Assembly (NCBI GenBank): GCA_945861535.1 | Contig: CAMAUZ010000014.1 | Span: 1 to 64,000 of the forward strand | Reading direction: 5' to 3' | Length of the DNA: 64,000 nucleotides | Origin: Akkermansia muciniphila | Lineage (GTDB): Bacteria > Verrucomicrobiota > Verrucomicrobiia > Limisphaerales > BJHT01 | Shown here: in pieces, positions 1 through 64,000 of the stretch | Position numbering within the stretch: the stretch's first letter is position 1 | Layout: each line of letters begins with the position of its first letter | Made by a program: the position numbers and the translations under genes | The notes under the pieces: generated by a model | Told to the model about the DNA's origin: nothing | What the model saw: the letters and a program-made list of their open reading frames with translations, nothing else | Database searches by the model: none

Positions 1-416
1 ATAGGGTGATGGCGGGGCGAATGTTGGGGGGGATTCTGCGCAAACACCAGGAAAGTCGCGCGAAATGATTCCACATTCGCACCCGCAGAGAGCCGCCGAG
101 ACCAATGTTTACAGGCCGATGAATCCATGTCGGCCCGTCACTAACTAGCCTTCTCAGACAAGAAAAAATTGGACTTAACCGCAATTCGGTGTGTCGGCGA
201 GGGCGGCGGTGGGAGTGCGCCAATGCGGTCAACCGGTTGGGTGGTGCCGGAAGATTTGGCGGACCGCGGCGCGAACGTGGGAACTTGCGGGCGGGCGGGC
301 CACGCTCGGGCGCGGTGGCGGCCCTTGGCGGGCACCGTTGGAATGCGCCTGCCTACGCCTCGGCGGGCATTTTGCGCTTTCCAAGGCGAAACCACAGCCC
401 CTAACTGCGCGCCGCT
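1..416. other. gene-free left edge
   Basis: No reading frame here has a recognisable domain, signal peptide or credible start. The open frames in this stretch are typical of GC-rich DNA and read into the next gene out of frame. I see no tRNA, terminator hairpin or member of the repeat families found elsewhere in the window. It may hold the promoter of the gene starting at 417, but I cannot point to one. Confidence 0.4.
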
Positions 417-1244
417 ATGACCGAACGCACCGCCCCAAAAATTTCCAAATGGCCGTTTTTCCTCGCCGACCTGCTGCTGCTCGGAGCCGCGGTGGCCTTG
501 GTCGAAATCTGCCGCCGCCCGTTCGGTTTGTGGGAAAGTGTCGCGTTCGCGGCCTGCGTCGCGCTGGCGGGTTGGTTCGGCATCTGGCCGTTTCTGCGCG
601 ATCACGATGCGGCGTTGCGCTTTGCAGAATCGGATTCGCTCAACGAAACCGCCGCCAAAATCCAGCAGCTCGAGACGGTCGCCAAACAGATCACCACCGC
701 GACGTCGCACTGGCAGAGCGCGCTGGATCAATCGCAGAAGACCGTGGCCACGGCGGACACCATCGCCGCGCGCATGGCGGCGCAGGAGAAGGAGTTCATG
801 GAGTTCATGCAGCGCGCCAACGACAGCGAAAAAGCCACGTTGCGGCTCGAGGTGGACAAGCTGCGCCGCTCGGAAAGCGAGTGGCTCCAGGTGCTGGTCC
901 GCATGCTCGATCACACCTACGCGCTGTATCGGGCGTCGGTGAATTCCGGGCAGCCGCAACTGGTGCAGCAGCTCGGCAATTTCCAGTTCGCCCTGCGCGA
1001 CGCCGCCCGGCGCGTCGGTCTCACGCCTTTCGTGCCGGCCGTCGCCGAGCCGTTCGATGCCAAGGTGCATCATCTGGAAGATGAAAAGGCCACGGCTCCG
1101 GCGCAGGGTCGCATCGCGGAGACCGTCGCCACGGGCTACACCTATCAAGGGCAACTGCTGCGCCCCGCGCTCGTGACCTTGCAGACACCCGCCGCCGAGG
1201 CCGAGGCGGCTCCGGCGAATCCTGTCGCGGGCCAACTGCTATGA
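417..1244 (+). CDS. membrane-anchored coiled-coil protein, function unknown
   Basis: I do not recognise this 275-residue protein. Two hydrophobic helices lie near the N terminus (about residues 14-31 and 39-60). A long charged, Gln/Glu/Lys/Ala-rich stretch follows (about 70-165) and looks like coiled coil. A less ordered Ala/Pro-rich tail ends the protein. No catalytic motif is visible. The arrangement suggests a cytoplasmic rod hung from a two-helix membrane hairpin, so a scaffolding or envelope role is possible, but that is inference. The ATG at 417 gives a compact N terminus directly before the first helix. A long open frame on the other strand is a shadow of the GC-rich codon pattern. Confidence 0.7.
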   Translation: MTERTAPKISKWPFFLADLLLLGAAVALVEICRRPFGLWESVAFAACVALAGWFGIWPFLRDHDAALRFAESDSLNETAAKIQQLETVAKQITTATSHWQSALDQSQKTVATADTIAARMAAQEKEFMEFMQRANDSEKATLRLEVDKLRRSESEWLQVLVRMLDHTYALYRASVNSGQPQLVQQLGNFQFALRDAARRVGLTPFVPAVAEPFDAKVHHLEDEKATAPAQGRIAETVATGYTYQGQLLRPALVTLQTPAAEAEAAPANPVAGQLL

Positions 1245-1301
1245 GCCGTGTCTTGGCAGTGGAAACCGCTGAGAGAACCCCAGCGGCACGATGAACACCG
1301 G

Positions 1302-1450
1302 GCGGCGAAGCCGCAGCCCAAGGAGCGCGGCTGTGTCCGCCTAGGACCAGCCGCAGCGGCCCCGACTCCTCGCCGGCACCCGTTGGAATCAGAGGCGTCC
1401 CTTGCGGCCAACCTGCTGCGGCTGGTGCTCCGCGCACACAGCCGCGCTCA
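1302..1450. repeat. inverted-repeat element, family G (copy 1)
   Basis: The arms GAGCGCGGCTGTGTCCGC (1323-1340) and GCGCACACAGCCGCGCTC (1432-1449) are largely complementary, and inner segments with AGCCGCAGC and GCTGCGGCT also pair. Close copies lie at 39765-39892 and, more degenerate, at 26510-26634. It occupies most of the gap between the coiled-coil gene and the ThuA gene. At 1289-1299 it is preceded by ACGATGAACAC, the motif of another family (F), as it also is at 39.7 kb. I see no gene in the gap. Confidence 0.75.
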
Positions 1451-1568
1451 CACGATGCCCCGGCGTGAACAGCTCTTTCTTTCCCGCCGTCTGCGCTCCC
1501 CGACCGGCCCGGACGACTGCGGTGTCCGGGCGCGGTCATCGTGTCATCCGTCCCTTGCCCAAGATATT

Positions 1569-2672
1569 ATGAAACAACGCTGGTTTGTTCCTTTCGCCAA
1601 AACCTTATCCCTGTTGGTCGCGCTCGCCGTGACCGCCGCGACCGCCACGGCCGCGCCCAAGCGCATCCTCGTCATCACCCAGTCCAAGGGTTTCAAGCAC
1701 GGCGTCGTCTCGCGGCCGGCGCCGGACCAGCTCTGTCTTGTTGAGAAGACCGTCCAGGAAATCGGCGCCAAGTCCGGCGTGTTCGAGGTGGAGCTGTCGC
1801 AGGACGCCATCGCCGCGCTCACCAAGGAGAATCTCGCCAAGTTCGACGCCCTCTTCTTTTACACCACCGGCTCGCTCCTGCCCGCCGGCGAACCGCGCGA
1901 GGCGCTGCTCGATTTCGTGCGGCAGGGCAAGGGCTTCATCGGCACGCACAGCGCGACGGACACGTTCAAGGACTTCAAGGGCTACACCAGCTTCATCAAC
2001 GGGAGCTTCGCCGGGCATCCGTGGGGCAGCGGTACCACCTGCACGTTCAACAATCACGAGCCGTCGCATCCCATCGTGAAAATGTTCGACGCCGAGTTTC
2101 AGTGGAAGGACGAGATCTACCAATACAGCGACTACGACATGAAATCCGTGCGCGTCCTTTACAGCCTGAACATGGCGAAGACGAGTCCCAAGATGCCCTA
2201 CCTCGTGCCCGTCTGCTGGGTCCGTGAATTCGGCCAGGGCCGCCTCTTCTACACGAACCTCGGTCACAACGAAGCCACCTGGAAGGACGCCAAATATCAG
2301 GAACATCTGCTCGCCGGCATTCGTTGGGCGCTCAAGCTCATCGAAGGTCCGGCCACGCCGAATCCCGAAGTTCAGCAGGTCGAACACAACAAATCCATCG
2401 TCGCCTTCGCGGCCAACGTCGCGGGCAAGGACGCCACGCCTTACCTCGCCAAAGCCGCCGCCAATCCTGCGTGGCTCACCGAAGTCACCGCCGCCGCGAG
2501 CGCCGCGGGCAAGGCCCAGAGCGCCGTCAACGGCGTGCGCGATCCCGATCCCAAGAAGACCAAGCCCGAGGAACTCGAAGCCGCCCGCGCCGCCGCCAAA
2601 GCCAAGCGCGCCGAGCTGCAGGGCAAACTCGAGGAACAGAAGAAGCTGCTCGTGGCGGCGTTGGAGAAATAG
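1569..2672 (+). CDS. secreted ThuA-domain protein
   Basis: This is a 367-residue protein with a signal peptide (about residues 1-29, cleaved after an Ala-rich segment) and a ThuA-like domain of the class I glutamine amidotransferase fold (about 30-260). Family features visible are KRILVITQSKGFKH at the start of the domain, the GKGFIGTHSATD turn, HPIVKMF, and the GRLFYTNLGHNEATW segment near its end. ThuA proteins occur widely in Verrucomicrobiota and Planctomycetota, often near sugar oxidation genes; the reaction is not established. The last 90 residues are an Ala/Lys/Glu-rich helical extension not typical of the family. The ATG at 1569 was chosen because it begins the signal peptide; an upstream in-frame extension would run through a repeat element. 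Confidence 0.88.
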   Translation: MKQRWFVPFAKTLSLLVALAVTAATATAAPKRILVITQSKGFKHGVVSRPAPDQLCLVEKTVQEIGAKSGVFEVELSQDAIAALTKENLAKFDALFFYTTGSLLPAGEPREALLDFVRQGKGFIGTHSATDTFKDFKGYTSFINGSFAGHPWGSGTTCTFNNHEPSHPIVKMFDAEFQWKDEIYQYSDYDMKSVRVLYSLNMAKTSPKMPYLVPVCWVREFGQGRLFYTNLGHNEATWKDAKYQEHLLAGIRWALKLIEGPATPNPEVQQVEHNKSIVAFAANVAGKDATPYLAKAAANPAWLTEVTAAASAAGKAQSAVNGVRDPDPKKTKPEELEAARAAAKAKRAELQGKLEEQKKLLVAALEK

Positions 2673-2694
2673 TTCACACTTGCTGTCAGTTCAC

Positions 2695-2726
2695 GGCCGC
2701 CGGAGCGAATCCGGCGGCCTTTTTTT
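2695..2726 (+). terminator. intrinsic terminator after the ThuA gene
   Basis: GGCCGCCGGA (2695-2704) and TCCGGCGGCC (2710-2719) form a perfect 10-bp stem with a five-base loop, followed by seven T. It lies 23 bases after the stop of the ThuA gene. Confidence 0.93.
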
Positions 2727-2872
2727 GTGGCTGGGCGGTGGGGGGCGGAGTTCGGAACGCCGAGGGAATTGGGAAACCACGGATGGACGCGGATGAAAAC
2801 AGGGCGGGTACCGCGGCGACAGTTGGAACGCAGATTTTGGCGTGTGGTGATCTTGGAAACGGCCGAAGCGGT

Positions 2873-3011
2873 GAACCACGAAAGGCACGAAAGGCACGAA
2901 AACAAAGGGCCGAATTGCGGTTGGCCGATACCGATTTACCTCACCGGCCGGAAGACAACACCCGGTTCCGCAGGACCTTCTCCTTTCGTGTTTTTCGTGT
3001 CTTTCGTGGTT
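2873..3011. repeat. inverted-repeat element, family F (CACGAAAGG type)
   Basis: The left arm at 2873-2902 is a threefold run of CACGAAA-like words. The right arm at 2983-3011 is its inverse (TTTCGTG words). Just outside, at 2774-2805, lies a CCACGGATGGACGCGGATG word seen again near 45.06 kb. The rest of the gap 2673-3176 holds the terminator above and a short GCGTGCGTGCGT run near 3043-3061. No gene is visible in it. Confidence 0.75.
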
Positions 3012-3176
3012 CCATCGGCTTCCTCGCCGATCCAACCGCCCCGTGCGTGCGTGCGTGCGTCGCTGCGGCCCCGGGGACGGCCGCATTCCGCAGGGGCTGT
3101 GCGTGCGAGCACGGCTGCGGGAATCCGGTTGGCGTTCGGCGACGTGGCGACTAACCTCCGGCAGCTCGGCATTCCG

Positions 3177-4007
3177 ATGAAACTCGCATCCACCTTCCCA
3201 TCGCCCTGGCGCGGCGTCGCGCTCGGGGCTTTCCTCTGCGCGCTGCTGCTGCCGTTGCCGGCGGCGCGCGCGCAATTTCAGGCGCCGGGAATCAGCACGG
3301 GCTTGCTGCGGGTGTTCGCGGAGTTCAAGGGCTTCGCGTCGCAGGGCGAGCTGCGGATGCTGGATGACGCGGGCGTCGAGACGATGAGTTTCGCGGTGCA
3401 TCTCGGCCACGAGCCGGGGAAGTTGCGGCTGGATTTTGATCTCGCGCAGGTGAAGGGCGGGCTGCTGCCGGAGTTCGCGATCGAGAGCCTGTCGCGCGTG
3501 GGCTTGAACCGCGTGGCGACCGTGCTCGATGCGGAAAAGAAAACCATCCTGATGCTTTATCCGCTCGCCCGCGCTTACACGGAGATGGCAATGCCGAAGG
3601 AGGAAGTCGTCGCGGCGCAGCGCAAGTACACCAGCACCCGCCAGGAGGCCGGCCGCGAAACCATCGACGGCCATGCGTGCGTGAAGACGGCGGTGACGTT
3701 CACCGATGATGCCGGGCAGAAGAGTGCGGCGACCTATTGGTTGACGCCGGATTTTCCGGGCCTGCCCGCGCAGGTCGAGACGCGGGACAAACAGGGCACG
3801 CTGCAACTCCGTTTCAAATGGGTGCGCGCGGTGACCACGGGTGCCAAACGTTTCGCCGTGCCGGCCGGCTACACGAAGCACGCGAGCAGCACCGCGCTTG
3901 TGAAAGCCGTCGTCGATCAGGCTGTCGCTGCGGAGGCGAAGGACGCGGCGGAAAATCCCGAGAAACCGGAGAAGCCCGGGAAGGCCGGCCAACCGGACAA
4001 GAAATAG
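3177..4007 (+). CDS. secreted protein, LolA/DUF4412-like, first of a tandem pair
   Basis: A 276-residue exported protein. Residues 1-35 form a signal peptide ending in AARAQ. The remainder is beta-rich, with a dipeptide-level resemblance to proteins of the LolA/DUF4412 type: a first half describing an extracellular or periplasmic sheet (FKGFASQGELRM), a conserved ETIDGHACVK segment around residue 161, and a C-terminal LQLRFKWVRAV strand. The same REtIDGHpCVK segment occurs in the next gene, so the two are paralogues. The tail is rich in Glu, Lys and Pro. The family link is tentative and the ligand is unknown. The start at 3177 is fixed by the signal peptide. Confidence 0.75.
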   Translation: MKLASTFPSPWRGVALGAFLCALLLPLPAARAQFQAPGISTGLLRVFAEFKGFASQGELRMLDDAGVETMSFAVHLGHEPGKLRLDFDLAQVKGGLLPEFAIESLSRVGLNRVATVLDAEKKTILMLYPLARAYTEMAMPKEEVVAAQRKYTSTRQEAGRETIDGHACVKTAVTFTDDAGQKSAATYWLTPDFPGLPAQVETRDKQGTLQLRFKWVRAVTTGAKRFAVPAGYTKHASSTALVKAVVDQAVAAEAKDAAENPEKPEKPGKAGQPDKK

Positions 4008-4073
4008 CAACCGGCCGCGTCGCGCGCGCACGCCGCACCGCCGCCACCAACTTCGCCACCACTCAAACGCACC

Positions 4074-4883
4074 ATGATCTGCTCATTACTAAACTTCACC
4101 GCCCGACCCCGCTGGTCGCGCCGCTGGTTCGCGGCGCTGGGCGTTGCGTGCTTCCTCGTCGCCGGGCCGGTCCGCGCGCAACTGCTGCCCGAGGGGCTTG
4201 CGGAGCGCGTGCCGTTTTTCGCGGCGGCGCTGACGCCGCTGCTGAGCGAGCCGCGGCCGTTCAGTGCGCGGGCGCAGTGGGTTTTCTTCGCGGATTCCCC
4301 CGAGGACCGGACCGCGGTGGGGATGACGCTCGCGATGTCCGCCGGGCAGATGCGGTGGGATTTGAACCTCGAGGATTCGCCGCGTGAGCAGTTCCTGCCG
4401 GGTGCGCTGGCCGCGCTCAAGGGGATGAAAATGGAGCGCATCGCCCTGTATTTGCAGCCCCATCGCGCGGTACAGGTGGCGTTCCCCGGCGCGGAATCCG
4501 TGGTCGTGATCCCGCTGCCGAAAGAGCAACGCGTGGTGGAGAAGGCCGGCGAGCAGGCCGCCAATCTCGAGCAGACTGCCGTGGCGCGGGAGACGATCGA
4601 CGGGCATCCGTGCGTGAAATACCGGCTGAAAGTGGCGATGAGCAAGACGACCACCGAGTCGGCGTTTGTGTGGCGCGCGACGGACCTGGAGAATTTCCCG
4701 TTGCGTCTGCAAATCCAATTCGGGAGCGAGAGTCATGTGTTGCAGTTCAAGAACCCGAGCTTTGCCAAGCTCGCTGACGGTCACCTCACGCCGCCGCCGA
4801 AATTCAAGCGCTACGCCGATCTCGATACGCTGCTGCAATCGGCCTTGCTGCGCGGGCTGGGTCTGGGTGCGCCGGAAAAATGA
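4074..4883 (+). CDS. secreted protein, paralogue of the preceding gene
   Basis: This is a 269-residue exported protein starting 66 bases after the previous stop and probably cotranscribed with it. The signal peptide ends near residue 36 (GPVRAQ). The motif RETIDGHPCVKYRLKV near residue 176 matches the ETIDGHACVK segment of its neighbour, and both have the same order of strands around it. The FPLRLQIQF strand near the C terminus corresponds to LQLRFKW in the neighbour. This points to an old tandem duplication with strong divergence. No catalytic residues are visible. A periplasmic lipid- or ligand-carrier role like that of LolA is possible but unproven. Confidence 0.75.
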   Translation: MICSLLNFTARPRWSRRWFAALGVACFLVAGPVRAQLLPEGLAERVPFFAAALTPLLSEPRPFSARAQWVFFADSPEDRTAVGMTLAMSAGQMRWDLNLEDSPREQFLPGALAALKGMKMERIALYLQPHRAVQVAFPGAESVVVIPLPKEQRVVEKAGEQAANLEQTAVARETIDGHPCVKYRLKVAMSKTTTESAFVWRATDLENFPLRLQIQFGSESHVLQFKNPSFAKLADGHLTPPPKFKRYADLDTLLQSALLRGLGLGAPEK

Positions 4884-4964
4884 GAACCGGCTGAGGGAGC
4901 CGCAATCCGGTGCTTTGCCGAGCGGGCGATGCGTGATGCGTAACTCCTGACTCCCGCGTCCCCC

Positions 4965-5303
4965 GTGCATCCGCCAGCCAAACTCACGCCGCGCCATCTG
5001 GTGCTGATCGCGCTGGGCGGCGTGGCGCTGGGCGTGGCGGGTTGGTTCACTTACGAACAACTCTCCTGGCGCGAGCTTCCCCGCGAGGGCGGCACGCGCC
5101 GCTGGCAGCGGGGAAAATACCTGCACCTCGACACCAACGGCGACGGGATCGTGGACGAGGAGCAATACCGCTTCGACCGCCCGAATCACGCATTGGTCCG
5201 GCGCGATGTGAATTTCGATGGCAATTTCGATTTGCGCTACGAACTCCAGTCCGGCGTGGCCACCCGCATCGAGAAAATCCACGAGCGCGCGCCCCGGCAT
5301 TGA
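4965..5303 (+). CDS. small membrane-anchored EF-hand-like protein
   Basis: A 112-residue protein with one transmembrane helix (about residues 11-28) followed by a short extracytoplasmic domain. That domain contains DTNGDGIVDEEQY, which has the Asp/Asn spacing of a calcium-binding EF-hand or dockerin loop, and a second partial repeat, DVNFDGNFDLRY. The start is GTG at 4965, 81 bases after the preceding gene. Two DxNxDG repeats suggest calcium binding, but this is inference. Its target is unknown. Confidence 0.65.
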   Translation: MHPPAKLTPRHLVLIALGGVALGVAGWFTYEQLSWRELPREGGTRRWQRGKYLHLDTNGDGIVDEEQYRFDRPNHALVRRDVNFDGNFDLRYELQSGVATRIEKIHERAPRH

Positions 5304-5391
5304 GACCTGAGGCGAACCCGAGCACCGAAACGGCGCAGCATGGGGCCAACGTACCATTGTGCGACTCGGCAAGCGGACGGGCCGAGGTCGG

Positions 5392-5494
5392 GGTACCGCA
5401 GGCGTCCTCGCCTGCGAGTTCGGGCGGCGTCTCGCCGCCCGTACCGACTCGGGGCGAGACGCCCCGCGAACTCGCAGGCGAGACGCCTGCGGTA
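5392..5494. repeat. inverted-repeat element, family B (copy 1)
   Basis: GGTACCGCAGGCGTC (5392-5406) pairs with GACGCCTGCGGTA (5482-5494), with nested shorter hairpins such as GGCGGCGTCTCGCCGCC inside. Copies lie at 29845-29950 and 57452-57557. From 5495 to 5740 I see no gene, only GC-rich sequence without known motifs. Confidence 0.85.
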
Positions 5495-5741
5495 GCGTCC
5501 GTTGGCAGCGAATGGGAGCACGGGCGGTCCCCGCCTGCAGCGGCCCCGCACTCGAGAACGTGCGAGAAACTTCCCACACCCCGGCGCCACGTTGCCGCTG
5601 CGACCGGGGACCGATCGCCCGCCGTTTTTGGAGCTGCTTCGCCGGGCGCGGTTACTGCGGTGCGCCTCCCTCGTCCAGAAAAATTCCGTCCGCGCGTTAA
5701 CCCGCGCCGTGGCCACGGCGTGGATCGGCCGCGACCTCCAC

Positions 5742-5777
5742 GACAACAAAAACCCGCAGGTGCTGGCACCTGCGGGT
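5742..5777 (-). terminator. intrinsic terminator of the ferredoxin gene
   Basis: ACCCGCAGGTG (5752-5762) and CACCTGCGGGT (5767-5777) form an 11-bp stem with a CTGG loop. Read on the minus strand it is followed by TTTTGTTGT, 26 bases past the ferredoxin stop. Confidence 0.85.
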
Positions 5778-5803
5778 GGCGGAAATCAAATGACCGGCGC
5801 GAA

Positions 5804-6040
5804 TCAGGACGGGCCGAAGTCCCCGATGGCTTCGACCGGGCAGCCTTCCTTGGCTTCCTTGCACAACTTTTCTTCCTCTTCGCTCTCCGGCTGCTTGTAA
5901 ACGTAGGAATAACCCCCGTCCTCGTTGCGTTTGAAGTTCTGTGGCGCCGTCTCACGACAGAGGTCGCAGTCGATGCACTGGTTGTCCACGAAGTACTTTC
6001 CGGCAATGTTTTCAGGGTAGGTATTTGCGATGTCGGCCAT
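5804..6040 (-). CDS. single-cluster [4Fe-4S] ferredoxin
   Basis: A 78-residue electron carrier. The cluster-binding pattern is visible as CIDCDLC followed later by a CP pair: the first three Cys lie at about residues 21, 24 and 27 and the fourth in GCPVEAIG at about residue 69. The single cluster and spacing resemble ferredoxins of the Thermotoga/Desulfovibrio single-cluster type. An acidic stretch (ESEEEEK) precedes the last Cys. The ATG at 6040 gives a normal N terminus, MADIANTYPEN; an in-frame extension upstream has no family support. It is divergent from pyruvate kinase with 162 bases between the starts. The redox partner is unknown. Confidence 0.92.
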   Translation of the reverse strand: MADIANTYPENIAGKYFVDNQCIDCDLCRETAPQNFKRNEDGGYSYVYKQPESEEEEKLCKEAKEGCPVEAIGDFGPS

Positions 6041-6202
6041 AAATTTTTGAGTTAAAGCTGCGGATATATGCGGCGCGTGGAATCGAATGGCAAGTCCCAT
6101 TTCACGCGATTCCGGCGCTGAACTGACGGCATGAAATCCATGCCGGATTTGCCGTTTTCATCCGTCCCGCGCGCCCCTATCGTGCGCCGGCCTGAGGGCT
6201 TT

Positions 6203-7609
6203 ATGAGAAAAACCAAAATTATCGCCACACTCGGTCCGGCCACCGGTTCTGCCGAGATGATCGGCAAACTGATCGACGCCGGCATGAACATCGCGCGGCT
6301 CAACATGTCCCACGCGACCCACGACTGGACGCGCCGCGTCATCCGGGACATCCGCCATGCCGCCAAGCAGCGCCATGTGCCCGTCGGCATCCTCATGGAC
6401 ACGCAAGGCCCCGCCATCCGCACCGGCGACCTGGCGGTGCCGCTCGACCTGCAACCGGGGCAGAAGTTCACGCTCACGGTGCGCGGCGAGATCAGCGAGG
6501 AGGAGCATTCCGTGGATGTGAATTATCCCGACTTCGTCAACGACATCGGTGTGGGCGACGTGGTGCTTTTGGACAACGGGCAGATCCACATGAAGGTGCT
6601 CGCCAAGCACGCTAACAAGGTCGATTGCGAAGTCCTCACCCCCGGCCGCCTCGGCAGCCGCCGCCATATCAATCTCCCCGGCGTCAAGGTCAGCCTCCCC
6701 GCGCTCACGGAAAAAGATCTCGCCGACGTGCAGGTCGGTCTCGCGGCGGGCGTGGATTTCATCGCCATGTCGTTCGTCCGCGAGGCCGCCGATGTGCGCC
6801 AGCTCCGCGCCATCATCGAGCGGTCCGCCCATCAACCGCTGATCATCGCCAAGATCGAGGACCAGCTCGCGGTGAAAAATTTCGCCGAGATCAATCTCGA
6901 GGCCGACGGCATCATGATCGCGCGCGGCGATCTCGGCATGGAATGTCCCTACGAGGAACTGCCCATCATCCAGCGCCGCCTGGTCAAGGCCTGCCTGGCC
7001 ACCGGCCGTCCCGTGATCGTCGCCACGCACATGCTCGAGAGCATGATCGAAAACCCGATGCCCACCCGCGCGGAAATCACCGATGTCGCCAACGCCGTCT
7101 TCGAGCAGGCCGACGCCATCATGCTCAGCGGCGAGACCACCGTGGGGAAATATCCGCTGAAATGCGTCGAGGTTTTCGACCGCATCGCCCGCCGCATCGA
7201 GCGCAGCGGCGGCGCGAATTATCAGGAGCGCGCCCAGCTCACCAGCCCGCGCCAGAAGCTGGTGCGCAGCGCCGTCACCATGGCCGATGATCTCAAGGCC
7301 GACGCGATCCTCGTCTTTACCGTGCGCGGTGCGATGGCCCGCCACACGGCCTGGATGCGCCCGCGGCACAGCCCGATCTTCGCCTTCTGCGAACGCTGGG
7401 AAATGGCCGACTCGCTCGCGCTGAACTACGGCGTGACGGCCTCGGTGATCCGCTTCAACCACACCCATCCCGAGCAAACCGTCGAGCACGCGATCCAGCA
7501 CCTGCTCGCGCTCGGGCGCATCCAATCCGGCAACACCGTGGTCGTCATCACTGCCCTCTCTGCCGGCGAACAGGTCGTGGACGCGGTGCAGATGCGGGTG
7601 GTGAACTGA
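6203..7609 (+). CDS. pyk: pyruvate kinase
   Basis: This 468-residue cytoplasmic enzyme transfers phosphate from phosphoenolpyruvate to ADP, the last step of glycolysis. The N-terminal KIIATLGPA strand, RLNMSHA, the MDTQGPAIRTG entry into the B domain, the active-site segment IIAKIEDQLAV, the metal-binding ARGDLGMECP and the signature MLSGETTVGKYP are all present in order. A C-terminal allosteric-type domain of about 120 residues follows. The length is normal for bacterial type I/II enzymes. The ATG at 6203 gives the standard start MRKTKIIATLGP; a frame opening at 6131 has an unrelated 24-residue extension. Confidence 0.97.
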   Translation: MRKTKIIATLGPATGSAEMIGKLIDAGMNIARLNMSHATHDWTRRVIRDIRHAAKQRHVPVGILMDTQGPAIRTGDLAVPLDLQPGQKFTLTVRGEISEEEHSVDVNYPDFVNDIGVGDVVLLDNGQIHMKVLAKHANKVDCEVLTPGRLGSRRHINLPGVKVSLPALTEKDLADVQVGLAAGVDFIAMSFVREAADVRQLRAIIERSAHQPLIIAKIEDQLAVKNFAEINLEADGIMIARGDLGMECPYEELPIIQRRLVKACLATGRPVIVATHMLESMIENPMPTRAEITDVANAVFEQADAIMLSGETTVGKYPLKCVEVFDRIARRIERSGGANYQERAQLTSPRQKLVRSAVTMADDLKADAILVFTVRGAMARHTAWMRPRHSPIFAFCERWEMADSLALNYGVTASVIRFNHTHPEQTVEHAIQHLLALGRIQSGNTVVVITALSAGEQVVDAVQMRVVN

Positions 7610-7631
7610 GCGGAAAGGGGAAGTCGGAGCG

Positions 7632-7744
7632 CGGAGCGCGCCCGTCTCGGGCGCAGCAGGGTGGAGCGTGGCGAGGCGTGTGAAAATTCCCACGGCCCTC
7701 GTGCGTGCGGATGTCGCAGCGGCCGGGGACGGCCGCACTCCGGG
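7632..7744. repeat. inverted-repeat element, family I (copy 1)
   Basis: It begins CGGAGCGCGCCCGTCTCGGG and ends with GGACGGCCGCACTCCG, so the ends pair as CGGAGyGCG/CGCrCTCCG. A near copy in the same orientation lies at 10396-10505, and related words occur near 45171-45261 and 36106-36200. It lies directly after pyruvate kinase. Confidence 0.75.
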
Positions 7745-7804
7745 GCGGCGGCGTACCGGCGCATCTCAGTTTCTTGCACGCGGCTTGGCGTTCGGGCCAG
7801 CCGG

Positions 7805-7938
7805 GTGGGGCAGGCATCCCTGCCTGCCAGTTGGCGGGGCATCCCTGCCCCGTGTTCCCGGTTCCGCGGGGGTGCTCGGCCATGGAAGCGGGCGGCAGGG
7901 ATGCCGCCCGAACTGGCAGGCAAGGATGCCTGCCCCAC
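7805..7938. repeat. inverted-repeat element, family A (copy 1)
   Basis: GTGGGGCAGGCATCCCTGCC on the left mirrors GGCAAGGATGCCTGCCCCAC on the right, and two inner hairpins (GGGGCATCCCTGCCCC, GGCGGCAGGGATGCCGCC) lie between. Copies are at 18505-18642, 22818-22954 and 53645-53781. Together with family I it fills the gap 7610-8090. Confidence 0.88.
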
Positions 7939-8090
7939 CCCGCCCGCGCGCGTGCCGCCGCAGGTTGCCTCGACCACACCACCCGTGCCTGCCGAGTGTT
8001 GCAGGAAACTGAGATGCGCCCGCGGCGTACCGGCGGTTGCGAAATCCTTGGTTTCACCCACCACGCCGCTATTCTCCGGCACCACTATTT

Positions 8091-9176
8091 ATGAAAACTG
8101 TTTGCTCACTGCGACTCCTCCTGACCTTGACCCTCGGCGCGGCGCTGCCGGCTTCGGCGGCGACCATCTCCACATTTGCCGGCACCGGCGTGAAAGGTTT
8201 TTCCGGCGACGGCGGACCGGCGACGCAGGCGCAGTTGAACAATCCCTTCGGCGTGGTGCGCGGGCCTGATGGTGCGATCTGGTTTTGCGAATACGACGGG
8301 CAGGTGGTGCGCAAGGTGACGGCGGATGGAAAAATCCAGACGGTCGCGGGCAGCGGGAAGAAGGGCTACACCGGCGACGGCGGGCCGGCGCTGGCGGCGA
8401 CGTTCAATCTGCCGCACGAGATCCGGTTCGATGCGCGCGGTGATTTGTACATCGTGGACATGGGCAACCACGCGGTGCGCAAGGTGGACATGAAGAGCGG
8501 TGTGATCAGCACGTTCGCGGGCATGGGCAAGGCGGGCTACAGCGGCGACGGCGGGCCGGCGAACGCGGCGCAGTTCAAGCAACCGCACAGCATTCAATTC
8601 GATCCCGCGGGCAATCTGTTCATCTGCGACATCGGCAATCACGTCATCCGCAAGGTGGACAGGAAGAGCGGCGTGATCCGCACGTTCGCGGGCACGGGCA
8701 AGGCGGGGCCGACGCCGGATGGCGCGCCGATTGCCGGCACGCCGCTGAACGGGCCGCGCTCGCTGGATTTCGATGCGAACGGTGATCTGTGGCTGGCGAC
8801 GCGCGAGGGGAACCAGGTTTTCCACTTTGACCTGAAGGCGGGGAAAATCCGGCACATCGCGGGCACGGGGAAGAAAGGTTTCACCGGCAACGGCGGGCCG
8901 GCGAAGGAGGCGACGTTGTCGGGACCGAAGGGCATCGCGGTCGCGCCGAATGGCAATGTCTATCTCGCCGATACCGAGAGTCACGCCGTGCGCATGATCG
9001 ATGCGAAGAAGGGAACGCTCGAACTGATCGCCGGCACTGGCGCGAAGGGCGACGGCCCGGACGGGGATCCGTTGAAGTGCCAATTGGCGCGGCTGCACGG
9101 CCTCTTCGTGGACAAGGATGGCAGCGTGTTCATCGGCGACAGCGAGGCGCACCGGGTGCGGGTGTTGCGGTGGTGA
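8091..9176 (+). CDS. secreted NHL-repeat beta-propeller protein
   Basis: A 361-residue exported protein with a signal peptide (about 1-21, ending ASA) followed by a full propeller of NHL repeats. Each blade begins with the phrase TFAGTGxxGxxGDGGPA or a variant (seen six times: TISTFAGTG, TVAGSG, TFAGMG, TFAGTG, HIAGTG, LIAGTG) and carries a central DxxGNLYIxDxxNHxVRKVD-like strand pair. Proteins of this type bind other macromolecules or sit near enzymes at the cell surface; the ligand here is unknown. The ATG at 8091 begins the signal peptide. Confidence 0.9.
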   Translation: MKTVCSLRLLLTLTLGAALPASAATISTFAGTGVKGFSGDGGPATQAQLNNPFGVVRGPDGAIWFCEYDGQVVRKVTADGKIQTVAGSGKKGYTGDGGPALAATFNLPHEIRFDARGDLYIVDMGNHAVRKVDMKSGVISTFAGMGKAGYSGDGGPANAAQFKQPHSIQFDPAGNLFICDIGNHVIRKVDRKSGVIRTFAGTGKAGPTPDGAPIAGTPLNGPRSLDFDANGDLWLATREGNQVFHFDLKAGKIRHIAGTGKKGFTGNGGPAKEATLSGPKGIAVAPNGNVYLADTESHAVRMIDAKKGTLELIAGTGAKGDGPDGDPLKCQLARLHGLFVDKDGSVFIGDSEAHRVRVLRW

Positions 9177-9249
9177 GGCGGGGGGGGAATTCCCTCGCGC
9201 AATGCGGAGCGGCCGCCAGGCGCGCCGGGCGCATCCGGGCACCGCCACG

Positions 9250-9412
9250 GCGTAGCGCAGACTTCCAAGTCTGCTGTGTCACGGGTTTCCAAACCCGCTG
9301 GTCGTCCGCCTACCCGCGACGCCCCGGCTTGCCGCACGCGCCCCGAACGCATTGGCACCTGCCGATTTGGAAATCGGCGATACAGCAGGTTTGGAAACCT
9401 GCGCTACGGGGG
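9250..9412. repeat. inverted-repeat element, family H
   Basis: CGTAGCGCAGACTTCCAAGT and CTTGGAAATCGGCGATA-like words recur as direct and inverted phrases. The ends CGTAGCGCAG (9250-9259) and CTGCGCTACG (9400-9409) are complementary, and inside are the short hairpins GGGTTTCCAAACCC and GATTTGGAAATC. It fills the gap 9177-9502 upstream of the esterase gene. No second copy is seen in the window. Confidence 0.75.
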
Positions 9413-9502
9413 TGGTGCGCGGATGCGCCCTCGCCCGCCGGCACTTCGTCTTGCGGCTTGTCGCGCGGCGGCAACTTCGCGAGCCTCCGACTCGGATCAC
9501 CT

Positions 9503-10384
9503 ATGACTGCTCTATCTCGCCGGGTTCCGCGCCCGCTCGCACTGCTCCGGTTGTCACTCGCGTTCGTCGTCACCTTCACCGTCGGTTTCGCGGCGACCCA
9601 CGGAGAAGTGCCCGCGACCAAAATCTCCCACGCCCACACCAACGCCGCCGGCGTGTTCGTCCACGTCGTCCGGTCGGAGCTGCAATCCGGCCCGACGGAA
9701 ATCCAGGTGCTGCTGCCCGCGAAGCCGGAGCCTGGGAAAAAACTCGCGGTCGTGTATCTGCTGCCGGTCGAGGCGGGCACGGGCGAGCATTGGGGGCGCG
9801 CGTTCGCGGACATTCAGCGCGCCGGGTTGCAGAATCGGTACGAGGTCATCTGTGTTTATCCGACCTTCGCCAAACTGCCGTGGTATGCGGATCACCCGAC
9901 GGATGCGCACCTTCAGCAGGAGAAATATTTCACCCAGGTGGTCGTGCCGTTCATCGAGACGAATTACCACACGCTGGCCGAGCCGCGCGGGCGGTTGCTG
10001 CTGGGCTTCAGTAAATCCGGATGGGGCGCGTTCTCGCTGCTGCTGCGGCAGCCGGAGGTGTTCGGACGTGCCGCCGGTTGGGATGCGCCGTTCACGATGG
10101 ACGGCCCGACGAAATACGGCATGGGGGAAATCCTCGGCACGCAGGCGAACTTCGAGCGCTACCGACTCACGACGTTGCTGCGGAGCCGCGCCGAAGGGTT
10201 GCGCGGGGAAATGCGCCTCGGGGTTTTCGGCTACGACAACTTCCGCGAGCACCACGTCCAGTTGCACGCGCTGCTCGACGAATTGAAAATCCCGCACGAA
10301 TACCGCGACGGTCCGAAGCGAAAGCATCACTGGAATTCCGGCTGGGTGGCGGAAGCGCTGGAGTTTCTGGTGCGGCAGCCGTGA
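9503..10384 (+). CDS. secreted alpha/beta-hydrolase, putative esterase
   Basis: A 293-residue protein with an N-terminal signal peptide (about 1-34) and an esterase D-like alpha/beta-hydrolase domain. The nucleophile elbow is GFSKSGWGA with Ser170. Candidate acid and base residues lie in LGVFGYDNF (Asp near 236) and KRKHHWNSGW (His near 276-277). Upstream, LAVVYLLPVEAG gives the usual strand before the oxyanion hole. Such proteins cleave ester bonds of surface or extracellular substrates, including sugar esters; the substrate here is not predictable. The ATG at 9503 begins the signal peptide. Confidence 0.82.
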   Translation: MTALSRRVPRPLALLRLSLAFVVTFTVGFAATHGEVPATKISHAHTNAAGVFVHVVRSELQSGPTEIQVLLPAKPEPGKKLAVVYLLPVEAGTGEHWGRAFADIQRAGLQNRYEVICVYPTFAKLPWYADHPTDAHLQQEKYFTQVVVPFIETNYHTLAEPRGRLLLGFSKSGWGAFSLLLRQPEVFGRAAGWDAPFTMDGPTKYGMGEILGTQANFERYRLTTLLRSRAEGLRGEMRLGVFGYDNFREHHVQLHALLDELKIPHEYRDGPKRKHHWNSGWVAEALEFLVRQP

Positions 10385-10395
10385 GGCGGCCCCAC

Positions 10396-10505
10396 CGGAG
10401 CGCGCCCGTCTCGGGCGCAGCAGGGGGAGCGCAGGAGGGCGCAGGTAAATTCCGACGGCCCGCGTGCGGGCGGACGTCGCTGCGGCCGGGACGGTCGCAC
10501 TCCGG
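10396..10505. repeat. inverted-repeat element, family I (copy 2)
   Basis: It begins CGGAGCGCGCCCGTCTCGGG and ends GGACGGTCGCACTCCG, the same order of words as at 7632-7744. It lies between the convergent esterase and M20 genes and could act as a bidirectional transcript end. Confidence 0.75.
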
Positions 10506-10593
10506 GGCACCTACTCCGGTCCTCCCGCTTTTGCGTCTTCTTGCGCTCTTCGCGGCAATCCCAATTCGCGCACTCCGGTCGCAGCCTTGCGGC

Positions 10594-11748
10594 TCACTCG
10601 AACCGCACCATGAACTGCCGGTAAAATTCGCACGCCTGTTCCACCTGCGCGCAATCGACGAATTCCACCGCCGCGTGCGCCTGATCGATGCTGCCCGGAC
10701 CAAAGATGAGGCTCGGAATTCCGGCGCGCCCGAACTTGCTCGCGTCGCTTCCAAACGGCACGCCCGCCGGCTCGGGATTGAGCCCCAGTTCGCGCAACAC
10801 CGCCGACGCCACCCGCACCGGCGGCGCGTCCGCGGGCGTCGCCAGGGGATAATCCGTGAGCATCGGCGGCAGCATCTCCGCGTGAAAATCTGGAATTCCC
10901 GCGCCCACCTCGGCGAGCAACGCCTCGTAGCCCGCGAGCACGCCCTCGATCGTTTCGCCGGGCAAGAGGCGGCGATCGATTTCGATTTCGCACTCGTCCG
11001 GCACAAAGTTCACCTGCACGCCGCCACGGATCACGCCGACGTTCACCGTCGCCGGTCCGAGCATCGGATGCGGCTGGAGCGCGAGTTTTTGCCCGTCCCT
11101 TTCCAGGGCCTGAATCACGCGCGTCATGTGACTGATCGCGTTGACGCCGAGGTGCGGTTTCGAGCTGTGCGCCGTCACCCCGCGCGTGCGGATTTTCCAC
11201 CGGATCACGCCCTTGCTCGCGATGATCGCGCGCATCTCGGTCGGCTCCGCCACGACGGCCGCCGCGGCCGTCAGCCCTTCGCACAACTTCACCACGCCGC
11301 GATACGAGAACTCCTCATCCGCTGCCGCCGCGACCCAGATCTCACACGGCGGCACCACGCCCGCTTCCTTCACCGCCGCCAGCGCGTGCATCATCCCCGC
11401 CAGCCCGGCCTTCGTGTCGCAGGATCCGCGGCCGTACAAACGCCCGTCCGCAATCCGCGGCTCGAACGGCGGAATCGTCATCCCCGTCACCGACGCCGTG
11501 TCCGTGTGCGCCTCGAACACGATGCGCCGCCCCGCCTGCCGCCCCGGCAATCGCGCGATCAGATTCGGCCGTCCCGGAAAAACCTCCTGCGAAAATGTCT
11601 CGATCCCGCGCCGTCGGAAAAACTCCGCCACATACGCCGCCACCTCCGCCTCGGGCCGGCCGCCGACGTAGGCGGGATTGATGCTGTTGATGCGGACGAG
11701 ATCCGCGAGGGTTTGGAGCAATTCGCCGGGAGCAGATGGAGATTTCAT
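10594..11748 (-). CDS. M20-family deacetylase (ArgE/DapE-like)
   Basis: A 384-residue metal-dependent amidohydrolase of the ArgE/DapE/CPG2 group. Metal ligands and catalytic residues are visible in order: FEAHTDTAS (His, Asp), YGRGSCDTKAGLAGM (bridging Asp), AAADEEFSYRG (catalytic Glu and a ligand), EPTEM, and the C-terminal GPGSIDQAHAAVEF (His). The lid domain with TRGVTAHSSKPH lies between. Substrate cannot be fixed: acetylornithine or succinyl-diaminopimelate are the usual ones. argH is also in this window (55.9 kb) but not adjacent. The ATG at 11748 was taken because a frame opening 45 bases upstream adds no family sequence. Confidence 0.87.
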   Translation of the reverse strand: MKSPSAPGELLQTLADLVRINSINPAYVGGRPEAEVAAYVAEFFRRRGIETFSQEVFPGRPNLIARLPGRQAGRRIVFEAHTDTASVTGMTIPPFEPRIADGRLYGRGSCDTKAGLAGMMHALAAVKEAGVVPPCEIWVAAAADEEFSYRGVVKLCEGLTAAAAVVAEPTEMRAIIASKGVIRWKIRTRGVTAHSSKPHLGVNAISHMTRVIQALERDGQKLALQPHPMLGPATVNVGVIRGGVQVNFVPDECEIEIDRRLLPGETIEGVLAGYEALLAEVGAGIPDFHAEMLPPMLTDYPLATPADAPPVRVASAVLRELGLNPEPAGVPFGSDASKFGRAGIPSLIFGPGSIDQAHAAVEFVDCAQVEQACEFYRQFMVRFE

Positions 11749-12031
11749 AAGCGGCAGTTTAACCGCCGCTCGAACCCGACGATTACCTGACACCTAGAAG
11801 CTTCACAGTTTTTTGAGCGGGAACCAAAAGCCCCCGACTCGCTTCCTAACCGGAGTACATTGATCGAGTGGGTGTTCATCGCGTGGAAACCAGCGGAGGG
11901 GGACATATCGTAAGCGACCAAGTCGGGACCACCACCGGTCCATCGGTGGACGCCGGCTGCTATTGACCGGCCAACACCGCGCGCCCCGTCCCTCCCCAAC
12001 CAAACCTCCAGTTATCTGGTCCAGAACTGGA

Positions 12032-12835
12032 TTAGTTCACCCGGGTAGGATCCCAGTGGATGTTGCGACCCACATACACCCCGCCGCCCCAGTAATTGGT
12101 GTCGTTTCGTTCGACATAATCCACATGCCCGTCCGCAAAGCCCACCGCCGACTGACCATTATGCCGGAAGATGCGGATGGTCCGGGTCGGCGTGTTCAAG
12201 GGACCAGCACCTTGGGCCACCCAGTCGCTCTCGTTCATGTACACCGCCCATATCATGTAGTAGTCTGCGGTCATGATTACATTTTGCGGATTGTAACCAC
12301 CCTCGCCCGACATCGCGGGCGCGCCCCGCCCGCCCGCCGCCCGCCCGCCAACCAAGGTGTTGTAGCCGTAGTGCGGGTAATCCCCGTCGGGAAGTCCAGC
12401 AGCGGCAGCGGCTTCTTTTGGAACCGACGGACACTTAAAAATGTTTATGCCCTGCATGCCGGGCGCAATGATGTCCATCCACGAGACCAGGTGGAAAATG
12501 CCGTTCCCGGGCGCAATGCCCGAGCCGTTGGGGTCCTGCCAGAAATAGGCGCCCGGCATGGCCGGGTTGACCTGGGTCTGCATTCCGGTCAGGGCGGGCA
12601 GCGCTTGCCCGACCCAGTTTTCCGGATACCGCCCCCGGTCATCGGCGTAGAACAGCAGCGCCAATCCGAACTGGCGCGAGTTGTTCTGGCAGACCGGCCG
12701 TTGGGCTTTGCGTTTGGCACTGGCGAGGGCTGGCATGAGCATCGAGGCCAGAATGCCGATGATGGCGATGACGACGAGCAGCTCGATGAGGGTGAAGCCG
12801 AAGCGGAACTGACGGAGGTTTCCCACAGTTTTCAT
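12032..12835 (-). CDS. type II pseudopilin-like protein, Verrucomicrobiota type
   Basis: This 267-residue protein starts with a prepilin leader. The processing site is RFG/FTLIE, with Gly13, Phe14 and the conserved Glu18, followed by the hydrophobic helix [19 protein letters not shown]. After the stalk helix (AKRKAQ...[16 protein letters not shown]) comes a large globular domain ending with [11 protein letters not shown], the H-x-DG type tail common in this group of bacteria. It should be processed by a prepilin peptidase and assembled into a type II secretion-like fibre. No other secretion gene lies nearby, as is usual for these numerous orphan genes. The ATG is at 12835. Confidence 0.92.
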
Positions 12836-12929
12836 GTTTGGCAGACTAGGCGTATGAAACGAGCATTCAAGCGGATTACCAGCGCTTCCGCTTGCTTCGA
12901 TTCCGAACGCAAGCGTATTTTTTCGGGGC

Positions 12930-13499
12930 ATGAAAATCTCCACCAGCAGCCGTCGCTTCCTCCACACCCTCCGCACCGTAGCGGGTCTCCTGGCGCTCAT
13001 CGCCGCCGCATCCCTCGTGGGCTGCGGTGATTCTTCCAACTTCAAGAGCACCCTCGCCAAGGCCACCAGCGGTGATCCCCAGGCCCAGGTGGACCTCGGC
13101 CTGATGTATTTGACCGGCCAGGGCGTGAAAGAAAACGAGCAGCAGGCGTTGAACTGGCACAAGCAGGCGGCTCTCAAAGGTCTGCCCGCCGGCCAGCGCG
13201 AGTATGGCCGCCGCCTGCGCGACGGCATCGGCGGCGGGCGGAATCTCGCCGCCGCCCGCGAGTGGCTCGAAAAGGCCGCCACCGCGAACGACCTCGATGC
13301 CCAGACCGACCTCGCCAGTTTGCTTGGCACTTACCTCCAGCCGCCCGAATACGTGGAGGCGATGAAGTGGCTGCTGATCGCGGAAAAGGGTGGCTCGCCG
13401 GCGGCGCCCGCAATCATCAAATCCATCAGCGGCCAGATGTCCGCCGCCGAACTTTCCCAAGCCCGCGGCAAGGCAGCGGACTTCGGCAAAGACAAATAG
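12930..13499 (+). CDS. Sel1-repeat lipoprotein, first of a tandem pair
   Basis: A 189-residue lipoprotein: signal peptide with lipobox LVGC, lipidated Cys32. The mature part holds Sel1-like (TPR-related) repeats, seen as [31 protein letters not shown], and [14 protein letters not shown], each with the A-x-x-x-LGxxY pattern. Sel1 proteins are protein-binding scaffolds. The next gene encodes a paralogue with the same repeats and the shared tail QMSAxExxxARxxAxxF. It is divergent from the pseudopilin gene with 94 bases between starts. Confidence 0.88.
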
Positions 13500-13616
13500 C
13501 CTCGCTCCCCGCGCCGCCGAAACCTGCGCTCGCTGCGACCTGCAAAACTTGACCGCTCCGCGTTTACCCTGCCTCGCATTGCTCCGCTCACGCGAGTCGG
13601 CCTATCTTCCGCACTC

Positions 13617-14177
13617 ATGAACCCCATCCTCCGTCTCTGGTTCCGCCCGTCGCCAATCTGTCTCCTGGCGCTCCTTGCCGCCGCCGCACTCGGCACCGGC
13701 TGTGGCCCGGCTTCCACTTTCAAGGCCACCCTTGCCAAAGCCAAGGCCGGCGACCCCCAGTCCCAGATGGAAGTCGGCCAGATGTATCTCGAAGGCCGGG
13801 ACGTAAAGCAGGACGGAGTGGAGGGCCTGAGTTGGGTCAAGCAGGCGGCCCTCAAAGGCTTTCCCCCCGCCGAACGCACCTACGGGATGATCCTGCGCGC
13901 CGCTCCTCCTCCCGCCGGGAACGTCGAGCAAGGCCGGCAATGGCTCGAGAAAGCCGCCCACCACGGCGACACTCTCGCGCAGATCGAACTGGCCGGCATC
14001 CACGGTCTTTTTTCGCCGCCGTTCGATTATGTCGAGGCGATGAAATGGGTGCTCATCGCGGAGAAAGGCGGGGCCACGAACACCCCGGCCATCAGGAAAA
14101 TGCTCGAAGGCCAGATGTCCGCCTCCGACGTCGCCAAGGCCCGCGCGCGGGCCGCCGAATTCGTCGTGGAAAAGTGA
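13617..14177 (+). CDS. Sel1-repeat lipoprotein, second of a tandem pair
   Basis: A 186-residue paralogue of the preceding lipoprotein, beginning 117 bases after its stop. The lipobox is GTGC with Cys29. Shared segments are STFKATLAKAKAGDPQSQ, VGQMYLEGRDVKQD, the phrase WVKQAALKGFPPA, and YVEAMKWVLIAEKGG; the preceding gene has [13 protein letters not shown] and [15 protein letters not shown]. This is a recent to moderately old duplication. The function, probably a cell-envelope scaffold, is inferred only from the repeat type. Confidence 0.88.
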   Translation: MNPILRLWFRPSPICLLALLAAAALGTGCGPASTFKATLAKAKAGDPQSQMEVGQMYLEGRDVKQDGVEGLSWVKQAALKGFPPAERTYGMILRAAPPPAGNVEQGRQWLEKAAHHGDTLAQIELAGIHGLFSPPFDYVEAMKWVLIAEKGGATNTPAIRKMLEGQMSASDVAKARARAAEFVVEK

Positions 14178-14305
14178 AGCGCCGCGGCCATTCATCCCCC
14201 GCCACTCCGCCGCGTCGGCCCTGCCAGCCCTTCCGGGAATTTTCCTGACGCAAGTCAGAAGTTGGTTGCTTCCCGGAACGCGAAACGATTACAAGCCCTC
14301 ACCAC

Positions 14306-15409
14306 ATGCGTCCAACCGCCATGACTAAAACCGGTTCGGTGGTCCCTTTTCTGCTGCTGGCAACCGCCGTACTGCTGGTTCCCGAGTTGGCCGCGCTGGC
14401 GGCGGACGTTGCACGGGGAGCCGCCGCCACGCCGGCCCCGTTCGAGCTCGGGAAGTTCCTCGCCCCATTCCATTCGGTCGTGCTGCATTATCCCATCGGC
14501 TTTGTCACGATGGCGGTCATCTTGGAAATCTACTCCCGCTATCGACCCAGCCTCGAATTGCGCCGGGTCATCACCTTGGTCATGGGCTTGGCGGCGCTCA
14601 GTTGCGTGGTCGCCGCCGCCTTTGGCATCCTGCGCGCGCAGGGCGGGGGTTACGATGACAAGACCGTGGAAGTCCATCGCTGGACGGGGATTGCCGTCAC
14701 GGCGCTGACCATCATCGGCTGGCTCGTCCATCAACGCGTCCTCCGCGACCTGACCCGCGCCGGCGTGCTGAAACTTTACCGCGTCGTCATCGCCGCCGAC
14801 CTCGTCGTCCTGGTCATCGCCGGGCACGAAGGCGGCAACCTCACCCACGGCTCCAACTATCTCTTCGAGGGCGCGCCCGCCATGGTCCAATTCGCGAAGG
14901 ACATCATGCCAGAAGCGATGTCTCCCCCCCCGGTCGAAATCCCTGTCGAGGAATCCAAGCGCGGTTTCGTCGAGAAAATCCGCCCCATCCTCGAGGCCAA
15001 GTGCATCAAGTGCCACGGTCCCGACAAGATGAAAGCCAACTACCGCCTGGATGTCGCCGAGAGCGCCATCGCCGGCGGCGAGAGCGGCAAGCCCGCCATC
15101 AAGCCCGGCGACGCCTTCCACAGCAATCTCGCCCGCGTGATCCTTCTCCCCAAGGATCACGACGAAGTCATGCCGCCCAGTGGCAAGGGCCTGCTCACCA
15201 CCGAGGAAATTGTCACCATCATCAACTGGATTCAGGAAGGCGCGCCCTTCGCCGACTTCGGCGTCCTGGCCAAAACCGACAAACCCGTCACCGCCCCCGA
15301 AGCTAAGCCCAAGCCCGAACCCGATCCGGTGAAACCCACCCCACCGGCGGGCACCGACGACCCCTCCGCGCCCAAGCCGCTCGCGCCGCTCGCGCCGGCC
15401 CCGAAGTGA
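14306..15409 (+). CDS. DUF2231-like membrane domain fused to Planctomycete-type cytochrome c
   Basis: A 367-residue membrane protein. The N-terminal part has a signal or first helix (about 12-31) and four further transmembrane helices (about 55-75, 88-112, 127-145, 155-175) with LHYPIGF and VHRWTGIA, as in DUF2231 proteins. After it comes a periplasmic domain with one haem c motif, CIKCH (Cys233, Cys236, His237), in the context IRPILEAKCIKCHGPDKMK, and the distal MPPSGK segment that probably supplies the axial Met. It ends in a Pro/Lys-rich tail. It is likely to carry electrons at the outer face of the membrane. An alternative ATG at 14321 is possible. Confidence 0.88.
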   Translation: MRPTAMTKTGSVVPFLLLATAVLLVPELAALAADVARGAAATPAPFELGKFLAPFHSVVLHYPIGFVTMAVILEIYSRYRPSLELRRVITLVMGLAALSCVVAAAFGILRAQGGGYDDKTVEVHRWTGIAVTALTIIGWLVHQRVLRDLTRAGVLKLYRVVIAADLVVLVIAGHEGGNLTHGSNYLFEGAPAMVQFAKDIMPEAMSPPPVEIPVEESKRGFVEKIRPILEAKCIKCHGPDKMKANYRLDVAESAIAGGESGKPAIKPGDAFHSNLARVILLPKDHDEVMPPSGKGLLTTEEIVTIINWIQEGAPFADFGVLAKTDKPVTAPEAKPKPEPDPVKPTPPAGTDDPSAPKPLAPLAPAPK

Positions 15410-15436
15410 AGTAAGTCTCGGTCATTGGCGCACCAA

Positions 15437-15468
15437 GCCGTCGGACATTTCCGACGGCATTTTCATTT
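15437..15468 (+). terminator. intrinsic terminator after the DUF2231-cytochrome gene
   Basis: GCCGTCGGA (15437-15445) and TCCGACGGC (15450-15458) form a 9-bp stem with a four-base loop, followed by ATTTTCATTT. It lies 28 bases after the stop codon. Confidence 0.85.
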
Positions 15469-16385
15469 CCGCGCAAATTCCAGACCCGCTGAGGTCTCAC
15501 GAACGGCGTCGGCCGACACCGGTTCCCAATTCTCCGCCACGCGCCCGGCGTGGTGCTGCCGTTTCCTCTTTCAGCTCCTGAGTCATTTCCCCGGCGAATC
15601 GAAGAATCATCGGTGCCGTTATCCTGCCCGCCGTCGCCGACAAACAAATTTTCGTCGCCAAAGAAGTCGCCCTCCTCGCCGTCTGGCTCCGCGGCGAATG
15701 CGCGTCGCCTCCCCTGGACAGACCGCGCGCTGAATCCAGCGCTGCGACCGCGCCCGCACGCACCCGCCACGCGGGTTCGGAAAACACCCCGGATCGCCGC
15801 CGTCCCGCTGGCAAGCTCCAGAAAACTGGCGCAGCCCAAAACGCGGACGCGCCGGAGCTGCCGCCCGGTGGTCGCGCCAGCGTCCTCGGGTGCATCAGTC
15901 CGCTGGCGCTTGCTCCTGCGCCCGCGAGGGCAACGCACCGATTTCCTGCCACGCAACGTCGCCTCGCTTTCCCCCCCCCTCGCGGAATCCGCCCCACCGC
16001 AACGAACGCAGCGCAAAACCCCTTCGTTGCCTGCTGGGCGCGCCGGGGCGTGAAACGCTCGCCATGCCCGGCGTTGCTTCCCCACCAGTCACCAATCCGT
16101 CCCCATGCAGTCCGGACGCGGGAGTCTCGCCCCCTCAGCGCGTTCCCGCAGCGAGCGGGAGCGCTTTGCCCACCGCTCGAGCCGTCACGGAAAGGTGAGC
16201 CAAACGCCGCGTACTCGCCCACCGTTTCCGCCCGCAGTAGGCCGTGAGCGGGCGGGATGCCCGCGTCCCGGTCATTGAACCGTTACGGCTGATCGCTCCC
16301 GCCTTCCCCCCGTCTGCCGTTTCCACTGCAAAACCCGTGATTTGCCTTGGATTTTCCGCCCCCTCGCACCTATCCTCCGCGCGTT
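15469..16385. other. gene-free stretch, no recognisable feature
   Basis: About 0.9 kb without a credible gene. Open frames exist on both strands, the longest on the minus strand from 16085 to 15303, but their predicted proteins are Arg/Gly/Pro/Ala-rich, have no domain, and overlap one another. I see no member of the repeat families, no tRNA and no gene remnant that I can name. A GAGCGGGCGGGATGCCCG hairpin-like phrase occurs near 16246. Confidence 0.45.
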
Positions 16386-17798
16386 ATGCCAGAGAAGAAA
16401 CTGAACGACATTCCACGCACTCTGATCGAATTGTTCAACAAAGGGAACAGCGCGCTGAACACCGGAAATGTGGATTATGCGCTGACGATCTTGATGCAGA
16501 TTTTGCAGAAGGAACCCGGCTACTACGAATGCCGCGAGGCCCTCCGCGCGGCCCAGGCCCGCAAGGCCGGCCAGTCCTCCGGCATCTTCCGCAAGGTCAT
16601 GGGTTCCGCCAGCGGCGCCGCCAATCTCGCCAAAGGCTCCATGGCCCTGCGCAACAATCCGCTGGACGCCATCGTCCTCGCCGAGAACGTCCTCAACGGC
16701 GACTCCGACAATATTTCCGCCCACAAGCTCCTCGCCGAAGCCGCCCTTGCCGCCGACCTCCCCAAGACCGCGCTCCTCTCGCTCGACCTGCTCAAGCGCA
16801 CCAACGGCAAGGACAAGGCCGTAAACATGCAGCTCGCCGAAACCCTCACCCGCCTCGGGCAGATGGACCGCGCCAACGGCCTCTACAATGACATGCTGCG
16901 GCTCTTCCCCGGCGACCAGGAAATCTCCCAGGCCTACAAGGACTTCTCCGCCCGCCGCACCCTCAAGGAAGGCGGCTACGAAAATCTCGCCGACGGCAAA
17001 GGCTCCTTCCGCGACATCCTCAAGGACAAAAACCAGTCGGCCGCGTTGGAGCAGGAAGGCCGCCAGGTCAAGAGCGTCGAGGTCGCCACCAATCTCCTCG
17101 CCGAGTACGAAGAGCGCCTCGCCAAGGAACCGAAAAACTTCCGTCTCGCCCGCCAGATCGCCGAGCTGCACATCCAGAAAAAGGACTACGACAAGGCCCT
17201 CGAATATTTCCACTACGTCGTCCAGGCCAGCGGCATCTCCGATTCCTCCCTCGAAAAATCCATCACCGAGACCAACATCAAAAAGTTCGAGCTGCGCCTC
17301 GCGCAGTTGGATCCCACGGCCCCGGACCTCGACGCGCAGAAGGCGAAAATCGAGGCCGAGAAAAGCGAGTTCATCCTCGCCGACTGCAAGCGGCGGTCCG
17401 ACAAATACCCGACCGACCTGAACATCAAGTTCGAGCTGGCCGTGCTCTACTTCCACGCCAACCGCCTCCAGGACGCCACCAAGGAATTCCAGCTCGCCCA
17501 GGCCAATCCCGTCCGCAAGCTGCAATGCCTGAATTACATCGGCCAGTGCTTCGCCCGGCGCGGCATGAACGACCTGGCCGCCCGCACCTTCCAGAACGCG
17601 ATCAAGGAAAAAACCACGTTCGACGAGGAGAAGAAGGAACTGGTGTACGGCCTCGCGTGCGTCCTCGAAAAAATGGGCAAAGGCGAGGAAGCCATCGACC
17701 AGTACAAGCAGATTTACGAGGTGGACATCGGCTACCAAAACGTCTCCGAGAAAATCGAGGCCTATTACAGCGGCCAGAGCCAGCCGCCCACGCCGTGA
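16386..17798 (+). CDS. TPR-repeat protein
   Basis: A 470-residue soluble protein built of tetratricopeptide-type helix pairs. N-terminal repeats start at LFNKGNSALNTGNVDYAL (about 14-32), and more are seen at NLRDAIVLAEN-like, ADLPKTALLSLDLLKR, GQMDRANGLYNDMLRLFPG, KDYDKALEYFHYVV and MNDLAARTFQNAIKEK. A charged, probably coiled segment lies in the middle (about 290-350). There is no signal peptide, so it is cytoplasmic. It probably organises a protein complex; no partner is indicated by its neighbours. The ATG at 16386 was chosen over an in-frame upstream ATG at 16347 because MPEKKLND begins the conserved-looking region. Confidence 0.82.
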   Translation: MPEKKLNDIPRTLIELFNKGNSALNTGNVDYALTILMQILQKEPGYYECREALRAAQARKAGQSSGIFRKVMGSASGAANLAKGSMALRNNPLDAIVLAENVLNGDSDNISAHKLLAEAALAADLPKTALLSLDLLKRTNGKDKAVNMQLAETLTRLGQMDRANGLYNDMLRLFPGDQEISQAYKDFSARRTLKEGGYENLADGKGSFRDILKDKNQSAALEQEGRQVKSVEVATNLLAEYEERLAKEPKNFRLARQIAELHIQKKDYDKALEYFHYVVQASGISDSSLEKSITETNIKKFELRLAQLDPTAPDLDAQKAKIEAEKSEFILADCKRRSDKYPTDLNIKFELAVLYFHANRLQDATKEFQLAQANPVRKLQCLNYIGQCFARRGMNDLAARTFQNAIKEKTTFDEEKKELVYGLACVLEKMGKGEEAIDQYKQIYEVDIGYQNVSEKIEAYYSGQSQPPTP

Positions 17799-17898
17799 TT
17801 GTTCGCGCGCCCGCCGGGCTTTTTTTACTCTGCTCGCTCCGGCAACGATCTCCTCCGCACCCGGTCAAACTCTCCTGCGCTGCCAGCCAGTTCCGTTT

Positions 17899-18495
17899 AT
17901 GAAACCCTCACTGCTCCTGCTCCTCGCCGCGCTCGGCCTCACCGCCCCGTCGCTCCGCGCCGCCGATCTCGTCGTCAAAGGCTTCTCGCTCGGCATGTCC
18001 GCCGCCAAGGCGCTCGAACTGCTGAACACCAATCATTTCAAACTCCTCGGCGCGCCGAAGCTGAGCTTCGTCAGCACCAACGACCTTGCGGCGTACCTGA
18101 AGGACACCAGCGCGAAAATCACCGAGGAAAAACTCGGCCGCTACGGCGAGCAATCCCGCGACGTCATTCTCGAAAAACACTACGCGGGCCGCGACGGCAT
18201 CAAGGGCAACGGTGTCCAGATTTTCCTCCAAGGCGGCAAGGTCATGAAGCTCGAGTTCACGCGCGACGCCGTGGACCGCCTGTTCGGTGCCAACGATCTC
18301 GACGGTGCGGAGTTCGCCGCGCTGTTTGCCGAAGCCTATCAGCTTCCCGAACTCAGGCCCTACGCTCCCAAATCCCTCGCCGGCGAACGCGGCTGGAGCC
18401 GCAAGAGCCTCGACGGCTGGCATGTTCAGGTGACCGACGGCAAGCAGCTCACCATCAGCGCCATCTCCAAAGCCGCGCAGCGCCGCTTCGACTGA
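17899..18495 (+). CDS. secreted protein, function unknown
   Basis: A 198-residue exported protein with a signal peptide (about 1-21, cleavage after LRAA). I do not recognise the mature domain. It begins with VVKGFSLGMSAAKALELLN, a pattern also seen in small periplasmic repeat-type proteins (GxxLGMS) that start mature sequence this way, followed by a helix-rich region and two short strand segments (GVQIFLQGGKVMKLEF, WHVQVTDGKQLTISAI). It follows the TPR gene by 100 bases and may be cotranscribed. Confidence 0.72.
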   Translation: MKPSLLLLLAALGLTAPSLRAADLVVKGFSLGMSAAKALELLNTNHFKLLGAPKLSFVSTNDLAAYLKDTSAKITEEKLGRYGEQSRDVILEKHYAGRDGIKGNGVQIFLQGGKVMKLEFTRDAVDRLFGANDLDGAEFAALFAEAYQLPELRPYAPKSLAGERGWSRKSLDGWHVQVTDGKQLTISAISKAAQRRFD

Positions 18496-18504
18496 GCCGC
18501 GCTA

Positions 18505-18642
18505 GTGTGGGTCAGGCTTCCAGCCTGACAGTTCGGGCGGCATCCTTGCCGCCCGTTGCCCCGACGGACGAGCGGCGCGGGGAAACCAGAAACACGGGGC
18601 AGGGATGCCCCGTTAACTGGCAGGCCGGGATGCCTGCCCCAC
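18505..18642. repeat. inverted-repeat element, family A (copy 2)
   Basis: The left end GTGTGGGTCAGGCTTCCAG and the right end CCGGGATGCCTGCCCCAC enclose two inner hairpins (GGCGGCATCCTTGCCGCC, GGGGCAGGGATGCCCC). It fills the gap between two convergent genes, with only a few bases to spare at each side. Confidence 0.85.
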
Positions 18643-18648
18643 GCCCCC

Positions 18649-19461
18649 TCACCCAAACACACTCTTCAAATACTCGATGCTCTTCGTCGCGATGACCTCC
18701 GGACCCTCGTCGAAAATGAAGACCTCGACCGACACATACCCCGCGTAGCCGACCTCCTTCAGCGCCGCCGCGATCGGCCGGAAATCCACGTCGCCAAAGC
18801 CCGGCCCCTTCAAGTTTTTGTCGTTCGCGTGGAAATACGCGAAATTCGGCCACGATTCCCGGATGATCTGCGGGATCGGCGTGCTCTCCGAGGACATCGC
18901 CTTCACATCCAAAATGATCCGGAAGTTCGGCGAGTTCAGTTGTTTCACAAAGCGAATCCCCTCCGCCGCCGTGTTGATGAAGTCCGTGTCCGACGGTCCC
19001 AGCGGCTCGAAACAGATCGTCACCCCGCGCTCCTCGCCGCGCTTCACGCCGTCGCGAAAACCCGCCGTCGCCCACTCCCACGCCTGCTCATACGACACGC
19101 CCGGCAGCAGATTCCGCTGCTTCGGCGAGCCGAACACAATCCGCTGGCCGCCCAGGTCCGCGCAAAAATCCACCAACTCGCGGATGTACTTCGCCGTGCG
19201 CGCCCGCACGTCCGCATCCGGATGCGTGAGATAGAAACCCTCCGTCTGCGCCAGCACCCAGTGAATCCCCGACACCGCCAGTCCGGCGCGCGTCGCCACC
19301 TCGCGCAACCGCGCCCGCTCCGCCGCCGGGACATCCGTCACATGTTTGGCGATGGTGAACGGTGCGACCTCGATCGCGTCATAGCCCGCCCGTTTGGCGT
19401 AAGCGCACGCGTCCTCGAACTTCCAACCCTGAAAAATCTCGTTGCAGATGGCGAATTTCAT
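18649..19461 (-). CDS. xylose isomerase-like TIM-barrel protein
   Basis: A 270-residue sugar phosphate isomerase/epimerase-type protein (AP endonuclease 2 superfamily). It starts MKFAICNEIFQGWKFEDA and shows the metal-binding residues in order: Glu in ICFEPLG, Asp in IILDVKAMS, His in AYFHANDKN, and Glu in YVSVEVFIF. FHANDK with DVDFRPIAAAL is typical of hydroxypyruvate isomerase-like and related sugar isomerases. The substrate cannot be told from sequence. The protein is cytoplasmic with no signal. The ATG at 19461 is a good start. Confidence 0.87.
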   Translation of the reverse strand: MKFAICNEIFQGWKFEDACAYAKRAGYDAIEVAPFTIAKHVTDVPAAERARLREVATRAGLAVSGIHWVLAQTEGFYLTHPDADVRARTAKYIRELVDFCADLGGQRIVFGSPKQRNLLPGVSYEQAWEWATAGFRDGVKRGEERGVTICFEPLGPSDTDFINTAAEGIRFVKQLNSPNFRIILDVKAMSSESTPIPQIIRESWPNFAYFHANDKNLKGPGFGDVDFRPIAAALKEVGYAGYVSVEVFIFDEGPEVIATKSIEYLKSVFG

Positions 19462-19623
19462 GGCCGCAATTTAACCGTCCGCCGCGGCGCAGTGTCGAGC
19501 TTCCTTCCGCAGCCAGAGAACGCCGCCGCCCGAGAACGCCGTCCGTGCCCCCCCAACCCATCTTCCCATTCCCTTGCCCCAAATTCCCCTGCCAACCCCG
19601 TCCCTCCCTGCCACGCTGCGCGC

Positions 19624-19833
19624 ATGAAACTGTTCTACAGCGGTCCCGTGGTGAACACCGAGATGCTCATCTCGATGCTCGAAAAACACGGCATCACCGC
19701 CACGCAGGAATTCGAAGACCCCGCCCTGCCCGACGACGGCGACCTCAACCGCCCCGCCCGTGTGCTCGTCCCCGAAGCCGACTACGACCGTGCCCACCGT
19801 CTCTTTTACACCGAGCGGGAAGACGAGCTTTGA
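19624..19833 (+). CDS. small DUF2007-like protein
   Basis: A 69-residue protein beginning MKLFYSGPVVNTEMLISMLE and continuing HGITATQEFEDP, with a VLVPEADYDRAHRLFY end. This is the pattern of the DUF2007 (putative signal transducing) family, in which a small alpha/beta protein has an N-terminal strand, a helix, and a VPxxDxxxAxxL ending. The function is unknown. A much longer frame reaching from 18556 is only the continuation through the opposite-strand isomerase gene. The ATG at 19624 is the family start. Confidence 0.78.
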   Translation: MKLFYSGPVVNTEMLISMLEKHGITATQEFEDPALPDDGDLNRPARVLVPEADYDRAHRLFYTEREDEL

Positions 19834-19870
19834 GCGCCGTCGTCTCCGCGAATACGAGAAGAAGAACCAA

Positions 19871-20050
19871 GGTTAAAGCTCAAAGCTCAAGGGAAGGTCC
19901 AAGATACAAGCGTCAATACAGACAATGCCACCAACGGCCGTGGAGTCGGCTTTCCACCGGAAACCAAGCCGCTGCGTGAACCGATGCGATTGCCGGAGAT
20001 ATTGGCGTTTGGCGTTTGGAACTTCCCTTGAGCTTTGAGCTTTGAGCTTC
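19871..20050. repeat. inverted-repeat element, family E (copy 1)
   Basis: The left arm reads AAAGCTCAAAGCTCAAGGGA and onward through GGTCCAAG; the right arm reads back as GGAACTTCCCTTGAGCTTTG and more AGCTTTGAGCTT words. The arms match over some 45 bases with a few mismatches. Copies lie at 20914-21047 and 62671-62868, and single arms near 26331-26375 and 28262-28296. It fills the gap 19834-20065. Confidence 0.85.
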
Positions 20051-20065
20051 GTCTCGCCGCCGCCC

Positions 20066-20863
20066 TCACTTCTGGAGCTGAAACCGCACCGGCACTTCGA
20101 CCTTCGCCGCCGTCGGCCGGGCGCCCCGCCGCGCCGGTTCAAATTTCCAATTTCGCACCGCTGCGACCGCCGCCTCGTCCAAAGCCGCGTGCCCCGACGA
20201 TTCCCCGACTTTGACCGCGAGCGCATCGCCCTGCTCGCTAACCTCCACCGCCAGCCACACCACACCCTCCTGCCGCTGCCGGCGCGCAGACTCGGGATAA
20301 ACCGGGGCAGGGTTGGTGCGATATTGCGGCAATGAAAGCGTCCCCGGCCCTTCCTCGCCGCGGCCTGCTGCCGCATTGGCACTGAGTCCGCCCGGCGGCG
20401 CAGCGGTCGCGACGGCCGGCACTCTCGCCGCCGCTACCGTGACCGGCTGCGGCCCCACGACCGGTGCCACCACGGCGTGCGGCGGAACGACGTTCCCGAC
20501 TTTCACCACCGGCGGCGACGCAACCGGCGCGGCGGGTTTCGGAGGAATCGCGGAGCTGACCAGCCGCGGTTCCGGCGGTGGTGTCGTGGGCGCAGCGGGC
20601 TTTGCCACGCTCGCCGGCGGCGGCTTGGATTCCACCGACTTTGTCACTGCCGTCACTGCTGCCGGTGCCACCGGCAGCGGGACCGGAGGCGTCACCACCG
20701 GCAGCGGTTCCGTGACAATCACCTCCAACACCGGCGGCCCGAGGTTCGCCATTGTGCGCCGCAGCGCCCCCACCCCCAACTGCGCCGCCACGAACACCGC
20801 CGTCGCATGCACGCCCACGGAAATGCACGCTGCCAACCACAGCTCGCGGCCCGGCGGATTCAT
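20066..20863 (-). CDS. TonB-like energy transducer
   Basis: A 265-residue protein of the TonB family. A transmembrane helix near the N terminus (about 9-27, WLAACISVGVHATAVFVAA) anchors it in the inner membrane, with SVxxHA as in TonB. A long Pro/Val/Ala/Thr-rich linker (about 45-185) spans the periplasm, and the C-terminal domain (about 190-265) has the TonB pattern PVYPESARRQRQEGVVWLAV and DEAAVAAVRNWKFEPAR. It would pass proton-motive force to an outer-membrane receptor; no ExbBD or receptor lies in the window. The ATG at 20863 was chosen over an upstream in-frame ATG that reads through a repeat element. Confidence 0.9.
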   Translation of the reverse strand: MNPPGRELWLAACISVGVHATAVFVAAQLGVGALRRTMANLGPPVLEVIVTEPLPVVTPPVPLPVAPAAVTAVTKSVESKPPPASVAKPAAPTTPPPEPRLVSSAIPPKPAAPVASPPVVKVGNVVPPHAVVAPVVGPQPVTVAAARVPAVATAAPPGGLSANAAAGRGEEGPGTLSLPQYRTNPAPVYPESARRQRQEGVVWLAVEVSEQGDALAVKVGESSGHAALDEAAVAAVRNWKFEPARRGARPTAAKVEVPVRFQLQK

Positions 20864-20913
20864 TCGAGATTCAGCCTTCCGCTCCCGCACCGCTTTGTCA
20901 CGAACAACGCGGG

Positions 20914-21047
20914 TAAGCTCAAAGTTCAAAGCTCAAAGCTCAAGGGAAGTCCCAAGCGCCAGGCGGCACGGGCGAGGACACAATCCGGTCCCCGCTTTTT
21001 GAAACTTGGAGTTTCCCTTGAGCTTTGAGCTTTAAGCTTTGAGCTTT
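20914..21047. repeat. inverted-repeat element, family E (copy 2)
   Basis: AAGCTCAAAGTTCAAAGCTC starts the left arm at 20915, and GAGCTTTAAGCTTTGAGCTT ends the right arm at 21046. The inner part (GTCCCAAGCG/GGAGTTTCCC) is degenerate. It lies directly before the sulfatase gene. Confidence 0.85.
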
Positions 21048-21074
21048 CCGTCCCCGCGTTCGCATAGTCCAGCC

Positions 21075-22496
21075 GTGCGTCGATTGCTCAAAATCCGGAC
21101 CCTTGCCTTCCCCGCGCTGCTGCGAATCAGGCTCGTCGTGCTCCTCGCGGCGGGATCGCTCGCGCACGCGCAAACCTCCTCGAACCCTCCGCCCGCCAAA
21201 CTTACCGGGCCGACGCGGCCGAACGTTGTTTTCATCCTCGCCGCCGACCTCGGTCGCGACGATCTCGGCGGTTACGGGCGGCCGCCGGTTGCGACGCCGC
21301 GGCTGGATCGCATGGCCGCCGAGGGGATGCGTTTCACGCAGTGCTACGCGGGTGGTGGCGGGTCCGCGCCGTCGCGCGCGGCGTTGCTGACGGGCCTGCA
21401 CACGGGCCACGGCTGGATTCGTGGTGACGGCGAGGCGGCGCTGCGACCGCGCGACCTGACGGTGGCGGAGCTGTTGAAAAACGCCGGGTACAAAACCGGC
21501 GTGATCGGTCTGTGGGGCCTCGGTCCGAGCGGCACGCCGGGCACGCCCGAGCAGAAGGGCTTTGATCAATGGGCCGGTTTCCTCGATGCGCGGAGTGCGC
21601 GGAACAATTTCCCCGAGTTCATCTGGCGCAGTGATACGGCACGCGGCGCGGCGGGCAAATTCGAGTTTGTCGCCAATCAGGGCGGCCGGCGCGGGATTTA
21701 CATCCAGGACGTTTTCAGCAACGCCGCTGTGAATTTTCTGCGCCTCAGCAAGCCGGATAAATTCAACCAGTTCACGCCGTTCTTTCTCTACCTCGCCTTC
21801 CCCCTGCCGCACGCCAGCCACGACCCCGCGGGCCGCGCCACGAACGTCGTGGCGACGCCGACCGCCGCGCCCGAAGCGCCCGGCGCGACGGAGGCACGGC
21901 TCGTAGCCGCAAAAAACCGCGCCGCCCTGATCACGCGGCTCGATCAGGATGTCGGGCGGGTGCTCGACAAACTGGGCGAATTGCAGATCGCCACCAACAC
22001 CGTCGTGTTCTTTAGCAGCGATCACGGGCCGCAGCCGGACGGCGGCAAACGCTCGCTGCACGAAAGCCGGCTGCGCGTCCCGTTGCTCGTCCGCTGGCCC
22101 GGACATATCGCGGCGGGGACCACGAACGACCGCGTCTGCGCCCTCTGGGACTTTCTCCCGACCGCCGCCGAACTCGCGCGCCAGACCGTCCCCGCGGGCC
22201 TCGACGGCCGCTCGCTGCTGCCCGCGCTGCGCGGGAAGGAAGCCGCGCCGCACCCGTTTCTCTACTGGGAATTTCACGACGCCGGTTTCCAACAGGCGGT
22301 GCGACTTGATGACTGGAAGGCCGTGCGCGCGGGTGCGGACCAGCCCATCGAACTCTTCAACCTCGCCCGCGATCCCGCTGCGGAAACCAACGTTGCCGCC
22401 GCGCACCCGGATGTGATCGAAAAAATCGCGCGCCTCCTCCACGACGCCCGCACCGAGTCGCCGCTCTGGCCGACCAAGCTGAAGCCGACGGAGTGA
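21075..22496 (+). CDS. sulfatase-fold protein with altered active site
   Basis: A 473-residue exported protein of the alkaline phosphatase/sulfatase fold. Key positions differ from active sulfatases. The Cys/Ser that becomes formylglycine lies in S97-A-P-S-R; Ser-type sites exist but are a minority. The metal pair DD of ILADDLG is AD here (Ala57-Asp58), and the active-site GKWHLG is GLWGLG, losing both the Lys and the His. Later residues remain: SSDHGP, a His in LPHASH, and a Lys in GGKRSLHESRLRVP. The protein probably binds rather than cleaves, or uses another chemistry. The GTG at 21075 starts a good signal peptide (MRRLLKIRTLAFPALL..., cleavage near residue 33); a TTG at 21039 lies in the repeat. 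Confidence 0.85.
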   Translation: MRRLLKIRTLAFPALLRIRLVVLLAAGSLAHAQTSSNPPPAKLTGPTRPNVVFILAADLGRDDLGGYGRPPVATPRLDRMAAEGMRFTQCYAGGGGSAPSRAALLTGLHTGHGWIRGDGEAALRPRDLTVAELLKNAGYKTGVIGLWGLGPSGTPGTPEQKGFDQWAGFLDARSARNNFPEFIWRSDTARGAAGKFEFVANQGGRRGIYIQDVFSNAAVNFLRLSKPDKFNQFTPFFLYLAFPLPHASHDPAGRATNVVATPTAAPEAPGATEARLVAAKNRAALITRLDQDVGRVLDKLGELQIATNTVVFFSSDHGPQPDGGKRSLHESRLRVPLLVRWPGHIAAGTTNDRVCALWDFLPTAAELARQTVPAGLDGRSLLPALRGKEAAPHPFLYWEFHDAGFQQAVRLDDWKAVRAGADQPIELFNLARDPAAETNVAAAHPDVIEKIARLLHDARTESPLWPTKLKPTE

Positions 22497-22514
22497 ACGG
22501 CAAATTCCGGGTTT

Positions 22515-22700
22515 GGAGTGCGGTGACTCGTCACCGCTTTTGCGCAGGCGACTGGTCGCCGTCGAACTTCCGTGCGGCTCCGGTCACACTGGCGCGCTGG
22601 CGATGGCGCGAGCCATGAACGCCCCATTCCGTCTTCACTCCTCCAGCAGATTGACGGCGACAAGTCGCCTCGGGAAAGCGGTGACCAGTCACCGCACTCC
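22515..22700. repeat. inverted-repeat element, family D (copy 1)
   Basis: GGAGTGCGGTGACTCGTCAC on the left mirrors GTGACCAGTCACCGCACTCC on the right, and inner arms GCAGGCGACTGGTCGCCGTC and GACGGCGACAAGTCGCCT also pair. A copy at 32376-32560 is followed, as here, by a family C element. It starts 19 bases after the sulfatase gene. Confidence 0.88.
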
Positions 22701-22706
22701 AGAAAG

Positions 22707-22813
22707 GCGCGCGGCCTTCAGGCCGCTTCAGCGTGGACCGCACGACACGGCTGGAGTTTTCCCACGATGTCCGGCACGCAAACGTCCAAGCGGAGTGAAC
22801 GCCGCGCGCCAGC
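22707..22813. repeat. inverted-repeat element, family C (copy 1)
   Basis: GCGCGGCCTTCAGGCCGCTT on the left and GCGGAGTGAACGCCGCGCGC on the right form the ends; the middle is less conserved than in other copies (32041-32140, 32566-32670, 36213-36310, 44433-44530). Confidence 0.8.
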
Positions 22814-22817
22814 GCAT

Positions 22818-22954
22818 GTGGGGCAGGCATCCCTGCCTGCCGATTCGGGCGGCATCCGTGCCGCCCGTTTCTGCGGCGGGCGTGTGGCGCGGCGGGACTG
22901 GGAACACGGGGCAGGGATGCCCCGTGAACCGGCAGGCAGGGATGCCTGCCCCAC
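22818..22954. repeat. inverted-repeat element, family A (copy 3)
   Basis: GTGGGGCAGGCATCCCTGCC and GGCAGGGATGCCTGCCCCAC are perfect 20-base complementary ends, with an inner GGGCGGCATCCGTGCCGCCC hairpin. With D1 and C1 it fills almost the whole gap 22497-23066 up to the pnp terminator. Confidence 0.88.
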
Positions 22955-23005
22955 AGGCGCAGCGGAGCGTTGGAACCCGCGAGCGCGCCGTGCTCCCGTC
23001 GCCGG

Positions 23006-23047
23006 AAAAGAAAAAAACCGGCGGACCCTTGCGAGGTCCGCCGGTTT
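23006..23047 (-). terminator. intrinsic terminator of pnp
   Basis: AAACCGGCGGACC (23015-23027) and GGTCCGCCGGTTT (23035-23047) form a perfect 13-bp stem. On the minus strand it is followed by TTTTCTTTTC, about 20 bases past the pnp stop. Confidence 0.93.
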
Positions 23048-23066
23048 GCAATTGAGGACCGGACGC

Positions 23067-25700
23067 TTACTTCGTCTCTTCGGTCGGAGCCGCCGGAGCG
23101 GCGGGTGCGGTGGCCGGGGCGGCTTCGCCGGTGGTTTCTTTTTCGCGCTCTTCCATCGCGGATTTGCGCGAGAGGCGGACGCGGCCCTTTTCATCAAGGC
23201 CGAGATATTTCACCCAGATTTCATCGCCCACGCGGACGATGTCTTCGGTGCGTTTGACGCGGAAGCTGGCCAGTTCGCTGACGTGGCAGAGACCTTCGCG
23301 GCCGGGCAGATACTCGACGAACGCGCCGAAGTCTTTCGTGGAAACCACCTTGCCGCGGTAGTTCTGGTTGACCACCGGCTCGGGGCCGGTCGGCTCGGGC
23401 TTGGGTGTGCCTTCGGACCGGCGCGGGCCACGGCTTTCGCCGCGGTCACCACCGCGCTCGGGACGGCCGCCGCGTTCCGGACGCTCGCCGCGCTCGGGGC
23501 GTGCCGAGCGCTCGGGGCGTTCCGACGGCTCCGGGCGTTCGAGCCGTTCGGAGCGCTCGGGAGCGCCGCCGGACGGTGCGCCGACTTCTTCGCCACGGTC
23601 TTCCATCGCGGCCTTGCGGGAGAGGCGCACGCGGCCCTTTTCGTCCACGCCGAGGCACTTGACGAAAATCTCGTCGCCGAGTTTGACCACGTCCTCGGTG
23701 TTGTTGACGCGCTTGTTGGAGAGCTCGCTGATGTGAACGAGGCCGTCCTTGCCGGGGAGGAATTCCACGAACGCGCCGAATTCCTTGATGGTGACAACCT
23801 TGCCTTTGTAGATCTTGTTGATCTCGGCCTCGGCCGTCATGCCGGTGATGGCCTGGCGGGCGATTTCCATGCCGGCTTCGGACACGGAGTAGATGTTCAC
23901 CGTGCCGTCGTCGTCGATGTTGATCTCGCAGCCGGACTCTTCGACCAGGCGCTTGATGTTCTTGCCGCCGGGTCCGATGAGCGCGCCGATCTTCTCGGGG
24001 TCGATCTTGATGGTGACAATGCGGGGCGCGTATTTGCTGAGGTTCGTGCGCGGGGCGGCGATGATCTTCGCCATCTCGTCGAGGATGAAGAGCCGGGCCA
24101 CGCGGGCGCGTTCGACAGTCTGATCCATGATCGCCTGCGGCAGGCCGCGGAGCTTGAGATCGAGCTGGAAGCCGGTGATGCCCTTGCTCGTGCCGGCGAT
24201 CTTGCAGTCCATGTCGCAGAAGGCGTCTTCCCAGCCGATGATGTCGGTGAGGAGTTCGTAGCGGGTGATGACATCCTTGTCATCGTGGTCGGTGCAGATG
24301 CCGACGCTGATGCCGGCGACTGGCCGGGTCACGGGCACGCCGGCGTCCATGAGCGCGAGGGTCGCGCCGCAGACGGAGGCCATCGAGGTGGAGCCGTTGG
24401 ACTCCATGATTTCGCTGGTGATGCGGACGGCGTAGGGGAACTCCTTGAGCGGCACGGCGGGCTTGATCGAGCGTTCCGCGAGCGCGCCGTGGCCGATTTC
24501 ACGCCGGCCGGGTCCGCTGATGCGGCCGGTTTCGCCGACGGAGAAATTCGGGAAGTTGTAGTGCAGCATGATCTGCTTCTTGGTCTGGCCGCCGGTGTAG
24601 GCGTCGAACTCCTGCGAGTCTTCCGTGGTGCCGAGCGTGACGAGCGTCACCGCCTGGGTTTCGCCGCGGCAGAAAATCGCCGAGCCGTGCGCGCGCGGGA
24701 GCATGCCGACTTCGCCGCTGATCGGCCGGATGTCCGCGAAGCCACGGCCGTCGAGCCGTTTTTTGCTGTCGAGCACGAGGCTGCGAACGCCTTCCTTCTG
24801 GATGAAATAGAACGCGTCCTTGACCACGAAGTCGGTGATTTTTTCCGGGCCGAACTTCGCGAGCAATTGCACGCCCACGTCGTCGGCAATCGCCTTGCAG
24901 GCGGCTTCGCGGGCGAGTTTGCCGGGGATCAACAGCGCGGGGACCATGCGGTCGCCGGCCAGCGCCTTGGCGGCGTTGAGGATTTCGTCGGGGACGACGT
25001 TGGTTTTGATCTGGCGCTTGGCCTTGCCGATTTTCGCTTGCAGCACTTTCTGCGCGGCAATGATGGGCTGGATGGCTTCCTGCGCGAACCGCAGCGCGGC
25101 GCAAAAATCAGCCTCGGGGAGTTCGTCGGCCGCGCCTTCAAACATCACGGTGTCCTTGTCGTTGCCGACATAGACGAGGTCCAGGTCGCTGTCCACCATC
25201 TCGGTGTGGGTCGGGCTGGCGATGAACTTGCCGCCGACGCGGGCGACGCGCACGGCGCCGAGCGGGCCTTCCCACGGGATGTCGCTGACGGTCAGCGCCG
25301 CCGACGCGCCGATGATGCTCAGGATGTCCGGATCATTGTCGCCGTCCGCGCTCAGGAGCACGCTCTGGACCTGGACTTCGTTGTACCAACCCTTGGGGAA
25401 GAGCGGCCGGATGGGGCGGTCGGTGAGGCGGCAGGTGAGGATTTCCTTTTCCGTCGGACGCCCTTCGCGCTTGAAATAGCCGCCGGGGAATTTGCCGGCC
25501 GCGGCCGCTTTTTCGCGGTAATCCACGGTGAGCGGGAAGAAATCCTGGCCGGGCTTGGCCTTGGTCGCGGCCACGGCGGCCACGATGACGATGGTTTCGC
25601 CCAACTGCACGGTCACGGCCCCGTCGGCCTGTTTGGCGAGCTTGCCGGATTCAATGATGATCGACCGACCTCCAACTTCTGCGATTACTTTCTCTGACAT
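23067..25700 (-). CDS. pnp: polynucleotide phosphorylase with two S1 domains
   Basis: An 877-residue exoribonuclease/RNA polymerase-like enzyme, about 160 residues longer than usual (700-720). Two RNase PH domains (about 10-220 and 310-530) come with the all-helical linker between, the catalytic DxxxxD and PGRREIGHG segments, and a KH domain (about 553-617, [15 protein letters not shown]). Then follow an S1 domain (about 622-697), a low-complexity linker of Glu/Arg/Pro repeats (about 700-778, ERPE/ERSE words), and a second S1 domain (about 780-852) closely resembling the first (both contain KVVxxKxFGAFVE and [11 protein letters not shown]). A Pro/Ala-rich tail ends it. It lies downstream of rpsO, the classical order. 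Start ATG at 25700. Confidence 0.96.
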
Positions 25701-25908
25701 AGGTACTTTCTTGGTACCCCGGCGGCATGGAGGAACTTCTGTCAGCTTCCGGCAAAGCGGCTGCTGATTGAAATTTCCCCTGACGCCGGGATGGTTTTCA
25801 TGCGGGTGGTTAGGATGGGTGGAACCCGCCGGACCGCAATTCCCGGCGCCGTTCCAAGTGTGTGGTGGGACTAACTCCTGCCGCGGGTACTCCTTCGGAG
25901 AAAACCGA

Positions 25909-25935
25909 AACCCACCGCCGGAGGAAGAGTGGGTT
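25909..25935 (-). terminator. hairpin after rpsO, possible partial terminator
   Basis: AACCCAC (25909-25915) and GTGGGTT (25929-25935) form a 7-bp stem that reaches into the rpsO stop codon. On the minus strand TTTCGGTTTTC follows. In the rpsO-pnp gap (25701-25933) this could reduce read-through into pnp. The stem is short and the loop (13 bases) long, so support is modest. Confidence 0.4.
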
Positions 25936-26197
25936 ACTTACGGAGCTTGAGCTTCTTGGTCACCGCCTGATAACGACCCGCGTCGTTGCGGGCCAGATAA
26001 TCCAGCAGTTTGCGGCGCTCACCGACCATCTTGAGCAGCCCCCGGCGGGAACTGTGATCCTTTTTGAAGGCCTGCAGGTGGGTGGTCAGATGGTTAATCC
26101 GCTCCGTCAAAAGAGCAATCTGCACATCGGCAGAGCCAGTGTCCTTGTCGTGGACCTGGAAACTCGCAATCAACTTACCTTTTTCTTTCGCTTCCAT
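25934..26197 (-). CDS. rpsO: ribosomal protein S15
   Basis: An 87-residue small-subunit ribosomal protein that binds the central domain of 16S rRNA. The family pattern is complete: [48 protein letters not shown], ending VTKKLKLRK. Position directly upstream of pnp is the classical arrangement, in which S15 and PNPase can be cotranscribed. The ATG at 26197 gives the usual N terminus MEAKEKGK; the reading frame further upstream passes through repeat sequence. No Shine-Dalgarno sequence is obvious. Confidence 0.96.
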
Positions 26198-26330
26198 ACT
26201 TGTCGTGTGTCGTTCGATTTTTGTTCGGCGGGCAAAGTAGGAAGAGGGCGCACCGGAGTAAAGCAGATTTAATCTTGGCAATGAGAGCGACGGCGGAGCC
26301 CGCGGATGCCGGTGGCGGAAATGCTGCGGG

Positions 26331-26634
26331 AAAAGTTCCAAGCTCAAAGCCCAAAGCTCAAGGGAAGCTCCGAAGGGCCAAGGACCAGGCGTGATGCGGC
26401 GGGTCATCCGCTTTGGGTGTCTTCCTCGCCGCCTTGGTTGCGGCTCCTTTGCGCGGCACTAAAACTCTGCAAAATCTGCGCGCGCCGCGAGAATTTTTCC
26501 CGAAGCGCGGCTGTGTGCGCGGAGCACCAGCCGCACGGGTGGTGGACGCAGGGGACGCCGCGGATTCCAAGGGGGGGGGGCGGCGAGGTTTCGGTGCCGC
26601 TGCGGCTGGTTCTCGGCGGGCACAGCCGCGCTTC
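26331..26634. repeat. half family E arm and family G element (copy 3) between rpsO and the accessory cluster
   Basis: AGCTCAAAGCCCAAAGCTCA (26341-26360) is a single left arm of family E without a matching right arm. A degenerate family G element follows (26510-26634: GCGCGGCTGTGTGCGCGGAG on the left, GGCACAGCCGCGCTT on the right), containing an uninterrupted run of ten G (26571-26580). No gene is visible from 26198 to 26785. Confidence 0.65.
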
Positions 26635-26785
26635 GTGGGTTGCGACTTCGCTGCTCACTGGTCATCGCGTCTCCGGGGTCCTTTTGATTTTCACCCGCTC
26701 ACTTCCCGCATCGGCGTTTCCGGTCGCCAACCCCGCCGCGCTTCGGTTCGCGGGTGGAAGGGGGCCATGCGGTTTCGCTTCAGCG

Positions 26786-27025
26786 TCAGGCGGCCGGGGC
26801 ATCCGGCCAGGGTGCCGGGGCGGGCTTGCCGGCGGCGCGGCGCGTCGCCGACACCATGCGTTGGAGTTCCAGCAGGCGCCGGTATTTCTCCTCGACCGGC
26901 AGGCTGGCGAGCCAGCTTCGGCGGCGCACTTTGGCGGCGAAAACTTTCCCGGCCAGCTCCGTGACCGTGGGCGCGGTTCGCGACGGGGCGGCGGAAATCA
27001 GGAGGTTGGATTCAGGCGTTTCCAT
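26786..27025 (-). CDS. small protein paired with nucleotidyltransferase
   Basis: A 79-residue protein whose start (ATG at 27025) overlaps the end of the upstream nucleotidyltransferase gene by 28 bases, so the two are translationally linked. The sequence has an Arg/Lys/Trp-containing N-terminal part and the helical phrase VEEKYRRLLELQRMVSATRR, then a Pro-rich end (GKPAPAPWPDAP). I recall similar small proteins (EEKFxxLxxMQ...RxxxGKxxPPW) beside nucleotidyltransferase genes in this phylum, but without a search this is memory only. It could be the partner or antitoxin-like member of the pair. Confidence 0.6.
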   Translation of the reverse strand: METPESNLLISAAPSRTAPTVTELAGKVFAAKVRRRSWLASLPVEEKYRRLLELQRMVSATRRAAGKPAPAPWPDAPAA

Positions 27026-27498
27026 GCGGTGAGCAAATCATGCCGGGCCAGAATAGCGCGCAACCGGGATTCATCAATCGCGGGATTGCCCGCCAGCATC
27101 GCCAGTCGTTCCCGGTCTTTGGGCCGGTTCGTCTGCACCATGATCGCCATCAGATGTTCAAGGGTCAGCACGCGCACCGGCACGCCGTCGAAGCTCAGCG
27201 CCACCGCCAGTTCGAGCGCCTCGGTGACCAGTGGATTGTAAGCCGGGATGAATTGCACCGGCACCCCGCCGATCACGACGGCCTCGGCTTCGGCGTGAAA
27301 ACCGCGGGCCAGCAGCGCCGTGTAGATCGGCTCCAAACTCACCAACAAACCCGTCGTCGGGAGCAGGCAGAAAATATCGAGATCGTAGGTGACCACGGGT
27401 TCATCGTGAAAGAGCAGGGCCATCGCGCCGCCGATGGCCGGGCGGCGAATCAGCCCCGCGCGTTCGAGATCGTTGATGGCTTGCAGGGCGAGTTTCAT
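26998..27498 (-). CDS. AbiEii-like nucleotidyltransferase
   Basis: A 166-residue protein with the nucleotidyltransferase pattern: AIGGAMALLFHDEPV followed by VTYDLDIFCLLP, in which the G-G-x-A-L and the catalytic pair Asp39-x-Asp41 are present, then a helical C-terminal half (ALELAVALSFDGVPVRVLTLEHLMAIM, a region typical of the family, with KDRERLAMLAG). Such proteins in type IV toxin-antitoxin (AbiE) and related systems transfer nucleotides to RNA or protein. It is shorter than AbiEii. It lies between a LexA-like protein gene (42 bases upstream) and an overlapping small gene. Its target is unknown. Confidence 0.78.
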   Translation of the reverse strand: MKLALQAINDLERAGLIRRPAIGGAMALLFHDEPVVTYDLDIFCLLPTTGLLVSLEPIYTALLARGFHAEAEAVVIGGVPVQFIPAYNPLVTEALELAVALSFDGVPVRVLTLEHLMAIMVQTNRPKDRERLAMLAGNPAIDESRLRAILARHDLLTAWKRLNPTS

Positions 27499-27540
27499 GC
27501 GGTGAGCGGGGCGGGGCGTGGCGGGCGGAAGCGCGGGGCG

Positions 27541-28035
27541 TCAGCGGCGGAGACGATGTTCGAGTTTCGGCAACCGGTCGGGGGAGATGACGAGTTCGAT
27601 GGCGCGGGCCTGGCCGCGGATGCGCTTGATGAAGCCGCGTTCTTCGAGCCGGATCAGCATCGAGTTCACCGACGGCGCGGTGAGGTCGAAATAGCGCTGG
27701 AGGTCCGCGTGGCTGGGCGCGATGCCCGAGTGGGTCCGCAGCATGTAGGCGTGGATGAAGGCGAGGAACTGCCCCTGCTGCCGCGTCGGCGCGTTGGGAT
27801 CTTTGGGCGGCGGGGCCGGCGCTTTGGGCGTGGCCCGTCCCAGCGCGCGCTGGGCGGAGTCGATGGCCGCGAGGGCGGCGGCCATGGCGGCCTGGGCCTC
27901 GATCGGGGTGTCCGCGATGATGGGATCGCTTTGGAGAATTTCGCGCAATGACCGGGTCGCGTTGCCCAGTTGCGTGCGCGCTTCGGCGACGGCTGCGAGG
28001 AGGTGGGATGGCTGCGTTTCAATTTCTGGATTCAT
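27541..28035 (-). CDS. LexA-like winged-helix DNA-binding protein
   Basis: A 164-residue protein. Residues 1-70 are helical and Ala-rich; residues about 84-152 form a winged-helix domain like the LexA N-terminal domain: TRQQGQFLAFIHAYMLRTHSG, IAPSHADLQRYFDLTAPSVN (recognition helix region), MLIRLEERGFIKRIRGQAR (wing). There is no LexA protease domain. It is the first gene of a probable operon with the nucleotidyltransferase and the small gene, and is divergent from the methylase gene, so regulating its own cluster is plausible but not shown. Confidence 0.8.
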   Translation of the reverse strand: MNPEIETQPSHLLAAVAEARTQLGNATRSLREILQSDPIIADTPIEAQAAMAAALAAIDSAQRALGRATPKAPAPPPKDPNAPTRQQGQFLAFIHAYMLRTHSGIAPSHADLQRYFDLTAPSVNSMLIRLEERGFIKRIRGQARAIELVISPDRLPKLEHRLRR

Positions 28036-28291
28036 GGGCGAGTGCGATGTTTTTCAAAACCGGACGTGGGGATGAAAAGAGCCGCGGGCTGCGTCGTGCG
28101 CGCGGCATTCATGCCGCTTCATCGTCGTGCGCTCCGAGTGAATATCAAGGCGCAGCGCCGGGCGCACGGCGAAATCGCGTAGCCGCCGACGTGCGGAGGC
28201 GGATTTCCCTGCCCTGTGCGTGCGTGCATTCCCTCTGCTTAGTCACCTCGGCGGTTGGGCCCGTTGAGCTTCGTGCTTTCTCCTATGAGCT

Positions 28292-29737
28292 TTGCCCGCC
28301 ATCGCCAACACTCGCCGCGTGATCGGACAATTCTTCACCCCGGAAAGCGCGGCGCAGTGCCTCTTCCGCCTCACCGGCACGCGCGCGCCCGACCGCGTCA
28401 TCGACCCGAGCTGCGGCGACGGTAGTTTCGTGCGCAACGCCCCGGCGGGCTGCGCCGTCTTCGCGTGCGAGATCGATCCCCGCTACATCAAGGTCTCCCG
28501 CCCCCTCGTGCCCGCCGGTCACTTCATCGCCGGCGACGCGCTCACCGCGCTGCGCGAGCATTGGGGCACCTTCGACCTTGCGATCGGCAATCCGCCGTTC
28601 AGCGCCCAGGCGCATTTGGAGAAACGTCCCGAGGTGCAACGCCAGTTCGAGTTGGCCGCCGGCCGCCGCTCGCAATGCCTCGAAGTGCTCTTCCTCGAAC
28701 TCTTCCTGAAACTGCTGAAACCCGGCGGCCACGTCGCGGTCATCCTGCCCGACGGCCCCTTCAGCAACGGCCCCTTTCAATACGTCCGCGACTGGCTCCT
28801 GCGCCACGCCTCGGTGCGCGCCATCATCAGTCTCCCGCGCGGCATCTTCTCGCTCACCACCGCCAAGACCAACGTCCTCCTCGCCCGCAAATGCGCGCCC
28901 GCTGAAACTCACGCCGCGGCTTCCGCCTCACCGGCAACCAATGCTGCGCCTGCCGCCGCCAACGCATCCACACCGCACCCCGCGTGGCTTTTTCAGTGCC
29001 GCGACCTCGCGGAACTGGCCACCCTCGCCATCCCCGGCCGCACCACCACCGACGCCCGCTGGCAACGCGTGGACCTCGCCACCACCCGCGACTGGCGGCC
29101 GGAAGCGCACCTCGCCGCCACACCTGACACGACCGCCACGCCATCCGCGCCCGCCGCCACCGTGCGCCTCGGCGACATCTTCCGCATCCGCCACGGCTTC
29201 GCGTTGTATGGCGAACAACGCCACCTCCTCGACCAGCCCGCGCCCGACCGCATCCTCCTGCTGCGCGCCAAGAATCTCGCGCCCACCGGCGGACTGCGCC
29301 TTGCGGAAAACCTCGCCCACATCCGCCGCGACAGCGCCGGCTTCCGAGAACGCGCCGTCGTGCTGCCCGGCGAAATCCTCTTCGTCCGCGTCGGCGCCGG
29401 CTGCTACGGACGCGCCGCCGTGATGCCCCCCGGCCTCACCGCCCAAGCCGACGACTGGTTCCATCTGCTCACCCCGCTGACCGACCTCGACGCCCCCGGA
29501 GTCGTCGCCTGGATGCACAGCGACGAAGGCCGCCGCGAACTGCTGAAAATGGCCAAAGGCGTTGGCACCCTCAGCATCTCCCAAAAATCCCTCAGCGACC
29601 TCCTCCTCCCCGCCCACCTCATCCGCGGCCCCGTGCCCGCGCCCGCAGCCGCCGCCGCGCCCGCGCCCGTCGCCGCCCGTCCGCGTGGGCATCCGCGCAA
29701 AAACCACGCCGCCGATCCCCATCCCGTCTTACTGTAA
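28292..29737 (+). CDS. N6-adenine DNA methyltransferase fused to a specificity-like domain
   Basis: A 481-residue protein. GQFFTPESAAQCLF and VIDPSCGDGSF (residues 36-46) bind S-adenosylmethionine; IGNPPFSA (Asn100-Phe103) is the catalytic NPPF motif of gamma-type adenine methyltransferases. An Ala/Thr/Pro-rich linker (about 200-225) joins it to a C-terminal domain with VRLGDIFRIRHGFAL (291-305) and LSISQKSLSDLLLP, which resembles HsdS-type target recognition. There is no restriction subunit nearby. The TTG at 28292 is the reported start; GTG at 28319 is an alternative, and neither is certain. It ends in a Pro/Ala-rich tail. Confidence 0.85.
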   Translation: MPAIANTRRVIGQFFTPESAAQCLFRLTGTRAPDRVIDPSCGDGSFVRNAPAGCAVFACEIDPRYIKVSRPLVPAGHFIAGDALTALREHWGTFDLAIGNPPFSAQAHLEKRPEVQRQFELAAGRRSQCLEVLFLELFLKLLKPGGHVAVILPDGPFSNGPFQYVRDWLLRHASVRAIISLPRGIFSLTTAKTNVLLARKCAPAETHAAASASPATNAAPAAANASTPHPAWLFQCRDLAELATLAIPGRTTTDARWQRVDLATTRDWRPEAHLAATPDTTATPSAPAATVRLGDIFRIRHGFALYGEQRHLLDQPAPDRILLLRAKNLAPTGGLRLAENLAHIRRDSAGFRERAVVLPGEILFVRVGAGCYGRAAVMPPGLTAQADDWFHLLTPLTDLDAPGVVAWMHSDEGRRELLKMAKGVGTLSISQKSLSDLLLPAHLIRGPVPAPAAAAAPAPVAARPRGHPRKNHAADPHPVLL

Positions 29738-29744
29738 AAAGAAT

Positions 29745-29821
29745 CTCCCGCAGATTCAGGGCGACCGCAGATTACATTTCCCATCGCTTCCCCATCTGTG
29801 GATTCCCTGAATCTGCGGGAG
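29745..29821. repeat. 17-bp perfect inverted repeat after the methylase gene
   Basis: CTCCCGCAGATTCAGGG (29745-29761) is complementary to CCCTGAATCTGCGGGAG (29805-29821), with a 43-base spacer. It starts 8 bases after the methylase stop. It could serve as a transcript-end hairpin, though no T run follows directly. Confidence 0.85.
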
Positions 29822-29844
29822 TTCCTCCGTGGTCCCCGCTCGCA

Positions 29845-29950
29845 GGTACCGCAGGCGTCCCCGCCTGCGAGTTCACGGGGCGTCTCGCCCCGTGTTGGCT
29901 CTGGCGGCTCGACACCGCCCGAACTCGCAGGCCGAGGACACCTGCGCCAC
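29845..29950. repeat. inverted-repeat element, family B (copy 2)
   Basis: It shares GGTACCGCAGGCGTCC with copies at 5392 and 57452, and ends with a diverged GAGGACACCTGCGCCACC. GGGGCGTCTCGCCCCGTG is an inner hairpin. Confidence 0.8.
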
Positions 29951-30050
29951 CCACGCGAAGCTTCCGAATTGTTGCGGCGTTGTAGTGCGATGCCGCCCCC
30001 GCAGTCCCGGCGCGCTCCCTCCCGCCTTATCCCATTGGCCCCGCTCATCA

Positions 30051-30127
30051 TTGAGCGTCGAGCGTCGAGCGTTGAACGTTGAGCGTTGAGCGTTGAGCGT
30101 TGAGCGTTGAGCGTTGAGCGTTAAACG
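30051..30127. repeat. tandem array of a 7-bp unit
   Basis: Eleven copies of TTGAGCG or a one- or two-base variant (TCGAGCG, TTGAACG, TTAAACG) run from 30051 to 30127 without interruption. It sits just downstream of bioA. With K and B2 it fills the gap 29738-30162. Confidence 0.93.
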
Positions 30128-30162
30128 TTCCCCTCCCTTTTCCCCTTTCCCATTTCCCTCTC

Positions 30163-31638
30163 TCACCCTCCCGCCCCCCCGCCGAGCACCTCCCCAATCG
30201 CCTCCCCCAGCACCCGCACCATCGTCGCCACCTGCCGCGCCGTGGTGCAATACGGCGGCATCACCACCACCACGTTGCCGATCGGCCGCGTCAGCACCCC
30301 GCGCCGCGCCATCGCTTCGCACACGCGGATGCCCGCCCGCTCCGCCAGCGCAAACCCCTCGCGCGTCCGCCAGTTCCGCACCAACTCCACGCCCGCCACC
30401 AGCCCCACCTGCCGGATGTCCCCGACGTTTTCCAGCTTCCACAAACCCGCCAACGCCGCGCGCAATTCCCCCTCCAGCTCGCCCCGCCGCCGCACCGATT
30501 CCTCCGTCGCCAACAACTCCATGCTCGCGTTCGCCGCCGCCGCGCCGAGCTGATTCCCCGTGAAACTGTGCCCGTGGAAAAATGTTTTGAACTCCTCGTA
30601 CTCCCCGAGAAACGCGTCGAAAATCCCCTGCGTCACCACCGTCGCCGCCATCGGCAGATACCCGCCGGTCAGCCCCTTCGCCAGCACCAGATAATCCGGC
30701 CGCACGCTCTCGCGCCCGCACGCGAACAGCCCCACGCCACTCCCCGCGCCCGTCCGCCCGAAGCCCGTCATCACCTCATCCGCGATCAACTGCGCCCCAT
30801 GCCCGCGCGCGATTTCGGCCACGCGCTTCAGCCAACCCACCGGCTGCGGAATCATCCCCGCCGCCCCCTGCATCAGCGGCTCCACCACCATCGCCGCGTA
30901 ACCCGCACCATCCCCCGCTTTCGCGCTCCCGCCCGCCCCCGCGCCCGCGGCGCCCGGCCGCCGCGTGCGCCGCGCGAACGCCTGCTCCACCTTGCCCACA
31001 CACTCCCAGTTGCACTTCCGATACTCCCGCGCATCCGCCCGCTCCGCCTTCGCGCGATTGAACGGACACCGATAGCAATACGGCGCCATCACCGCATCCG
31101 TCTTGAACAGCAGCCCCGCGTACGCTTTGTGGAAAAGGTCGATGTGCCCCACGCTCACCGCGCCCACCGTGTCCCCGTGATACGCCCCGCGCAGCGACAG
31201 AAACCGCGGCTTCGCACCCCGCCCCGACCGCCGCGCGAATTCGTAAGCGAGCTTCAGCGCCACCTCCATCGCCGTCGAACCGTCATCCGACAAAAACACC
31301 TTCGCGAGCTTCGGCTGCCCCTTCAGCCGCGGACGATTCGCCGCCGTCACCAGTTGCTCCGCGAGTACCGCCGCCGGCTCATTCGCCAGCCCGAGCGCCG
31401 ACGAGTGCGCCACCTTCCCGAGTTGCGCCTTCACCGCCCGATCCAGCGCCGGATGCCGATGCCCGTGCAGATTCGTCCAGATCGACGCGTTCGCGTCCAG
31501 ATACCGCCGCCCGTGCGCATCCTCCAACTCCGCGCCCTTGCCCCGCACGATCACGATCGGCTCGCGCTTCAGCCAGTCCCGCATCTGCGTGAACGGATGC
31601 CAGAGAAAACGCTGATCAAGCCGGGCGAGCGGGTGCAT
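30163..31638 (-). CDS. bioA: adenosylmethionine-8-amino-7-oxononanoate aminotransferase
   Basis: A 491-residue PLP enzyme of biotin synthesis that converts KAPA to DAPA with S-adenosylmethionine as amino donor. The pattern is clear: RFLWHPFTQMRDWLKREP, GHRHPALDRAVKAQL, the cofactor-binding DDGSTAMEVALKLAYEF, IADEVMTGFGRTG, the PLP-binding Lys321 in YLVLAKGLTGGYLPMAAT, and FFHGHSFTGNQLGAAAA. An Ala/Gly-rich insert (about residues 224-250) is not usual. It is about 50 residues longer than the E. coli enzyme. No other bio gene is in the window. The ATG at 31638 begins at MHPLARLDQRF; upstream frame is tandem-repeat sequence. Confidence 0.95.
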   Translation of the reverse strand: MHPLARLDQRFLWHPFTQMRDWLKREPIVIVRGKGAELEDAHGRRYLDANASIWTNLHGHRHPALDRAVKAQLGKVAHSSALGLANEPAAVLAEQLVTAANRPRLKGQPKLAKVFLSDDGSTAMEVALKLAYEFARRSGRGAKPRFLSLRGAYHGDTVGAVSVGHIDLFHKAYAGLLFKTDAVMAPYCYRCPFNRAKAERADAREYRKCNWECVGKVEQAFARRTRRPGAAGAGAGGSAKAGDGAGYAAMVVEPLMQGAAGMIPQPVGWLKRVAEIARGHGAQLIADEVMTGFGRTGAGSGVGLFACGRESVRPDYLVLAKGLTGGYLPMAATVVTQGIFDAFLGEYEEFKTFFHGHSFTGNQLGAAAANASMELLATEESVRRRGELEGELRAALAGLWKLENVGDIRQVGLVAGVELVRNWRTREGFALAERAGIRVCEAMARRGVLTRPIGNVVVVMPPYCTTARQVATMVRVLGEAIGEVLGGGAGG

Positions 31639-31664
31639 GGCGGGGAAGGTGGAAAACCGTGAGT

Positions 31665-31760
31665 CGTTGAACTGTTGAACCGTTGAACCGTTGAACCGTT
31701 GAACCGTTGAATCGTTGAACCGTTGAACCGTTGAACCGTTGAACCGTTGAACCGTTGAAC
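31665..31760. repeat. tandem array of an 8-bp unit
   Basis: Twelve copies of CGTTGAAC (two with one change) run from 31665 to 31760 with no gaps. It lies 26 bases upstream of the bioA start codon on the other strand. Confidence 0.95.
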
Positions 31761-31856
31761 CGGCAAGGCGGCGTTTCAATCACGGATAAACACGGATGCA
31801 CACGGATAGGAAAGGCAAAATCAACTCCCGAGTCTCACGCTCTGCGCGAAATAAAT

Positions 31857-32010
31857 CGGGGAGCACACGCGCCCCCGCGTGTAGCCGGATGCGCCCTCGC
31901 ATCCGGCCCCGGCGCGCGCACCCCGGTCGTGAACCATTCGCACGCCCTCGTGCCACCGGGGTTTTCCGCGAGGGCGCGGAAAACCGCACCCGAGGGCGGG
32001 TGCGCTCCCC
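31857..32010. repeat. inverted-repeat element, family N (copy 1)
   Basis: GGGGAGCACACGCG-like and GTGCGCTCCCC words form the ends, with inner CCGCACCCGAGGGCGGGTGC and GGATGCGCCCTCGCATCC hairpins. A second member lies at 33486-33631. No gene is visible from 31639 to 32698; the whole stretch is repeat elements. Confidence 0.75.
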
Positions 32011-32040
32011 AAGCCGCGGCGCGAGCGCCGCGCTCCGGGG

Positions 32041-32140
32041 GGCGCGGCCTTCAGGCCGCAGAAGCGTGGATGTGAGAGGCGGTCGGAATGATTCCACGAC
32101 GCCTGGCGAGCCAACGCTGAAGCGGCGTAAACGCCGCGCC
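32041..32140. repeat. inverted-repeat element, family C (copy 2)
   Basis: GGCGCGGCCTTCAGGCCGCA on the left, AACGCTGAAGCGGCGTAAAC and GCCGCGCC on the right. It has the same order of words as the copies at 22707-22813 and 32566-32670. Confidence 0.8.
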
Positions 32141-32160
32141 CCAGTCCCGCAGGAACGACC

Positions 32161-32324
32161 GAAAATAGCCCACCGTTTCAACGATGGGTTCACGATGCCC
32201 GGCGAACCCAAGCCCCGCCGGGGCGAAAGAAAGCGTTCGACCCCACGACCGTTTTCTTTCGTCCCTGGCGGGACTTGTTCCCTGCTCATCCGCAGACCCA
32301 GCGATGAATCGCTGGGCTATTTTC
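32161..32324. repeat. inverted-repeat element, family M
   Basis: GAAAATAGCCCACCG (32161-32175) mirrors CGCTGGGCTATTTTC (32310-32324) with one mismatch. An inner pair GAAAGAAAGCGTTC/GTTTTCTTTCG also matches inversely. Confidence 0.8.
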
Positions 32325-32375
32325 TTTCGCCCGCTGGGCTGGGGAAACGATGTGGCGCGGGCGCCGCCGGAATTT

Positions 32376-32560
32376 GGAGTGCGGTGACTTGTCATCGCTT
32401 TTGCGCAGGCGACTGGTCGCCGTCGAACGCACGGAGGGTTGCGGACTCGCGGGCACGCCACCGCTGGCGCGAGCGGGGGACGAGCCGGGCGCATCGCACA
32501 TCGCGGGTTGGCGACGGCGACGAGTCGCCTTGGGAAAGCGGTGACAAGTCACCGCACTCC
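32376..32560. repeat. inverted-repeat element, family D (copy 2)
   Basis: GGAGTGCGGTGACTTGTCAT on the left mirrors GTGACAAGTCACCGCACTCC on the right. It is followed by a family C element, the same order as at 22515-22813. Confidence 0.88.
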
Positions 32561-32565
32561 AAACA

Positions 32566-32670
32566 GGCGCGCGGCCTTCAGGCCGCTTCAGCGTGGAACG
32601 GGCGGGGCGGCCCGGGGCATTCCGCGACCTCCGACACGCGAACGCTGAAGCGGCGTGAACGCCGCGCGCC
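32566..32670. repeat. inverted-repeat element, family C (copy 3)
   Basis: GGCGCGCGGCCTTCAGGCCG on the left and AAGCGGCGTGAACGCCGCGC on the right. It ends 28 bases before the stop of the uracil-DNA glycosylase gene on the other strand. Confidence 0.85.
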
Positions 32671-32698
32671 CCCGACCCAGTCGTGGCGCGTCCCGGTC

Positions 32699-33427
32699 TT
32701 ACCAGATGCCGAGGGCTTCGAGCTGGCGCGTGGCGGCTGCGGCCCAGCCGCGGTTGGCGGCGGGGCTGGCTGGGCTGGGGTGGAGGATGCGTCCGAATTT
32801 CACGACGGTCGGATCGACGGCGGCGCGGGCGCGTTTCTCGGCGAAGTCGCCGATGCCGATGAGCCACTCGGGTTGGAGGATGGCGATGACCTGGCGGAGG
32901 TGTTCGTCGCACGCGGCGAAGAGGCGGTCGGTTTCGGCGGCGGGAAATTTGTCGGGCGTGAGGTTGCGTCCGCCAGCATCCATGAAGGCGAGCGGGCAGT
33001 AGTTGGCGACGAAGTTTTCGGCGAAGAATTTTTCCGGCGTGCCGTAGCGCTGCGCGAAGAGTCCCCACAGGCGGCGGCCGCTGACTTCGGAACGCGGGCA
33101 GGCGAGGCCTTCGACGGGGCGCTTGGGATGCGGGTGCGCGGGCTGGCCGACGGGCGCGGTGATTTTCAGCCAGTCGCGCACGGCGGCGACTTCGCCGAAG
33201 GGCACGCCGGTTTGCGCCATGCCGAACGGGCCGGGGTTCATGCCGAGGAAGACGACGCGTTTGCCGGGGCGTCCGCCGGCGCGGAGGTAGGCTTCGTGCG
33301 CGGCCCACGCGTAGGCGAGCGGATGGTAAACGTGGGCGACGGGCGGGCTGAAATCGAGCGAGCCGACGAGGTCCGCGAGCGTGCGGGCGGCGGCGATGAG
33401 CGGGGCAGGGGAGGTGGTGGTTTTCAC
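32699..33427 (-). CDS. SMUG1-type uracil-DNA glycosylase
   Basis: A 242-residue DNA repair enzyme that removes uracil (and some oxidised pyrimidines) from DNA. The first motif, FLGMNPGPFGMAQTGVPFGE (residues 60-79, catalytic Asn64), matches animal SMUG1 almost residue for residue. The second, HPSPASPAANRGW (from His216), is also present. SMUG1 is known mainly from animals and in a scattered set of bacteria. The GTG at 33427 gives VKTTTSPAPL; an upstream ATG (33565) would add 46 residues read from a family N repeat, so I rejected it. The gene order (UDG, AguB, kinase) gives no functional hint. Confidence 0.92.
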   Translation of the reverse strand: MKTTTSPAPLIAAARTLADLVGSLDFSPPVAHVYHPLAYAWAAHEAYLRAGGRPGKRVVFLGMNPGPFGMAQTGVPFGEVAAVRDWLKITAPVGQPAHPHPKRPVEGLACPRSEVSGRRLWGLFAQRYGTPEKFFAENFVANYCPLAFMDAGGRNLTPDKFPAAETDRLFAACDEHLRQVIAILQPEWLIGIGDFAEKRARAAVDPTVVKFGRILHPSPASPAANRGWAAAATRQLEALGIW

Positions 33428-33485
33428 GCGGAGGGGGATTTTAGTCCGAACGAGGAATTCGCGGGCGGGCGAAGCCCGATGTTTT

Positions 33486-33631
33486 GGGGAGCGCACGCCG
33501 CTGGCGTGCTGTTTTCGGCGGCCCGCCGAAAACTCGTGCCACAAACCTTTTCCCGCAGAAGACAAGGATGACTGGGGAACGGCGTTTTGGGCGGGCCGCC
33601 CAAAACGGCACGCGGGCCGCGTGCGCTCCCC
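33486..33631. repeat. inverted-repeat element, family N (copy 2)
   Basis: GGGGAGCGCACGCCG (33486-33500) mirrors CGCGTGCGCTCCCC (33618-33631). Inner arms with TTTTCGGCGGCCCGCCGAAA and TTTTGGGCGGGCCGCCCAAA each form hairpins. Confidence 0.8.
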
Positions 33632-33652
33632 ATTCGGCTGCGGCGCTCTGGT

Positions 33653-34540
33653 TCAATCGCTGAACCGTTTGGTGAGATCGCCGTAGGCATCGATGCGGCG
33701 GTCGCGCAGGAAAGGCCAGTGCGTGCGGGTGACATCGACCTTCGCGAGCTCGACGGACACGAGGAGATTCTCCGGTTTGTTGCTGCTGGCCTTGGCGAGG
33801 ATTTGGCCGCTGGTGCCGGCGACGAAGCTCTGGCCCCAGAACTCGAGGCCGTCGCCGCCGATCGGTTGCTCGAGGCCGATGCGGTTGGCGACGGCGACGA
33901 AGCAGCCGTTGGCCACGGCGTGTGCGCGCTGGATGGTTTCCCACGCGCCGTGCTGGTTCGTTCCGTATTCCGCTTTTTCCTTGGGATGCCAGCCGATGGC
34001 GGTCGGGTAAAAAAGAATCTCCGCGCCCTGCATCGCGGTGAGGCGCGCGGCCTCGGGGTACCATTGGTCCCAGCAGATCAGCACGCCGATCTTGCCGTAG
34101 CGCGTCTCCCACGCGCGGAAGCCGAGGTCGCCGGGGGTGAAATAGAATTTTTCGTAGAATAGCGGGTCGTCCGGGATGTGCATCTTGCGGTAGCTGCCGA
34201 GCAACGAGCCGTCGGCATCAATGATGACGGCGGTGTTGTGATAGAGGCCGCTGGCGCGTTTCTCGAAGAGCGAGGCGATGACGACGACCTGGTGTTTGCG
34301 CGCGAGCTTTTGCAATGCGGCGGTGCTCGGGCCGGGGATCGGCTCGGCGAGTTGGAAATTCGCGTGGTCCTCGCTCTGGCAGAAATACTGGGAGCGGAAG
34401 AGTTCCTGCGTGCAGATGATTTGCGCGCCGTCCTTCGCGGCGCGTTCGGCGGCGGCGAGGGTGGTGCGGAGGTTGGCGGCGGGATCGGCCGAGCAGGCGT
34501 GCTGGAGGAGGCCGAGGGTGACGGTTTTGGGTGCTGGCAT
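33653..34540 (-). CDS. aguB: carbon-nitrogen hydrolase, N-carbamoylputrescine amidase-like
   Basis: A 295-residue nitrilase-superfamily amidase. The catalytic triad is visible as Glu46 (CTQELFRS), Lys119 (SYRKMHIPDD) and Cys156 (LICWDQWYPEAAR). EKFYFTPGD and ANRIG, as well as WGQSFVAGTSG, are like N-carbamoylputrescine amidase (AguB), which hydrolyses N-carbamoylputrescine to putrescine. No agmatine deiminase (aguA) is nearby, so the symbol is a best match and not proof of substrate. The protein is cytoplasmic. It begins 36 bases after the stop of the kinase gene and may be cotranscribed with it. Confidence 0.87.
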   Translation of the reverse strand: MPAPKTVTLGLLQHACSADPAANLRTTLAAAERAAKDGAQIICTQELFRSQYFCQSEDHANFQLAEPIPGPSTAALQKLARKHQVVVIASLFEKRASGLYHNTAVIIDADGSLLGSYRKMHIPDDPLFYEKFYFTPGDLGFRAWETRYGKIGVLICWDQWYPEAARLTAMQGAEILFYPTAIGWHPKEKAEYGTNQHGAWETIQRAHAVANGCFVAVANRIGLEQPIGGDGLEFWGQSFVAGTSGQILAKASSNKPENLLVSVELAKVDVTRTHWPFLRDRRIDAYGDLTKRFSD

Positions 34541-34576
34541 GGTGGGGAAACGAACGGCTGTCAGGCGGTTGGCCGG

Positions 34577-35638
34577 CTACTTGGTGCGCTCGATGACGAG
34601 GGTGCCGCCTTTGTCTTTGCCGAGGTGGGTGGTCGGAATCTGGCCGAAGAGTTCGCGCACAAACCGCCCGAGCGTCTCGTTCGTCGGGCCGTACTTGTCG
34701 TGATAAAGATAGAACTCGAGGTGATGCAGCAGCGTGTCGGCGTCCTGATAGCGCAACTCGCGATCGCGCTGGAGGGCGGTCTGGAGAATCTGGTTGAGCC
34801 GGTCGTCGATCTCGGAGTTGAGCAGCCGGAAATCGGGAATGGGGAGGTTGAGGATGCGGTGGCGGGATTCCTCGGTGGTCGCGCCCTTGAAAATGTTGCG
34901 CCCGAGCAGCAGGTGGGCCAGGCCGACGCCCGCCGAGAAGACATCCGAACGCTTGTCGGTCACGTCGAAACTCGACTGCTCCGGGCTCATGTAATCCACG
35001 CGCCCCGCGACCACTTCGCCCTCATTGTCGTGCAACAGGCCGCGCGCCTTGGCGACACCGAAGTCGGTCAATTTCACGTCGCCCTCGAAGGCGATCATGA
35101 TGTTCTTCAGGTTCACATCGCGATGCACGATGCCGAGCGGCGTGCCGTCCTTGTCGCACTTGGCATGGGCGTAGGCGAGGCCGCGCGCGACGCGGCTGAT
35201 GATGAAGACCGCCAGATCGCGCGGGAGCACGCGCTGCTTGTCCTGCACCTGCTGGAGGAACTGCTCGACGTTCACGCCGCGGATCAGCTCCATCGCGATG
35301 AAGTAGCCGCCGCCGGTTTCGCCGAGCTGGTAGGTCTGGACGATGTTGGTGTGGATGAGGTCGGCGACCAGCTTGGCTTCGCCGATGAAATTTTCGATGA
35401 ACGAACTCTGGTTGGCGAAGCTCTGGCGGATGACCTTGATGGCGACGCGCTTCACGAAATTGCGCGACCCGTGCTGCTCGGCTTCATACACGACCCCCAT
35501 CCCGCCTTCGAAAAGCTTGCGGACAATTTCGTAGCGGAACTCGCTTTTGATCGTAAACAGACTCGGCACGGGCGCGATGGTGGGCGCTGAGAAATCCAAG
35601 TCAAGCCGACGCGCCTGCGGAGAAATACCTAGAAACAT
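34577..35638 (-). CDS. Ser/Thr protein kinase, Hanks type
   Basis: A 353-residue protein with an intact kinase domain (about 36-300): Gly-rich loop FEGGMGVVYEAE (44-55), Lys68 in VAIKVI, HRDVNLKN (catalytic Asp near 170), DFGVAKA, and SPEQSSFDVTDKRSDVFS. There is no transmembrane helix or sensor domain, so it is probably cytoplasmic and soluble. The C-terminal 50 residues are helical. Bacterial kinases of this class phosphorylate varied targets. It is divergent from the HU gene with 97 bases between starts. The ATG at 35638 gives MFLGISPQARR; more upstream starts give no family sequence. Confidence 0.93.
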   Translation of the reverse strand: MFLGISPQARRLDLDFSAPTIAPVPSLFTIKSEFRYEIVRKLFEGGMGVVYEAEQHGSRNFVKRVAIKVIRQSFANQSSFIENFIGEAKLVADLIHTNIVQTYQLGETGGGYFIAMELIRGVNVEQFLQQVQDKQRVLPRDLAVFIISRVARGLAYAHAKCDKDGTPLGIVHRDVNLKNIMIAFEGDVKLTDFGVAKARGLLHDNEGEVVAGRVDYMSPEQSSFDVTDKRSDVFSAGVGLAHLLLGRNIFKGATTEESRHRILNLPIPDFRLLNSEIDDRLNQILQTALQRDRELRYQDADTLLHHLEFYLYHDKYGPTNETLGRFVRELFGQIPTTHLGKDKGGTLVIERTK

Positions 35639-35661
35639 TGTGAATAAAGCGGATTTTCTCC

Positions 35662-35690
35662 TTGCAGGCACGGCGCAATTCGATTTCATA
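35662..35690 (+). promoter_or_regulatory. possible promoter of the HU gene
   Basis: TTGCAG (35662-35667) and TTCATA (35685-35690) are separated by 17 bases, and the gene starts 46 bases later. Three positions match at each consensus hexamer, so this is weak. It lies in the 97-base gap shared with the kinase gene. Confidence 0.25.
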
Positions 35691-35735
35691 CCCGCAAGTT
35701 CGCTGAACTGGAACCCAACTAAACAACAACACATC

Positions 35736-36026
35736 ATGGCTAAAGCACTCTCAAAATCCCAAATCGCCACCGCCGTCGCTGACAAGGCCGGCATCTCCAA
35801 GAAGGCCGCCGCCGAGATCCTCGATTACGTCGCGGAACTCGCCTACAAGAACGCCAAGAACAGCTTCACCCTTCCCGGCTTGGGCAAGCTCGTTCTCGTG
35901 AACCGCAAGGCCCGCGTCGGCCGCAACCCCGCCACCGGCGCGTCGATCAACATTCCGGCCAAGAAGGTCGTGAAGTTCCGCGTCGCCAAGGCCGCCAAGG
36001 ACGCGATCCTCGGCGTCAAGAAGTAA
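35736..36026 (+). CDS. hup: HU-family DNA-binding protein
   Basis: A 96-residue nucleoid protein of the HU/IHF family. KSQIATAVADKAGISKKAAA forms the helical base, LPGLGKLVLVNRKARVGRNP the strands leading into the arm (GRNPATG, the DNA-binding turn), and VVKFRVAKAAKDAIL the last helix. The family length is normal (about 90). It is preceded by an A/C-rich leader (AACTAAACAACAACACATC) without a Shine-Dalgarno sequence. It is followed by a strong terminator, so it is probably a single-gene unit. Confidence 0.97.
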   Translation: MAKALSKSQIATAVADKAGISKKAAAEILDYVAELAYKNAKNSFTLPGLGKLVLVNRKARVGRNPATGASINIPAKKVVKFRVAKAAKDAILGVKK

Positions 36027-36046
36027 GGTTGCTCAACCTTTCGCAA

Positions 36047-36076
36047 GGCACCCCGGTTCGCCGGGGTGCCTTTTTT
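36047..36076 (+). terminator. intrinsic terminator of the HU gene
   Basis: GGCACCCCGG (36047-36056) and CCGGGGTGCC (36061-36070) form a perfect 10-bp stem with a TTCG loop, followed by six T, 20 bases after the stop. Confidence 0.97.
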
Positions 36077-36212
36077 ATGGGGCGGAAGCGAGCGCTGCGT
36101 GGCGCGGGAGGAGCGCGACCGTCCCGGTCGCAGCGCGTGCGACGGCAGAGGGGCGCTGGCAGAGCTGTGGCATCCGTGCGGGTTCGGGGCCGCTGCGCGC
36201 CGGCGGAGTCGG

Positions 36213-36310
36213 CGGAGCGCGGCGTTCACGCCGCTTCAGCGTGGGGCGCTGCGTCGCGGGCGAATGCGGTGGGACGTTCGGACGGTGAAGCGGCGTGAAC
36301 GCCGCGCGCC
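36213..36310. repeat. inverted-repeat element, family C (copy 4)
   Basis: GGAGCGCGGCGTTCACGCCG and CGGCGTGAACGCCGCGCGCC are the ends. It lies between the HU terminator and the end of the ABC permease gene. Confidence 0.85.
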
Positions 36311-36315
36311 AGCGG

Positions 36316-38058
36316 CTAAATCTCGATGCGCTCCAGCCGCCGCAATCCCAGTCGCAGCGGCAGCCAGCCGAGGCCGAGCGACAGCAGCGCAAAGCCCGTC
36401 CACGTCGCCGCCAGCAGCCACGGGGACGGCGGTCCGGTGATTTTCCACGGCGACCCGAGCACCGCCAGCAGCAGCGCGCCGATGATGTACACGAAGCTCA
36501 GCACGAGGCAGAACGTCCCGCCGACGCCGCTGACGATCTTGCCGGGATTGTCCTCTTTGAAATTCGGATACAGCACGCCCATGCCCATCGCCAGCCCGTT
36601 CAGCGAGAAGGTCATCACCGTGATGTAGAAACAAAAATAGCCGGTGCGTTCGAGCGGCATCTTGAGCATCTGGCACGACAGCGCCACCAGCCCGAGCGTC
36701 ACCGCGAGCGACGCGCCGGTGGCGAGCGCGAACTTGGTCCAGACCACGCGGCGCAGGCCGAGCGGCGCCATGCCCACGATCCACACGCGTTTGCCCTCGA
36801 GCGAGAACTGCGGGAAAACAAAGCGCGTGGTGAGCGTGGCGAGATTCAGCGAGCACGCGCCGAGATTCAGGAAGGAGATGAGCTGGACCCAGAAGGGATT
36901 GGTGATCTGCTGCGTGAAGTGCCGGAGGTTCATGATGTACACGCCGAGCAGGCCGAACAGCATGAGCGTCTGCCCCCATTGCGCCGTGTCGCGCCAGAAC
37001 ATGCGGACGTCCTTCACGATCAGCGCGTGGACATCCGAGCGCAGGCCGGGCAGCAGCGCGACGCATTTGTCCACGAAGCCCGACGAAAAGTGGAAGGTGC
37101 TCTTGCGCGCGCGCCATTGGCGGAACCATTCCCATTGCCCGAACACGCTCGCGCGGCTCTGCGCCGTCGAGGCGGCCTCGTAAAAAAACGGCCCCATCCA
37201 GGTGAACGCCAGGAAGCCGAAGAACAGCACATGGCTCAGCAGCACGAGCATGAAGAAACCCGCCGCGCTCATCGCCCCCTCGAGCCAGCTCAGTACCGAC
37301 GTGGACAGCCAGTAGCTGGGCAGCAGCGGATGCTGCGCGAAACGCGTGCGCACAAGCAGCCGGTCCAGCACGGCCAACATGCGCGTCTCGAGGGTTTCGT
37401 CATCGACGATTTCGGGGCTGAGCCAGAAGCGGCTCGCGAGCACGAACAGCGCGAGGGCGGCGACGATGAGCAATTGAAACGACCGGCGGTCCATGTGCCG
37501 CGCCAGGCTCACGGCCAGCCACGAGCCGAAGACCGCGGGCAGCACGATGAACAGCGGCACCAGCACCGGCAGCATCACGTAGAAATGCCACGGCGCGCGG
37601 TTGTGCAGCCCGTAGGCGCCCAGCAGCGGCGCAATTAGAAAGACAAACGCCCACGATGCGAGCAGCGTGGATTCGAGAAACTTCCAGCGGAAGATGGTCT
37701 GCGTGGACACCGGCAGCGTGAGCAGGAAGGCGGTCTCGCGGTTCCGAAACAAATTCGTGTAGCCGATCACCAGATTGCTGAAGAGCAGCAGCAGGAAGAA
37801 AAACGCGAACAGCAGGAACAGCAGCCGCTCGATCAGGAGACTGCCAAGGCCGGGAAACGAGCCGAGAAAACGCAGCGCGCGATGAAAAGTTCCGAAGGAG
37901 AAAACGATGTAGCCGACGACGAACACCACCATCAGCAACAGCAGCGAGCGCGATTGCGCCGCGAGCGCCTGCACGCGACGGCGCGCCTGCACCAGACTCA
38001 CCTGGGTGAGCAGCCGGAGCGGTCCGGGACCGTCGTAGTTGCCCGGTTTAGCGGCCAT
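36316..38058 (-). CDS. ABC-2-type exporter permease
   Basis: A 580-residue polytopic membrane protein. About 12-14 transmembrane helices are visible as two groups: one between residues 35 and 330 and one from about 350 to 570. The loop between contains VDKCVALLPGLRSDVHALIVKD. The layout, two large hydrophobic halves with a KDVRMFWRD connector, resembles the big ABC-2 permeases of the EcsB/putative exporter type. Its start overlaps the end of the ATPase gene by 11 bases, so the two are a functional pair. The transported substrate is unknown. Confidence 0.85.
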   Translation of the reverse strand: MAAKPGNYDGPGPLRLLTQVSLVQARRRVQALAAQSRSLLLLMVVFVVGYIVFSFGTFHRALRFLGSFPGLGSLLIERLLFLLFAFFFLLLLFSNLVIGYTNLFRNRETAFLLTLPVSTQTIFRWKFLESTLLASWAFVFLIAPLLGAYGLHNRAPWHFYVMLPVLVPLFIVLPAVFGSWLAVSLARHMDRRSFQLLIVAALALFVLASRFWLSPEIVDDETLETRMLAVLDRLLVRTRFAQHPLLPSYWLSTSVLSWLEGAMSAAGFFMLVLLSHVLFFGFLAFTWMGPFFYEAASTAQSRASVFGQWEWFRQWRARKSTFHFSSGFVDKCVALLPGLRSDVHALIVKDVRMFWRDTAQWGQTLMLFGLLGVYIMNLRHFTQQITNPFWVQLISFLNLGACSLNLATLTTRFVFPQFSLEGKRVWIVGMAPLGLRRVVWTKFALATGASLAVTLGLVALSCQMLKMPLERTGYFCFYITVMTFSLNGLAMGMGVLYPNFKEDNPGKIVSGVGGTFCLVLSFVYIIGALLLAVLGSPWKITGPPSPWLLAATWTGFALLSLGLGWLPLRLGLRRLERIEI

Positions 38059-38842
38059 GCGGCGGGAGGGGAGCGGCAGGCTCCGGGGTTTTGAACTTCG
38101 CGCGTTCTTCGCTGAAGTTCGCCTCCTGCCGCGTCAGGGCGAGGAAGGAATTCTCGAGCAAGCCATCCGAGCCGCTTTGCTGACGCAGTTGATCCCGCGT
38201 GCCGACGGCGACGAGTTTGCCCTGATGAATGATGCCGATGCGGTCGGCGATTTCCTCCGCGACGCTGAGCTGGTGCGTCGAGAGAAAGACCGTCATCCCC
38301 TGCTGCGAGCGCTCCTTGAGCGTGTCCTTCACGACGCGCGCGTGATGCGGATCGAGGCCCACCATCGGCTCGTCGATCACAAACACCTCGGGGTCGTGCA
38401 GCAGCGCCGAGGCGATGGCGACGCGCTGCCGCGTGCCGTGCGAGAGGCCGTCGATGGGCTTGCGCAGATAGGGCTCGAGATTGAAGCGGGCGACCAGTTC
38501 CTTCGCGGCTTCGGCGAGACGTTTTTCCTCCATGCGAAACATCTGGCCGGTGAAGCGCAGAAATTCCCACGGCGTGAGCTTTTCGTACAGGAACGGAAAA
38601 TCCGGCACGTAGGCGAGGCGCCGCCGCGCCTCGAGCGGCTGCGTCTGCACGTCGAATCCGGCGACGCGCGCGGTGCCGGCGGTGGGCTTCATCAGGCCCG
38701 TGAGCAGCTTGATGGTGGTGGTCTTCCCGGCGGCGTTGGGGCCGAGCACGGCGAAGAATTCACCCTTGGGCACGACGAGGCTGAGGTCGTTGACGGCGGT
38801 GAGGTCGCCGAATTTTTTCACGAGATGGAGCAGCTCGATCAT
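38048..38842 (-). CDS. ABC transporter ATPase
   Basis: A 264-residue nucleotide-binding subunit. Walker A is GPNAAGKT (34-41), the signature is LSHGTRQRV in place of the common LSGGQ, Walker B is VFVIDEP, and the switch His lies in STHQLSVAE. This family drives drug, lipid or peptide exporters of the ABC-2 class. Start ATG at 38842 overlaps the stop of the preceding gene by four bases (ATGA), and its own end overlaps the permease start, giving a tightly coupled three-gene operon. The start was chosen because MIELLHLVKKFGD is the usual beginning. Confidence 0.95.
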   Translation of the reverse strand: MIELLHLVKKFGDLTAVNDLSLVVPKGEFFAVLGPNAAGKTTTIKLLTGLMKPTAGTARVAGFDVQTQPLEARRRLAYVPDFPFLYEKLTPWEFLRFTGQMFRMEEKRLAEAAKELVARFNLEPYLRKPIDGLSHGTRQRVAIASALLHDPEVFVIDEPMVGLDPHHARVVKDTLKERSQQGMTVFLSTHQLSVAEEIADRIGIIHQGKLVAVGTRDQLRQQSGSDGLLENSFLALTRQEANFSEERAKFKTPEPAAPLPPHGR

Positions 38843-39666
38843 GGGGTTTTGAAACCGAATTCGACGTTGGTGAAGCGGAGGTCGTCGGGCAGCTCGACGC
38901 GCAAGATTTCGCCGACGCGGCTGACGATCACCACGATTTGGTAGCGATCGAGCAGGCGCGCCGAGAGCCGGTAAACGCGGAGCCGCGAGTTGCCCAGCTT
39001 GAGCGAGTCGTTGCGTGCCTCCCACTTCAGGCCGAGCGTGAAATTCTTGCCGGGCGTGAAGCCCAGGCTGCCGCCCAGCGCCGCGGCCAGCAGCCGGATC
39101 TGCATCGAATCGCCGAGGCTTTGCAGCATTTTTTCCGGCTCGCGCAGCTCGGCGAACGTGAACTTGCGGTCGATGATTTCCCCGTCGTCACGCACCTTGA
39201 AACGCAGCGCCTCCTCCGCCGACGTGGCGCTGATCTCGACGCTGGTCGGCTTGTGGATGGCCGTGATGTTGACCTCGCGCCAGAGATGCTCGGCGGAGAA
39301 TTTCGCCTCGAGCCGGAAGCGCAGCCGCCGCGCCTTGTCATCGATGAAGAGCATCCCGTCGGCGATCTCGACGGTGTAGCCGGAGATTTTTCTGACCTGA
39401 CCCTCGGGCAGATCCTCGAGCTTGTGAGCCTTGCCGGTGGCGGCGGTTTCGCCGGCGGTGGTGGACCAGCGGAAGCCGCCGAGCTTCTGCCCCTTGTGCA
39501 TCACCTCGAGATTCGAGTCGTCGGGCGCGGACAGAATTTTCTCCCACACGACGCCCACGGGCAGTTCGGAGCCGCGGTCCTCGCCCGCGAATTCCGAGCG
39601 CCACAACAGCACGTTCATCGTCACGAAGAACAGGCAGATGACGGCGAAGGTGACGCGGGTGCGCAT
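38839..39666 (-). CDS. membrane-anchored protein of the ABC operon, function unknown
   Basis: A 275-residue protein that I do not recognise. It has one N-terminal hydrophobic helix (about 4-22), which serves as signal or anchor, and a large beta-rich extracytoplasmic part with repeated strand phrases (KISGYTVEIADGMLFID, RLRFRLEAKFS, DRKFTFAELREP). It overlaps the ATPase start by four bases and is first in the operon. It is probably the accessory or substrate-binding part of the exporter; that is inference from position. Confidence 0.72.
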   Translation of the reverse strand: MRTRVTFAVICLFFVTMNVLLWRSEFAGEDRGSELPVGVVWEKILSAPDDSNLEVMHKGQKLGGFRWSTTAGETAATGKAHKLEDLPEGQVRKISGYTVEIADGMLFIDDKARRLRFRLEAKFSAEHLWREVNITAIHKPTSVEISATSAEEALRFKVRDDGEIIDRKFTFAELREPEKMLQSLGDSMQIRLLAAALGGSLGFTPGKNFTLGLKWEARNDSLKLGNSRLRVYRLSARLLDRYQIVVIVSRVGEILRVELPDDLRFTNVEFGFKTP

Positions 39667-39717
39667 GGGGGTGGGGCGGAAGTTTCAGCCGCGGCGATGC
39701 GATGGAAAGCGCCGGGA

Positions 39718-40043
39718 GGAACACGGAGACGCGATGAACACGAAGCGGCGGAGGCGCAGCCCGAGGAGCGCGGCTGTGTCCGCGGAGGACCAGCCGCAGC
39801 GGCCCCGAATCCCCGCAGGCACCCGTTGGAACCAGCGGCGTCCCATGCGGCCAACCTGCTGCGGCTGGTGCTCCGCGCACACAGCCGCGCTCCGGGGGAA
39901 TTCCTCGCGGCGCGCGAAGATCTGGCAGAGTTGCAGCACCGGGAAAAACGAGGGCGGACGGTGGCCCGAAAAGTCACCGATCAGTGAACCAAGGTCGGCC
40001 CTCGAATCCTTGTTCTTCTCTGTGTTCATCGTGTCTCTGTGGT
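39718..40043. repeat. nested inverted repeats, families F outside and G inside (G copy 2)
   Basis: GAACACGGAGACGCGATGAA (from 39719) mirrors TCTGTGTTCATCGTGTCTCT (40019-40038). Between them is a family G element with GAGCGCGGCTGTGTCCGCGG (39765-39784) and GCGCACACAGCCGCGCTC (39875-39892). It fills the gap 39667-40132 together with some unassigned sequence. Confidence 0.8.
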
Positions 40044-40132
40044 TAAAAAATCGGCTCGCATGAACCGCTACGGTTTCGCAATGACTGCGCTGCGCTCGGC
40101 ACGGGCGCGGCGACGAAGCTGTGGCGCGGATT

Positions 40133-40951
40133 TCACGGGCGTTTGGCGGGCGGAAGCTTGAGCGACTGCCCGATGCGCATGCGTTTGGGGTCCAGCCCGG
40201 GATTGGCGTCGAGCAGTTTGCTCACCGGAATGCCGTGCTGCTTGGCGATGCTGCCCGGCGTCTCGCCGGCCTTCACCGTGTGCGTGCGGCGGCCGGCGGC
40301 TTCCGCGGGTTTGGGCGTGCCGGTTTGCGCCGTGGCGGCGGTTCCGGGCGACGGTGTCGGCGGCGGGGGCGTCGGGCCGGGCGGCGTGCCCGGCGGCCGG
40401 GGCGCGGGCTTCGGTGGCACCACCGGAGCATTGGAAGGATTGACGAAATCGCGTCCCGCCCTGGCCTGGGCGATGGCGAGCTGCTTGCGGAGATCGTCCC
40501 GTTCGAGCGTGAGTTTTTGCAGCGACTCCTTGAGCGCCTCGATTTCCCGCAACTGGCTGGGCGGCGCGATGAGCATCAGCGACGACTTGGCCAGCTCCTG
40601 TTTGCAGCCGTCCATGCGCGCCTTGACGATCTCCGCCTTGTCCGAAGCCGGCTGGAGCGCGAGGAACCGCTGGTAGTGATAAATGGCGGCGGCAAAATCC
40701 TTCTCCTGCTGCTCATTCAAGATCGCCAGCTCGAAATGCGCCGCGCTCGAACGGGGATTGTTTTCGAGCGAATGCGTGAAAGCCTCGATCGCCCCGCGAA
40801 AATCCCGGCCCCGCACGCGATTGCTGCCGACGATGAAATAGGGGTCCTTCTGCTCATCTTGCGGACTGGGTCCGGGCGACCAGCACCCGGTGCCCAGCAA
40901 GGCAAAAAAAAGCGCGCCACAGAGAGCGCGCGGCACCCCGAAAAAATTCAT
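40133..40951 (-). CDS. lipoprotein with TPR, coiled coil and LysM domain
   Basis: A 272-residue lipoprotein: lipobox GTGC with Cys23. The mature part has a TPR-like helix pair (RDFRGAIEAFTHSLENNPRS, DFAAAIYHYQRFLAL), a coiled-coil segment (about 132-165), a Pro/Thr-rich linker (about 175-225), and a C-terminal LysM domain (about 222-268: HTVKAGETPGSIAKQHGIPV, DANPGLDPKRMRIGQSLKLP), which binds peptidoglycan. It probably anchors a complex between membrane and cell wall. It is not in an operon with the neighbours. Confidence 0.85.
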   Translation of the reverse strand: MNFFGVPRALCGALFFALLGTGCWSPGPSPQDEQKDPYFIVGSNRVRGRDFRGAIEAFTHSLENNPRSSAAHFELAILNEQQEKDFAAAIYHYQRFLALQPASDKAEIVKARMDGCKQELAKSSLMLIAPPSQLREIEALKESLQKLTLERDDLRKQLAIAQARAGRDFVNPSNAPVVPPKPAPRPPGTPPGPTPPPPTPSPGTAATAQTGTPKPAEAAGRRTHTVKAGETPGSIAKQHGIPVSKLLDANPGLDPKRMRIGQSLKLPPAKRP

Positions 40952-41087
40952 GGCGCGAACCTATGCGAAACGAGCGAACGGGCGCAACAGAGGGTTGCTC
41001 ACAAAAGCCAAACCCGCTCCGGCTCCCGCCATCGCTGGCGTTGGCGGTGGCGTTGACGATGTGGCTCTCTGCCTGTACTCATGGCAG

Positions 41088-41237
41088 ATGAAAACCGCCA
41101 TTGACCTGCCCGACAACCTCCGGCGCGGCTCCAAGATCGGGACGGCTCAGCGAAGGACTAAACTAAAGGATCTGCGCGCGGCTGGCCTCGATTTGACGCC
41201 GCACGCGGAAGTGAAGGCTCTCGCCGGCCTGCGGTAG
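41088..41237 (+). pseudogene. VapB-like antitoxin remnant
   Basis: A 49-residue frame beginning MKTAIDLPDNLRRGSKIGTA and continuing RRTKLKDLRAAGLDL. The pattern MKTxIDLPDxLxxRxK...TxLKDL is that of VapB-type antitoxins of PIN toxin modules, but the end is irregular (usually VxEAL) and no VapC toxin follows. It sits just before the OLD-like gene, so it may mark an old insertion site of mobile genes. Whether it is expressed is unknown. Confidence 0.5.
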
Positions 41238-41295
41238 GTTCTTCGCCCGCGTGGGCAGCCCTGAATCGATATCGGTTTCCATCTTAATAATTGGC

Positions 41296-43224
41296 ATGAT
41301 TAAAAAACTCATTCTCAAGAATTTCAAAGGGGTCGAGAGTCAGACTTATGAATTTTCAGACTTTGATCTCCTGATCGGCGCCAACAACTCCGGCAAGAGT
41401 ACGGTCTTACAAGCCATCGCCATTTGGGGGTTTTGCACGGAAGTCTTCCGGCAATCGGAACGCTCAGGGGTGACTGGAACCCGGGTTCTTTTGCCGAATT
41501 TCACCGCCTTGCCACTGCCGGAGTTCAACTTGCTCTGGCATGAGCGCACCGAGCGCAAAGGGATCAAGACCAAGCGGGATGGAAAACTGGTCAATGCGAC
41601 TGAACGAATCGAAATTGAGATTGGACTGGAATGGGAAGACCGCACCGCCACCAAGCGGGAATTTGCGATCAACTTGCGCTACGAGACACCGCAGTCGGTC
41701 TATGCGATCCCCAAACCCGGCTGGGAGGCATTTCGTGCCCTGGAACAGGCGGATAAGCTTCTCAAAGTCGTCTATGTGCCTCCGTTTTCCGGCCTGGAAA
41801 CCACCGAAAAGTGGCAGGATACCGGAGTAATTCAGGAGGAGGTGGGCAAGGCGCAACCGGGTCGGGTGTTGAGGAACCTCCTCTTGCGGGTTTGGAAGCG
41901 CCAGGAAACTAACGGCGAAAACACCATCCAGTCCCATCCGGTTAATCAGAGCGATTGGGCGGAACTCACAAGTGTCGTCGCGCGCTGGTTCAAGGTGGAA
42001 CTCTCGGAACCCCAGTATCCTGAGGGGGCCACGCGTATCATTTGCGAATACAGGCAGGCGTCGAGACACTTGGTAGAAACTGAATCTCAAAACAGTCGGC
42101 GCAAAATCAATCCCACCAGGAAATATGATCTCATTAGTGGCGGAAGTGGATTTCAGCAGACTCTGATTCTACTGGCTTTCTTTTACGGCTTTCATCCGGA
42201 CGTCATCCTCATGGATGAACCGGATGCTCATCTGCATGTCTCTCTCCAAAAGGAAGTGCTCGATTACTTCCAGAAGATGGCCCGCGCGCGGCGGGTTCAT
42301 TTCATTGTAGCCACACACTCCCGGGACTTCATCAACCAGGTGGCACCGCATCAGATTCTCACCTTGAGCGACGCTCATCCGCGACGCTTGTCTTTGAACT
42401 ATGAAGTGCATGACGCCTTGGATCAGTTGGGAGCTTTGGACAATAGCCAGATGGGCCTGCTTGCCGCCTATCGGCGTCTCCTCTTTGTCGAAAATGAAAG
42501 CGACTGGCGGCTGCTGTCCATCTTTCTCGACACCGTGCTCGGCACGGAGATCAGCGGGCAACTAAAACGCCGCCTGGCTGTCTGTTATGCCCATGGCTCC
42601 GTTTGGAAAACAGATGTGGAAAAATTGCAGCAGCAGCTACATCGCATGCTGAAGCTGGAAGGTGACACTCTCCGGGTCTTCGCCATCTCGGACCGGGACT
42701 ATTATCCTGAACCCGCCGACATCAATCAGACTAAGACGAGGAAAAACATCACTTTTCATATGTGGGAGCGAGTCGAGATTGAGAACTATCTCCTCGCACC
42801 GTATGCCATCGTGCGGCTTCTAAGTCAGGCGGAAAGCGCGCTCACTCTTCAGGAACCCGCGTTGCGGTCGGAATATCAGCGGTTGCTCCACGACCAGGCG
42901 GGCAAAGATGCCGCCCACGACAAAGCCGTCACCACCCACAACGACTACTCTCGTAAAGAGAAATTGGGCTGGGATCCCTCCACTTGCTCCCAAAAAGCCA
43001 GAGCTATGATCCAGGGAAACTGGGGCGATGGCACGTGCTTCAGTGACGCCAAAGAATTCGTGCTTCCAAGAATCAAGCAATGGTTGAAGAACGCCCGGCT
43101 CAACGAGTTCGCTGACCAAAAATTGGCGGGAGAAATCCGCCGGGAGGAACTGCCCGCCGAGATGATCCAAGTTTGCGAGCAATTGGCGGCGTTCACCGGA
43201 GTCTCGGATCGCAGCGGCACCTGA
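41296..43224 (+). CDS. OLD-like protein: AAA ATPase with Toprim domain
   Basis: A 642-residue protein. The N-terminal ATPase has Walker A GANNSGKS (28-35), an ABC-like signature ISGGSGFQQ (280-288) and Walker B VILMDEPDAHLH (from about 303), with HFIVATHSRDFINQ after it. The C-terminal half looks like a Toprim nuclease: FVENESDWR (Glu399) and AISDRDYY (Asp466-x-Asp468). This order is typical of OLD/Gabija-type ATPase-nucleases that act in phage defence, but here no UvrD-like partner (GajB) is nearby. The gene looks lower in GC than its neighbours and has more varied codons, which suggests transfer. The ATG at 41296 gives MIKKLILKNFKG. Confidence 0.85.
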   Translation: MIKKLILKNFKGVESQTYEFSDFDLLIGANNSGKSTVLQAIAIWGFCTEVFRQSERSGVTGTRVLLPNFTALPLPEFNLLWHERTERKGIKTKRDGKLVNATERIEIEIGLEWEDRTATKREFAINLRYETPQSVYAIPKPGWEAFRALEQADKLLKVVYVPPFSGLETTEKWQDTGVIQEEVGKAQPGRVLRNLLLRVWKRQETNGENTIQSHPVNQSDWAELTSVVARWFKVELSEPQYPEGATRIICEYRQASRHLVETESQNSRRKINPTRKYDLISGGSGFQQTLILLAFFYGFHPDVILMDEPDAHLHVSLQKEVLDYFQKMARARRVHFIVATHSRDFINQVAPHQILTLSDAHPRRLSLNYEVHDALDQLGALDNSQMGLLAAYRRLLFVENESDWRLLSIFLDTVLGTEISGQLKRRLAVCYAHGSVWKTDVEKLQQQLHRMLKLEGDTLRVFAISDRDYYPEPADINQTKTRKNITFHMWERVEIENYLLAPYAIVRLLSQAESALTLQEPALRSEYQRLLHDQAGKDAAHDKAVTTHNDYSRKEKLGWDPSTCSQKARAMIQGNWGDGTCFSDAKEFVLPRIKQWLKNARLNEFADQKLAGEIRREELPAEMIQVCEQLAAFTGVSDRSGT

Positions 43225-43294
43225 CTGGCGAGGTTAACATCGAATCTGACGGCGTTGTCACGTTCGGGGCGGGCGATTCGCCGTCGCCAGTCGT

Positions 43295-44332
43295 TCACTC
43301 TTCGGGCGCGGCGAAGGGATTGGTGCTGGCGCGGCGGGGCGCGGGCTTGGCCGCAGGCGCGGGTTCAGGCTCGGGCGGAGCGGCGGGCGCGGGTTCAGGA
43401 AGTTTTTCCACCGGCGGCGGCGCGGCGGGCTTGGGCTTGTTGGATGCGGGGGTGGGCGTGGGTGCTGTCGCCTGACGGGCGGGGGCGGCGGGCGCGGGGG
43501 CGGGGACAAAGGGATTGGCTGCTGCGGCGGCGGCGATGGCGGCGTGGGTGTCGAGGCGGAAGATGGCGGCGACGGAGTAAGTCCAGCCGATGAGGAAGTG
43601 GAGGACGAAAATTATCACGAGCAGCACGAGCGGCAGGCGGATGAGGCCGTAGGCGAGGATGCCCAGGCTCAACAGCAGCGCGCCGGGCATGAGAGCCATC
43701 GCGGCGATGCGCCAGCAGCCGCCGAAGGTGATGGGGCGTCCGGCAAGCACGGCGAGGAGTCGCAGCGGAATGGTGTAGAACGTGGCCAGCAGCCACCACG
43801 CGGCGACCAGCGCGACGGCGAGCAGCAGCGCGGTCACGGCCACGATGGCGGGTTTCCACGCGCCCCACCACGGCACCAGCTCGACGCGGTTGAGGGGGAA
43901 ACTCCACACGGGGTCGAAGGCGATGGGAAGGCAGGCGACGAGGGTGCAGAGGCGGATTTCGGTCTTCGCGATTTCCACCTGCACGTCGGCGACTTGTCCG
44001 GGTTCCTGCTTGCCGGCGGCATCGACGAGGATGGACAGCGCCGGGCTGTCGGCGAGGACGGCGAACGGCTCGCCGTGCCAGTCGAGGTGTCCGTGTTGCA
44101 CGCGGCCGGCTTCGGGCAGCGCTTGAATCGCCTTTTGCACGGTGGGCCACCAGGTCAGTTCCAGCGCTTGGAGCACGCACGCCACTGCGAGGAGCAGCAC
44201 GAGGAATTGAACAATGAAAACGCGGAGGGCGGTCGCCCCGGCAAACGCTGCGACGCCGCGAAAGGTCAGCGGCTGCCACGCGCGCGGCGGTCGCCACGCG
44301 GGCGGGGCGGAGTGGGTTAGGGGCGCGGACAT
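43295..44332 (-). CDS. polytopic membrane protein with proline-rich tail
   Basis: A 345-residue protein that I cannot assign. Transmembrane helices lie at about 33-60, 160-190, 205-225 and 228-255, with a large extracytoplasmic loop between the first and second (about 62-155). The last 90 residues are a Pro/Ala-rich cytoplasmic or periplasmic tail (PAPAPAAPARQATAPTPT, EPEPAPAAKPAP). No enzymatic motif is visible. The two-domain layout recalls proteins of the DUF1189 type, but I do not claim membership. Confidence 0.7.
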   Translation of the reverse strand: MSAPLTHSAPPAWRPPRAWQPLTFRGVAAFAGATALRVFIVQFLVLLLAVACVLQALELTWWPTVQKAIQALPEAGRVQHGHLDWHGEPFAVLADSPALSILVDAAGKQEPGQVADVQVEIAKTEIRLCTLVACLPIAFDPVWSFPLNRVELVPWWGAWKPAIVAVTALLLAVALVAAWWLLATFYTIPLRLLAVLAGRPITFGGCWRIAAMALMPGALLLSLGILAYGLIRLPLVLLVIIFVLHFLIGWTYSVAAIFRLDTHAAIAAAAAANPFVPAPAPAAPARQATAPTPTPASNKPKPAAPPPVEKLPEPAPAAPPEPEPAPAAKPAPRRASTNPFAAPEE

Positions 44333-44432
44333 GGGGAGGCGCGGACTAGCGGGCGGGCGCGGGCTTCGCCGCGGGGCAGTGCGGCGAGTGGCGAACGGCG
44401 AATGGCGAACCGGACGCGGAGGCGTGCGCGTG

Positions 44433-44530
44433 CGGAGCGCGGCGTTGACTCCGCGTCAGCGTGAGGCCGTCGGCGGGGTTCCACGCCGGCGCGGCAATCG
44501 AACGCTGAAGCGGCATAAATGCCGCGCTCC
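44433..44530. repeat. inverted-repeat element, family C (copy 5)
   Basis: GGAGCGCGGCGTTGACTCCG on the left and AACGCTGAAGCGGCATAAAT, GCCGCGCTCC on the right. It lies between the membrane protein gene and the 147-residue protein gene. Confidence 0.8.
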
Positions 44531-44566
44531 TTGCGCGTCCGCCGCAGCCGCCGGCCGCCCCGGTTT

Positions 44567-45010
44567 TCATTGGGCCTGCTCGCGGTTGGCCGGGGCGCCT
44601 TGGCCTTCGGTCGGCGGCGGGACGACGATGACGGGGAGCGGGTAGCGCAATTTCATCACGTCGTCCACGAGCACTTCGATGAAGTACACGCCGTCGTGCG
44701 CGAACTCGACTTCGCCGAAGACGCTGAGGTTGGTCGCGTTGTGCGCCGGGTCCTGCAGGCCGAACTTCACCTGCGCCTGGCGCATCAGGGTCGTCTGGTC
44801 CGGCGCGAGCAGGCGGACGGTTTCGGTGAAGGTGCCGAAGCCCGCGGTCCAGCGGTTGAAGATCGAGAGCTTGAAGGCGACGATCGGCAACTGCGGTACG
44901 CGGATGAAATGGGCGACGCCGATGAGGATGAAGTTGCCGTTGGCTTCCTGGCGCACGTCTTCACAGAGCAGTGAGCATTGGAGGTCGGGGAGGATGCGGG
45001 TGGGATTCAT
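44567..45010 (-). CDS. conserved hypothetical protein (DUF6941-like)
   Basis: A 147-residue protein with a beta-rich pattern: LLCEDVRQEANGNFILIGVA, followed by FKLSIFNRWTAGFGTF, VKFGLQDP and a VYFIEVLVDDVMKLRYPLPV end. I recall small proteins of this type (DUF6941), mostly uncharacterised, in which the LLCEDVR...LIGV opening is conserved. There is no signal peptide. The function is unknown; the family name is a tentative memory and was not searched. Confidence 0.65.
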   Translation of the reverse strand: MNPTRILPDLQCSLLCEDVRQEANGNFILIGVAHFIRVPQLPIVAFKLSIFNRWTAGFGTFTETVRLLAPDQTTLMRQAQVKFGLQDPAHNATNLSVFGEVEFAHDGVYFIEVLVDDVMKLRYPLPVIVVPPPTEGQGAPANREQAQ

Positions 45011-45062
45011 GGATGGGTTTTTATTTTGGAAAAGTAAATGGGTTCAGCGGGAACGGGGAAAG

Positions 45063-45323
45063 GGGACCGCGGATGGACACGGCTGAACACGGAGGGGAAC
45101 CGCAGGGCACGGTTTTGTCCGCGCGCCGCTTGGCCTGCCGGTGGGGTGCGCCGGTGCCCGGAGGCAGCGGGGCGGAGCGCAGTGTGTCGTCGGCGACTTC
45201 CCTGCGGCCGTCGTGCGGACGGGCGTTGCTGCGGCCGAGGACGGCCGCGCTCCGGGGACAGCGGGTGGATGCGCCCGCCTTGCCCATTCCCATCCGTGTT
45301 TTTCCGTGTCCATCCGTGGTTAT
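45063..45323. repeat. inverted-repeat element, family F (CGGATGGACACGG type)
   Basis: CGCGGATGGACACGGCTGAA (45067-45086) on the left mirrors TTCCGTGTCCATCCGTGG (45302-45319) on the right. A family I-like segment with GGCGACTTCC, GGACGGCCGCGCTCCGGGG lies inside. It fills the gap 45011-45348. Confidence 0.75.
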
Positions 45324-45348
45324 TAAATTTCTGCGCTTGCGATCGGCT

Positions 45349-46242
45349 TCAGCGCGTGACGATGCCCACCGCCAGCTCGGCGGCGCGCACGGTGTTTTGG
45401 AGCAGCATCGCGATGGTCATCGGCCCGACGCCGCCGGGGTTGGGCGTGATCTTGCCGGCGATGGGCTGCACGCCCGCGAAGGCGACATCGCCGACGAGTC
45501 GGGAGCCGCCCTTGGCCGCGGGATCGCTGACGCGGTTGACGCCGACGTCGATGACCACGGCTCCGGGTTTCACCATGTCGGGCGTGAGAAATTCCGCCAC
45601 ACCCATCGCCGCGATGATGATGTCCGCGCGGCGGCAGTGCGCCGCGATGTCGCGGGTGCGGGAATGGCAGAGCGTCACGGTCGCGTCGGCGTGGCGGCCT
45701 TTTTGCAGAAGAATCGCGGCCATCGGTTTGCCCACGATGTTGCCGCGGCCGAGCACGACGACTTCGGCGCCGGCGATCACCATGCCCGAGCGGATGAGCA
45801 ATTCATGCACGCCCGCCGGGGTGCAGGGCGCGAACCCGCCGGGATCGCCGAGCAGCAGGCGGCCCATGTTTACGGGATGAAAACCATCCACGTCTTTCGC
45901 GGGGGAAACGGTGGCGAAGACGGTGGGCGCGTGGATGTGCGCGGGCAGCGGCGCCTGCACGAGAATGCCGTGGCAGGCGGGGTCGTGATTGAGCTGCTCG
46001 ATGAGCCGGAGCAGTTCGGCCTGGGACGTGGTGTCGGGGAGGACCTGCGTGGTGGAGCGGATGCCGAGGCGGGCGCTGGTGCGCTCCTTCATGCCGACGT
46101 ACACCTTTGAGGCGGGATCCTCGCCGACGCGGACGAAGGCGAGGGCGGGTTCGCAGCCGCGGGTTTTCAAGGCCGCGACGCGCGCGGCGGTTTCGGTGTG
46201 GAGCTGTTCGGCAATGGCGCGGCCATCGATGAGGTTGTCCAT
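45349..46242 (-). CDS. folD: bifunctional methylenetetrahydrofolate dehydrogenase/cyclohydrolase
   Basis: A 297-residue cytoplasmic enzyme of one-carbon metabolism that interconverts methylene- and formyl-tetrahydrofolate. Motifs in order: LAFVRVGEDPASKVYVGMKE (active-site Lys region), GILVQAPLPAHI, PAKDVDGFHPVNMGRL, APCTPAGVHELL, VVVLGRGNIVGKPMA (NAD(P)-binding), TVTLCHSRT, and PIAGKITPNPGGVGPMT. Length and pattern are normal. Start ATG at 46242. Confidence 0.97.
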   Translation of the reverse strand: MDNLIDGRAIAEQLHTETAARVAALKTRGCEPALAFVRVGEDPASKVYVGMKERTSARLGIRSTTQVLPDTTSQAELLRLIEQLNHDPACHGILVQAPLPAHIHAPTVFATVSPAKDVDGFHPVNMGRLLLGDPGGFAPCTPAGVHELLIRSGMVIAGAEVVVLGRGNIVGKPMAAILLQKGRHADATVTLCHSRTRDIAAHCRRADIIIAAMGVAEFLTPDMVKPGAVVIDVGVNRVSDPAAKGGSRLVGDVAFAGVQPIAGKITPNPGGVGPMTIAMLLQNTVRAAELAVGIVTR

Positions 46243-46278
46243 GACTCAGTCGTGCCTACGCAGCAAAAACCGCCGAGT

Positions 46279-46409
46279 GGACCACAGAGACACGATGAAC
46301 ACAGAGGAAAACCAGTGTTCTCCACGGTTCCGGGCAGGCACCATTCAGTGAATCAGCATCGGCCGGCCAATCCTTTGTTTTCTCTGTGTTCATCGTGTCT
46401 CTGTGGTCC
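46279..46409. repeat. 28-bp perfect inverted repeat, family F (CACAGAGACACG type)
   Basis: The arms at 46279-46306 and 46382-46409 are perfectly complementary (28 bases each, beginning GGACCACAGAGACACGATG). The spacer is 75 bases. It fills most of the gap between folD and the SH3 protein gene. The same word order is found at 39.7-40.04 kb. Confidence 0.93.
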
Positions 46410-46441
46410 AACAGCTTCGTCCCCAGTGCATAGGCCATGAC

Positions 46442-49400
46442 TCAGTCGATGGTCTTCAATGTCTCGACGTTCAGGACGGGGGCCGTGGGGTAGCGCGAAT
46501 CGGTGGCCTCTTCGCCGGTCACGATCACGCGGCGACCGCTCAACATTTTGATGCCGAGACTGGTGTTCGTGGAGGCGAGGAAGCCGATGACTTTGCCGGT
46601 GCGGGGATCTTCGAGCGCGAAGCTGCTCGGGGCCTGGCCGCTGACCCAACTGCTCACCAGACCTTCGCGGGTGACGATGCGGCGCGCCGGGGCGGCGGGG
46701 ATGCCGTCGGGGGTTACCGCGGGCGTGGCGGTGGCGGTGGCGGGGGCATCGCCCGTGCCGGCGGGCTTGCTGGTGGCGCGACTGTTTTTGGCGAAGAGGC
46801 GTTGATACCACGCGCGCGGTTTGGTGCCGTCCACGGGCAGTTCGTCGGCGGGCTTGGGCGGGGCGACCGTGGCGGAAGGGACGGGGACGACATTGACCGG
46901 CTCGGGCACCGGATTCGGATTGGCTTTTACTTCCTCGGTTTTCGCCTGGGTCAGTTTCAGCAGCGACGATTCCAGCGGTGCGGGGATGATTTCCTTGCCC
47001 TTGGGCGAATTCGACGGCGGCGCGGGACGGGGTTCGGCGGAGATGCCGACGCGGCGGGGTTCCGGCGGGTTGGGGAGCGAAGGCGGGGGCGTGGCGGGGA
47101 GCCGCGGCGTCGTGACTACGGCCGGGGCAGCCACCGGCAGCGGGGTGGGCGGTTGGGCGCGCGCGATTTCCGGCGCGGGTTTGAGCACGACGGTTTCGAG
47201 GGCCGGCTCGGGGTTGATCGACGGCGGCGCGGTCTGCGGCGTGGTGGTCGGGGGCGGCGTGGTCGGCGGGAACTCGGGGATTTTCACCTCCGGCGCTTTG
47301 ATTACGAGCGGCGTGGTGACGGACGGAAGGTCAACCTTGGGCGGCGTCGGCAGGGGACGCGTTTCGAGTTTCGCCAGCACCTGCGGGGATTCGGCATTCG
47401 ACGGGCGCAGCGTGGGAATCGACGACAGTGGCTTGATTCCGGGGAACGGACCCGCGTCGGGGATGACGGGGGCGGCTACGGTGATGGGCGTCGGCGTGGT
47501 GGTGAGCGGGGTCGTTTCGGGGAGCTTTACTTCGGGCAGTTTGGTCTCCGGAAGCTTGACGACGATGGGCGCGGGCGCGGGAGTCGCGGGTGCGGGCGCG
47601 GGTTGGATCGAGACGACGGGCACCGGGGCGGGAACGGGAGTGGGTTCAACAACCGCGATCACCGGCTTCGGGGCCGGCGGCGGAACCTCGGCGACGGGCT
47701 TGGGCAAAACTGCTTCGGTCGGCGGCGCAATCGTCGGCGGCACGGCGAGCGGGCGCGATGCGATTTCGGGCAGCTTGGTCTCGGGCAATTTCACCGCCGG
47801 AAGCTTCGTCTCGGGCAATTTCACTTCCGGCAGTTTCGGTTCGGACAGCTTCGCGATCACGATGGGCGTGGTCGGTGCCTCGACTTTTGGCGGCGCGGGG
47901 ACGGGCGTGGGCGGCACGGTCGCGATGACCGCTGGTGGTTCGACTTTCACCGGTGACGGAACGGGGATCAGCGTCGCCGGCTTCAAATCAGGAACGGTGG
48001 CTGGCGCCGGAGCGGGTGCTGGTGCGGGAGCGGGCGGCACGGCCGCGATGACTGCTGGCGGTTCGACTTTCACCGGTGACGGAACGGGGATCAGCGCCGC
48101 TGGCTTCAAATCAGGAACGGTGGCTGGCGCCGGAGCGGGAGCGGGAGGCGCGAACACCAACGGCGTCGGCGTCGGCGGCTTGATCCGCGGGGTCGCGACG
48201 ACGACGGGCGGCGCGGCTGGTTCCGGCTTGGTGGGGGTGAGGGACGGATCTTCGGGTGTCGGCTTGATGACGGGCGGCAACGAGGGCGCGATGACGAGGG
48301 GCGGCGTGGCCGGTTTGACGGGCGCCTCGGGCACGGCCACGACGGTGGGTGCGGGCACCGACACGACGGGCACAACTGGCGCGGGGGGGGCGACTTTCGG
48401 CGTCTCGGGTGTGGAGGGTGCGGGCGGCGGAGTGACCGGACGCGTCACCACATTCAGCGGCGTGATCTGGACGGTCTGAACAGAGAAGGATGGCTTGGGA
48501 ACCGCGGGCGCCGGCTCGATGGCCGGGCTGGGGATGGTGGGTGTGACGACCGCGACAGACGGCGTCGGCGGCGCTGTCACCGACGGTGTCGGAGGCGTGG
48601 GCGCAACCGGTCGTTCGATCAGCTTCAACGGCGCGGCGGGCACCGTCGGGACGGCGACGACCGCTGTCGGGGTGACGGGCTTGGCGGGGTCGTCGGGTGC
48701 TTTCACCGTCGGGACCGGGATCACAGCCGGAGCTGGGAGAACCGGCGGTTCGACCTTCACCACGGGCACGACCGGCTTTACGTCCTCCACTTTGGCGATC
48801 ACCGCCGGGGCTTCGACTTTGGGTGTCGCGGGCGTGGTCAGCTCGGTTGGCGGCGCGGGCGGACGCGTCACCACATTCAGCGGCGTGATCTGCACGGTCT
48901 GGATCGAGAAGCTGGGCTTGGGCGCGGCGGGTGGTGCTGCTGGAGCGGGTGTCGGCACGATGGGCTTCACCTCCGCAACCGTCGGCGTCGGCACGGGCGT
49001 CGGCGTCGGCACGGACGGCGCGGGTTCGGGAGCCGGCGTCGGGGGCACGGCGGGCGCAGAGGCGATGACGAGCGGCTTCGGCACCGCGGGCACGACGACC
49101 ACGACCGGCGCGGGCGTTGCCGGCGGTGGCGGCGCAGTTTCTTCGACCGATTTGCTCAAGAGGCTGCTCGCCACGAACACCGCCGCGGTGGCCGGCGCTT
49201 CGATCTCCATCCAGTCGCCCACGGTGCGGAGGTCCTTGATGACGTCGCCCTTTTTCAGTCGCGCCAGAATGCTGAAATGCTCACCCGGCCCGGAGCGAAC
49301 ATTGAGATTCTTGGGAACAATCGCCTTGGTGGCCGGGTCCACGAACCCCGCGCGAATCCACACCGGCGTGTTCGCGGGAATCTGGATGCGCGCCCATTTC

Positions 49401-49621
49401 GTGGTGCCGCCGGACTTGGCGTCGTCCACCGAAAGCTCCTCGAGAATCTTGACCGTCTCGCCCTTTTTCAACTGGACGACCACCTCGCTGGCGAGGGTCG
49501 CCTGACCGCGGGCGTTGACGCGGTTGCCCTTGACCACCGCCAGTTCCTCCGCGACGCCGGAAGCACTGAGCAGACCGCCGGTAATGGCCGTAACGAAGCT
49601 GAGCCGCTGCATGGAGTTCAT
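46442..49621 (-). CDS. SH3-domain protein with very long proline-rich repeats
   Basis: A 1059-residue exported protein. A signal peptide (about 1-25) is followed by two bacterial SH3-like domains (about 26-95 and 98-157, RVNARGQATLASEVVVQLKK and NLNVRSGPGEHFSILARLKK). Then comes a linker of some 780 residues rich in Pro, Val, Ala and Lys, with several kinds of repeat (QTVQITPLNVVTRP twice, a 41-residue unit twice, KLPETKLPE words). A C-terminal domain of about 100 residues (VTREGLVSSWVSGQAPSSFA...NVETLKTID) ends it. SH3 domains of this kind often bind cell-wall peptides, so a cell-surface role is likely. The internal DNA repeats may make its length variable. Confidence 0.82.
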   Translation of the reverse strand: MNSMQRLSFVTAITGGLLSASGVAEELAVVKGNRVNARGQATLASEVVVQLKKGETVKILEELSVDDAKSGGTTKWARIQIPANTPVWIRAGFVDPATKAIVPKNLNVRSGPGEHFSILARLKKGDVIKDLRTVGDWMEIEAPATAAVFVASSLLSKSVEETAPPPPATPAPVVVVVPAVPKPLVIASAPAVPPTPAPEPAPSVPTPTPVPTPTVAEVKPIVPTPAPAAPPAAPKPSFSIQTVQITPLNVVTRPPAPPTELTTPATPKVEAPAVIAKVEDVKPVVPVVKVEPPVLPAPAVIPVPTVKAPDDPAKPVTPTAVVAVPTVPAAPLKLIERPVAPTPPTPSVTAPPTPSVAVVTPTIPSPAIEPAPAVPKPSFSVQTVQITPLNVVTRPVTPPPAPSTPETPKVAPPAPVVPVVSVPAPTVVAVPEAPVKPATPPLVIAPSLPPVIKPTPEDPSLTPTKPEPAAPPVVVATPRIKPPTPTPLVFAPPAPAPAPATVPDLKPAALIPVPSPVKVEPPAVIAAVPPAPAPAPAPAPATVPDLKPATLIPVPSPVKVEPPAVIATVPPTPVPAPPKVEAPTTPIVIAKLSEPKLPEVKLPETKLPAVKLPETKLPEIASRPLAVPPTIAPPTEAVLPKPVAEVPPPAPKPVIAVVEPTPVPAPVPVVSIQPAPAPATPAPAPIVVKLPETKLPEVKLPETTPLTTTPTPITVAAPVIPDAGPFPGIKPLSSIPTLRPSNAESPQVLAKLETRPLPTPPKVDLPSVTTPLVIKAPEVKIPEFPPTTPPPTTTPQTAPPSINPEPALETVVLKPAPEIARAQPPTPLPVAAPAVVTTPRLPATPPPSLPNPPEPRRVGISAEPRPAPPSNSPKGKEIIPAPLESSLLKLTQAKTEEVKANPNPVPEPVNVVPVPSATVAPPKPADELPVDGTKPRAWYQRLFAKNSRATSKPAGTGDAPATATATPAVTPDGIPAAPARRIVTREGLVSSWVSGQAPSSFALEDPRTGKVIGFLASTNTSLGIKMLSGRRVIVTGEEATDSRYPTAPVLNVETLKTID
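47918..48163. repeat. internal direct repeat of 123 bp in the SH3 protein gene
   Basis: The DNA from about 47918 to 48040 recurs at about 48041-48163 with few changes. For example GGCTTCAAATCAGGAACGGT occurs at 47979-47998 and again 123 bases later. The 123-base period equals 41 codons, so copy-number change would keep the frame. Confidence 0.85.
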
Positions 49622-49924
49622 AGCAAGTAGGGTACTGATTCGCGTTTAGTCCTGTCAAACAATCGCCGGGTTCGCGCGGCGTCGGATCAGTCGCGGCGTC
49701 GTCGGCCTCCGGACTGGTTCCGTCACCTCGGTCATCCCGGGCTGAAATTCCCGCGCGCAGCGTGATCGTACTCGCCGTGCGCGCGCTGCCGCAGGGGGAC
49801 GCCAACGCGCGTTGGCACGCATCTCCGCCCGCAAAATTGCACCCCACCGCAAAACCTCCGGCCCGCCGAAGCCCTCCGTCCGGTGCTCGAACTTAGTGAG
49901 CGTCCCCGCGTGGGACGCCCCGCC
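49622..49924. other. gene-free gap, no clear feature
   Basis: About 300 bases between the start of the SH3 protein gene and the end of the small basic protein gene, both on the minus strand. I see no repeat-family member and no gene. TTGTTTGACAGGACTAAACG (minus strand near 49650) may contain promoter elements for the SH3 gene, but the match is weak. Confidence 0.4.
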
Positions 49925-50080
49925 TTACGCCTCCGGCTTGGTCTTGCGCAGGCTGATCACGCGGTCGCCTTCCTTCCATTGCCCGCGGCGTTTCAGCACG
50001 GCGACGCGTTCAAACCGCTTCAGGACATTACGTTTGGCGGCCAGGCTGCTGGTTCCGCGGAGGCTGCTGTGTTGCGACAT
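49925..50080 (-). CDS. small basic protein of Chlamydiae/Verrucomicrobia type
   Basis: A 51-residue, strongly basic protein: it begins MSQHSSLRGTSSLAAKRNVL, continues KRFERVAVLKRRGQWKEGDR and ends RVISLRKTKPEA. This corresponds to a family I recall as TIGR04137, small basic protein, shared by Chlamydiae and Verrucomicrobia. It is probably RNA- or ribosome-associated, but the role is not established. It is a good phylum marker. The ATG at 50080 is the family start; the longer frame upstream reads through non-coding sequence. Confidence 0.9.
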   Translation of the reverse strand: MSQHSSLRGTSSLAAKRNVLKRFERVAVLKRRGQWKEGDRVISLRKTKPEA

Positions 50081-50327
50081 AAAATTGAGATTGATTGCTG
50101 ACCCGCCCGTCCCGGCTCGCCGAAACGGACGCGTCTTGTAGCACGCGCCCCACCGAATGCAAAAGGGAATTCGTCCGGTGACAAAGGTCGTGCGACGTTT
50201 GCGCCGCTTCACCGTGCGCAGAGCCACCTGCCTTCGCACTCGCACGAATGTCCCCCGTGCCAACGGCACAGCTCTTCCTCCTTTGCCCGTTTTCGCCAAC
50301 GGGCACCCAGTCAGGACCTCGGTATGC

Positions 50328-50390
50328 GGGTCGTAAACCGCGGCCAATTATCGCCCCCATCGTAAAACGGTCTGGACTATTTTACGACCC
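50328..50390. promoter_or_regulatory. nested inverted repeats before the DUF4143 ATPase gene
   Basis: GGGTCGTAAA (50328-50337) and TTTACGACCC (50381-50390) are perfect inverted copies, and inside them CGTAAAA (50361-50367) mirrors TTTTACG (50380-50386). The three CGTAAA-type half-sites lie 17-79 bases before the start codon at 50407. This looks like an operator with several binding sites or a leader hairpin; which cannot be told. The rest of 50081-50327 shows no gene. Confidence 0.55.
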
Positions 50391-50406
50391 ACCGAACAAT
50401 GGTCCG

Positions 50407-51606
50407 ATGAGCGAACGCCTCCGCCTTTACTCCGCCGTCCTGCAGGATCACCTCCTGAAAAACCGGCAGATGGCCCTGATCGCCGGGCCACGCCAAGTCG
50501 GCAAGACCACGGTCTGCCGCTCCCTCAGTGACGCCTATCTCAACTGGGACAACGCCGATGACCGGCGCTCGCTGCTGCGTGGTCCCGCGTCGCTGGCCGG
50601 GCTGCTGCAATTGGACCGCCTGCGCGCCCGGCCACCCGTCGCCGTCCTCGATGAATTGCACAAATACCCCAAGTGGAAAGGCCTGCTCAAAGGCTTCTTC
50701 GACACCCACGGCGACCGGGTGCGGTTGCTCGTGACGGGCAGTTCGCGGCTGGATGTTTTTCGCCGGGGCGGCGACAGCCTGATGGGGCGTTACCTGCTTT
50801 ACCGTATGCACCCCTGGAGCGTGGGCGAATGTCTGCGGACTGACCTGCCCGCGCGGGAGATTCAGCCGCCGCGCGAGGTGGCCGTCGCTGACTGGGATGC
50901 GCTCTGGGAACATGGCGGATTCCCCGAGCCGTTTCTGCGGCGGGACAGCCGCTTCACGCGCCGCTGGCGTTCCCTGCGGCAGGAGCAGCTCTCGCGGGAG
51001 GACCTCCGCGAGGTCGCGCACATCACCGATCTCGGCACCATGGAAACCCTGATGCAACTGCTCGCCGAGCGCAGCGCGCAGCCGTTGGTCTATTCCAACC
51101 TGGCGCAGGAAATCCAGGTGGCGGTGGACACCACCAAGCGGTGGATCGACCTGCTGGGTCGGATGCACTACGGATTTATGGTCCGCCCCTGGTTCAAGAA
51201 CGTCGCCAAGGCTCTGCGCAAAGAACCCAAGTGGTTTCTCCGCGACTGGAGCGGTCTGGCGGACGACGGCGCGCGGGCCGAAACCTTCGTCGCCTGCCAC
51301 CTGCTCAAGGCGGTCGAAGGCTGGACCGACCTCGGGTTGGGCGACTTCGAGTTGCGGTACCTGCGCGACAAACAAAAACGCGAGGTGGACTTCCTGATCG
51401 TTCGCGACCGTCAGCCGTGGTTTTTGGTGGAGGTCAAACTCACCGACGCGGGCCTCTCCCCGTCGCTCGCCCATTTCCAGTCCCAGACCAAGGCCGTCCA
51501 CGCCTTTCAGATCGTGCTGAACCTGCCCTACGAGCCGGCCGATTGTTTCAAGGTGAATCACCCCGTCGTCGTTCCCGCCAAGACTTTCCTCAGCCAGCTC
51601 TTGTAA
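50407..51606 (+). CDS. AAA ATPase with DUF4143 domain
   Basis: A 399-residue protein. The N-terminal ATPase has Walker A GPRQVGKT (27-34) and Walker B VAVLDELHKYPKWKG with the sensor TGSSRLDVFRRGG. A winged-helix segment (VYSNLAQEIQVAVDTTKRWIDLL) follows, and the C-terminal DUF4143 domain has a nuclease-like core: EVDFLIVRD and FLVEVKLTD. The family is widespread, often near mobile or toxin genes, and has no established substrate; the EVD...EVK pattern recalls PD-(D/E)XK enzymes. The ATG at 50407 was chosen because MSERLRLYS is followed at once by the domain. Confidence 0.85.
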   Translation: MSERLRLYSAVLQDHLLKNRQMALIAGPRQVGKTTVCRSLSDAYLNWDNADDRRSLLRGPASLAGLLQLDRLRARPPVAVLDELHKYPKWKGLLKGFFDTHGDRVRLLVTGSSRLDVFRRGGDSLMGRYLLYRMHPWSVGECLRTDLPAREIQPPREVAVADWDALWEHGGFPEPFLRRDSRFTRRWRSLRQEQLSREDLREVAHITDLGTMETLMQLLAERSAQPLVYSNLAQEIQVAVDTTKRWIDLLGRMHYGFMVRPWFKNVAKALRKEPKWFLRDWSGLADDGARAETFVACHLLKAVEGWTDLGLGDFELRYLRDKQKREVDFLIVRDRQPWFLVEVKLTDAGLSPSLAHFQSQTKAVHAFQIVLNLPYEPADCFKVNHPVVVPAKTFLSQLL

Positions 51607-51635
51607 ACCCGAACTCCGCAACGGCCCTTGCGGAC

Positions 51636-51738
51636 TCGGCCACGAGCGCGGCCTTCGGGCTGAAGCAGCGCGCGCCCGAAACGTTTTGAAGCGCCCAGTT
51701 CCAGCCGCGGATCGCCGCGGCGTGAACGCCGCGCCCCC
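51636..51738. repeat. degenerate family C element (copy 6)
   Basis: GCGCGGCCTTCGGGCTGAAG on the left and GCCGCGGCGTGAACGCCGCG on the right, with a weaker middle. It lies between the convergent DUF4143 and aldehyde dehydrogenase genes. Confidence 0.6.
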
Positions 51739-51739
51739 C

Positions 51740-53197
51740 TCACGCCGAGTAATCCAGATAAACCGTCTTGACCCGCGTGTAGAAATCCACCGCTCCGACG
51801 CCCTGTTCCTTGAACGAATCCGTGCTCGATTTTTTCACGCCGCCGAACGGTGCCTGCAACGCCAGCCCGGTCGAAATCTGGTTGATCTTCACCACGCCCG
51901 CCTCGATGCGCTCGGAGTACACCATCGCCTTTTTCAGGTCGCGCGTGACAATCGAGGCCGACAGGCCGACATCGACGCCATTGGCCACGGCCAGGGCTTC
52001 CTCGAAATTCTCGACCGCGAGCACCGCCACCACCGGGCCGAAGACTTCCTCGCGCGCGATGCGCATCGCGGGCTTCACGTCCGCGAGAATCGCCGGCTGC
52101 ATGAACCAGCCGTGCGCCAGCGCGCCCTCGGTCAAACGCGCGCCGCCCCACACCAGCCGCGCGCCTTCCTTCAACGCGATGTCGATGTAATTCAGGTTGC
52201 CCTCGAGTTCCTGCTGGTTCACCGCCGGCCCCATCGTCACGCCGTCGTGCAGGCCGTTGCCCACCTTGATGGCCTGCGCGCGCGCGACGAGTTTTTCGAG
52301 AAACGGTTCGAGCACGCTCTTCTCCACAATGACGCGGCTGGTCGCCGTGCAAGCCTGTCCGGTCAGGCCGAAGCCCGCCGTCACCACGAGCCGCGCGGCG
52401 AGATCGAGGTCCGCGTCCGCGAGCACGATAGTCGGATTCTTCCCGCCCATCTCCATCTGCGCGCGCGCCATGCGCTGGGCGAGCTGCTGGTAAACCTGAT
52501 TGCCGACCGTGTGCGAACCCGTGAAGGAAAGCGCCGCCACCGCGGGATTCGTCGCCAGCTCGCCGCCGACCGCGCGGCCCTCGCCGATGACGACGTTGAG
52601 CACGCCCTTCGGCAGGCCCGCTTCATCGAGCGCGCGCGCGAGTTCGAGCGACAGCGCGGGCGCCTGCGACGCGGGCTTGAGGATGACCGCATTGCCCGAC
52701 ACGAGCGCGGGCGCAAGTTTCCATGCCGGGATGGCCACGGGAAAATTCCACGGCGTGATCAACGCCACCACGCCGAGCGGTTGGCGCACCGTGTAGAGCA
52801 AGTTGCCGGGAAGATCATGCGGAATGGTCTGCCCGCCGTGGGTGTAACTCAGCCCGCCGAAGAAACGGAAAATATCCGCCGCGCGCTGCACCTCGCCCGT
52901 GGCCTCGGCCAGCGTCTTGCCTTCCTCGCGCGTGAGCAGTTGCGCCAACTCGGCCTTGCGCGTTTCGAGAATCTGCGAAGCCTTGCTCAACACGCGACCC
53001 CGCGCGACCGGCGTCGCCGCGGCCCAAGCGGGCGCGGCCTTTTTCGCGGCGGCGATGGCGGCCTGCGCGTCCTCCGCACCGCTCAGCGGATACGACCCGA
53101 CGGCCTCGCGCGAGTCGGCGGGATTTGAGGTGAGATACGTTTTGCCGGAACGGGCGGCTACCCATTCGCCGCCGATGAAGTTGGAATAAGCTTTCAT
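51740..53197 (-). CDS. aldehyde dehydrogenase
   Basis: A 485-residue NAD(P)-dependent aldehyde dehydrogenase. The cofactor-binding ITPWNFPVAIPAWKLAPAL, the Lys in VILKPASQAP, the catalytic Glu in QMEMGGKNP, and Cys283 in GQACTATSRVIV are present, with EEVFGPVVAV and PFGGVKKSS near the end. It resembles enzymes that oxidise 2,5-dioxopentanoate (alpha-ketoglutarate semialdehyde) or similar semialdehydes, but the substrate cannot be fixed. It lies 66 bases downstream of the pterin carbinolamine dehydratase gene and may share a transcript. The ATG at 53197 gives MKAYSNFIGGEW. Confidence 0.93.
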   Translation of the reverse strand: MKAYSNFIGGEWVAARSGKTYLTSNPADSREAVGSYPLSGAEDAQAAIAAAKKAAPAWAAATPVARGRVLSKASQILETRKAELAQLLTREEGKTLAEATGEVQRAADIFRFFGGLSYTHGGQTIPHDLPGNLLYTVRQPLGVVALITPWNFPVAIPAWKLAPALVSGNAVILKPASQAPALSLELARALDEAGLPKGVLNVVIGEGRAVGGELATNPAVAALSFTGSHTVGNQVYQQLAQRMARAQMEMGGKNPTIVLADADLDLAARLVVTAGFGLTGQACTATSRVIVEKSVLEPFLEKLVARAQAIKVGNGLHDGVTMGPAVNQQELEGNLNYIDIALKEGARLVWGGARLTEGALAHGWFMQPAILADVKPAMRIAREEVFGPVVAVLAVENFEEALAVANGVDVGLSASIVTRDLKKAMVYSERIEAGVVKINQISTGLALQAPFGGVKKSSTDSFKEQGVGAVDFYTRVKTVYLDYSA

Positions 53198-53263
53198 GTG
53201 TGTTTGGTAAAAGTGGGGAGGAACGAACCGCAACCGCGCGACTCAATCGGAGAATCGTGGCGG

Positions 53264-53542
53264 TCAGACCAAGCCGTCGAACCGCGCGGCCAGCGCAAAA
53301 TCTTTCTCGGTCAGCCCGCCGGCGTCGTGCGTGGAGAGCGCCAGGGTCACCTTGTTCCAGCGGATGTCGATGTCGGGATGATGATTCGCCTTCTCCGCCA
53401 GTTTCGCCACCGCATTCACGAACTTGATCGCCGCCGGAAAATTTTCGAAGACGAACGTGCGGCCGATGACCGCGCCCTTGCGCGTCCACGCCGGCACCTG
53501 CGGCAACGCGGCTTTGATTTGTGCGGGAGTGAGCTTTGTCAT
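53264..53542 (-). CDS. pterin-4a-carbinolamine dehydratase
   Basis: A 92-residue enzyme that dehydrates 4a-hydroxytetrahydrobiopterin to quinonoid dihydropterin. The signature EKANHHPDIDIRWNKVTLAL followed by STHDAGGLTEKDFALA is complete, with the active-site HH and the later HD pair. Usually it recycles the pterin cofactor for aromatic amino acid hydroxylases, none of which is in this window. A longer reading frame upstream passes through repeat sequence; the ATG at 53542 is the family start. Confidence 0.93.
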   Translation of the reverse strand: MTKLTPAQIKAALPQVPAWTRKGAVIGRTFVFENFPAAIKFVNAVAKLAEKANHHPDIDIRWNKVTLALSTHDAGGLTEKDFALAARFDGLV

Positions 53543-53644
53543 GCGCGGATAGATGGCACGCCCGCACGGAAGGGTCACGCGGAAAAACCCGGCGGCGGTT
53601 GGGAGGGCACGTCTGTCCGACCCAGAGAACATCTCAGCGCGCCG

Positions 53645-53781
53645 GTGTGGAGCCGGCATCCTTGCCTGCCGGTTCACGGGGTATCCCTGCTCCATGTGCC
53701 CGGTTCCGCCATGCCCCGCGTCCGGCTGGGGAATGGGCGGCACGGATGCCGCCCGAACCGGCAGGCCGGAAGCCTGCCCTC
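53645..53781. repeat. inverted-repeat element, family A (copy 4)
   Basis: GTGTGGAGCCGGCATCCTTG on the left, GGCAGGCCGGAAGCCTGCCC on the right, with inner hairpins GGGGTATCCCTGCTCC-like and GGGCGGCACGGATGCCGCCC. More diverged than copies 1 and 3. It fills most of the gap 53543-53908. Confidence 0.8.
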
Positions 53782-53908
53782 CATCGGCGGCGCGCTGGGA
53801 CCTATCAGGACCGACACGCCTTGCCAGGCAGGGTTTTGCCCATCCGAGTGGCCGGGCAGTTACCGGTTTCTTCCTTGTCCGAAAACGCGGTCACCCTAGG
53901 ATTCGGGC

Positions 53909-54109
53909 ATGAGCACCGTGATTGAAATCGAGAGCGCTGTTCAAAAGCTCTCGCCAAATGATCTGACCGCTTTTCGCGACTGGTTTCTCACGTTCGATGC
54001 CGCCCAATGGGACCAGCAATTTGAGCAGGATGTCGCCGCCGGCCGCTTGGACGTTTTGGCGGACGAAGCGATCCGCGACCTGCGGGCGGGACGTTGCAAG
54101 GATTTGTGA
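53909..54109 (+). CDS. antitoxin of a RelE/ParE-type pair
   Basis: A 66-residue protein beginning MSTVIEIESAVQKLSPNDLT and containing FRDWFLTFDAAQWDQQFEQD, then GRLDVLADEAIRDLRAGRCK. This is the pattern (EIExAVxxL...FRxWFxxFDAxxWDxQxExDVAAGxLDxLAxEAL) seen in small antitoxin-like proteins directly upstream of RelE/ParE-type toxins. Its stop overlaps the toxin's GTG start by the GTGA rule, so translation is coupled. The ATG at 53909 is the natural start. Confidence 0.8.
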   Translation: MSTVIEIESAVQKLSPNDLTAFRDWFLTFDAAQWDQQFEQDVAAGRLDVLADEAIRDLRAGRCKDL

Positions 54110-54369
54110 GGCACCGCGCCAACCCGAAGTTCTGGAAGTTCTATGAGCAGCTCCCAGCCGAGATTCAGGAGCTTGCCGACCAGAATTTTGCAGTCCTCAA
54201 ACGCGATCCGCGGCATCCGTCGCTGCACTTCAAAAAGGTTGGGCGGATGTGGTCGGTCCGCGTGGGCATTCACTATCGAGCCGCTGCGGTGGAAGACGGG
54301 GCCGATCTGGTGTGGTTCTGGATCGGGCATCACAGCGAATACGACCGGCTCATCGGCCGGTTCCGGTAG
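54106..54369 (+). CDS. toxin of RelE/ParE superfamily
   Basis: An 87-residue protein with the RelE/ParE fold pattern: FWKFYEQLPAEIQELADQNF (helix pair), LKRDPRHPSLHFKKVGRMWS (core strands), VRVGIHYRAAAVED and DLVWFWIGHHSEYDRLI (C-terminal strands with the frequent GHHxEYD end). Toxins of this family cleave mRNA at the ribosome or inhibit gyrase; which is unclear. The start GTG at 54106 overlaps the antitoxin stop; a TTG at 54094 is a less likely alternative. Confidence 0.85.
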   Translation: MRHRANPKFWKFYEQLPAEIQELADQNFAVLKRDPRHPSLHFKKVGRMWSVRVGIHYRAAAVEDGADLVWFWIGHHSEYDRLIGRFR

Positions 54370-54585
54370 TTCGGATCGCCCAGGGTCGCGGATCGTAGGA
54401 GGGGTCTCGTGCGAACGGTGGATGGCGGCGCGTTGAAATGGGCCGCGTCGAGGCGTCCCCACCCCCGCAGGGAAGGGCGCGGCCTCCTCACCGCGCCACC
54501 CACCCCGGTGACCATCAAATGTCCAAGCGGCGCGCTGAGGACAGACGCGCCCTACCCATCTTCGGCGCGGATCAACCGTTCCCGC

Positions 54586-55638
54586 TCACCCTCGTGGCAG
54601 CGGCTCCGCGAGCCGCCGCCATGCGGTGTCGCAGGGATAACGCAGCACGGTCTTCACGATGATTCCACGCACTTCGGCACGGGTGATCTTGATGCGCGCG
54701 GCCGGATCGAGCACGCGGCTGGTGCGCAGGCGGCGGAGGGTTTGGAGGCCAATTAACACGGGCCACGCGCACGCAAGGCGCAGGCGGATTTGCCCGCGTG
54801 GCAACGTGTTCGTGTATTCCCAGCCCGCGGCCAGATGCTGTTCTGCGCGGTCCAGCCAGCGGTCATACACCGGGCGCAGGCGCGGTTCGTGGGCGGGATC
54901 GAGCAGGTCGGCGGGCGTGAGTCCGCAGGACGCAAGTTCAGGTGCGGGCAGGTAGCAGCGGCCGGTGCGCAAATCCTTCGGCAGATCACGGAGAATGTTC
55001 ACGAGCTGCAGGCCCTTGCCGAAGCGGATGCCATTGGCCAGCAACTGCGCCTCGTCCAGCCGCACGTCGGGGAAAAGATGCGCGCGGCACATCTGGGTCC
55101 AGAACTCGCCCACGCAGCCCGCGACGCGATAGGCGTAGTCGTCGAGGTCGGCCGCGGTCGGCAGCGCGCTGATCGCGCGTTCGCCCGCGCGGGCAAAGCG
55201 ACGCAGGTCCAGCTCCTGTCCGCCCGTGATCGTGTCAAGCACGTCGTTGATGCGCTGGCGATCGGCGGCATCGCAGGCGGCCAGCACGGTGAGGGCTTCC
55301 TCGACGCGCAGCAGTAGCACGCGTTCTGCGACGGCTGCGGTGCTGGCCGGGCTTTTGTCGTGGGGAGCGGCGGGTTCTGCAAAACGCCGGAAATCCACGG
55401 GCGTGGAAGTTTTTCCGAGGATGCGTTCGCGCAGCGCCGCCAGCGCCGCGAGCCGTTCGTTGACGGGAACAAGCTCCGTGTCCGCAATCGTGTCCGTCGT
55501 GCGCGCGAGCAGATAGGCCAGGCCGATCTGCGAACGGATGGCTGCCGGCAGCACCCGCAGCGTGAGATAAAAGGACCGCGACACGTCGCGCAAAAGCGAC
55601 GTGAGCAGATCGTTGGAAACTCGGGGGGCGCCGGCCAC
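54586..55638 (-). CDS. squalene/phytoene synthase
   Basis: A 350-residue enzyme that condenses two prenyl diphosphates, most likely farnesyl diphosphate to squalene. The two Asp-rich motifs are intact: DTIAD (49-53) and NILRDLPKDLRTGRCYLP (second DxxxD near 217-221), with YRVAGCVGEFW before it. The length is like full-size squalene synthases rather than the shorter HpnC/HpnD proteins. No hopanoid or carotenoid gene is nearby. Just upstream lies a 13-bp tandem repeat. Start ATG at 55638. Confidence 0.88.
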   Translation of the reverse strand: MAGAPRVSNDLLTSLLRDVSRSFYLTLRVLPAAIRSQIGLAYLLARTTDTIADTELVPVNERLAALAALRERILGKTSTPVDFRRFAEPAAPHDKSPASTAAVAERVLLLRVEEALTVLAACDAADRQRINDVLDTITGGQELDLRRFARAGERAISALPTAADLDDYAYRVAGCVGEFWTQMCRAHLFPDVRLDEAQLLANGIRFGKGLQLVNILRDLPKDLRTGRCYLPAPELASCGLTPADLLDPAHEPRLRPVYDRWLDRAEQHLAAGWEYTNTLPRGQIRLRLACAWPVLIGLQTLRRLRTSRVLDPAARIKITRAEVRGIIVKTVLRYPCDTAWRRLAEPLPRG

Positions 55639-55673
55639 GCGCCGACTATCACCGCAAGCCGTGCCGCGAAGCC

Positions 55674-55725
55674 AGTCCGGGTTCGGAGTCCGGGTTCGGA
55701 GTCCGGGTTCGGAGTCCGGGTTCGG
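55674..55725. repeat. tandem array of a 13-bp unit
   Basis: Four exact copies of AGTCCGGGTTCGG run from 55674 to 55725, ending 36 bases upstream of the squalene synthase start (other strand). A family C-like GCGGCGTGAACGCCGCG word lies at about 55812-55828. Confidence 0.93.
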
Positions 55726-55891
55726 AGTTCCGCCTTCAGGCGGCGAGACGTCCGCATGGAACGAGAGCGAGCGGTAAATCCCACGCTCCTTTTCGCCACC
55801 ACGTTTCTGCGGCGTGAACGCCGCGCTCCTGGCGCGGGCCGGGCGCCCCGTCCGGCAGTACGTCGGGCCTGCTAAAGCCGGGACTCCGGAC

Positions 55892-57316
55892 TCACGGACT
55901 CAGCTTCGCCAGTCTGCTCTGCCACCGGGCCAGTTGCTTTTTCACTTCCTTCGTTCCCGGCGCGCCGATGACCGCGCGGCGTTGCATGGCGCGGTCGAGT
56001 TGGAAGGTCTCGGCGACGTCGGGACCGAACTGCGGGGAGATTTTCTGAAACTCGGCGACGGTGACTTGATCGAGCGGCTTGCCCGCCTGCTCCGCGAAGC
56101 CCACGACCGCGCCGACGACGTGATGCGCCTGCCGGAACGGCATTCCTTTTTTCACCAGATAGTCGGCGAGATCGGTGGCGAGCAGTTGCGGATCGCTGGC
56201 GGCGGCGCGGCAGATGTCGGCCTTGACCGTGGTGTGATCGAGCATCGCGGCCATCAGGCGCACGCAGGCGCGCACGGTGTCGGCGGTGTCGAAGAGGCGC
56301 TCCTTGTCCTCCTGTAAATCACGGTTGTAGGTCATCGGCAGGCCCTTCAGCAGCGTGAGGAGCGCGACGAGATTGCCGATGACGCGGGCTGATTTGCCGC
56401 GGGTGAGTTCGGCGATGTCGGGGTTTTTCTTCTGCGGCATCAGCGACGAGCCGGTGGTGTAGGCGTCGGCGATCTTGATGAAATTAAACTCGGCGCTGGC
56501 CCAGAGGATGACGTCTTCGGCGAGCCGGCTGAGATGCACGGCGAGCAGCGCGGCGGTGGCGCAGAACTCGACGGCGAAATCGCGGTCGCTCACGGCATCC
56601 ATGCTGTTTTGCGTGAGCACCGGGCGGCCCTTTTCATCCACGAAGCCAAGGAGCTTGGCGACGAATTCGCGGTCGATGGGCAGCGTGCTGCCGGCGATCG
56701 CGCCGCTGCCGAGCGGGCAGACGTTCAGGCGTTCAAAGCAGCCGCCGAGACGGCTGTGGTCGCGTTCGAGCATCTCGACGTAGGCGAGGAGGTGATGCGC
56801 GAAATACACCGGCTGGGCGCGCTGGAGATGGGTGTAGCCGGGGATGATCACGTCCGCGTGCCGCGCGCCGAAGGCGACGAGCGAGGACTGGAGCGCGATC
56901 ACTTCAGCGTGCAGTGCGTCGATCTCGTCGCGCAGCCAGAGGCGAACATCGAGGGCGACCTGGTCGTTGCGCGAGCGGGCGGTGTGGAGCTTCGCGCCGG
57001 CGGGAACGCGGCGGGTCAGCTCGGATTCCAGATTCATGTGGACGTCCTCCAGCTCGGGCTTCCACTGAAATTTACCGGCGACGACTTCCGCCGCGATGGC
57101 ATCGAAGCCCTGCGCGATGGCTTTGAGTTCCGCGCGCGTGAGCACGCCGATTTTGTGCAGCATTTCGGCGTGTGCCAGCGAGCCGAGGATGTCGTGCCGC
57201 CACAGCCGCCAGTCGAAGGAGATGGATTCGGAGAAGGCGGCGACGTCGGCAGCGGGGCCGCCGGTGAAGCGGCCGGAGCGGGAAACGGGGGAGGGCTTGG
57301 GAGTGGTCTTTTTCAT
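55892..57316 (-). CDS. argH: argininosuccinate lyase
   Basis: A 474-residue enzyme that cleaves argininosuccinate to arginine and fumarate, the last step of arginine synthesis. The pattern is complete: RFTGGPAADVAAFSESISFD, EDVHMNLESELTRRV, HTARSRNDQVALDVRLW, GYTHLQRAQP, and the signature GSSLMPQKKNPDIAELTRGK with NRDLQEDKERLFDTADT. It is a member of the fumarase/aspartase superfamily with normal length. Other arg genes are not adjacent (an ArgE-like gene lies at 10.6 kb). Start ATG at 57316; no Shine-Dalgarno sequence is clear. Confidence 0.97.
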   Translation of the reverse strand: MKKTTPKPSPVSRSGRFTGGPAADVAAFSESISFDWRLWRHDILGSLAHAEMLHKIGVLTRAELKAIAQGFDAIAAEVVAGKFQWKPELEDVHMNLESELTRRVPAGAKLHTARSRNDQVALDVRLWLRDEIDALHAEVIALQSSLVAFGARHADVIIPGYTHLQRAQPVYFAHHLLAYVEMLERDHSRLGGCFERLNVCPLGSGAIAGSTLPIDREFVAKLLGFVDEKGRPVLTQNSMDAVSDRDFAVEFCATAALLAVHLSRLAEDVILWASAEFNFIKIADAYTTGSSLMPQKKNPDIAELTRGKSARVIGNLVALLTLLKGLPMTYNRDLQEDKERLFDTADTVRACVRLMAAMLDHTTVKADICRAAASDPQLLATDLADYLVKKGMPFRQAHHVVGAVVGFAEQAGKPLDQVTVAEFQKISPQFGPDVAETFQLDRAMQRRAVIGAPGTKEVKKQLARWQSRLAKLSP

Positions 57317-57393
57317 GCGCGCAAAGCGGCGCGCATGTTGGTGGAGGGCAGGTGAAAGTCACGCGGGAAAGGGGCGCGGCACCTCGTAGCCTC

Positions 57394-57591
57394 GTAGCCG
57401 CCGACGTGAGGAGGCGGACGTGCGGGGGTGGACGCCCCGATCCGGGGCGCTGGTACCGCAGGCGTCCTCGGCTGCAAGTTCGCGGGGCGTCTCGCCCCGA
57501 GTCGGCACAGGCGGCGAAACGCCGCCTGAACTCGCAGGCGGGGACGCCTGCGGTACCGGCGACCGCTCCGCCTCCTCACGTCGGCGGCTAC
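57394..57591. repeat. nested inverted repeats, family J outside and B inside (B copy 3)
   Basis: The outer arms at 57394-57418 and 57567-57591 are 25 bases and perfectly complementary (GTAGCCGCCGACGTGAGGAG at the left end). Inside is a family B element with the perfect 16-base arms GGTACCGCAGGCGTCC (57452-57467) and GGACGCCTGCGGTACC (57542-57557). It lies upstream of argH. Confidence 0.93.
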
Positions 57592-57604
57592 GGGCGGGGG
57601 TGGG

Positions 57605-57799
57605 TCAGCGCGACAGGCGCAGATAGACCTGTTCGGGGCGCGCGGGCGGGGCGGGGGACCAGTCCATCGCCGTGTTTACGACCGCCCGCATTTGCGCGAA
57701 CCACCAGCGCGCGCGGTGCTGGCGCTGACCGCGCCGGGGCGCGACGGAGTTGTTGGCGGTCCGATTTTCGATTCCGAATTCCATCTGGTTGTTTTGCAT
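57605..57799 (-). CDS. small basic protein, possibly conserved
   Basis: A 64-residue protein starting MQNNQMEFGIENRTANNSVA, with an Arg-rich middle (PRRGQRQHRARWWFAQMRAV) and the end MDWSPAPPARPEQVYLRLSR. I recall short proteins in this phylum with the phrase WWFxQMxxVVxxAxDWxPAPPxRPEQ, so I think it is real, but I cannot verify this. The upstream region is AT-richer than its surroundings, which fits a promoter. The function is unknown. Confidence 0.5.
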   Translation of the reverse strand: MQNNQMEFGIENRTANNSVAPRRGQRQHRARWWFAQMRAVVNTAMDWSPAPPARPEQVYLRLSR

Positions 57800-58215
57800 A
57801 CGATGAACTTTCTGTTTTTATCTTTCTGTCGCCGGGCATCTTGCCAGAGGGGGTGGGTCATCTACGGGGCAACCCCCAAAGATTTTTCAAAAAAGTTTTC
57901 GGGGGGCAAAGGAGGCTGGGGGCGGTGGGGCGGCACGACCGCCGGCGCGGGGGCGGGACCGGCACTGAGACCGGTGATTTGGGGTGGAACACGGGGCGAC
58001 CCGGGCGCAGGGAGTTGGCAGGGGAATTTTGGGCAAAGGAATGGAGGCAAAGGAATGGGAGAGCGGGAGTGGGACTGCAGGCACTCATTGGCGGCTCTAT
58101 TTTTCTGCCCCCATTATTCTGCCGTTGGTCCGGTGTCGCTTTCGGAGGCCACGTCGGGCGGGGGCGCGCGGGACTGAGTTTGCGGTTTCTTTCGGGCGGT
58201 GGGACCGTTTGAATC
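57800..58215. other. gene-poor gap with unusual G/T-rich sequence
   Basis: Just upstream of the small basic protein the sequence is AT-richer (CTTTCTGTTTTTATCTTTC), then turns into GGGTGGGTCATCTACGGGGC, CAAAGATTTTTCAAAAAAGT and a G-rich run. I see no known family, no domain-bearing frame and no convincing hairpin with a T run. It could hold the promoters of the two divergent genes. Confidence 0.4.
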
Positions 58216-58794
58216 GTGGCGATGCTGCTCGCGTTTCACAAGCCCTACGGCGTGCTGTCGCGGTTCACGCCGGATGGTTCGCCGAACCGCCCGTTGGCGG
58301 ACTTCGGCTTTCCGCCGCGCGTGTATCCCATCGGGCGGCTGGACGCGGATTCGGAGGGCCTGCTGTTGCTGACAGACGAGGCGGCGCTGAACCAGCAACT
58401 GCTCCATCCCGACCGCCAGCACGGCCGGACCTACTGGGCGCAGGTGGAAAAAATCCCGAGCCGCGAGGCGCTGGCGAGCCTTGAGCGTGGGGTCGCGATT
58501 CAGACTCATCACACGTTGCCGTGCCGCGCCTGGCTGCTGGAGCCGCAGCCCGCGATCGCCCCGCGCGATCCGCCCATTCGGTTTCGCAAGGCCATCCCGA
58601 CCTGCTGGGTCGGTCTCGAGTTGGTCGAGGGCAAGAACCGGCAGGTGCGCCGGATGACGGCGAGCATCGGGCATCCGACGCTGCGGCTCCTCCGCGTGCA
58701 GATCGGCAGCTTCACGTTGGGCACGCTCGCGGCCGGCGAATGGCGGAAGCTCACCGCTGCCGAGCGCGCGCTGGTGCTGCAGAGCGCGGCGTAG
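58216..58794 (+). CDS. rluE: 23S rRNA pseudouridine synthase, RluE-like
   Basis: A 192-residue enzyme of the RsuA/RluB/E/F family that converts specific uridines to pseudouridine. FHKPYGVLSRFTPDG begins the domain, GRLDADSEGLLLLTDE carries catalytic Asp43, and EGKNRQVRRMTASIGHPTLR is the family's second motif. There is no S4 domain, as in RluE of E. coli, which modifies U2457 of 23S rRNA; the target here is inferred only from that similarity. The start GTG at 58216 is reported; ATG at 58222 is equally possible. Confidence 0.9.
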   Translation: MAMLLAFHKPYGVLSRFTPDGSPNRPLADFGFPPRVYPIGRLDADSEGLLLLTDEAALNQQLLHPDRQHGRTYWAQVEKIPSREALASLERGVAIQTHHTLPCRAWLLEPQPAIAPRDPPIRFRKAIPTCWVGLELVEGKNRQVRRMTASIGHPTLRLLRVQIGSFTLGTLAAGEWRKLTAAERALVLQSAA

Positions 58795-58824
58795 CGCGGG
58801 CGGTCTCGGCCGCGCGACCGGTCT

Positions 58825-58920
58825 TTGTAGGAGACGACGTGAGGAGTCTCTGACCTTTTCTGCGCGTGGCCGGTGGTTGGGAAAAAAGAGGTTGGAGTCT
58901 CCTCACGTCGTCTCCTACAA
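58825..58920. repeat. inverted-repeat element, family J (22-bp perfect arms)
   Basis: The arms at 58825-58846 (TTGTAGGAGACGACGTGAGG at the left end) and 58899-58920 are perfectly complementary over 22 bases, with a 52-base spacer. It lies between the pseudouridine synthase gene and the large PVC dehydrogenase gene, and ends 64 bases before the latter's start. Confidence 0.93.
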
Positions 58921-58984
58921 GTGGATTTCACCGTCGGCAATTGCTTTCGCGGCGAAGGGCGTGGCAGGGTCTGGCGAAATTTTT

Positions 58985-61900
58985 ATGCGCATTCCGACTT
59001 CTTTCTTTTTCACGGGCTGGCTGGTTTTGGCGGTGGCGGCTTCGTCGTTGCGGGCGGCGGCGCCGGCTTCGCCGGGCGCGTTTGGCGGGCGGCCGAATCT
59101 GGCGGTGGCGGGCGTGGCGGAGGCGTCGAGTTCGCAAAGTGGGCAGGACCCGGCGCTGGCGCTGGATGGCGATGGCGCGACGCGCTGGTGCGCGGACGGC
59201 GGGAGCCGGCCGCAGTGGTGGCAGGTCGATCTGGGCAAGGAGCAGAAGGTCACGGGCGTGGTGCTCGATTGGGAGCGGCGCGCGGTCGCGTATCAGTACC
59301 GCGTCGAGGGTTCGGCGGACGGCAAGGAGTGGAAGGCGCTGGTAGATGGCGCGAAAAATCAGGATGCCGGTCTGCGGGCGCATGATTTCGCGGCGACGAC
59401 GCGCTTCGTGCGCGTGACGGGTCTGGGCGGCGGCAATGCCGGCTGGATCAGTCTGTGGGAAGTCGCGGTGCTCGGGGAAAAGGGTGCGCCGCAGCCCGCG
59501 CCGGCGGTGCCGCCGAAGACGGCTGCGGGTGGCGCGGCGGCGGGCAAACCCGGCAAGGGCGGCAAGGCCGCGGGCAACAAGGATCCGCTGCCGCCCGCCG
59601 AGGTGGTCGAGAAGATGAAGCCGGTGACGGAGGAAAAGGTCGCGGGGATTTTGAAGGAAGTGAAAGTGCCGGCGGAATTTGACGTGACGGTGTTCGCCAC
59701 GCCGCCGGCGGTGAATTATCCGGTCTTCGTCTCCGCCGCGCCGGACGGCACGCTGTACGTTGCGAGCGATGGCAATGGTTCGCTCGGGCGCGATCCGCAG
59801 CGCGGGCGCATCCTGCGCGTGCGCGACACCGACGGCGACGGGCGGGCGGACGAGGTGAAGGTGTTCGTGAAGGACGTGGATTCGCCGCGCGGGTTGGTAT
59901 GGGATCACGACCGGCTCTACGTGCTGCACCCGCCGCACATCAGCGTTTACATCGACCGGGATGGCGATGGGCACGCGGACGAGGAAAAGATTCTCGTGAA
60001 GAACTGCGCGTTCACTTTCAAGGACCGGCCGGCGGATCACACCTCAAACGGTCTTGAGATCGGCGTGGACGGCTGGCTGTACGCGGCGATCGGTGACTTT
60101 GGTTTCATGGAGGCCGAGGGCACGGACGGGCGGAAGCTGCCGATGCGCGGCGGCGGCATCATCCGCGTGCGGCCGGACGGCACGGGCTTGCAGCTTTTCG
60201 CCTATGGCACGCGGAACATTCTCGAGGCGGCGGTGAGTCCGTTGCTGGATCTGTTCACGCGCGACAACACGAATGATGGCGGTGGCTGGGACGTGCGCTT
60301 TCATCATTTCACCGGCCTGACCGACCACGGCTATCCGCGGTTGTACAAGAATTTCCGGGACGAGCATCTCGCGCCGCTGGCGGACTACGGCGGCGGCTCG
60401 GGCACGGGCGCGGCGTGGATCGATGAGCCGGGCATTCCCGAGAAATGGAACAACGCGCCGTTAACCTGCGACTGGGGTCGGAGCTGGGTTTACCAGCATC
60501 GCCCGACGCCGAAGGGCGCGACGTTCAGCGTGGATCAGAAGGAGTTTCTCGGCGTGCCGCGCATCACCGATCTGGATGTCGATGCGTCGAGCCGCATCTA
60601 CGCGCTAAGCTGGAAGGGCGCGACGTTCAACTGGGCGGGCATGGATGTGGGCTACGTGGTGCGCGTGACGCCGAAGGGTTTTGCGCCGACGCCGCTGCCG
60701 GATTTCGCGAAGGCGAGCGGGGCGGAACTGGTGAAGCTGCTGGAGGCGAGCAGCCATCGTCGTCGCCTCGAAGCGCAGCGGACGCTGATCCGGCGCGGGC
60801 TGGTGGGCGAGATGGCGGGCGCGCTCGAGGCGCTCGCGGGCGACAAGGCGAAGCCGCTGGCGTCGCGGGTCGCGGCGGTGTTTGCGCTCAAGCAGGGACT
60901 CGGTGCGAAGGCGCATGATTTTCTCGCGAAGACTGCGGGCGATGCCTCGATCGCGGCGTGGGCGCTGCGGGCGTTGACGGATCACGAGGGGCAGCTCGCG
61001 AGCGTGCCGGTGGCGCCGCTGCTGGGCGGCGTGAAATCGCCTGATCCGCGGACGCGCACCGAGGCGGTTGTGGGCATCGCGCGGCTCGGGAAGGTCGAGC
61101 ATGCGGCGGCGCTCGTGCCGGTGCTCGCGGACGCGGACGCGGTGATCGCGCACACGGCGATGATGGCGTTGCGGGAGTTGCAGGCGGTGGAGGTTTGTCT
61201 GGCGGCGATTGATCGCACGGATTCGCCGACGATTCGTGAGGGTGCGTTCCGCGTGCTCTATGCGTTCCGCGATCCCAAGCTGGTGGACGCGCTGCTGGCG
61301 CGGCTCGGGAAGGAGACGGAGTTCGGGCGACGGCAGGGTTTGCTTACGGCGCTGTGCCGGCTGCATTTCATCGAGGGCGTCTGGAAGGGCAACTCGTGGG
61401 GCACGCGGCCGGACACGCGCGGGCCGCTGTATCAGCCCGAGGAGTGGAGCGAGACAAGGAAGATCGCGGAGGCTTTGAACCAGGTGATGAGCCAGGCGGA
61501 GGCGAAGGAAGTGGCGTATCTGGCGGGCGAGTTTAACCGGCATCGCATCGAGTCGGCGGGCGCGCTGGAAAAGCTGCTGGCGCTCGTCGCGAAGGACGCG
61601 TCGGTGCTGCCGGTCGCCGTGGGGCAGCTCGCGCGCGTGAGCGCCGTGCCCGCGGCGGCGTTGCCGTTGCTGACGAAGGCGGCCGCGGCGGACGACACCG
61701 CGGGCGAGGTGCGCGCCAATGCGATTCAGGCGTTGAGCCGTGCGGACTTGAATGCGGAGGCGGTGCGGGCGGTGCTGGGTGGGCTGGTGAAATTGAAGGC
61801 GGGCAAGGGTGATGGCGCGGTCTTCGAACTGACGACCGAGGCGTTTTTCAATTCCACCAAGGTCGAGAAGGAGCACGCGGTGTTGCTGGCCGAGGCGGGC

Positions 61901-62662
61901 AAGGCCGCGGGTGCGGAGTCGCTGTGGGCGGACGCGGCGTTGCTGCGGATCGTCGATCGGCTCAAGGCCAAGAACAAGGCGCGGGACCAGATCACGGCGG
62001 CGCTGGACGCGGGTTGGAACGAACCGAAACGCCGGGCGCAGTTGATCGAGGCGTCGTCGCTCGCGGGCAAAAAAGTGCTGGCGGACAAGATTCTCCTCGC
62101 GCTCGCCGATCCTGACAAAACCGTGGCGGCGGCGGCGAAGAAGGCGGTGGACAAGCTCAAGCTGCAACCGGCCGGCGCGGCCACGGGTCCGCTGGTGGGC
62201 ACGTTGAAAGTCGAGGAGGTCCTGAACGCGATCATGACGACGACCGGCGCGGCGAAGCGCGGCGAGGAAGTGTTCACGCAGGTCGGCTGCATGAACTGTC
62301 ACACGGTGAAGCCGGAGCAGCCGTTGAAAGGGCCGTTTCTCGGGACGATCTCGGCGATCTTCAAGCGCCGCGACCTGGCGGAGAATATTTTGCTGCCGAA
62401 CAAATCCATCGCGCAGGGCTTCGTCACGCAGCGGTTTGTGTTGAAGGACGAGACGGAGATTGACGGCTTCGTCACGCTCGAGGCGGCGGACAAAGTCACC
62501 GTGCGCAACGCCGCCGCGCAGGAGTTGGTCATCAACGTGAAGGACGTCGCCAAGCGCGAGAAGCGGGACATTTCCCTCATGCCCGAGGGGCTGGTGAACA
62601 CGCTCAGCGTGGCGGATTTCGCGGCGCTGCTGGATTATTTGGAGGGGTTGGCGAAGAAGTAG
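58985..62662 (+). CDS. multidomain PVC dehydrogenase with discoidin, HEAT and haem c domains
   Basis: A 1225-residue exported protein. A signal peptide (about 1-24) is followed by a discoidin-like (F5/8 type C) domain (about 35-175: ATRWCADGG, WWQVDLGKEQKVTGV), a Gly/Lys-rich linker, a six-bladed beta-propeller of the PVC membrane-bound dehydrogenase type (about 235-590, with DTDGDGRAD and RDGDGHADE calcium-like loops), a long region of HEAT-like helical repeats (about 600-1080), and a C-terminal domain with one haem c site, CMNCH (1102-1106). The order is characteristic of Planctomycetota and Verrucomicrobiota, where such proteins oxidise sugars at the cell surface; the substrate is unknown. 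The ATG at 58985 starts the signal peptide. Confidence 0.92.
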   Translation: MRIPTSFFFTGWLVLAVAASSLRAAAPASPGAFGGRPNLAVAGVAEASSSQSGQDPALALDGDGATRWCADGGSRPQWWQVDLGKEQKVTGVVLDWERRAVAYQYRVEGSADGKEWKALVDGAKNQDAGLRAHDFAATTRFVRVTGLGGGNAGWISLWEVAVLGEKGAPQPAPAVPPKTAAGGAAAGKPGKGGKAAGNKDPLPPAEVVEKMKPVTEEKVAGILKEVKVPAEFDVTVFATPPAVNYPVFVSAAPDGTLYVASDGNGSLGRDPQRGRILRVRDTDGDGRADEVKVFVKDVDSPRGLVWDHDRLYVLHPPHISVYIDRDGDGHADEEKILVKNCAFTFKDRPADHTSNGLEIGVDGWLYAAIGDFGFMEAEGTDGRKLPMRGGGIIRVRPDGTGLQLFAYGTRNILEAAVSPLLDLFTRDNTNDGGGWDVRFHHFTGLTDHGYPRLYKNFRDEHLAPLADYGGGSGTGAAWIDEPGIPEKWNNAPLTCDWGRSWVYQHRPTPKGATFSVDQKEFLGVPRITDLDVDASSRIYALSWKGATFNWAGMDVGYVVRVTPKGFAPTPLPDFAKASGAELVKLLEASSHRRRLEAQRTLIRRGLVGEMAGALEALAGDKAKPLASRVAAVFALKQGLGAKAHDFLAKTAGDASIAAWALRALTDHEGQLASVPVAPLLGGVKSPDPRTRTEAVVGIARLGKVEHAAALVPVLADADAVIAHTAMMALRELQAVEVCLAAIDRTDSPTIREGAFRVLYAFRDPKLVDALLARLGKETEFGRRQGLLTALCRLHFIEGVWKGNSWGTRPDTRGPLYQPEEWSETRKIAEALNQVMSQAEAKEVAYLAGEFNRHRIESAGALEKLLALVAKDASVLPVAVGQLARVSAVPAAALPLLTKAAAADDTAGEVRANAIQALSRADLNAEAVRAVLGGLVKLKAGKGDGAVFELTTEAFFNSTKVEKEHAVLLAEAGKAAGAESLWADAALLRIVDRLKAKNKARDQITAALDAGWNEPKRRAQLIEASSLAGKKVLADKILLALADPDKTVAAAAKKAVDKLKLQPAGAATGPLVGTLKVEEVLNAIMTTTGAAKRGEEVFTQVGCMNCHTVKPEQPLKGPFLGTISAIFKRRDLAENILLPNKSIAQGFVTQRFVLKDETEIDGFVTLEAADKVTVRNAAAQELVINVKDVAKREKRDISLMPEGLVNTLSVADFAALLDYLEGLAKK

Positions 62663-62670
62663 GGGTGGGG

Positions 62671-62868
62671 AAGCTCAAAGGATAAAGCTCAAAGCTCAAG
62701 GGAAGTTCAAAGGTTCAAGTTCCGGGACGGACCTCGCTCACGTTGCCGCGGTGACTGTGCTGTCGGGATGGATTTGACTCGGGGATCGGCATCCACGCCG
62801 TGGCTGTGGAGCTTGGCGCTTGGAACTTTCTTTGAGCTTTAGGCTTTGAGCTTTGAGGTTTGAGCTTT
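62671..62868. repeat. inverted-repeat element, family E (copy 3)
   Basis: AAGCTCAAAGGATAAAGCTC and AAGCTCAAGGGAAGTTC on the left mirror GGAACTTTCTTTGAGCTTT and GAGCTTTGAGGTTTGAGCTT on the right. It lies just after the PVC dehydrogenase gene and about 100 bases before typA. Confidence 0.88.
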
Positions 62869-62971
62869 GCCCGCATCAGCCGGAGCGGCGGCGAATCTGA
62901 AATTATTCAGGGGCAAGCTTGACCTTTCGCGGCGTTCCCCCATCTTGCGCGGCTCGATTGAAGAGTAATTT

Positions 62972-64000
62972 ATGCTGCACATCCGAAACATCGCCATCAT
63001 TGCGCACGTTGACCACGGCAAGACGACCCTCGTTGACTGTCTCCTGAAACAATCCGGCACCTTCCGCGCCAACCAGCACGAGCAGAAGGAGGAGCGGCTC
63101 ATGGACTCGATGGACTTGGAAAAGGAAAAGGGCATCACGATCCGCGCCAAGAACGCCGCGTTCAAATACAAGAATTTCCACATCAACATCGTGGACACTC
63201 CGGGCCACGCGGACTTCGGCGGCGAGGTCGAGCGCATCATGAACATGATCGACGGCGTGCTGCTGGTGGTGGATGCCACGGACGGCCCGCAGGCGCAGAC
63301 GCGCTTCGTGCTGCGCAAGGCGCTCGAGGCCGGGGCCAAGCCCATCGTGGTCATCAACAAGATCGACCGCGACAACGCCACGCCGAAGAAGGTGCTGGAC
63401 GCGGTGTTTGAGCTGTTCATGTCGCTCAACGCGACCGACGAGCAACTGGATTTCCCGTTCATCTACTGCTCGGCCAAGGGCGGTTATGCGAAGGTGGAAC
63501 TCGACCACGTCACGGGCACGATGGAGCCGCTCTTCGATGCAATTGTGAAGCACATCCCGCCGCCGCGCGCCAAGGCCGGTGACGGCTTCCAGGTGCTGGT
63601 GGCCAATCTGGATTACTCGGAATACCTCGGGCGCATCGCGTTCGGCAAAATCGTCGAGGGCAAGGTGAAGGTCGGCGACGCGGCCATCTGCCGGCACGGC
63701 GACGGCAAGATCACCAAGGGCAAGATCACGATGATCTATCACTTCGAGGGCATGAAACGCATCGAGGTGGATGAGGCTCACGCGGGCGACATCATCGGGC
63801 TCACGGGCTTCGAGGATGTGTTCATCGGCGAGACGATCTGCGACTCCGAGTTGCGGGCGGGGCTGCCGTACATTCCGATTGATCCGCCGACCATTCAGAT
63901 GGAGTTCGCCGTGAACGACGGACCGCTTGCCGGCAAGGACGGCAAGCTCGTCACGGCCCGGCATATCTGGGACCGGCTGGTGAAGGAAATCCGCACCAAC
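62972..64000 (+). CDS. typA: translational GTPase TypA/BipA, 5' part
   Basis: The first 343 codons of a ribosome-binding GTPase of about 600 residues; the window ends inside it. GTP-binding motifs are intact: AHVDHGKTTLVDCLL (G1), GITIRAKNAAFKYKNFHINI leading to VDTPGHADFGGEVERIM (G3), VINKIDRDNATPKKV (G4) and IYCSAKGGYAKV (G5), followed by domain II with QVLVANLDYSEYLGRIAFGK. TypA acts in ribosome assembly and stress response, at low temperature in many bacteria. Start ATG at 62972. Confidence 0.96.
   Translation, partial: MLHIRNIAIIAHVDHGKTTLVDCLLKQSGTFRANQHEQKEERLMDSMDLEKEKGITIRAKNAAFKYKNFHINIVDTPGHADFGGEVERIMNMIDGVLLVVDATDGPQAQTRFVLRKALEAGAKPIVVINKIDRDNATPKKVLDAVFELFMSLNATDEQLDFPFIYCSAKGGYAKVELDHVTGTMEPLFDAIVKHIPPPRAKAGDGFQVLVANLDYSEYLGRIAFGKIVEGKVKVGDAAICRHGDGKITKGKITMIYHFEGMKRIEVDEAHAGDIIGLTGFEDVFIGETICDSELRAGLPYIPIDPPTIQMEFAVNDGPLAGKDGKLVTARHIWDRLVKEIRTN

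What the first reader, a model, noticed from the sequence alone, without database searches (positions are those of the whole stretch)
41088..43224. Lower-GC island with OLD-like ATPase/Toprim protein and VapB-like remnant
The ATPase keeps Walker A, an ABC signature, Walker B, and Toprim-like Glu399 and Asp466-x-Asp468. Codon use and GC look different from the neighbours, and a degraded antitoxin-like frame lies just before it. OLD-family proteins act in phage defence alone (class 1) or with a UvrD-like helicase (Gabija); no helicase is present here. It is a candidate single-gene defence island.
Basis: partly seen in the sequence, partly recalled or inferred. Interest (0 to 1): 0.55.

Follow-up and report, generated by a model that had tools for sequence, protein, structure and literature searches.

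The report
PARIS-like ATPase-Toprim gene, probably mosaic
This is probably a horizontally acquired single-gene anti-phage protein that senses infection and then cuts the cell's own RNA; it sits where a related genome carries a toxin gene, and its two halves seem to come from two different lineages of such proteins.

Summary
A low-GC gene (41296-43224, 642 aa, GC 54%, GC3 65%; ten flanking ORFs GC3 81-90%) encodes an ABC-type ATPase plus Toprim protein behind a decayed vapB. The congener G001 keeps the flanks collinear but has intact vapB and a PIN-domain vapC there, so the gene stands where vapC should be.

The best defence model is AriAB (fused PARIS). The Toprim half alone matches only AriAB and AriB models, and VIA-align puts PARIS AriB first (Z 10.5) above OLD Toprims (Z 8.2); Foldseek alone prefers OLD. 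Pfam DUF4435 is not matched, so I call it PARIS-like, not a strict member.

Relatives are sporadic across phyla, occur in predicted viral contigs, and are often beside restriction-modification genes. The protein looks mosaic: its ATPase half is about 50-56% identical to one clade with another Toprim; its Toprim half 37-45% to a second clade with another ATPase. The switch lies near residues 341-361.

Most likely function: abortive infection by an ATPase sensor that releases a Toprim nuclease, perhaps against tRNA. Defence, trigger and substrate are inferred; nothing was assayed.

The parts
40952..41087 (+). Intergenic region upstream of the former vapBC (divergent from the LysM/TPR gene); may hold the old promoter
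   Evidence: 84% of aligned bases identical to the same region of G001, with 21 gap positions; promoter role is inference
41088..41237 (+). vapB remnant (49 codons, truncated and decayed; degenerate similarity continues to about 41280)
   Evidence: Collinear with the intact vapB-like gene of G001 (L046:2870-3094); not recognised by Pfam
41296..43224 (+). PARIS-like (AriAB-like) fused ABC ATPase + Toprim protein, 642 aa
   Evidence: PADLOC AriAB E 8.3e-26, 88.8 bits; Pfam AAA_15 and AAA_21 over cut-off
41296..42345 (+). ATPase/sensor half (about residues 1-350), lineage 'A'
   Evidence: 50-56% identical to 18 proteins and to L057 and L058; tree 99/94 with clade A plus L088
41377..41400 (+). Walker A, GANNSGKS (residues 28-35)
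   Evidence: G28, N30, N31, G33, K34 invariant in 30 of 30
42136..42159 (+). ABC signature-like SGGSGFQQ (residues 281-288)
   Evidence: G283, G285 and Q288 invariant in 30 of 30
42202..42225 (+). Walker B, VILMDEPD (residues 303-310)
   Evidence: L305, D307, E308, P309 and D310 invariant in 30 of 30
42316..42318 (+). H-loop histidine 341 (name from recall)
   Evidence: Invariant in 30 of 30
42316..42378 (+). Approximate mosaic switch, residues 341-361
   Evidence: Sliding identity changes from clade A to clade B here
42409..43221 (+). Toprim/effector half (about residues 372-642), lineage 'B'
   Evidence: 37-45% identical to L047, L048, L097, L157, L160; tree 100/100 with clade B; AriB first by VIA-align
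42490..42504 (+). Toprim E399...D403
   Evidence: Both invariant in 30 of 30
42691..42699 (+). Toprim D466-R-D468
   Evidence: D466 invariant in 30 of 30; D468 not
42763..42789 (+). Conserved W490...E496-x-Y498 motif after the Toprim core
   Evidence: W490 and Y498 invariant, E496 in 90% or more

Best explanation
The gene encodes a single-polypeptide, PARIS-like abortive-infection protein acquired by horizontal transfer. The ABC ATPase half would bind ATP, oligomerise and hold the Toprim half inactive until it binds a phage product (for example an anti-restriction protein). The freed Toprim part would then cut host nucleic acid, most likely tRNA, and stop growth. Shown here: foreign composition, intact motifs, AriAB/AriB-type assignment of the Toprim half (with one search dissenting), the vapC position, and incongruent origins of the two halves. 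Inferred from PARIS: oligomerisation, trigger, release and tRNA cleavage. The sensor half belongs to a lineage several of whose members adjoin DNA methyltransferase genes; here it stands alone and carries a Toprim half of another lineage.
For: Best PADLOC model AriAB, 8.3e-26, 88.8 bits; the fused-profile cut-offs printed by Rousset et al. are 80 and 20 bits (passage; that the PADLOC model is one of those profiles is my inference). Toprim half alone: of 5027 models only AriAB (2.9e-11) and AriB (6e-4) at E<=1. Its predicted fold aligns first to PARIS AriB (8ux9_A Z 10.5, 213 residues, rmsd 6.3; 8v46_D Z 10.4, 215, 6.9), then OLD Toprim 6nk8_A (Z 8.2, 171, 5.1). Spread like a defence gene: 11 of 387 phylum genomes at E 1e-15 and 14 of 320 order genomes at 1e-40, own genome counted in both; 80 named loci kept of 279 that encode relatives; 34 predicted viral contigs, many by partial ATPase matches only. 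R-M genes: in 17 of 33 fetched loci (13 of 29 without the four that supplied queries); within 1.5 kb in 19 of 80 named loci, against 5 of 59 at 4.5 kb or more. Absent at the same place in G001.
Against: Pfam DUF4435, the published AriB marker, is not matched by the window protein. Foldseek alone ranks an OLD Toprim first for the Toprim half (6njv, E 6e-3) and shows no AriB in its 50 rows; the AriB alignments have rmsd above 6 and 10-11% identity, and the tool warns that Z below about 13 can be uninformative for largely helical models. The ATPase half is closest to PtuA, retron PtuA and SMC heads, with no AriA in the 50 rows of either search; by profile, AriA (6.6e-8) comes after retron, OLD, PtuA and GajA ATPases. 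No defence gene was recognised in the two adjoining genes, and none of seven R-M and associated query proteins matches the 64 kb. 61 of 80 named loci had no R-M match within 1.5 kb, and 0 of 20 viral loci had one. No activity was tested.
Confidence: 0.6

Rival explanations
1. A class 1 OLD-type protein: a stand-alone ATP-regulated DNA nuclease that degrades or nicks phage DNA.
For: ATPase-Toprim in one chain; Foldseek's first two hits for the Toprim half are the Xanthomonas OLD C-terminal region (E 6e-3 and 0.028), and the first PDB sequence hit of the Toprim profile is the same protein, E 0.03; PADLOC Old 3.2e-15 on the whole protein.
Against: The best stretches of the Old and GajA models lie at residues 1-42 or about 300-410, that is, in the ATPase and at most the first Toprim motif; the Toprim half alone matches neither but AriAB and AriB; VIA-align puts AriB above OLD and aligns about 40 more residues.
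Confidence: 0.2
2. An orphaned accessory of a restriction-modification operon: a guard that no longer works without its partner, or works only with an R-M system elsewhere in the genome.
For: Many relatives adjoin Mod, Res, Eco57I-type, type ISP or DUF1156 genes; the window's genome has five N6_N4_Mtase matches on other contigs.
Against: All motifs are intact; 16 of 33 relatives had no such gene in the fetched stretch by those queries; E. coli PARIS works without type I R-M or BREX in the cell (passage of PMC9122126).
Confidence: 0.1
3. A non-defence cellular role, as reported for an archaeal OLD-family ATPase (Cran1) in cell-cycle progression.
For: Such a role exists in the superfamily (start of the abstract of PMC12796447, listing).
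Against: Sporadic presence, foreign composition and absence from this place in the congener.
Confidence: 0.05
4. A recently acquired gene that is already inactive or neutral.
For: It lies beside a decayed vapB; no close orthologue was found with which to test selection.
Against: 642 codons open, motifs kept.
Confidence: 0.05

Closest known systems
PARIS (AriA + AriB), fused single-gene form AriAB
   Same: ABC ATPase and AriB-type Toprim in one chain; best model match; first VIA-align match of the Toprim half; links to restriction biology
   Different: DUF4435 Pfam model not matched; the AriB fold match is remote; two halves from different sublineages; trigger unknown
OLD class 1 (P2 Old, Thermus and Xanthomonas OLD)
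   Same: Single-gene ATPase-Toprim; Foldseek's first match for the Toprim half
   Different: Toprim half less similar than to AriB by profile and by VIA-align
Gabija GajA (OLD class 2)
   Same: ATPase-Toprim architecture
   Different: No helicase in the adjoining genes; lower Z for the Toprim half (8j4t, Z 5.6). The relative L096 lies between a methylase and, further on, a UvrD-like helicase gene
OLD-ABC/TOPRIM modules attached to BREX and BREX-related systems (passages of PMC12839542)
   Same: Same protein class recruited beside methyltransferase systems
   Different: The window copy stands alone at a former vapBC locus

Membership tests
PARIS, fused AriAB | AAA_15 or AAA_21 ATPase domain over the published score cut-offs (32 and 27 bits) | tested here: met
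   78.5 and 62.9 bits; cut-offs
PARIS, fused AriAB | Match to a fused AriAB profile at 80 bits (AAA_15 type) or 20 bits (AAA_21 type) | tested here: inconclusive
   88.8 bits to PADLOC PDLC02981, but it is not shown that this model is one of the paper's profiles
PARIS, fused AriAB | DUF4435 domain (PF14491) | tested here: not met
   No match at E<=1 in the whole protein or its Toprim half; 2 of 30 family members match weakly, best E 0.064
PARIS, fused AriAB | AriB-type Toprim | tested here: inconclusive
   For: AriB profile E 6e-4, AriAB 2.9e-11; 8ux9_A Z 10.5, rmsd 6.3, 213 aligned and 8v46_D Z 10.4, next 6nk8_A Z 8.2. Against: Foldseek alone puts OLD first and lists no AriB in 50 rows
PARIS, fused AriAB | Activation by an anti-restriction protein; tRNA cleavage; growth arrest | not testable with these tools
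   Needs expression and phage or Ocr assays
OLD class 1 | Single gene with ATPase and Toprim, without a partner | tested here: met
   One ORF; the adjoining genes are a LysM/TPR gene and a DUF1189-like gene (weak, below cut-off)
OLD class 1 | OLD-type Toprim domain | tested here: inconclusive
   Pfam OLD-like_TOPRIM matched by 1 of 30 members, E 0.19, not by the window; fold match below AriB by VIA-align but first by Foldseek
Gabija | GajB UvrD-like helicase gene adjoining | tested here: not met
   Adjoining genes are not helicases
Retron (OLD class 3) | Reverse transcriptase gene and retron RNA adjoining | tested here: not met
   Adjoining genes are not reverse transcriptases; no retron RNA over Rfam gathering scores in the window

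The most novel reading that the evidence does not exclude
The protein is a natural sensor-effector swap: a PARIS-like ATPase lineage (A), elsewhere found with its own Toprim and in several cases beside methyltransferase genes, has exchanged its whole Toprim effector for that of another lineage (B) at a junction near residues 341-361, and the recombinant has taken the place of the vapC toxin in a vapBC locus, possibly using the old antitoxin promoter. It would mean that sensor and effector halves of fused PARIS-like proteins are interchangeable cassettes.
Probability: 0.5. Interest if true: 0.5.

Novelty: new variant of a known kind. Interest (0 to 1): 0.4.

Why it matters
If right, it points to a natural pair of exchangeable halves, so that which half reads the phage signal and which sets the target can be tested by comparing natural A, B and A+B proteins. 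It also shows a defence-type gene standing where a toxin gene stands in a congener, next to the decayed antitoxin.

Tried and rejected
Class 1 OLD and Gabija as first choice: set below PARIS-like because the Toprim half alone matches only AriAB/AriB models and aligns first to AriB by VIA-align, although Foldseek alone prefers OLD. In the searches with the whole model the ATPase filled the list (PtuA, retron PtuA, GajA, OLD, SMC heads) and no AriA or AriB appeared in the 50 rows, so the Toprim half was folded alone.

Repeats at the borders of the gene: none convincing in 40900-43600. tRNA gene as an integration site: none in the window. Phage records: no match at 1e-5; plasmids: three matches of 21-27% identity. 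A bona fide fused AriAB for direct comparison: none at E 1e-40 in 288 phylum genomes, and none in the 14 control genomes, so that answer shows no absence. The two 2024 Nature papers on PARIS are not held and were not read.

Limits of the mosaic test: the clades were named after identities had been seen, so the AU values are not of a hypothesis fixed beforehand. In the first, 20-row set the ATPase-half test was p 0.054 and the Toprim-half test p 0.00066. In the 32-row set the window plus the 11 clade-A rows alone has support 62/87; the starred set (99/94) also holds L088; and grouping the window with just L047, L048 and L097 is disfavoured in the Toprim tree too (p 0.039), so its place inside clade B is unsure. 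The 31 relatives were chosen from about 129 held; several are stop-to-stop frames with possible extra residues at the start, and L145 ends near its contig end.

Limits of the context count: the 33 loci are 33 of the 36 distinct loci that (at 1e-15) gave besides the window; three (L065, L066, L071) were not extended. The query proteins come from loci of the same family, so four of the 33 match by construction; L098 holds only a fragment of an Eco57I-type gene, L080 only an 87-residue piece of the family protein; other R-M families would be missed. L144 appears to be the same contig as L095 (same length and match position). Among 34 viral loci 20 had a usable frame; that these contigs are viral is the collection's prediction.

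Full report
What is there. Between a LysM/TPR gene (40133-40951, minus strand) and a DUF1189-like gene (43295-44332, minus strand; Pfam match below its cut-off) lies one open gene on the plus strand, 41296-43224, 642 aa. Its GC is 54% and its GC3 65%; ten flanking ORFs (two with approximate starts) have GC3 81-90%, and resampling their codons on the same protein gives 82 +/- 1.5%.

The site. The only other genome of the genus that my searches gave, G001, keeps both flanks collinear on one contig (window 39937-41110 and 43293-44333). Between them G001 has a 74-aa vapB-like gene and a 137-aa PIN-domain gene (PIN E 4.8e-9), the usual layout of vapBC (the name vapB rests on position and recall, Pfam gives it no VapB match). 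The window keeps the head of that vapB at 66% DNA identity, while the two adjoining genes are 89-91% identical, and a decayed tail that still aligns (6 of 2000 shuffles as good). Nothing like vapC was found beside or across the gene. Whether vapC was replaced directly cannot be told from two genomes.

What it is. Pfam finds AAA_15 and AAA_21 over their cut-offs and no accepted C-terminal domain. The best of 5027 defence models is AriAB (8.3e-26), ahead of NsnB, AriA, MAD3, PtuA, Old and GajA. All 20 members of the first alignment match AriA and AriAB models, but they also match many other ATPase models, so the ATPase half is not decisive. The Toprim half alone matches only AriAB (2.9e-11) and AriB (6e-4); of 30 members, 15 match AriAB and 7 AriB. 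Folded alone (mean pLDDT 85) it aligns by VIA-align first to AriB of PARIS (Z 10.5 and 10.4, 213 and 215 residues, rmsd 6.3 and 6.9), then to OLD Toprims (Z 8.2 to 6.4) and GajA (Z 5.6). Against this, Foldseek alone gives OLD first (E 6e-3), and Pfam DUF4435 is not matched.

Relatives. Matches at E 1e-15 occur in 11 of 387 sampled genomes of the phylum and at 1e-40 in 14 of 320 of the order, own genome included in both. A scan of predicted viral contigs gave 34 loci, many with partial ATPase matches only; two match at 46% over residues 1-370. One named record (L144) has the length and match position of a contig of an order genome (L095) and is titled Limisphaerales, so the window's order is probably Limisphaerales (inference).

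Neighbours of relatives. Several members sit in restriction-modification operons: after an N6_N4 methylase and before a Res-like gene (L049, L079), between Res and methylase (L050, L082), after Eco57I-type methylases (L072, L083), next to DUF1156 genes (L099, L101), next to a type ISP methylase (L077). Of the 33 extended loci, 17 match an R-M query in the fetched stretch; without the four that supplied queries, 13 of 29. Of 80 named loci 19 have one within 1.5 kb, and of 59 with enough flank 5 have one 4.5 kb or more away; of 20 viral loci none has one within 1.5 kb. For scale, PF01555 methylase matches number 160 in about 150 Mb of 25 of these genomes (my sums of the rows), about one per Mb. 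None of the query proteins matches the window's 64 kb, though the genome has five PF01555 matches on other contigs. Such links are in print for OLD-ABC/TOPRIM modules in BREX and related systems (passages of PMC12839542).

The mosaic. The first 347 residues are 50-56% identical to 18 proteins from several phyla and to L057 and L058 (clade A); where the Toprim half is in view (15 of those 18, and both of L057 and L058) it is only 21-32% identical. The Toprim half is 37-45% identical to L047, L048, L097, L157 and L160 (clade B), whose ATPase halves are 31-36% identical to the window's (L097 not computed by halves). In 40-residue windows the preference changes between residues 341 and 361. In trees of 32 rows the ATPase half falls with clade A (99/94, a set that also holds L088) and the Toprim half with clade B (100/100). 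Holding the window with B in the ATPase tree is rejected at p 0.017, and with A in the Toprim tree at p 1e-64; the clades were chosen after the identities were seen, and long branches make the second value less literal than it looks. In the smaller first set the two tests gave p 0.054 and 0.00066. Because 11 of 11 clade-A rows keep their own Toprim group in that tree, the simplest reading is that the window protein received a new effector; a swap in the other direction or strong rate differences are not excluded. Similar GC in both halves argues against an assembly join.

How it may work. From PARIS (passages of PMC12409363 and its section on the cleavage mechanism; passages of PMC9122126): AriA, an ABC ATPase, forms a hexamer that sequesters AriB; a phage anti-restriction protein such as Ocr triggers the system; AriB, a two-metal Toprim nuclease, cuts tRNA, and growth stops. 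By analogy the window protein would do this in one chain. I give 0.6 to PARIS-like abortive infection, less to tRNA as the exact target.

Novelty. Fused AriAB proteins are known (PARIS in 5.2% of genomes, as two genes or a fusion), and so are links to restriction systems. I saw no report of a sensor-effector swap in this family, or of one at a vapC position, in the listings; those are titles and starts of abstracts from open-licence papers only. The earlier ABC-ATPase classification cited in PMC12839542 was not among the 8 of 18 papers listed, and I neither looked it up nor read it. Hence: new variant of a known kind.

Noticed in passing
window 46239-46448: An insertion of about 196 bases relative to G001, with inverted CCACAGAGACACGATGAACACAGAG-like ends inside and a 14-base duplication (CCATGACTCAGTCG) at its borders that occurs once at the matching place of G001: looks like a MITE-like mobile repeat.
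   Followed up: partly
window 39686-40073: A repeat with about 40 similar stretches listed in the window's genome and shorter ones in G001; at this place G001 has a version that lacks about 195 inner bases (39742-39936).
   Followed up: partly
window 32143-32188 (-) and 32297-32340 (+): Two Acido-Lenti-1 RNA matches over the gathering score, in opposite orientation.
   Followed up: no
L049 (G001:C396): The congener lacks the window gene at this site but has another, 30% identical family member between a methylase and a Res-like gene.
   Followed up: partly
L095, L096: Clade A relatives directly after a methylase gene; in L096 a UvrD-like helicase gene follows further on: an arrangement that recalls Gabija.
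   Followed up: no
L048: A clade B relative lies alone between DUF1553 (PSD1) and DUF1501 genes, which usually adjoin (from recall): perhaps another single-gene insertion.
   Followed up: no
L080, L054: Fragments of the family: an 87-residue start next to an Eco57I-type methylase, and a copy broken into three pieces.
   Followed up: no
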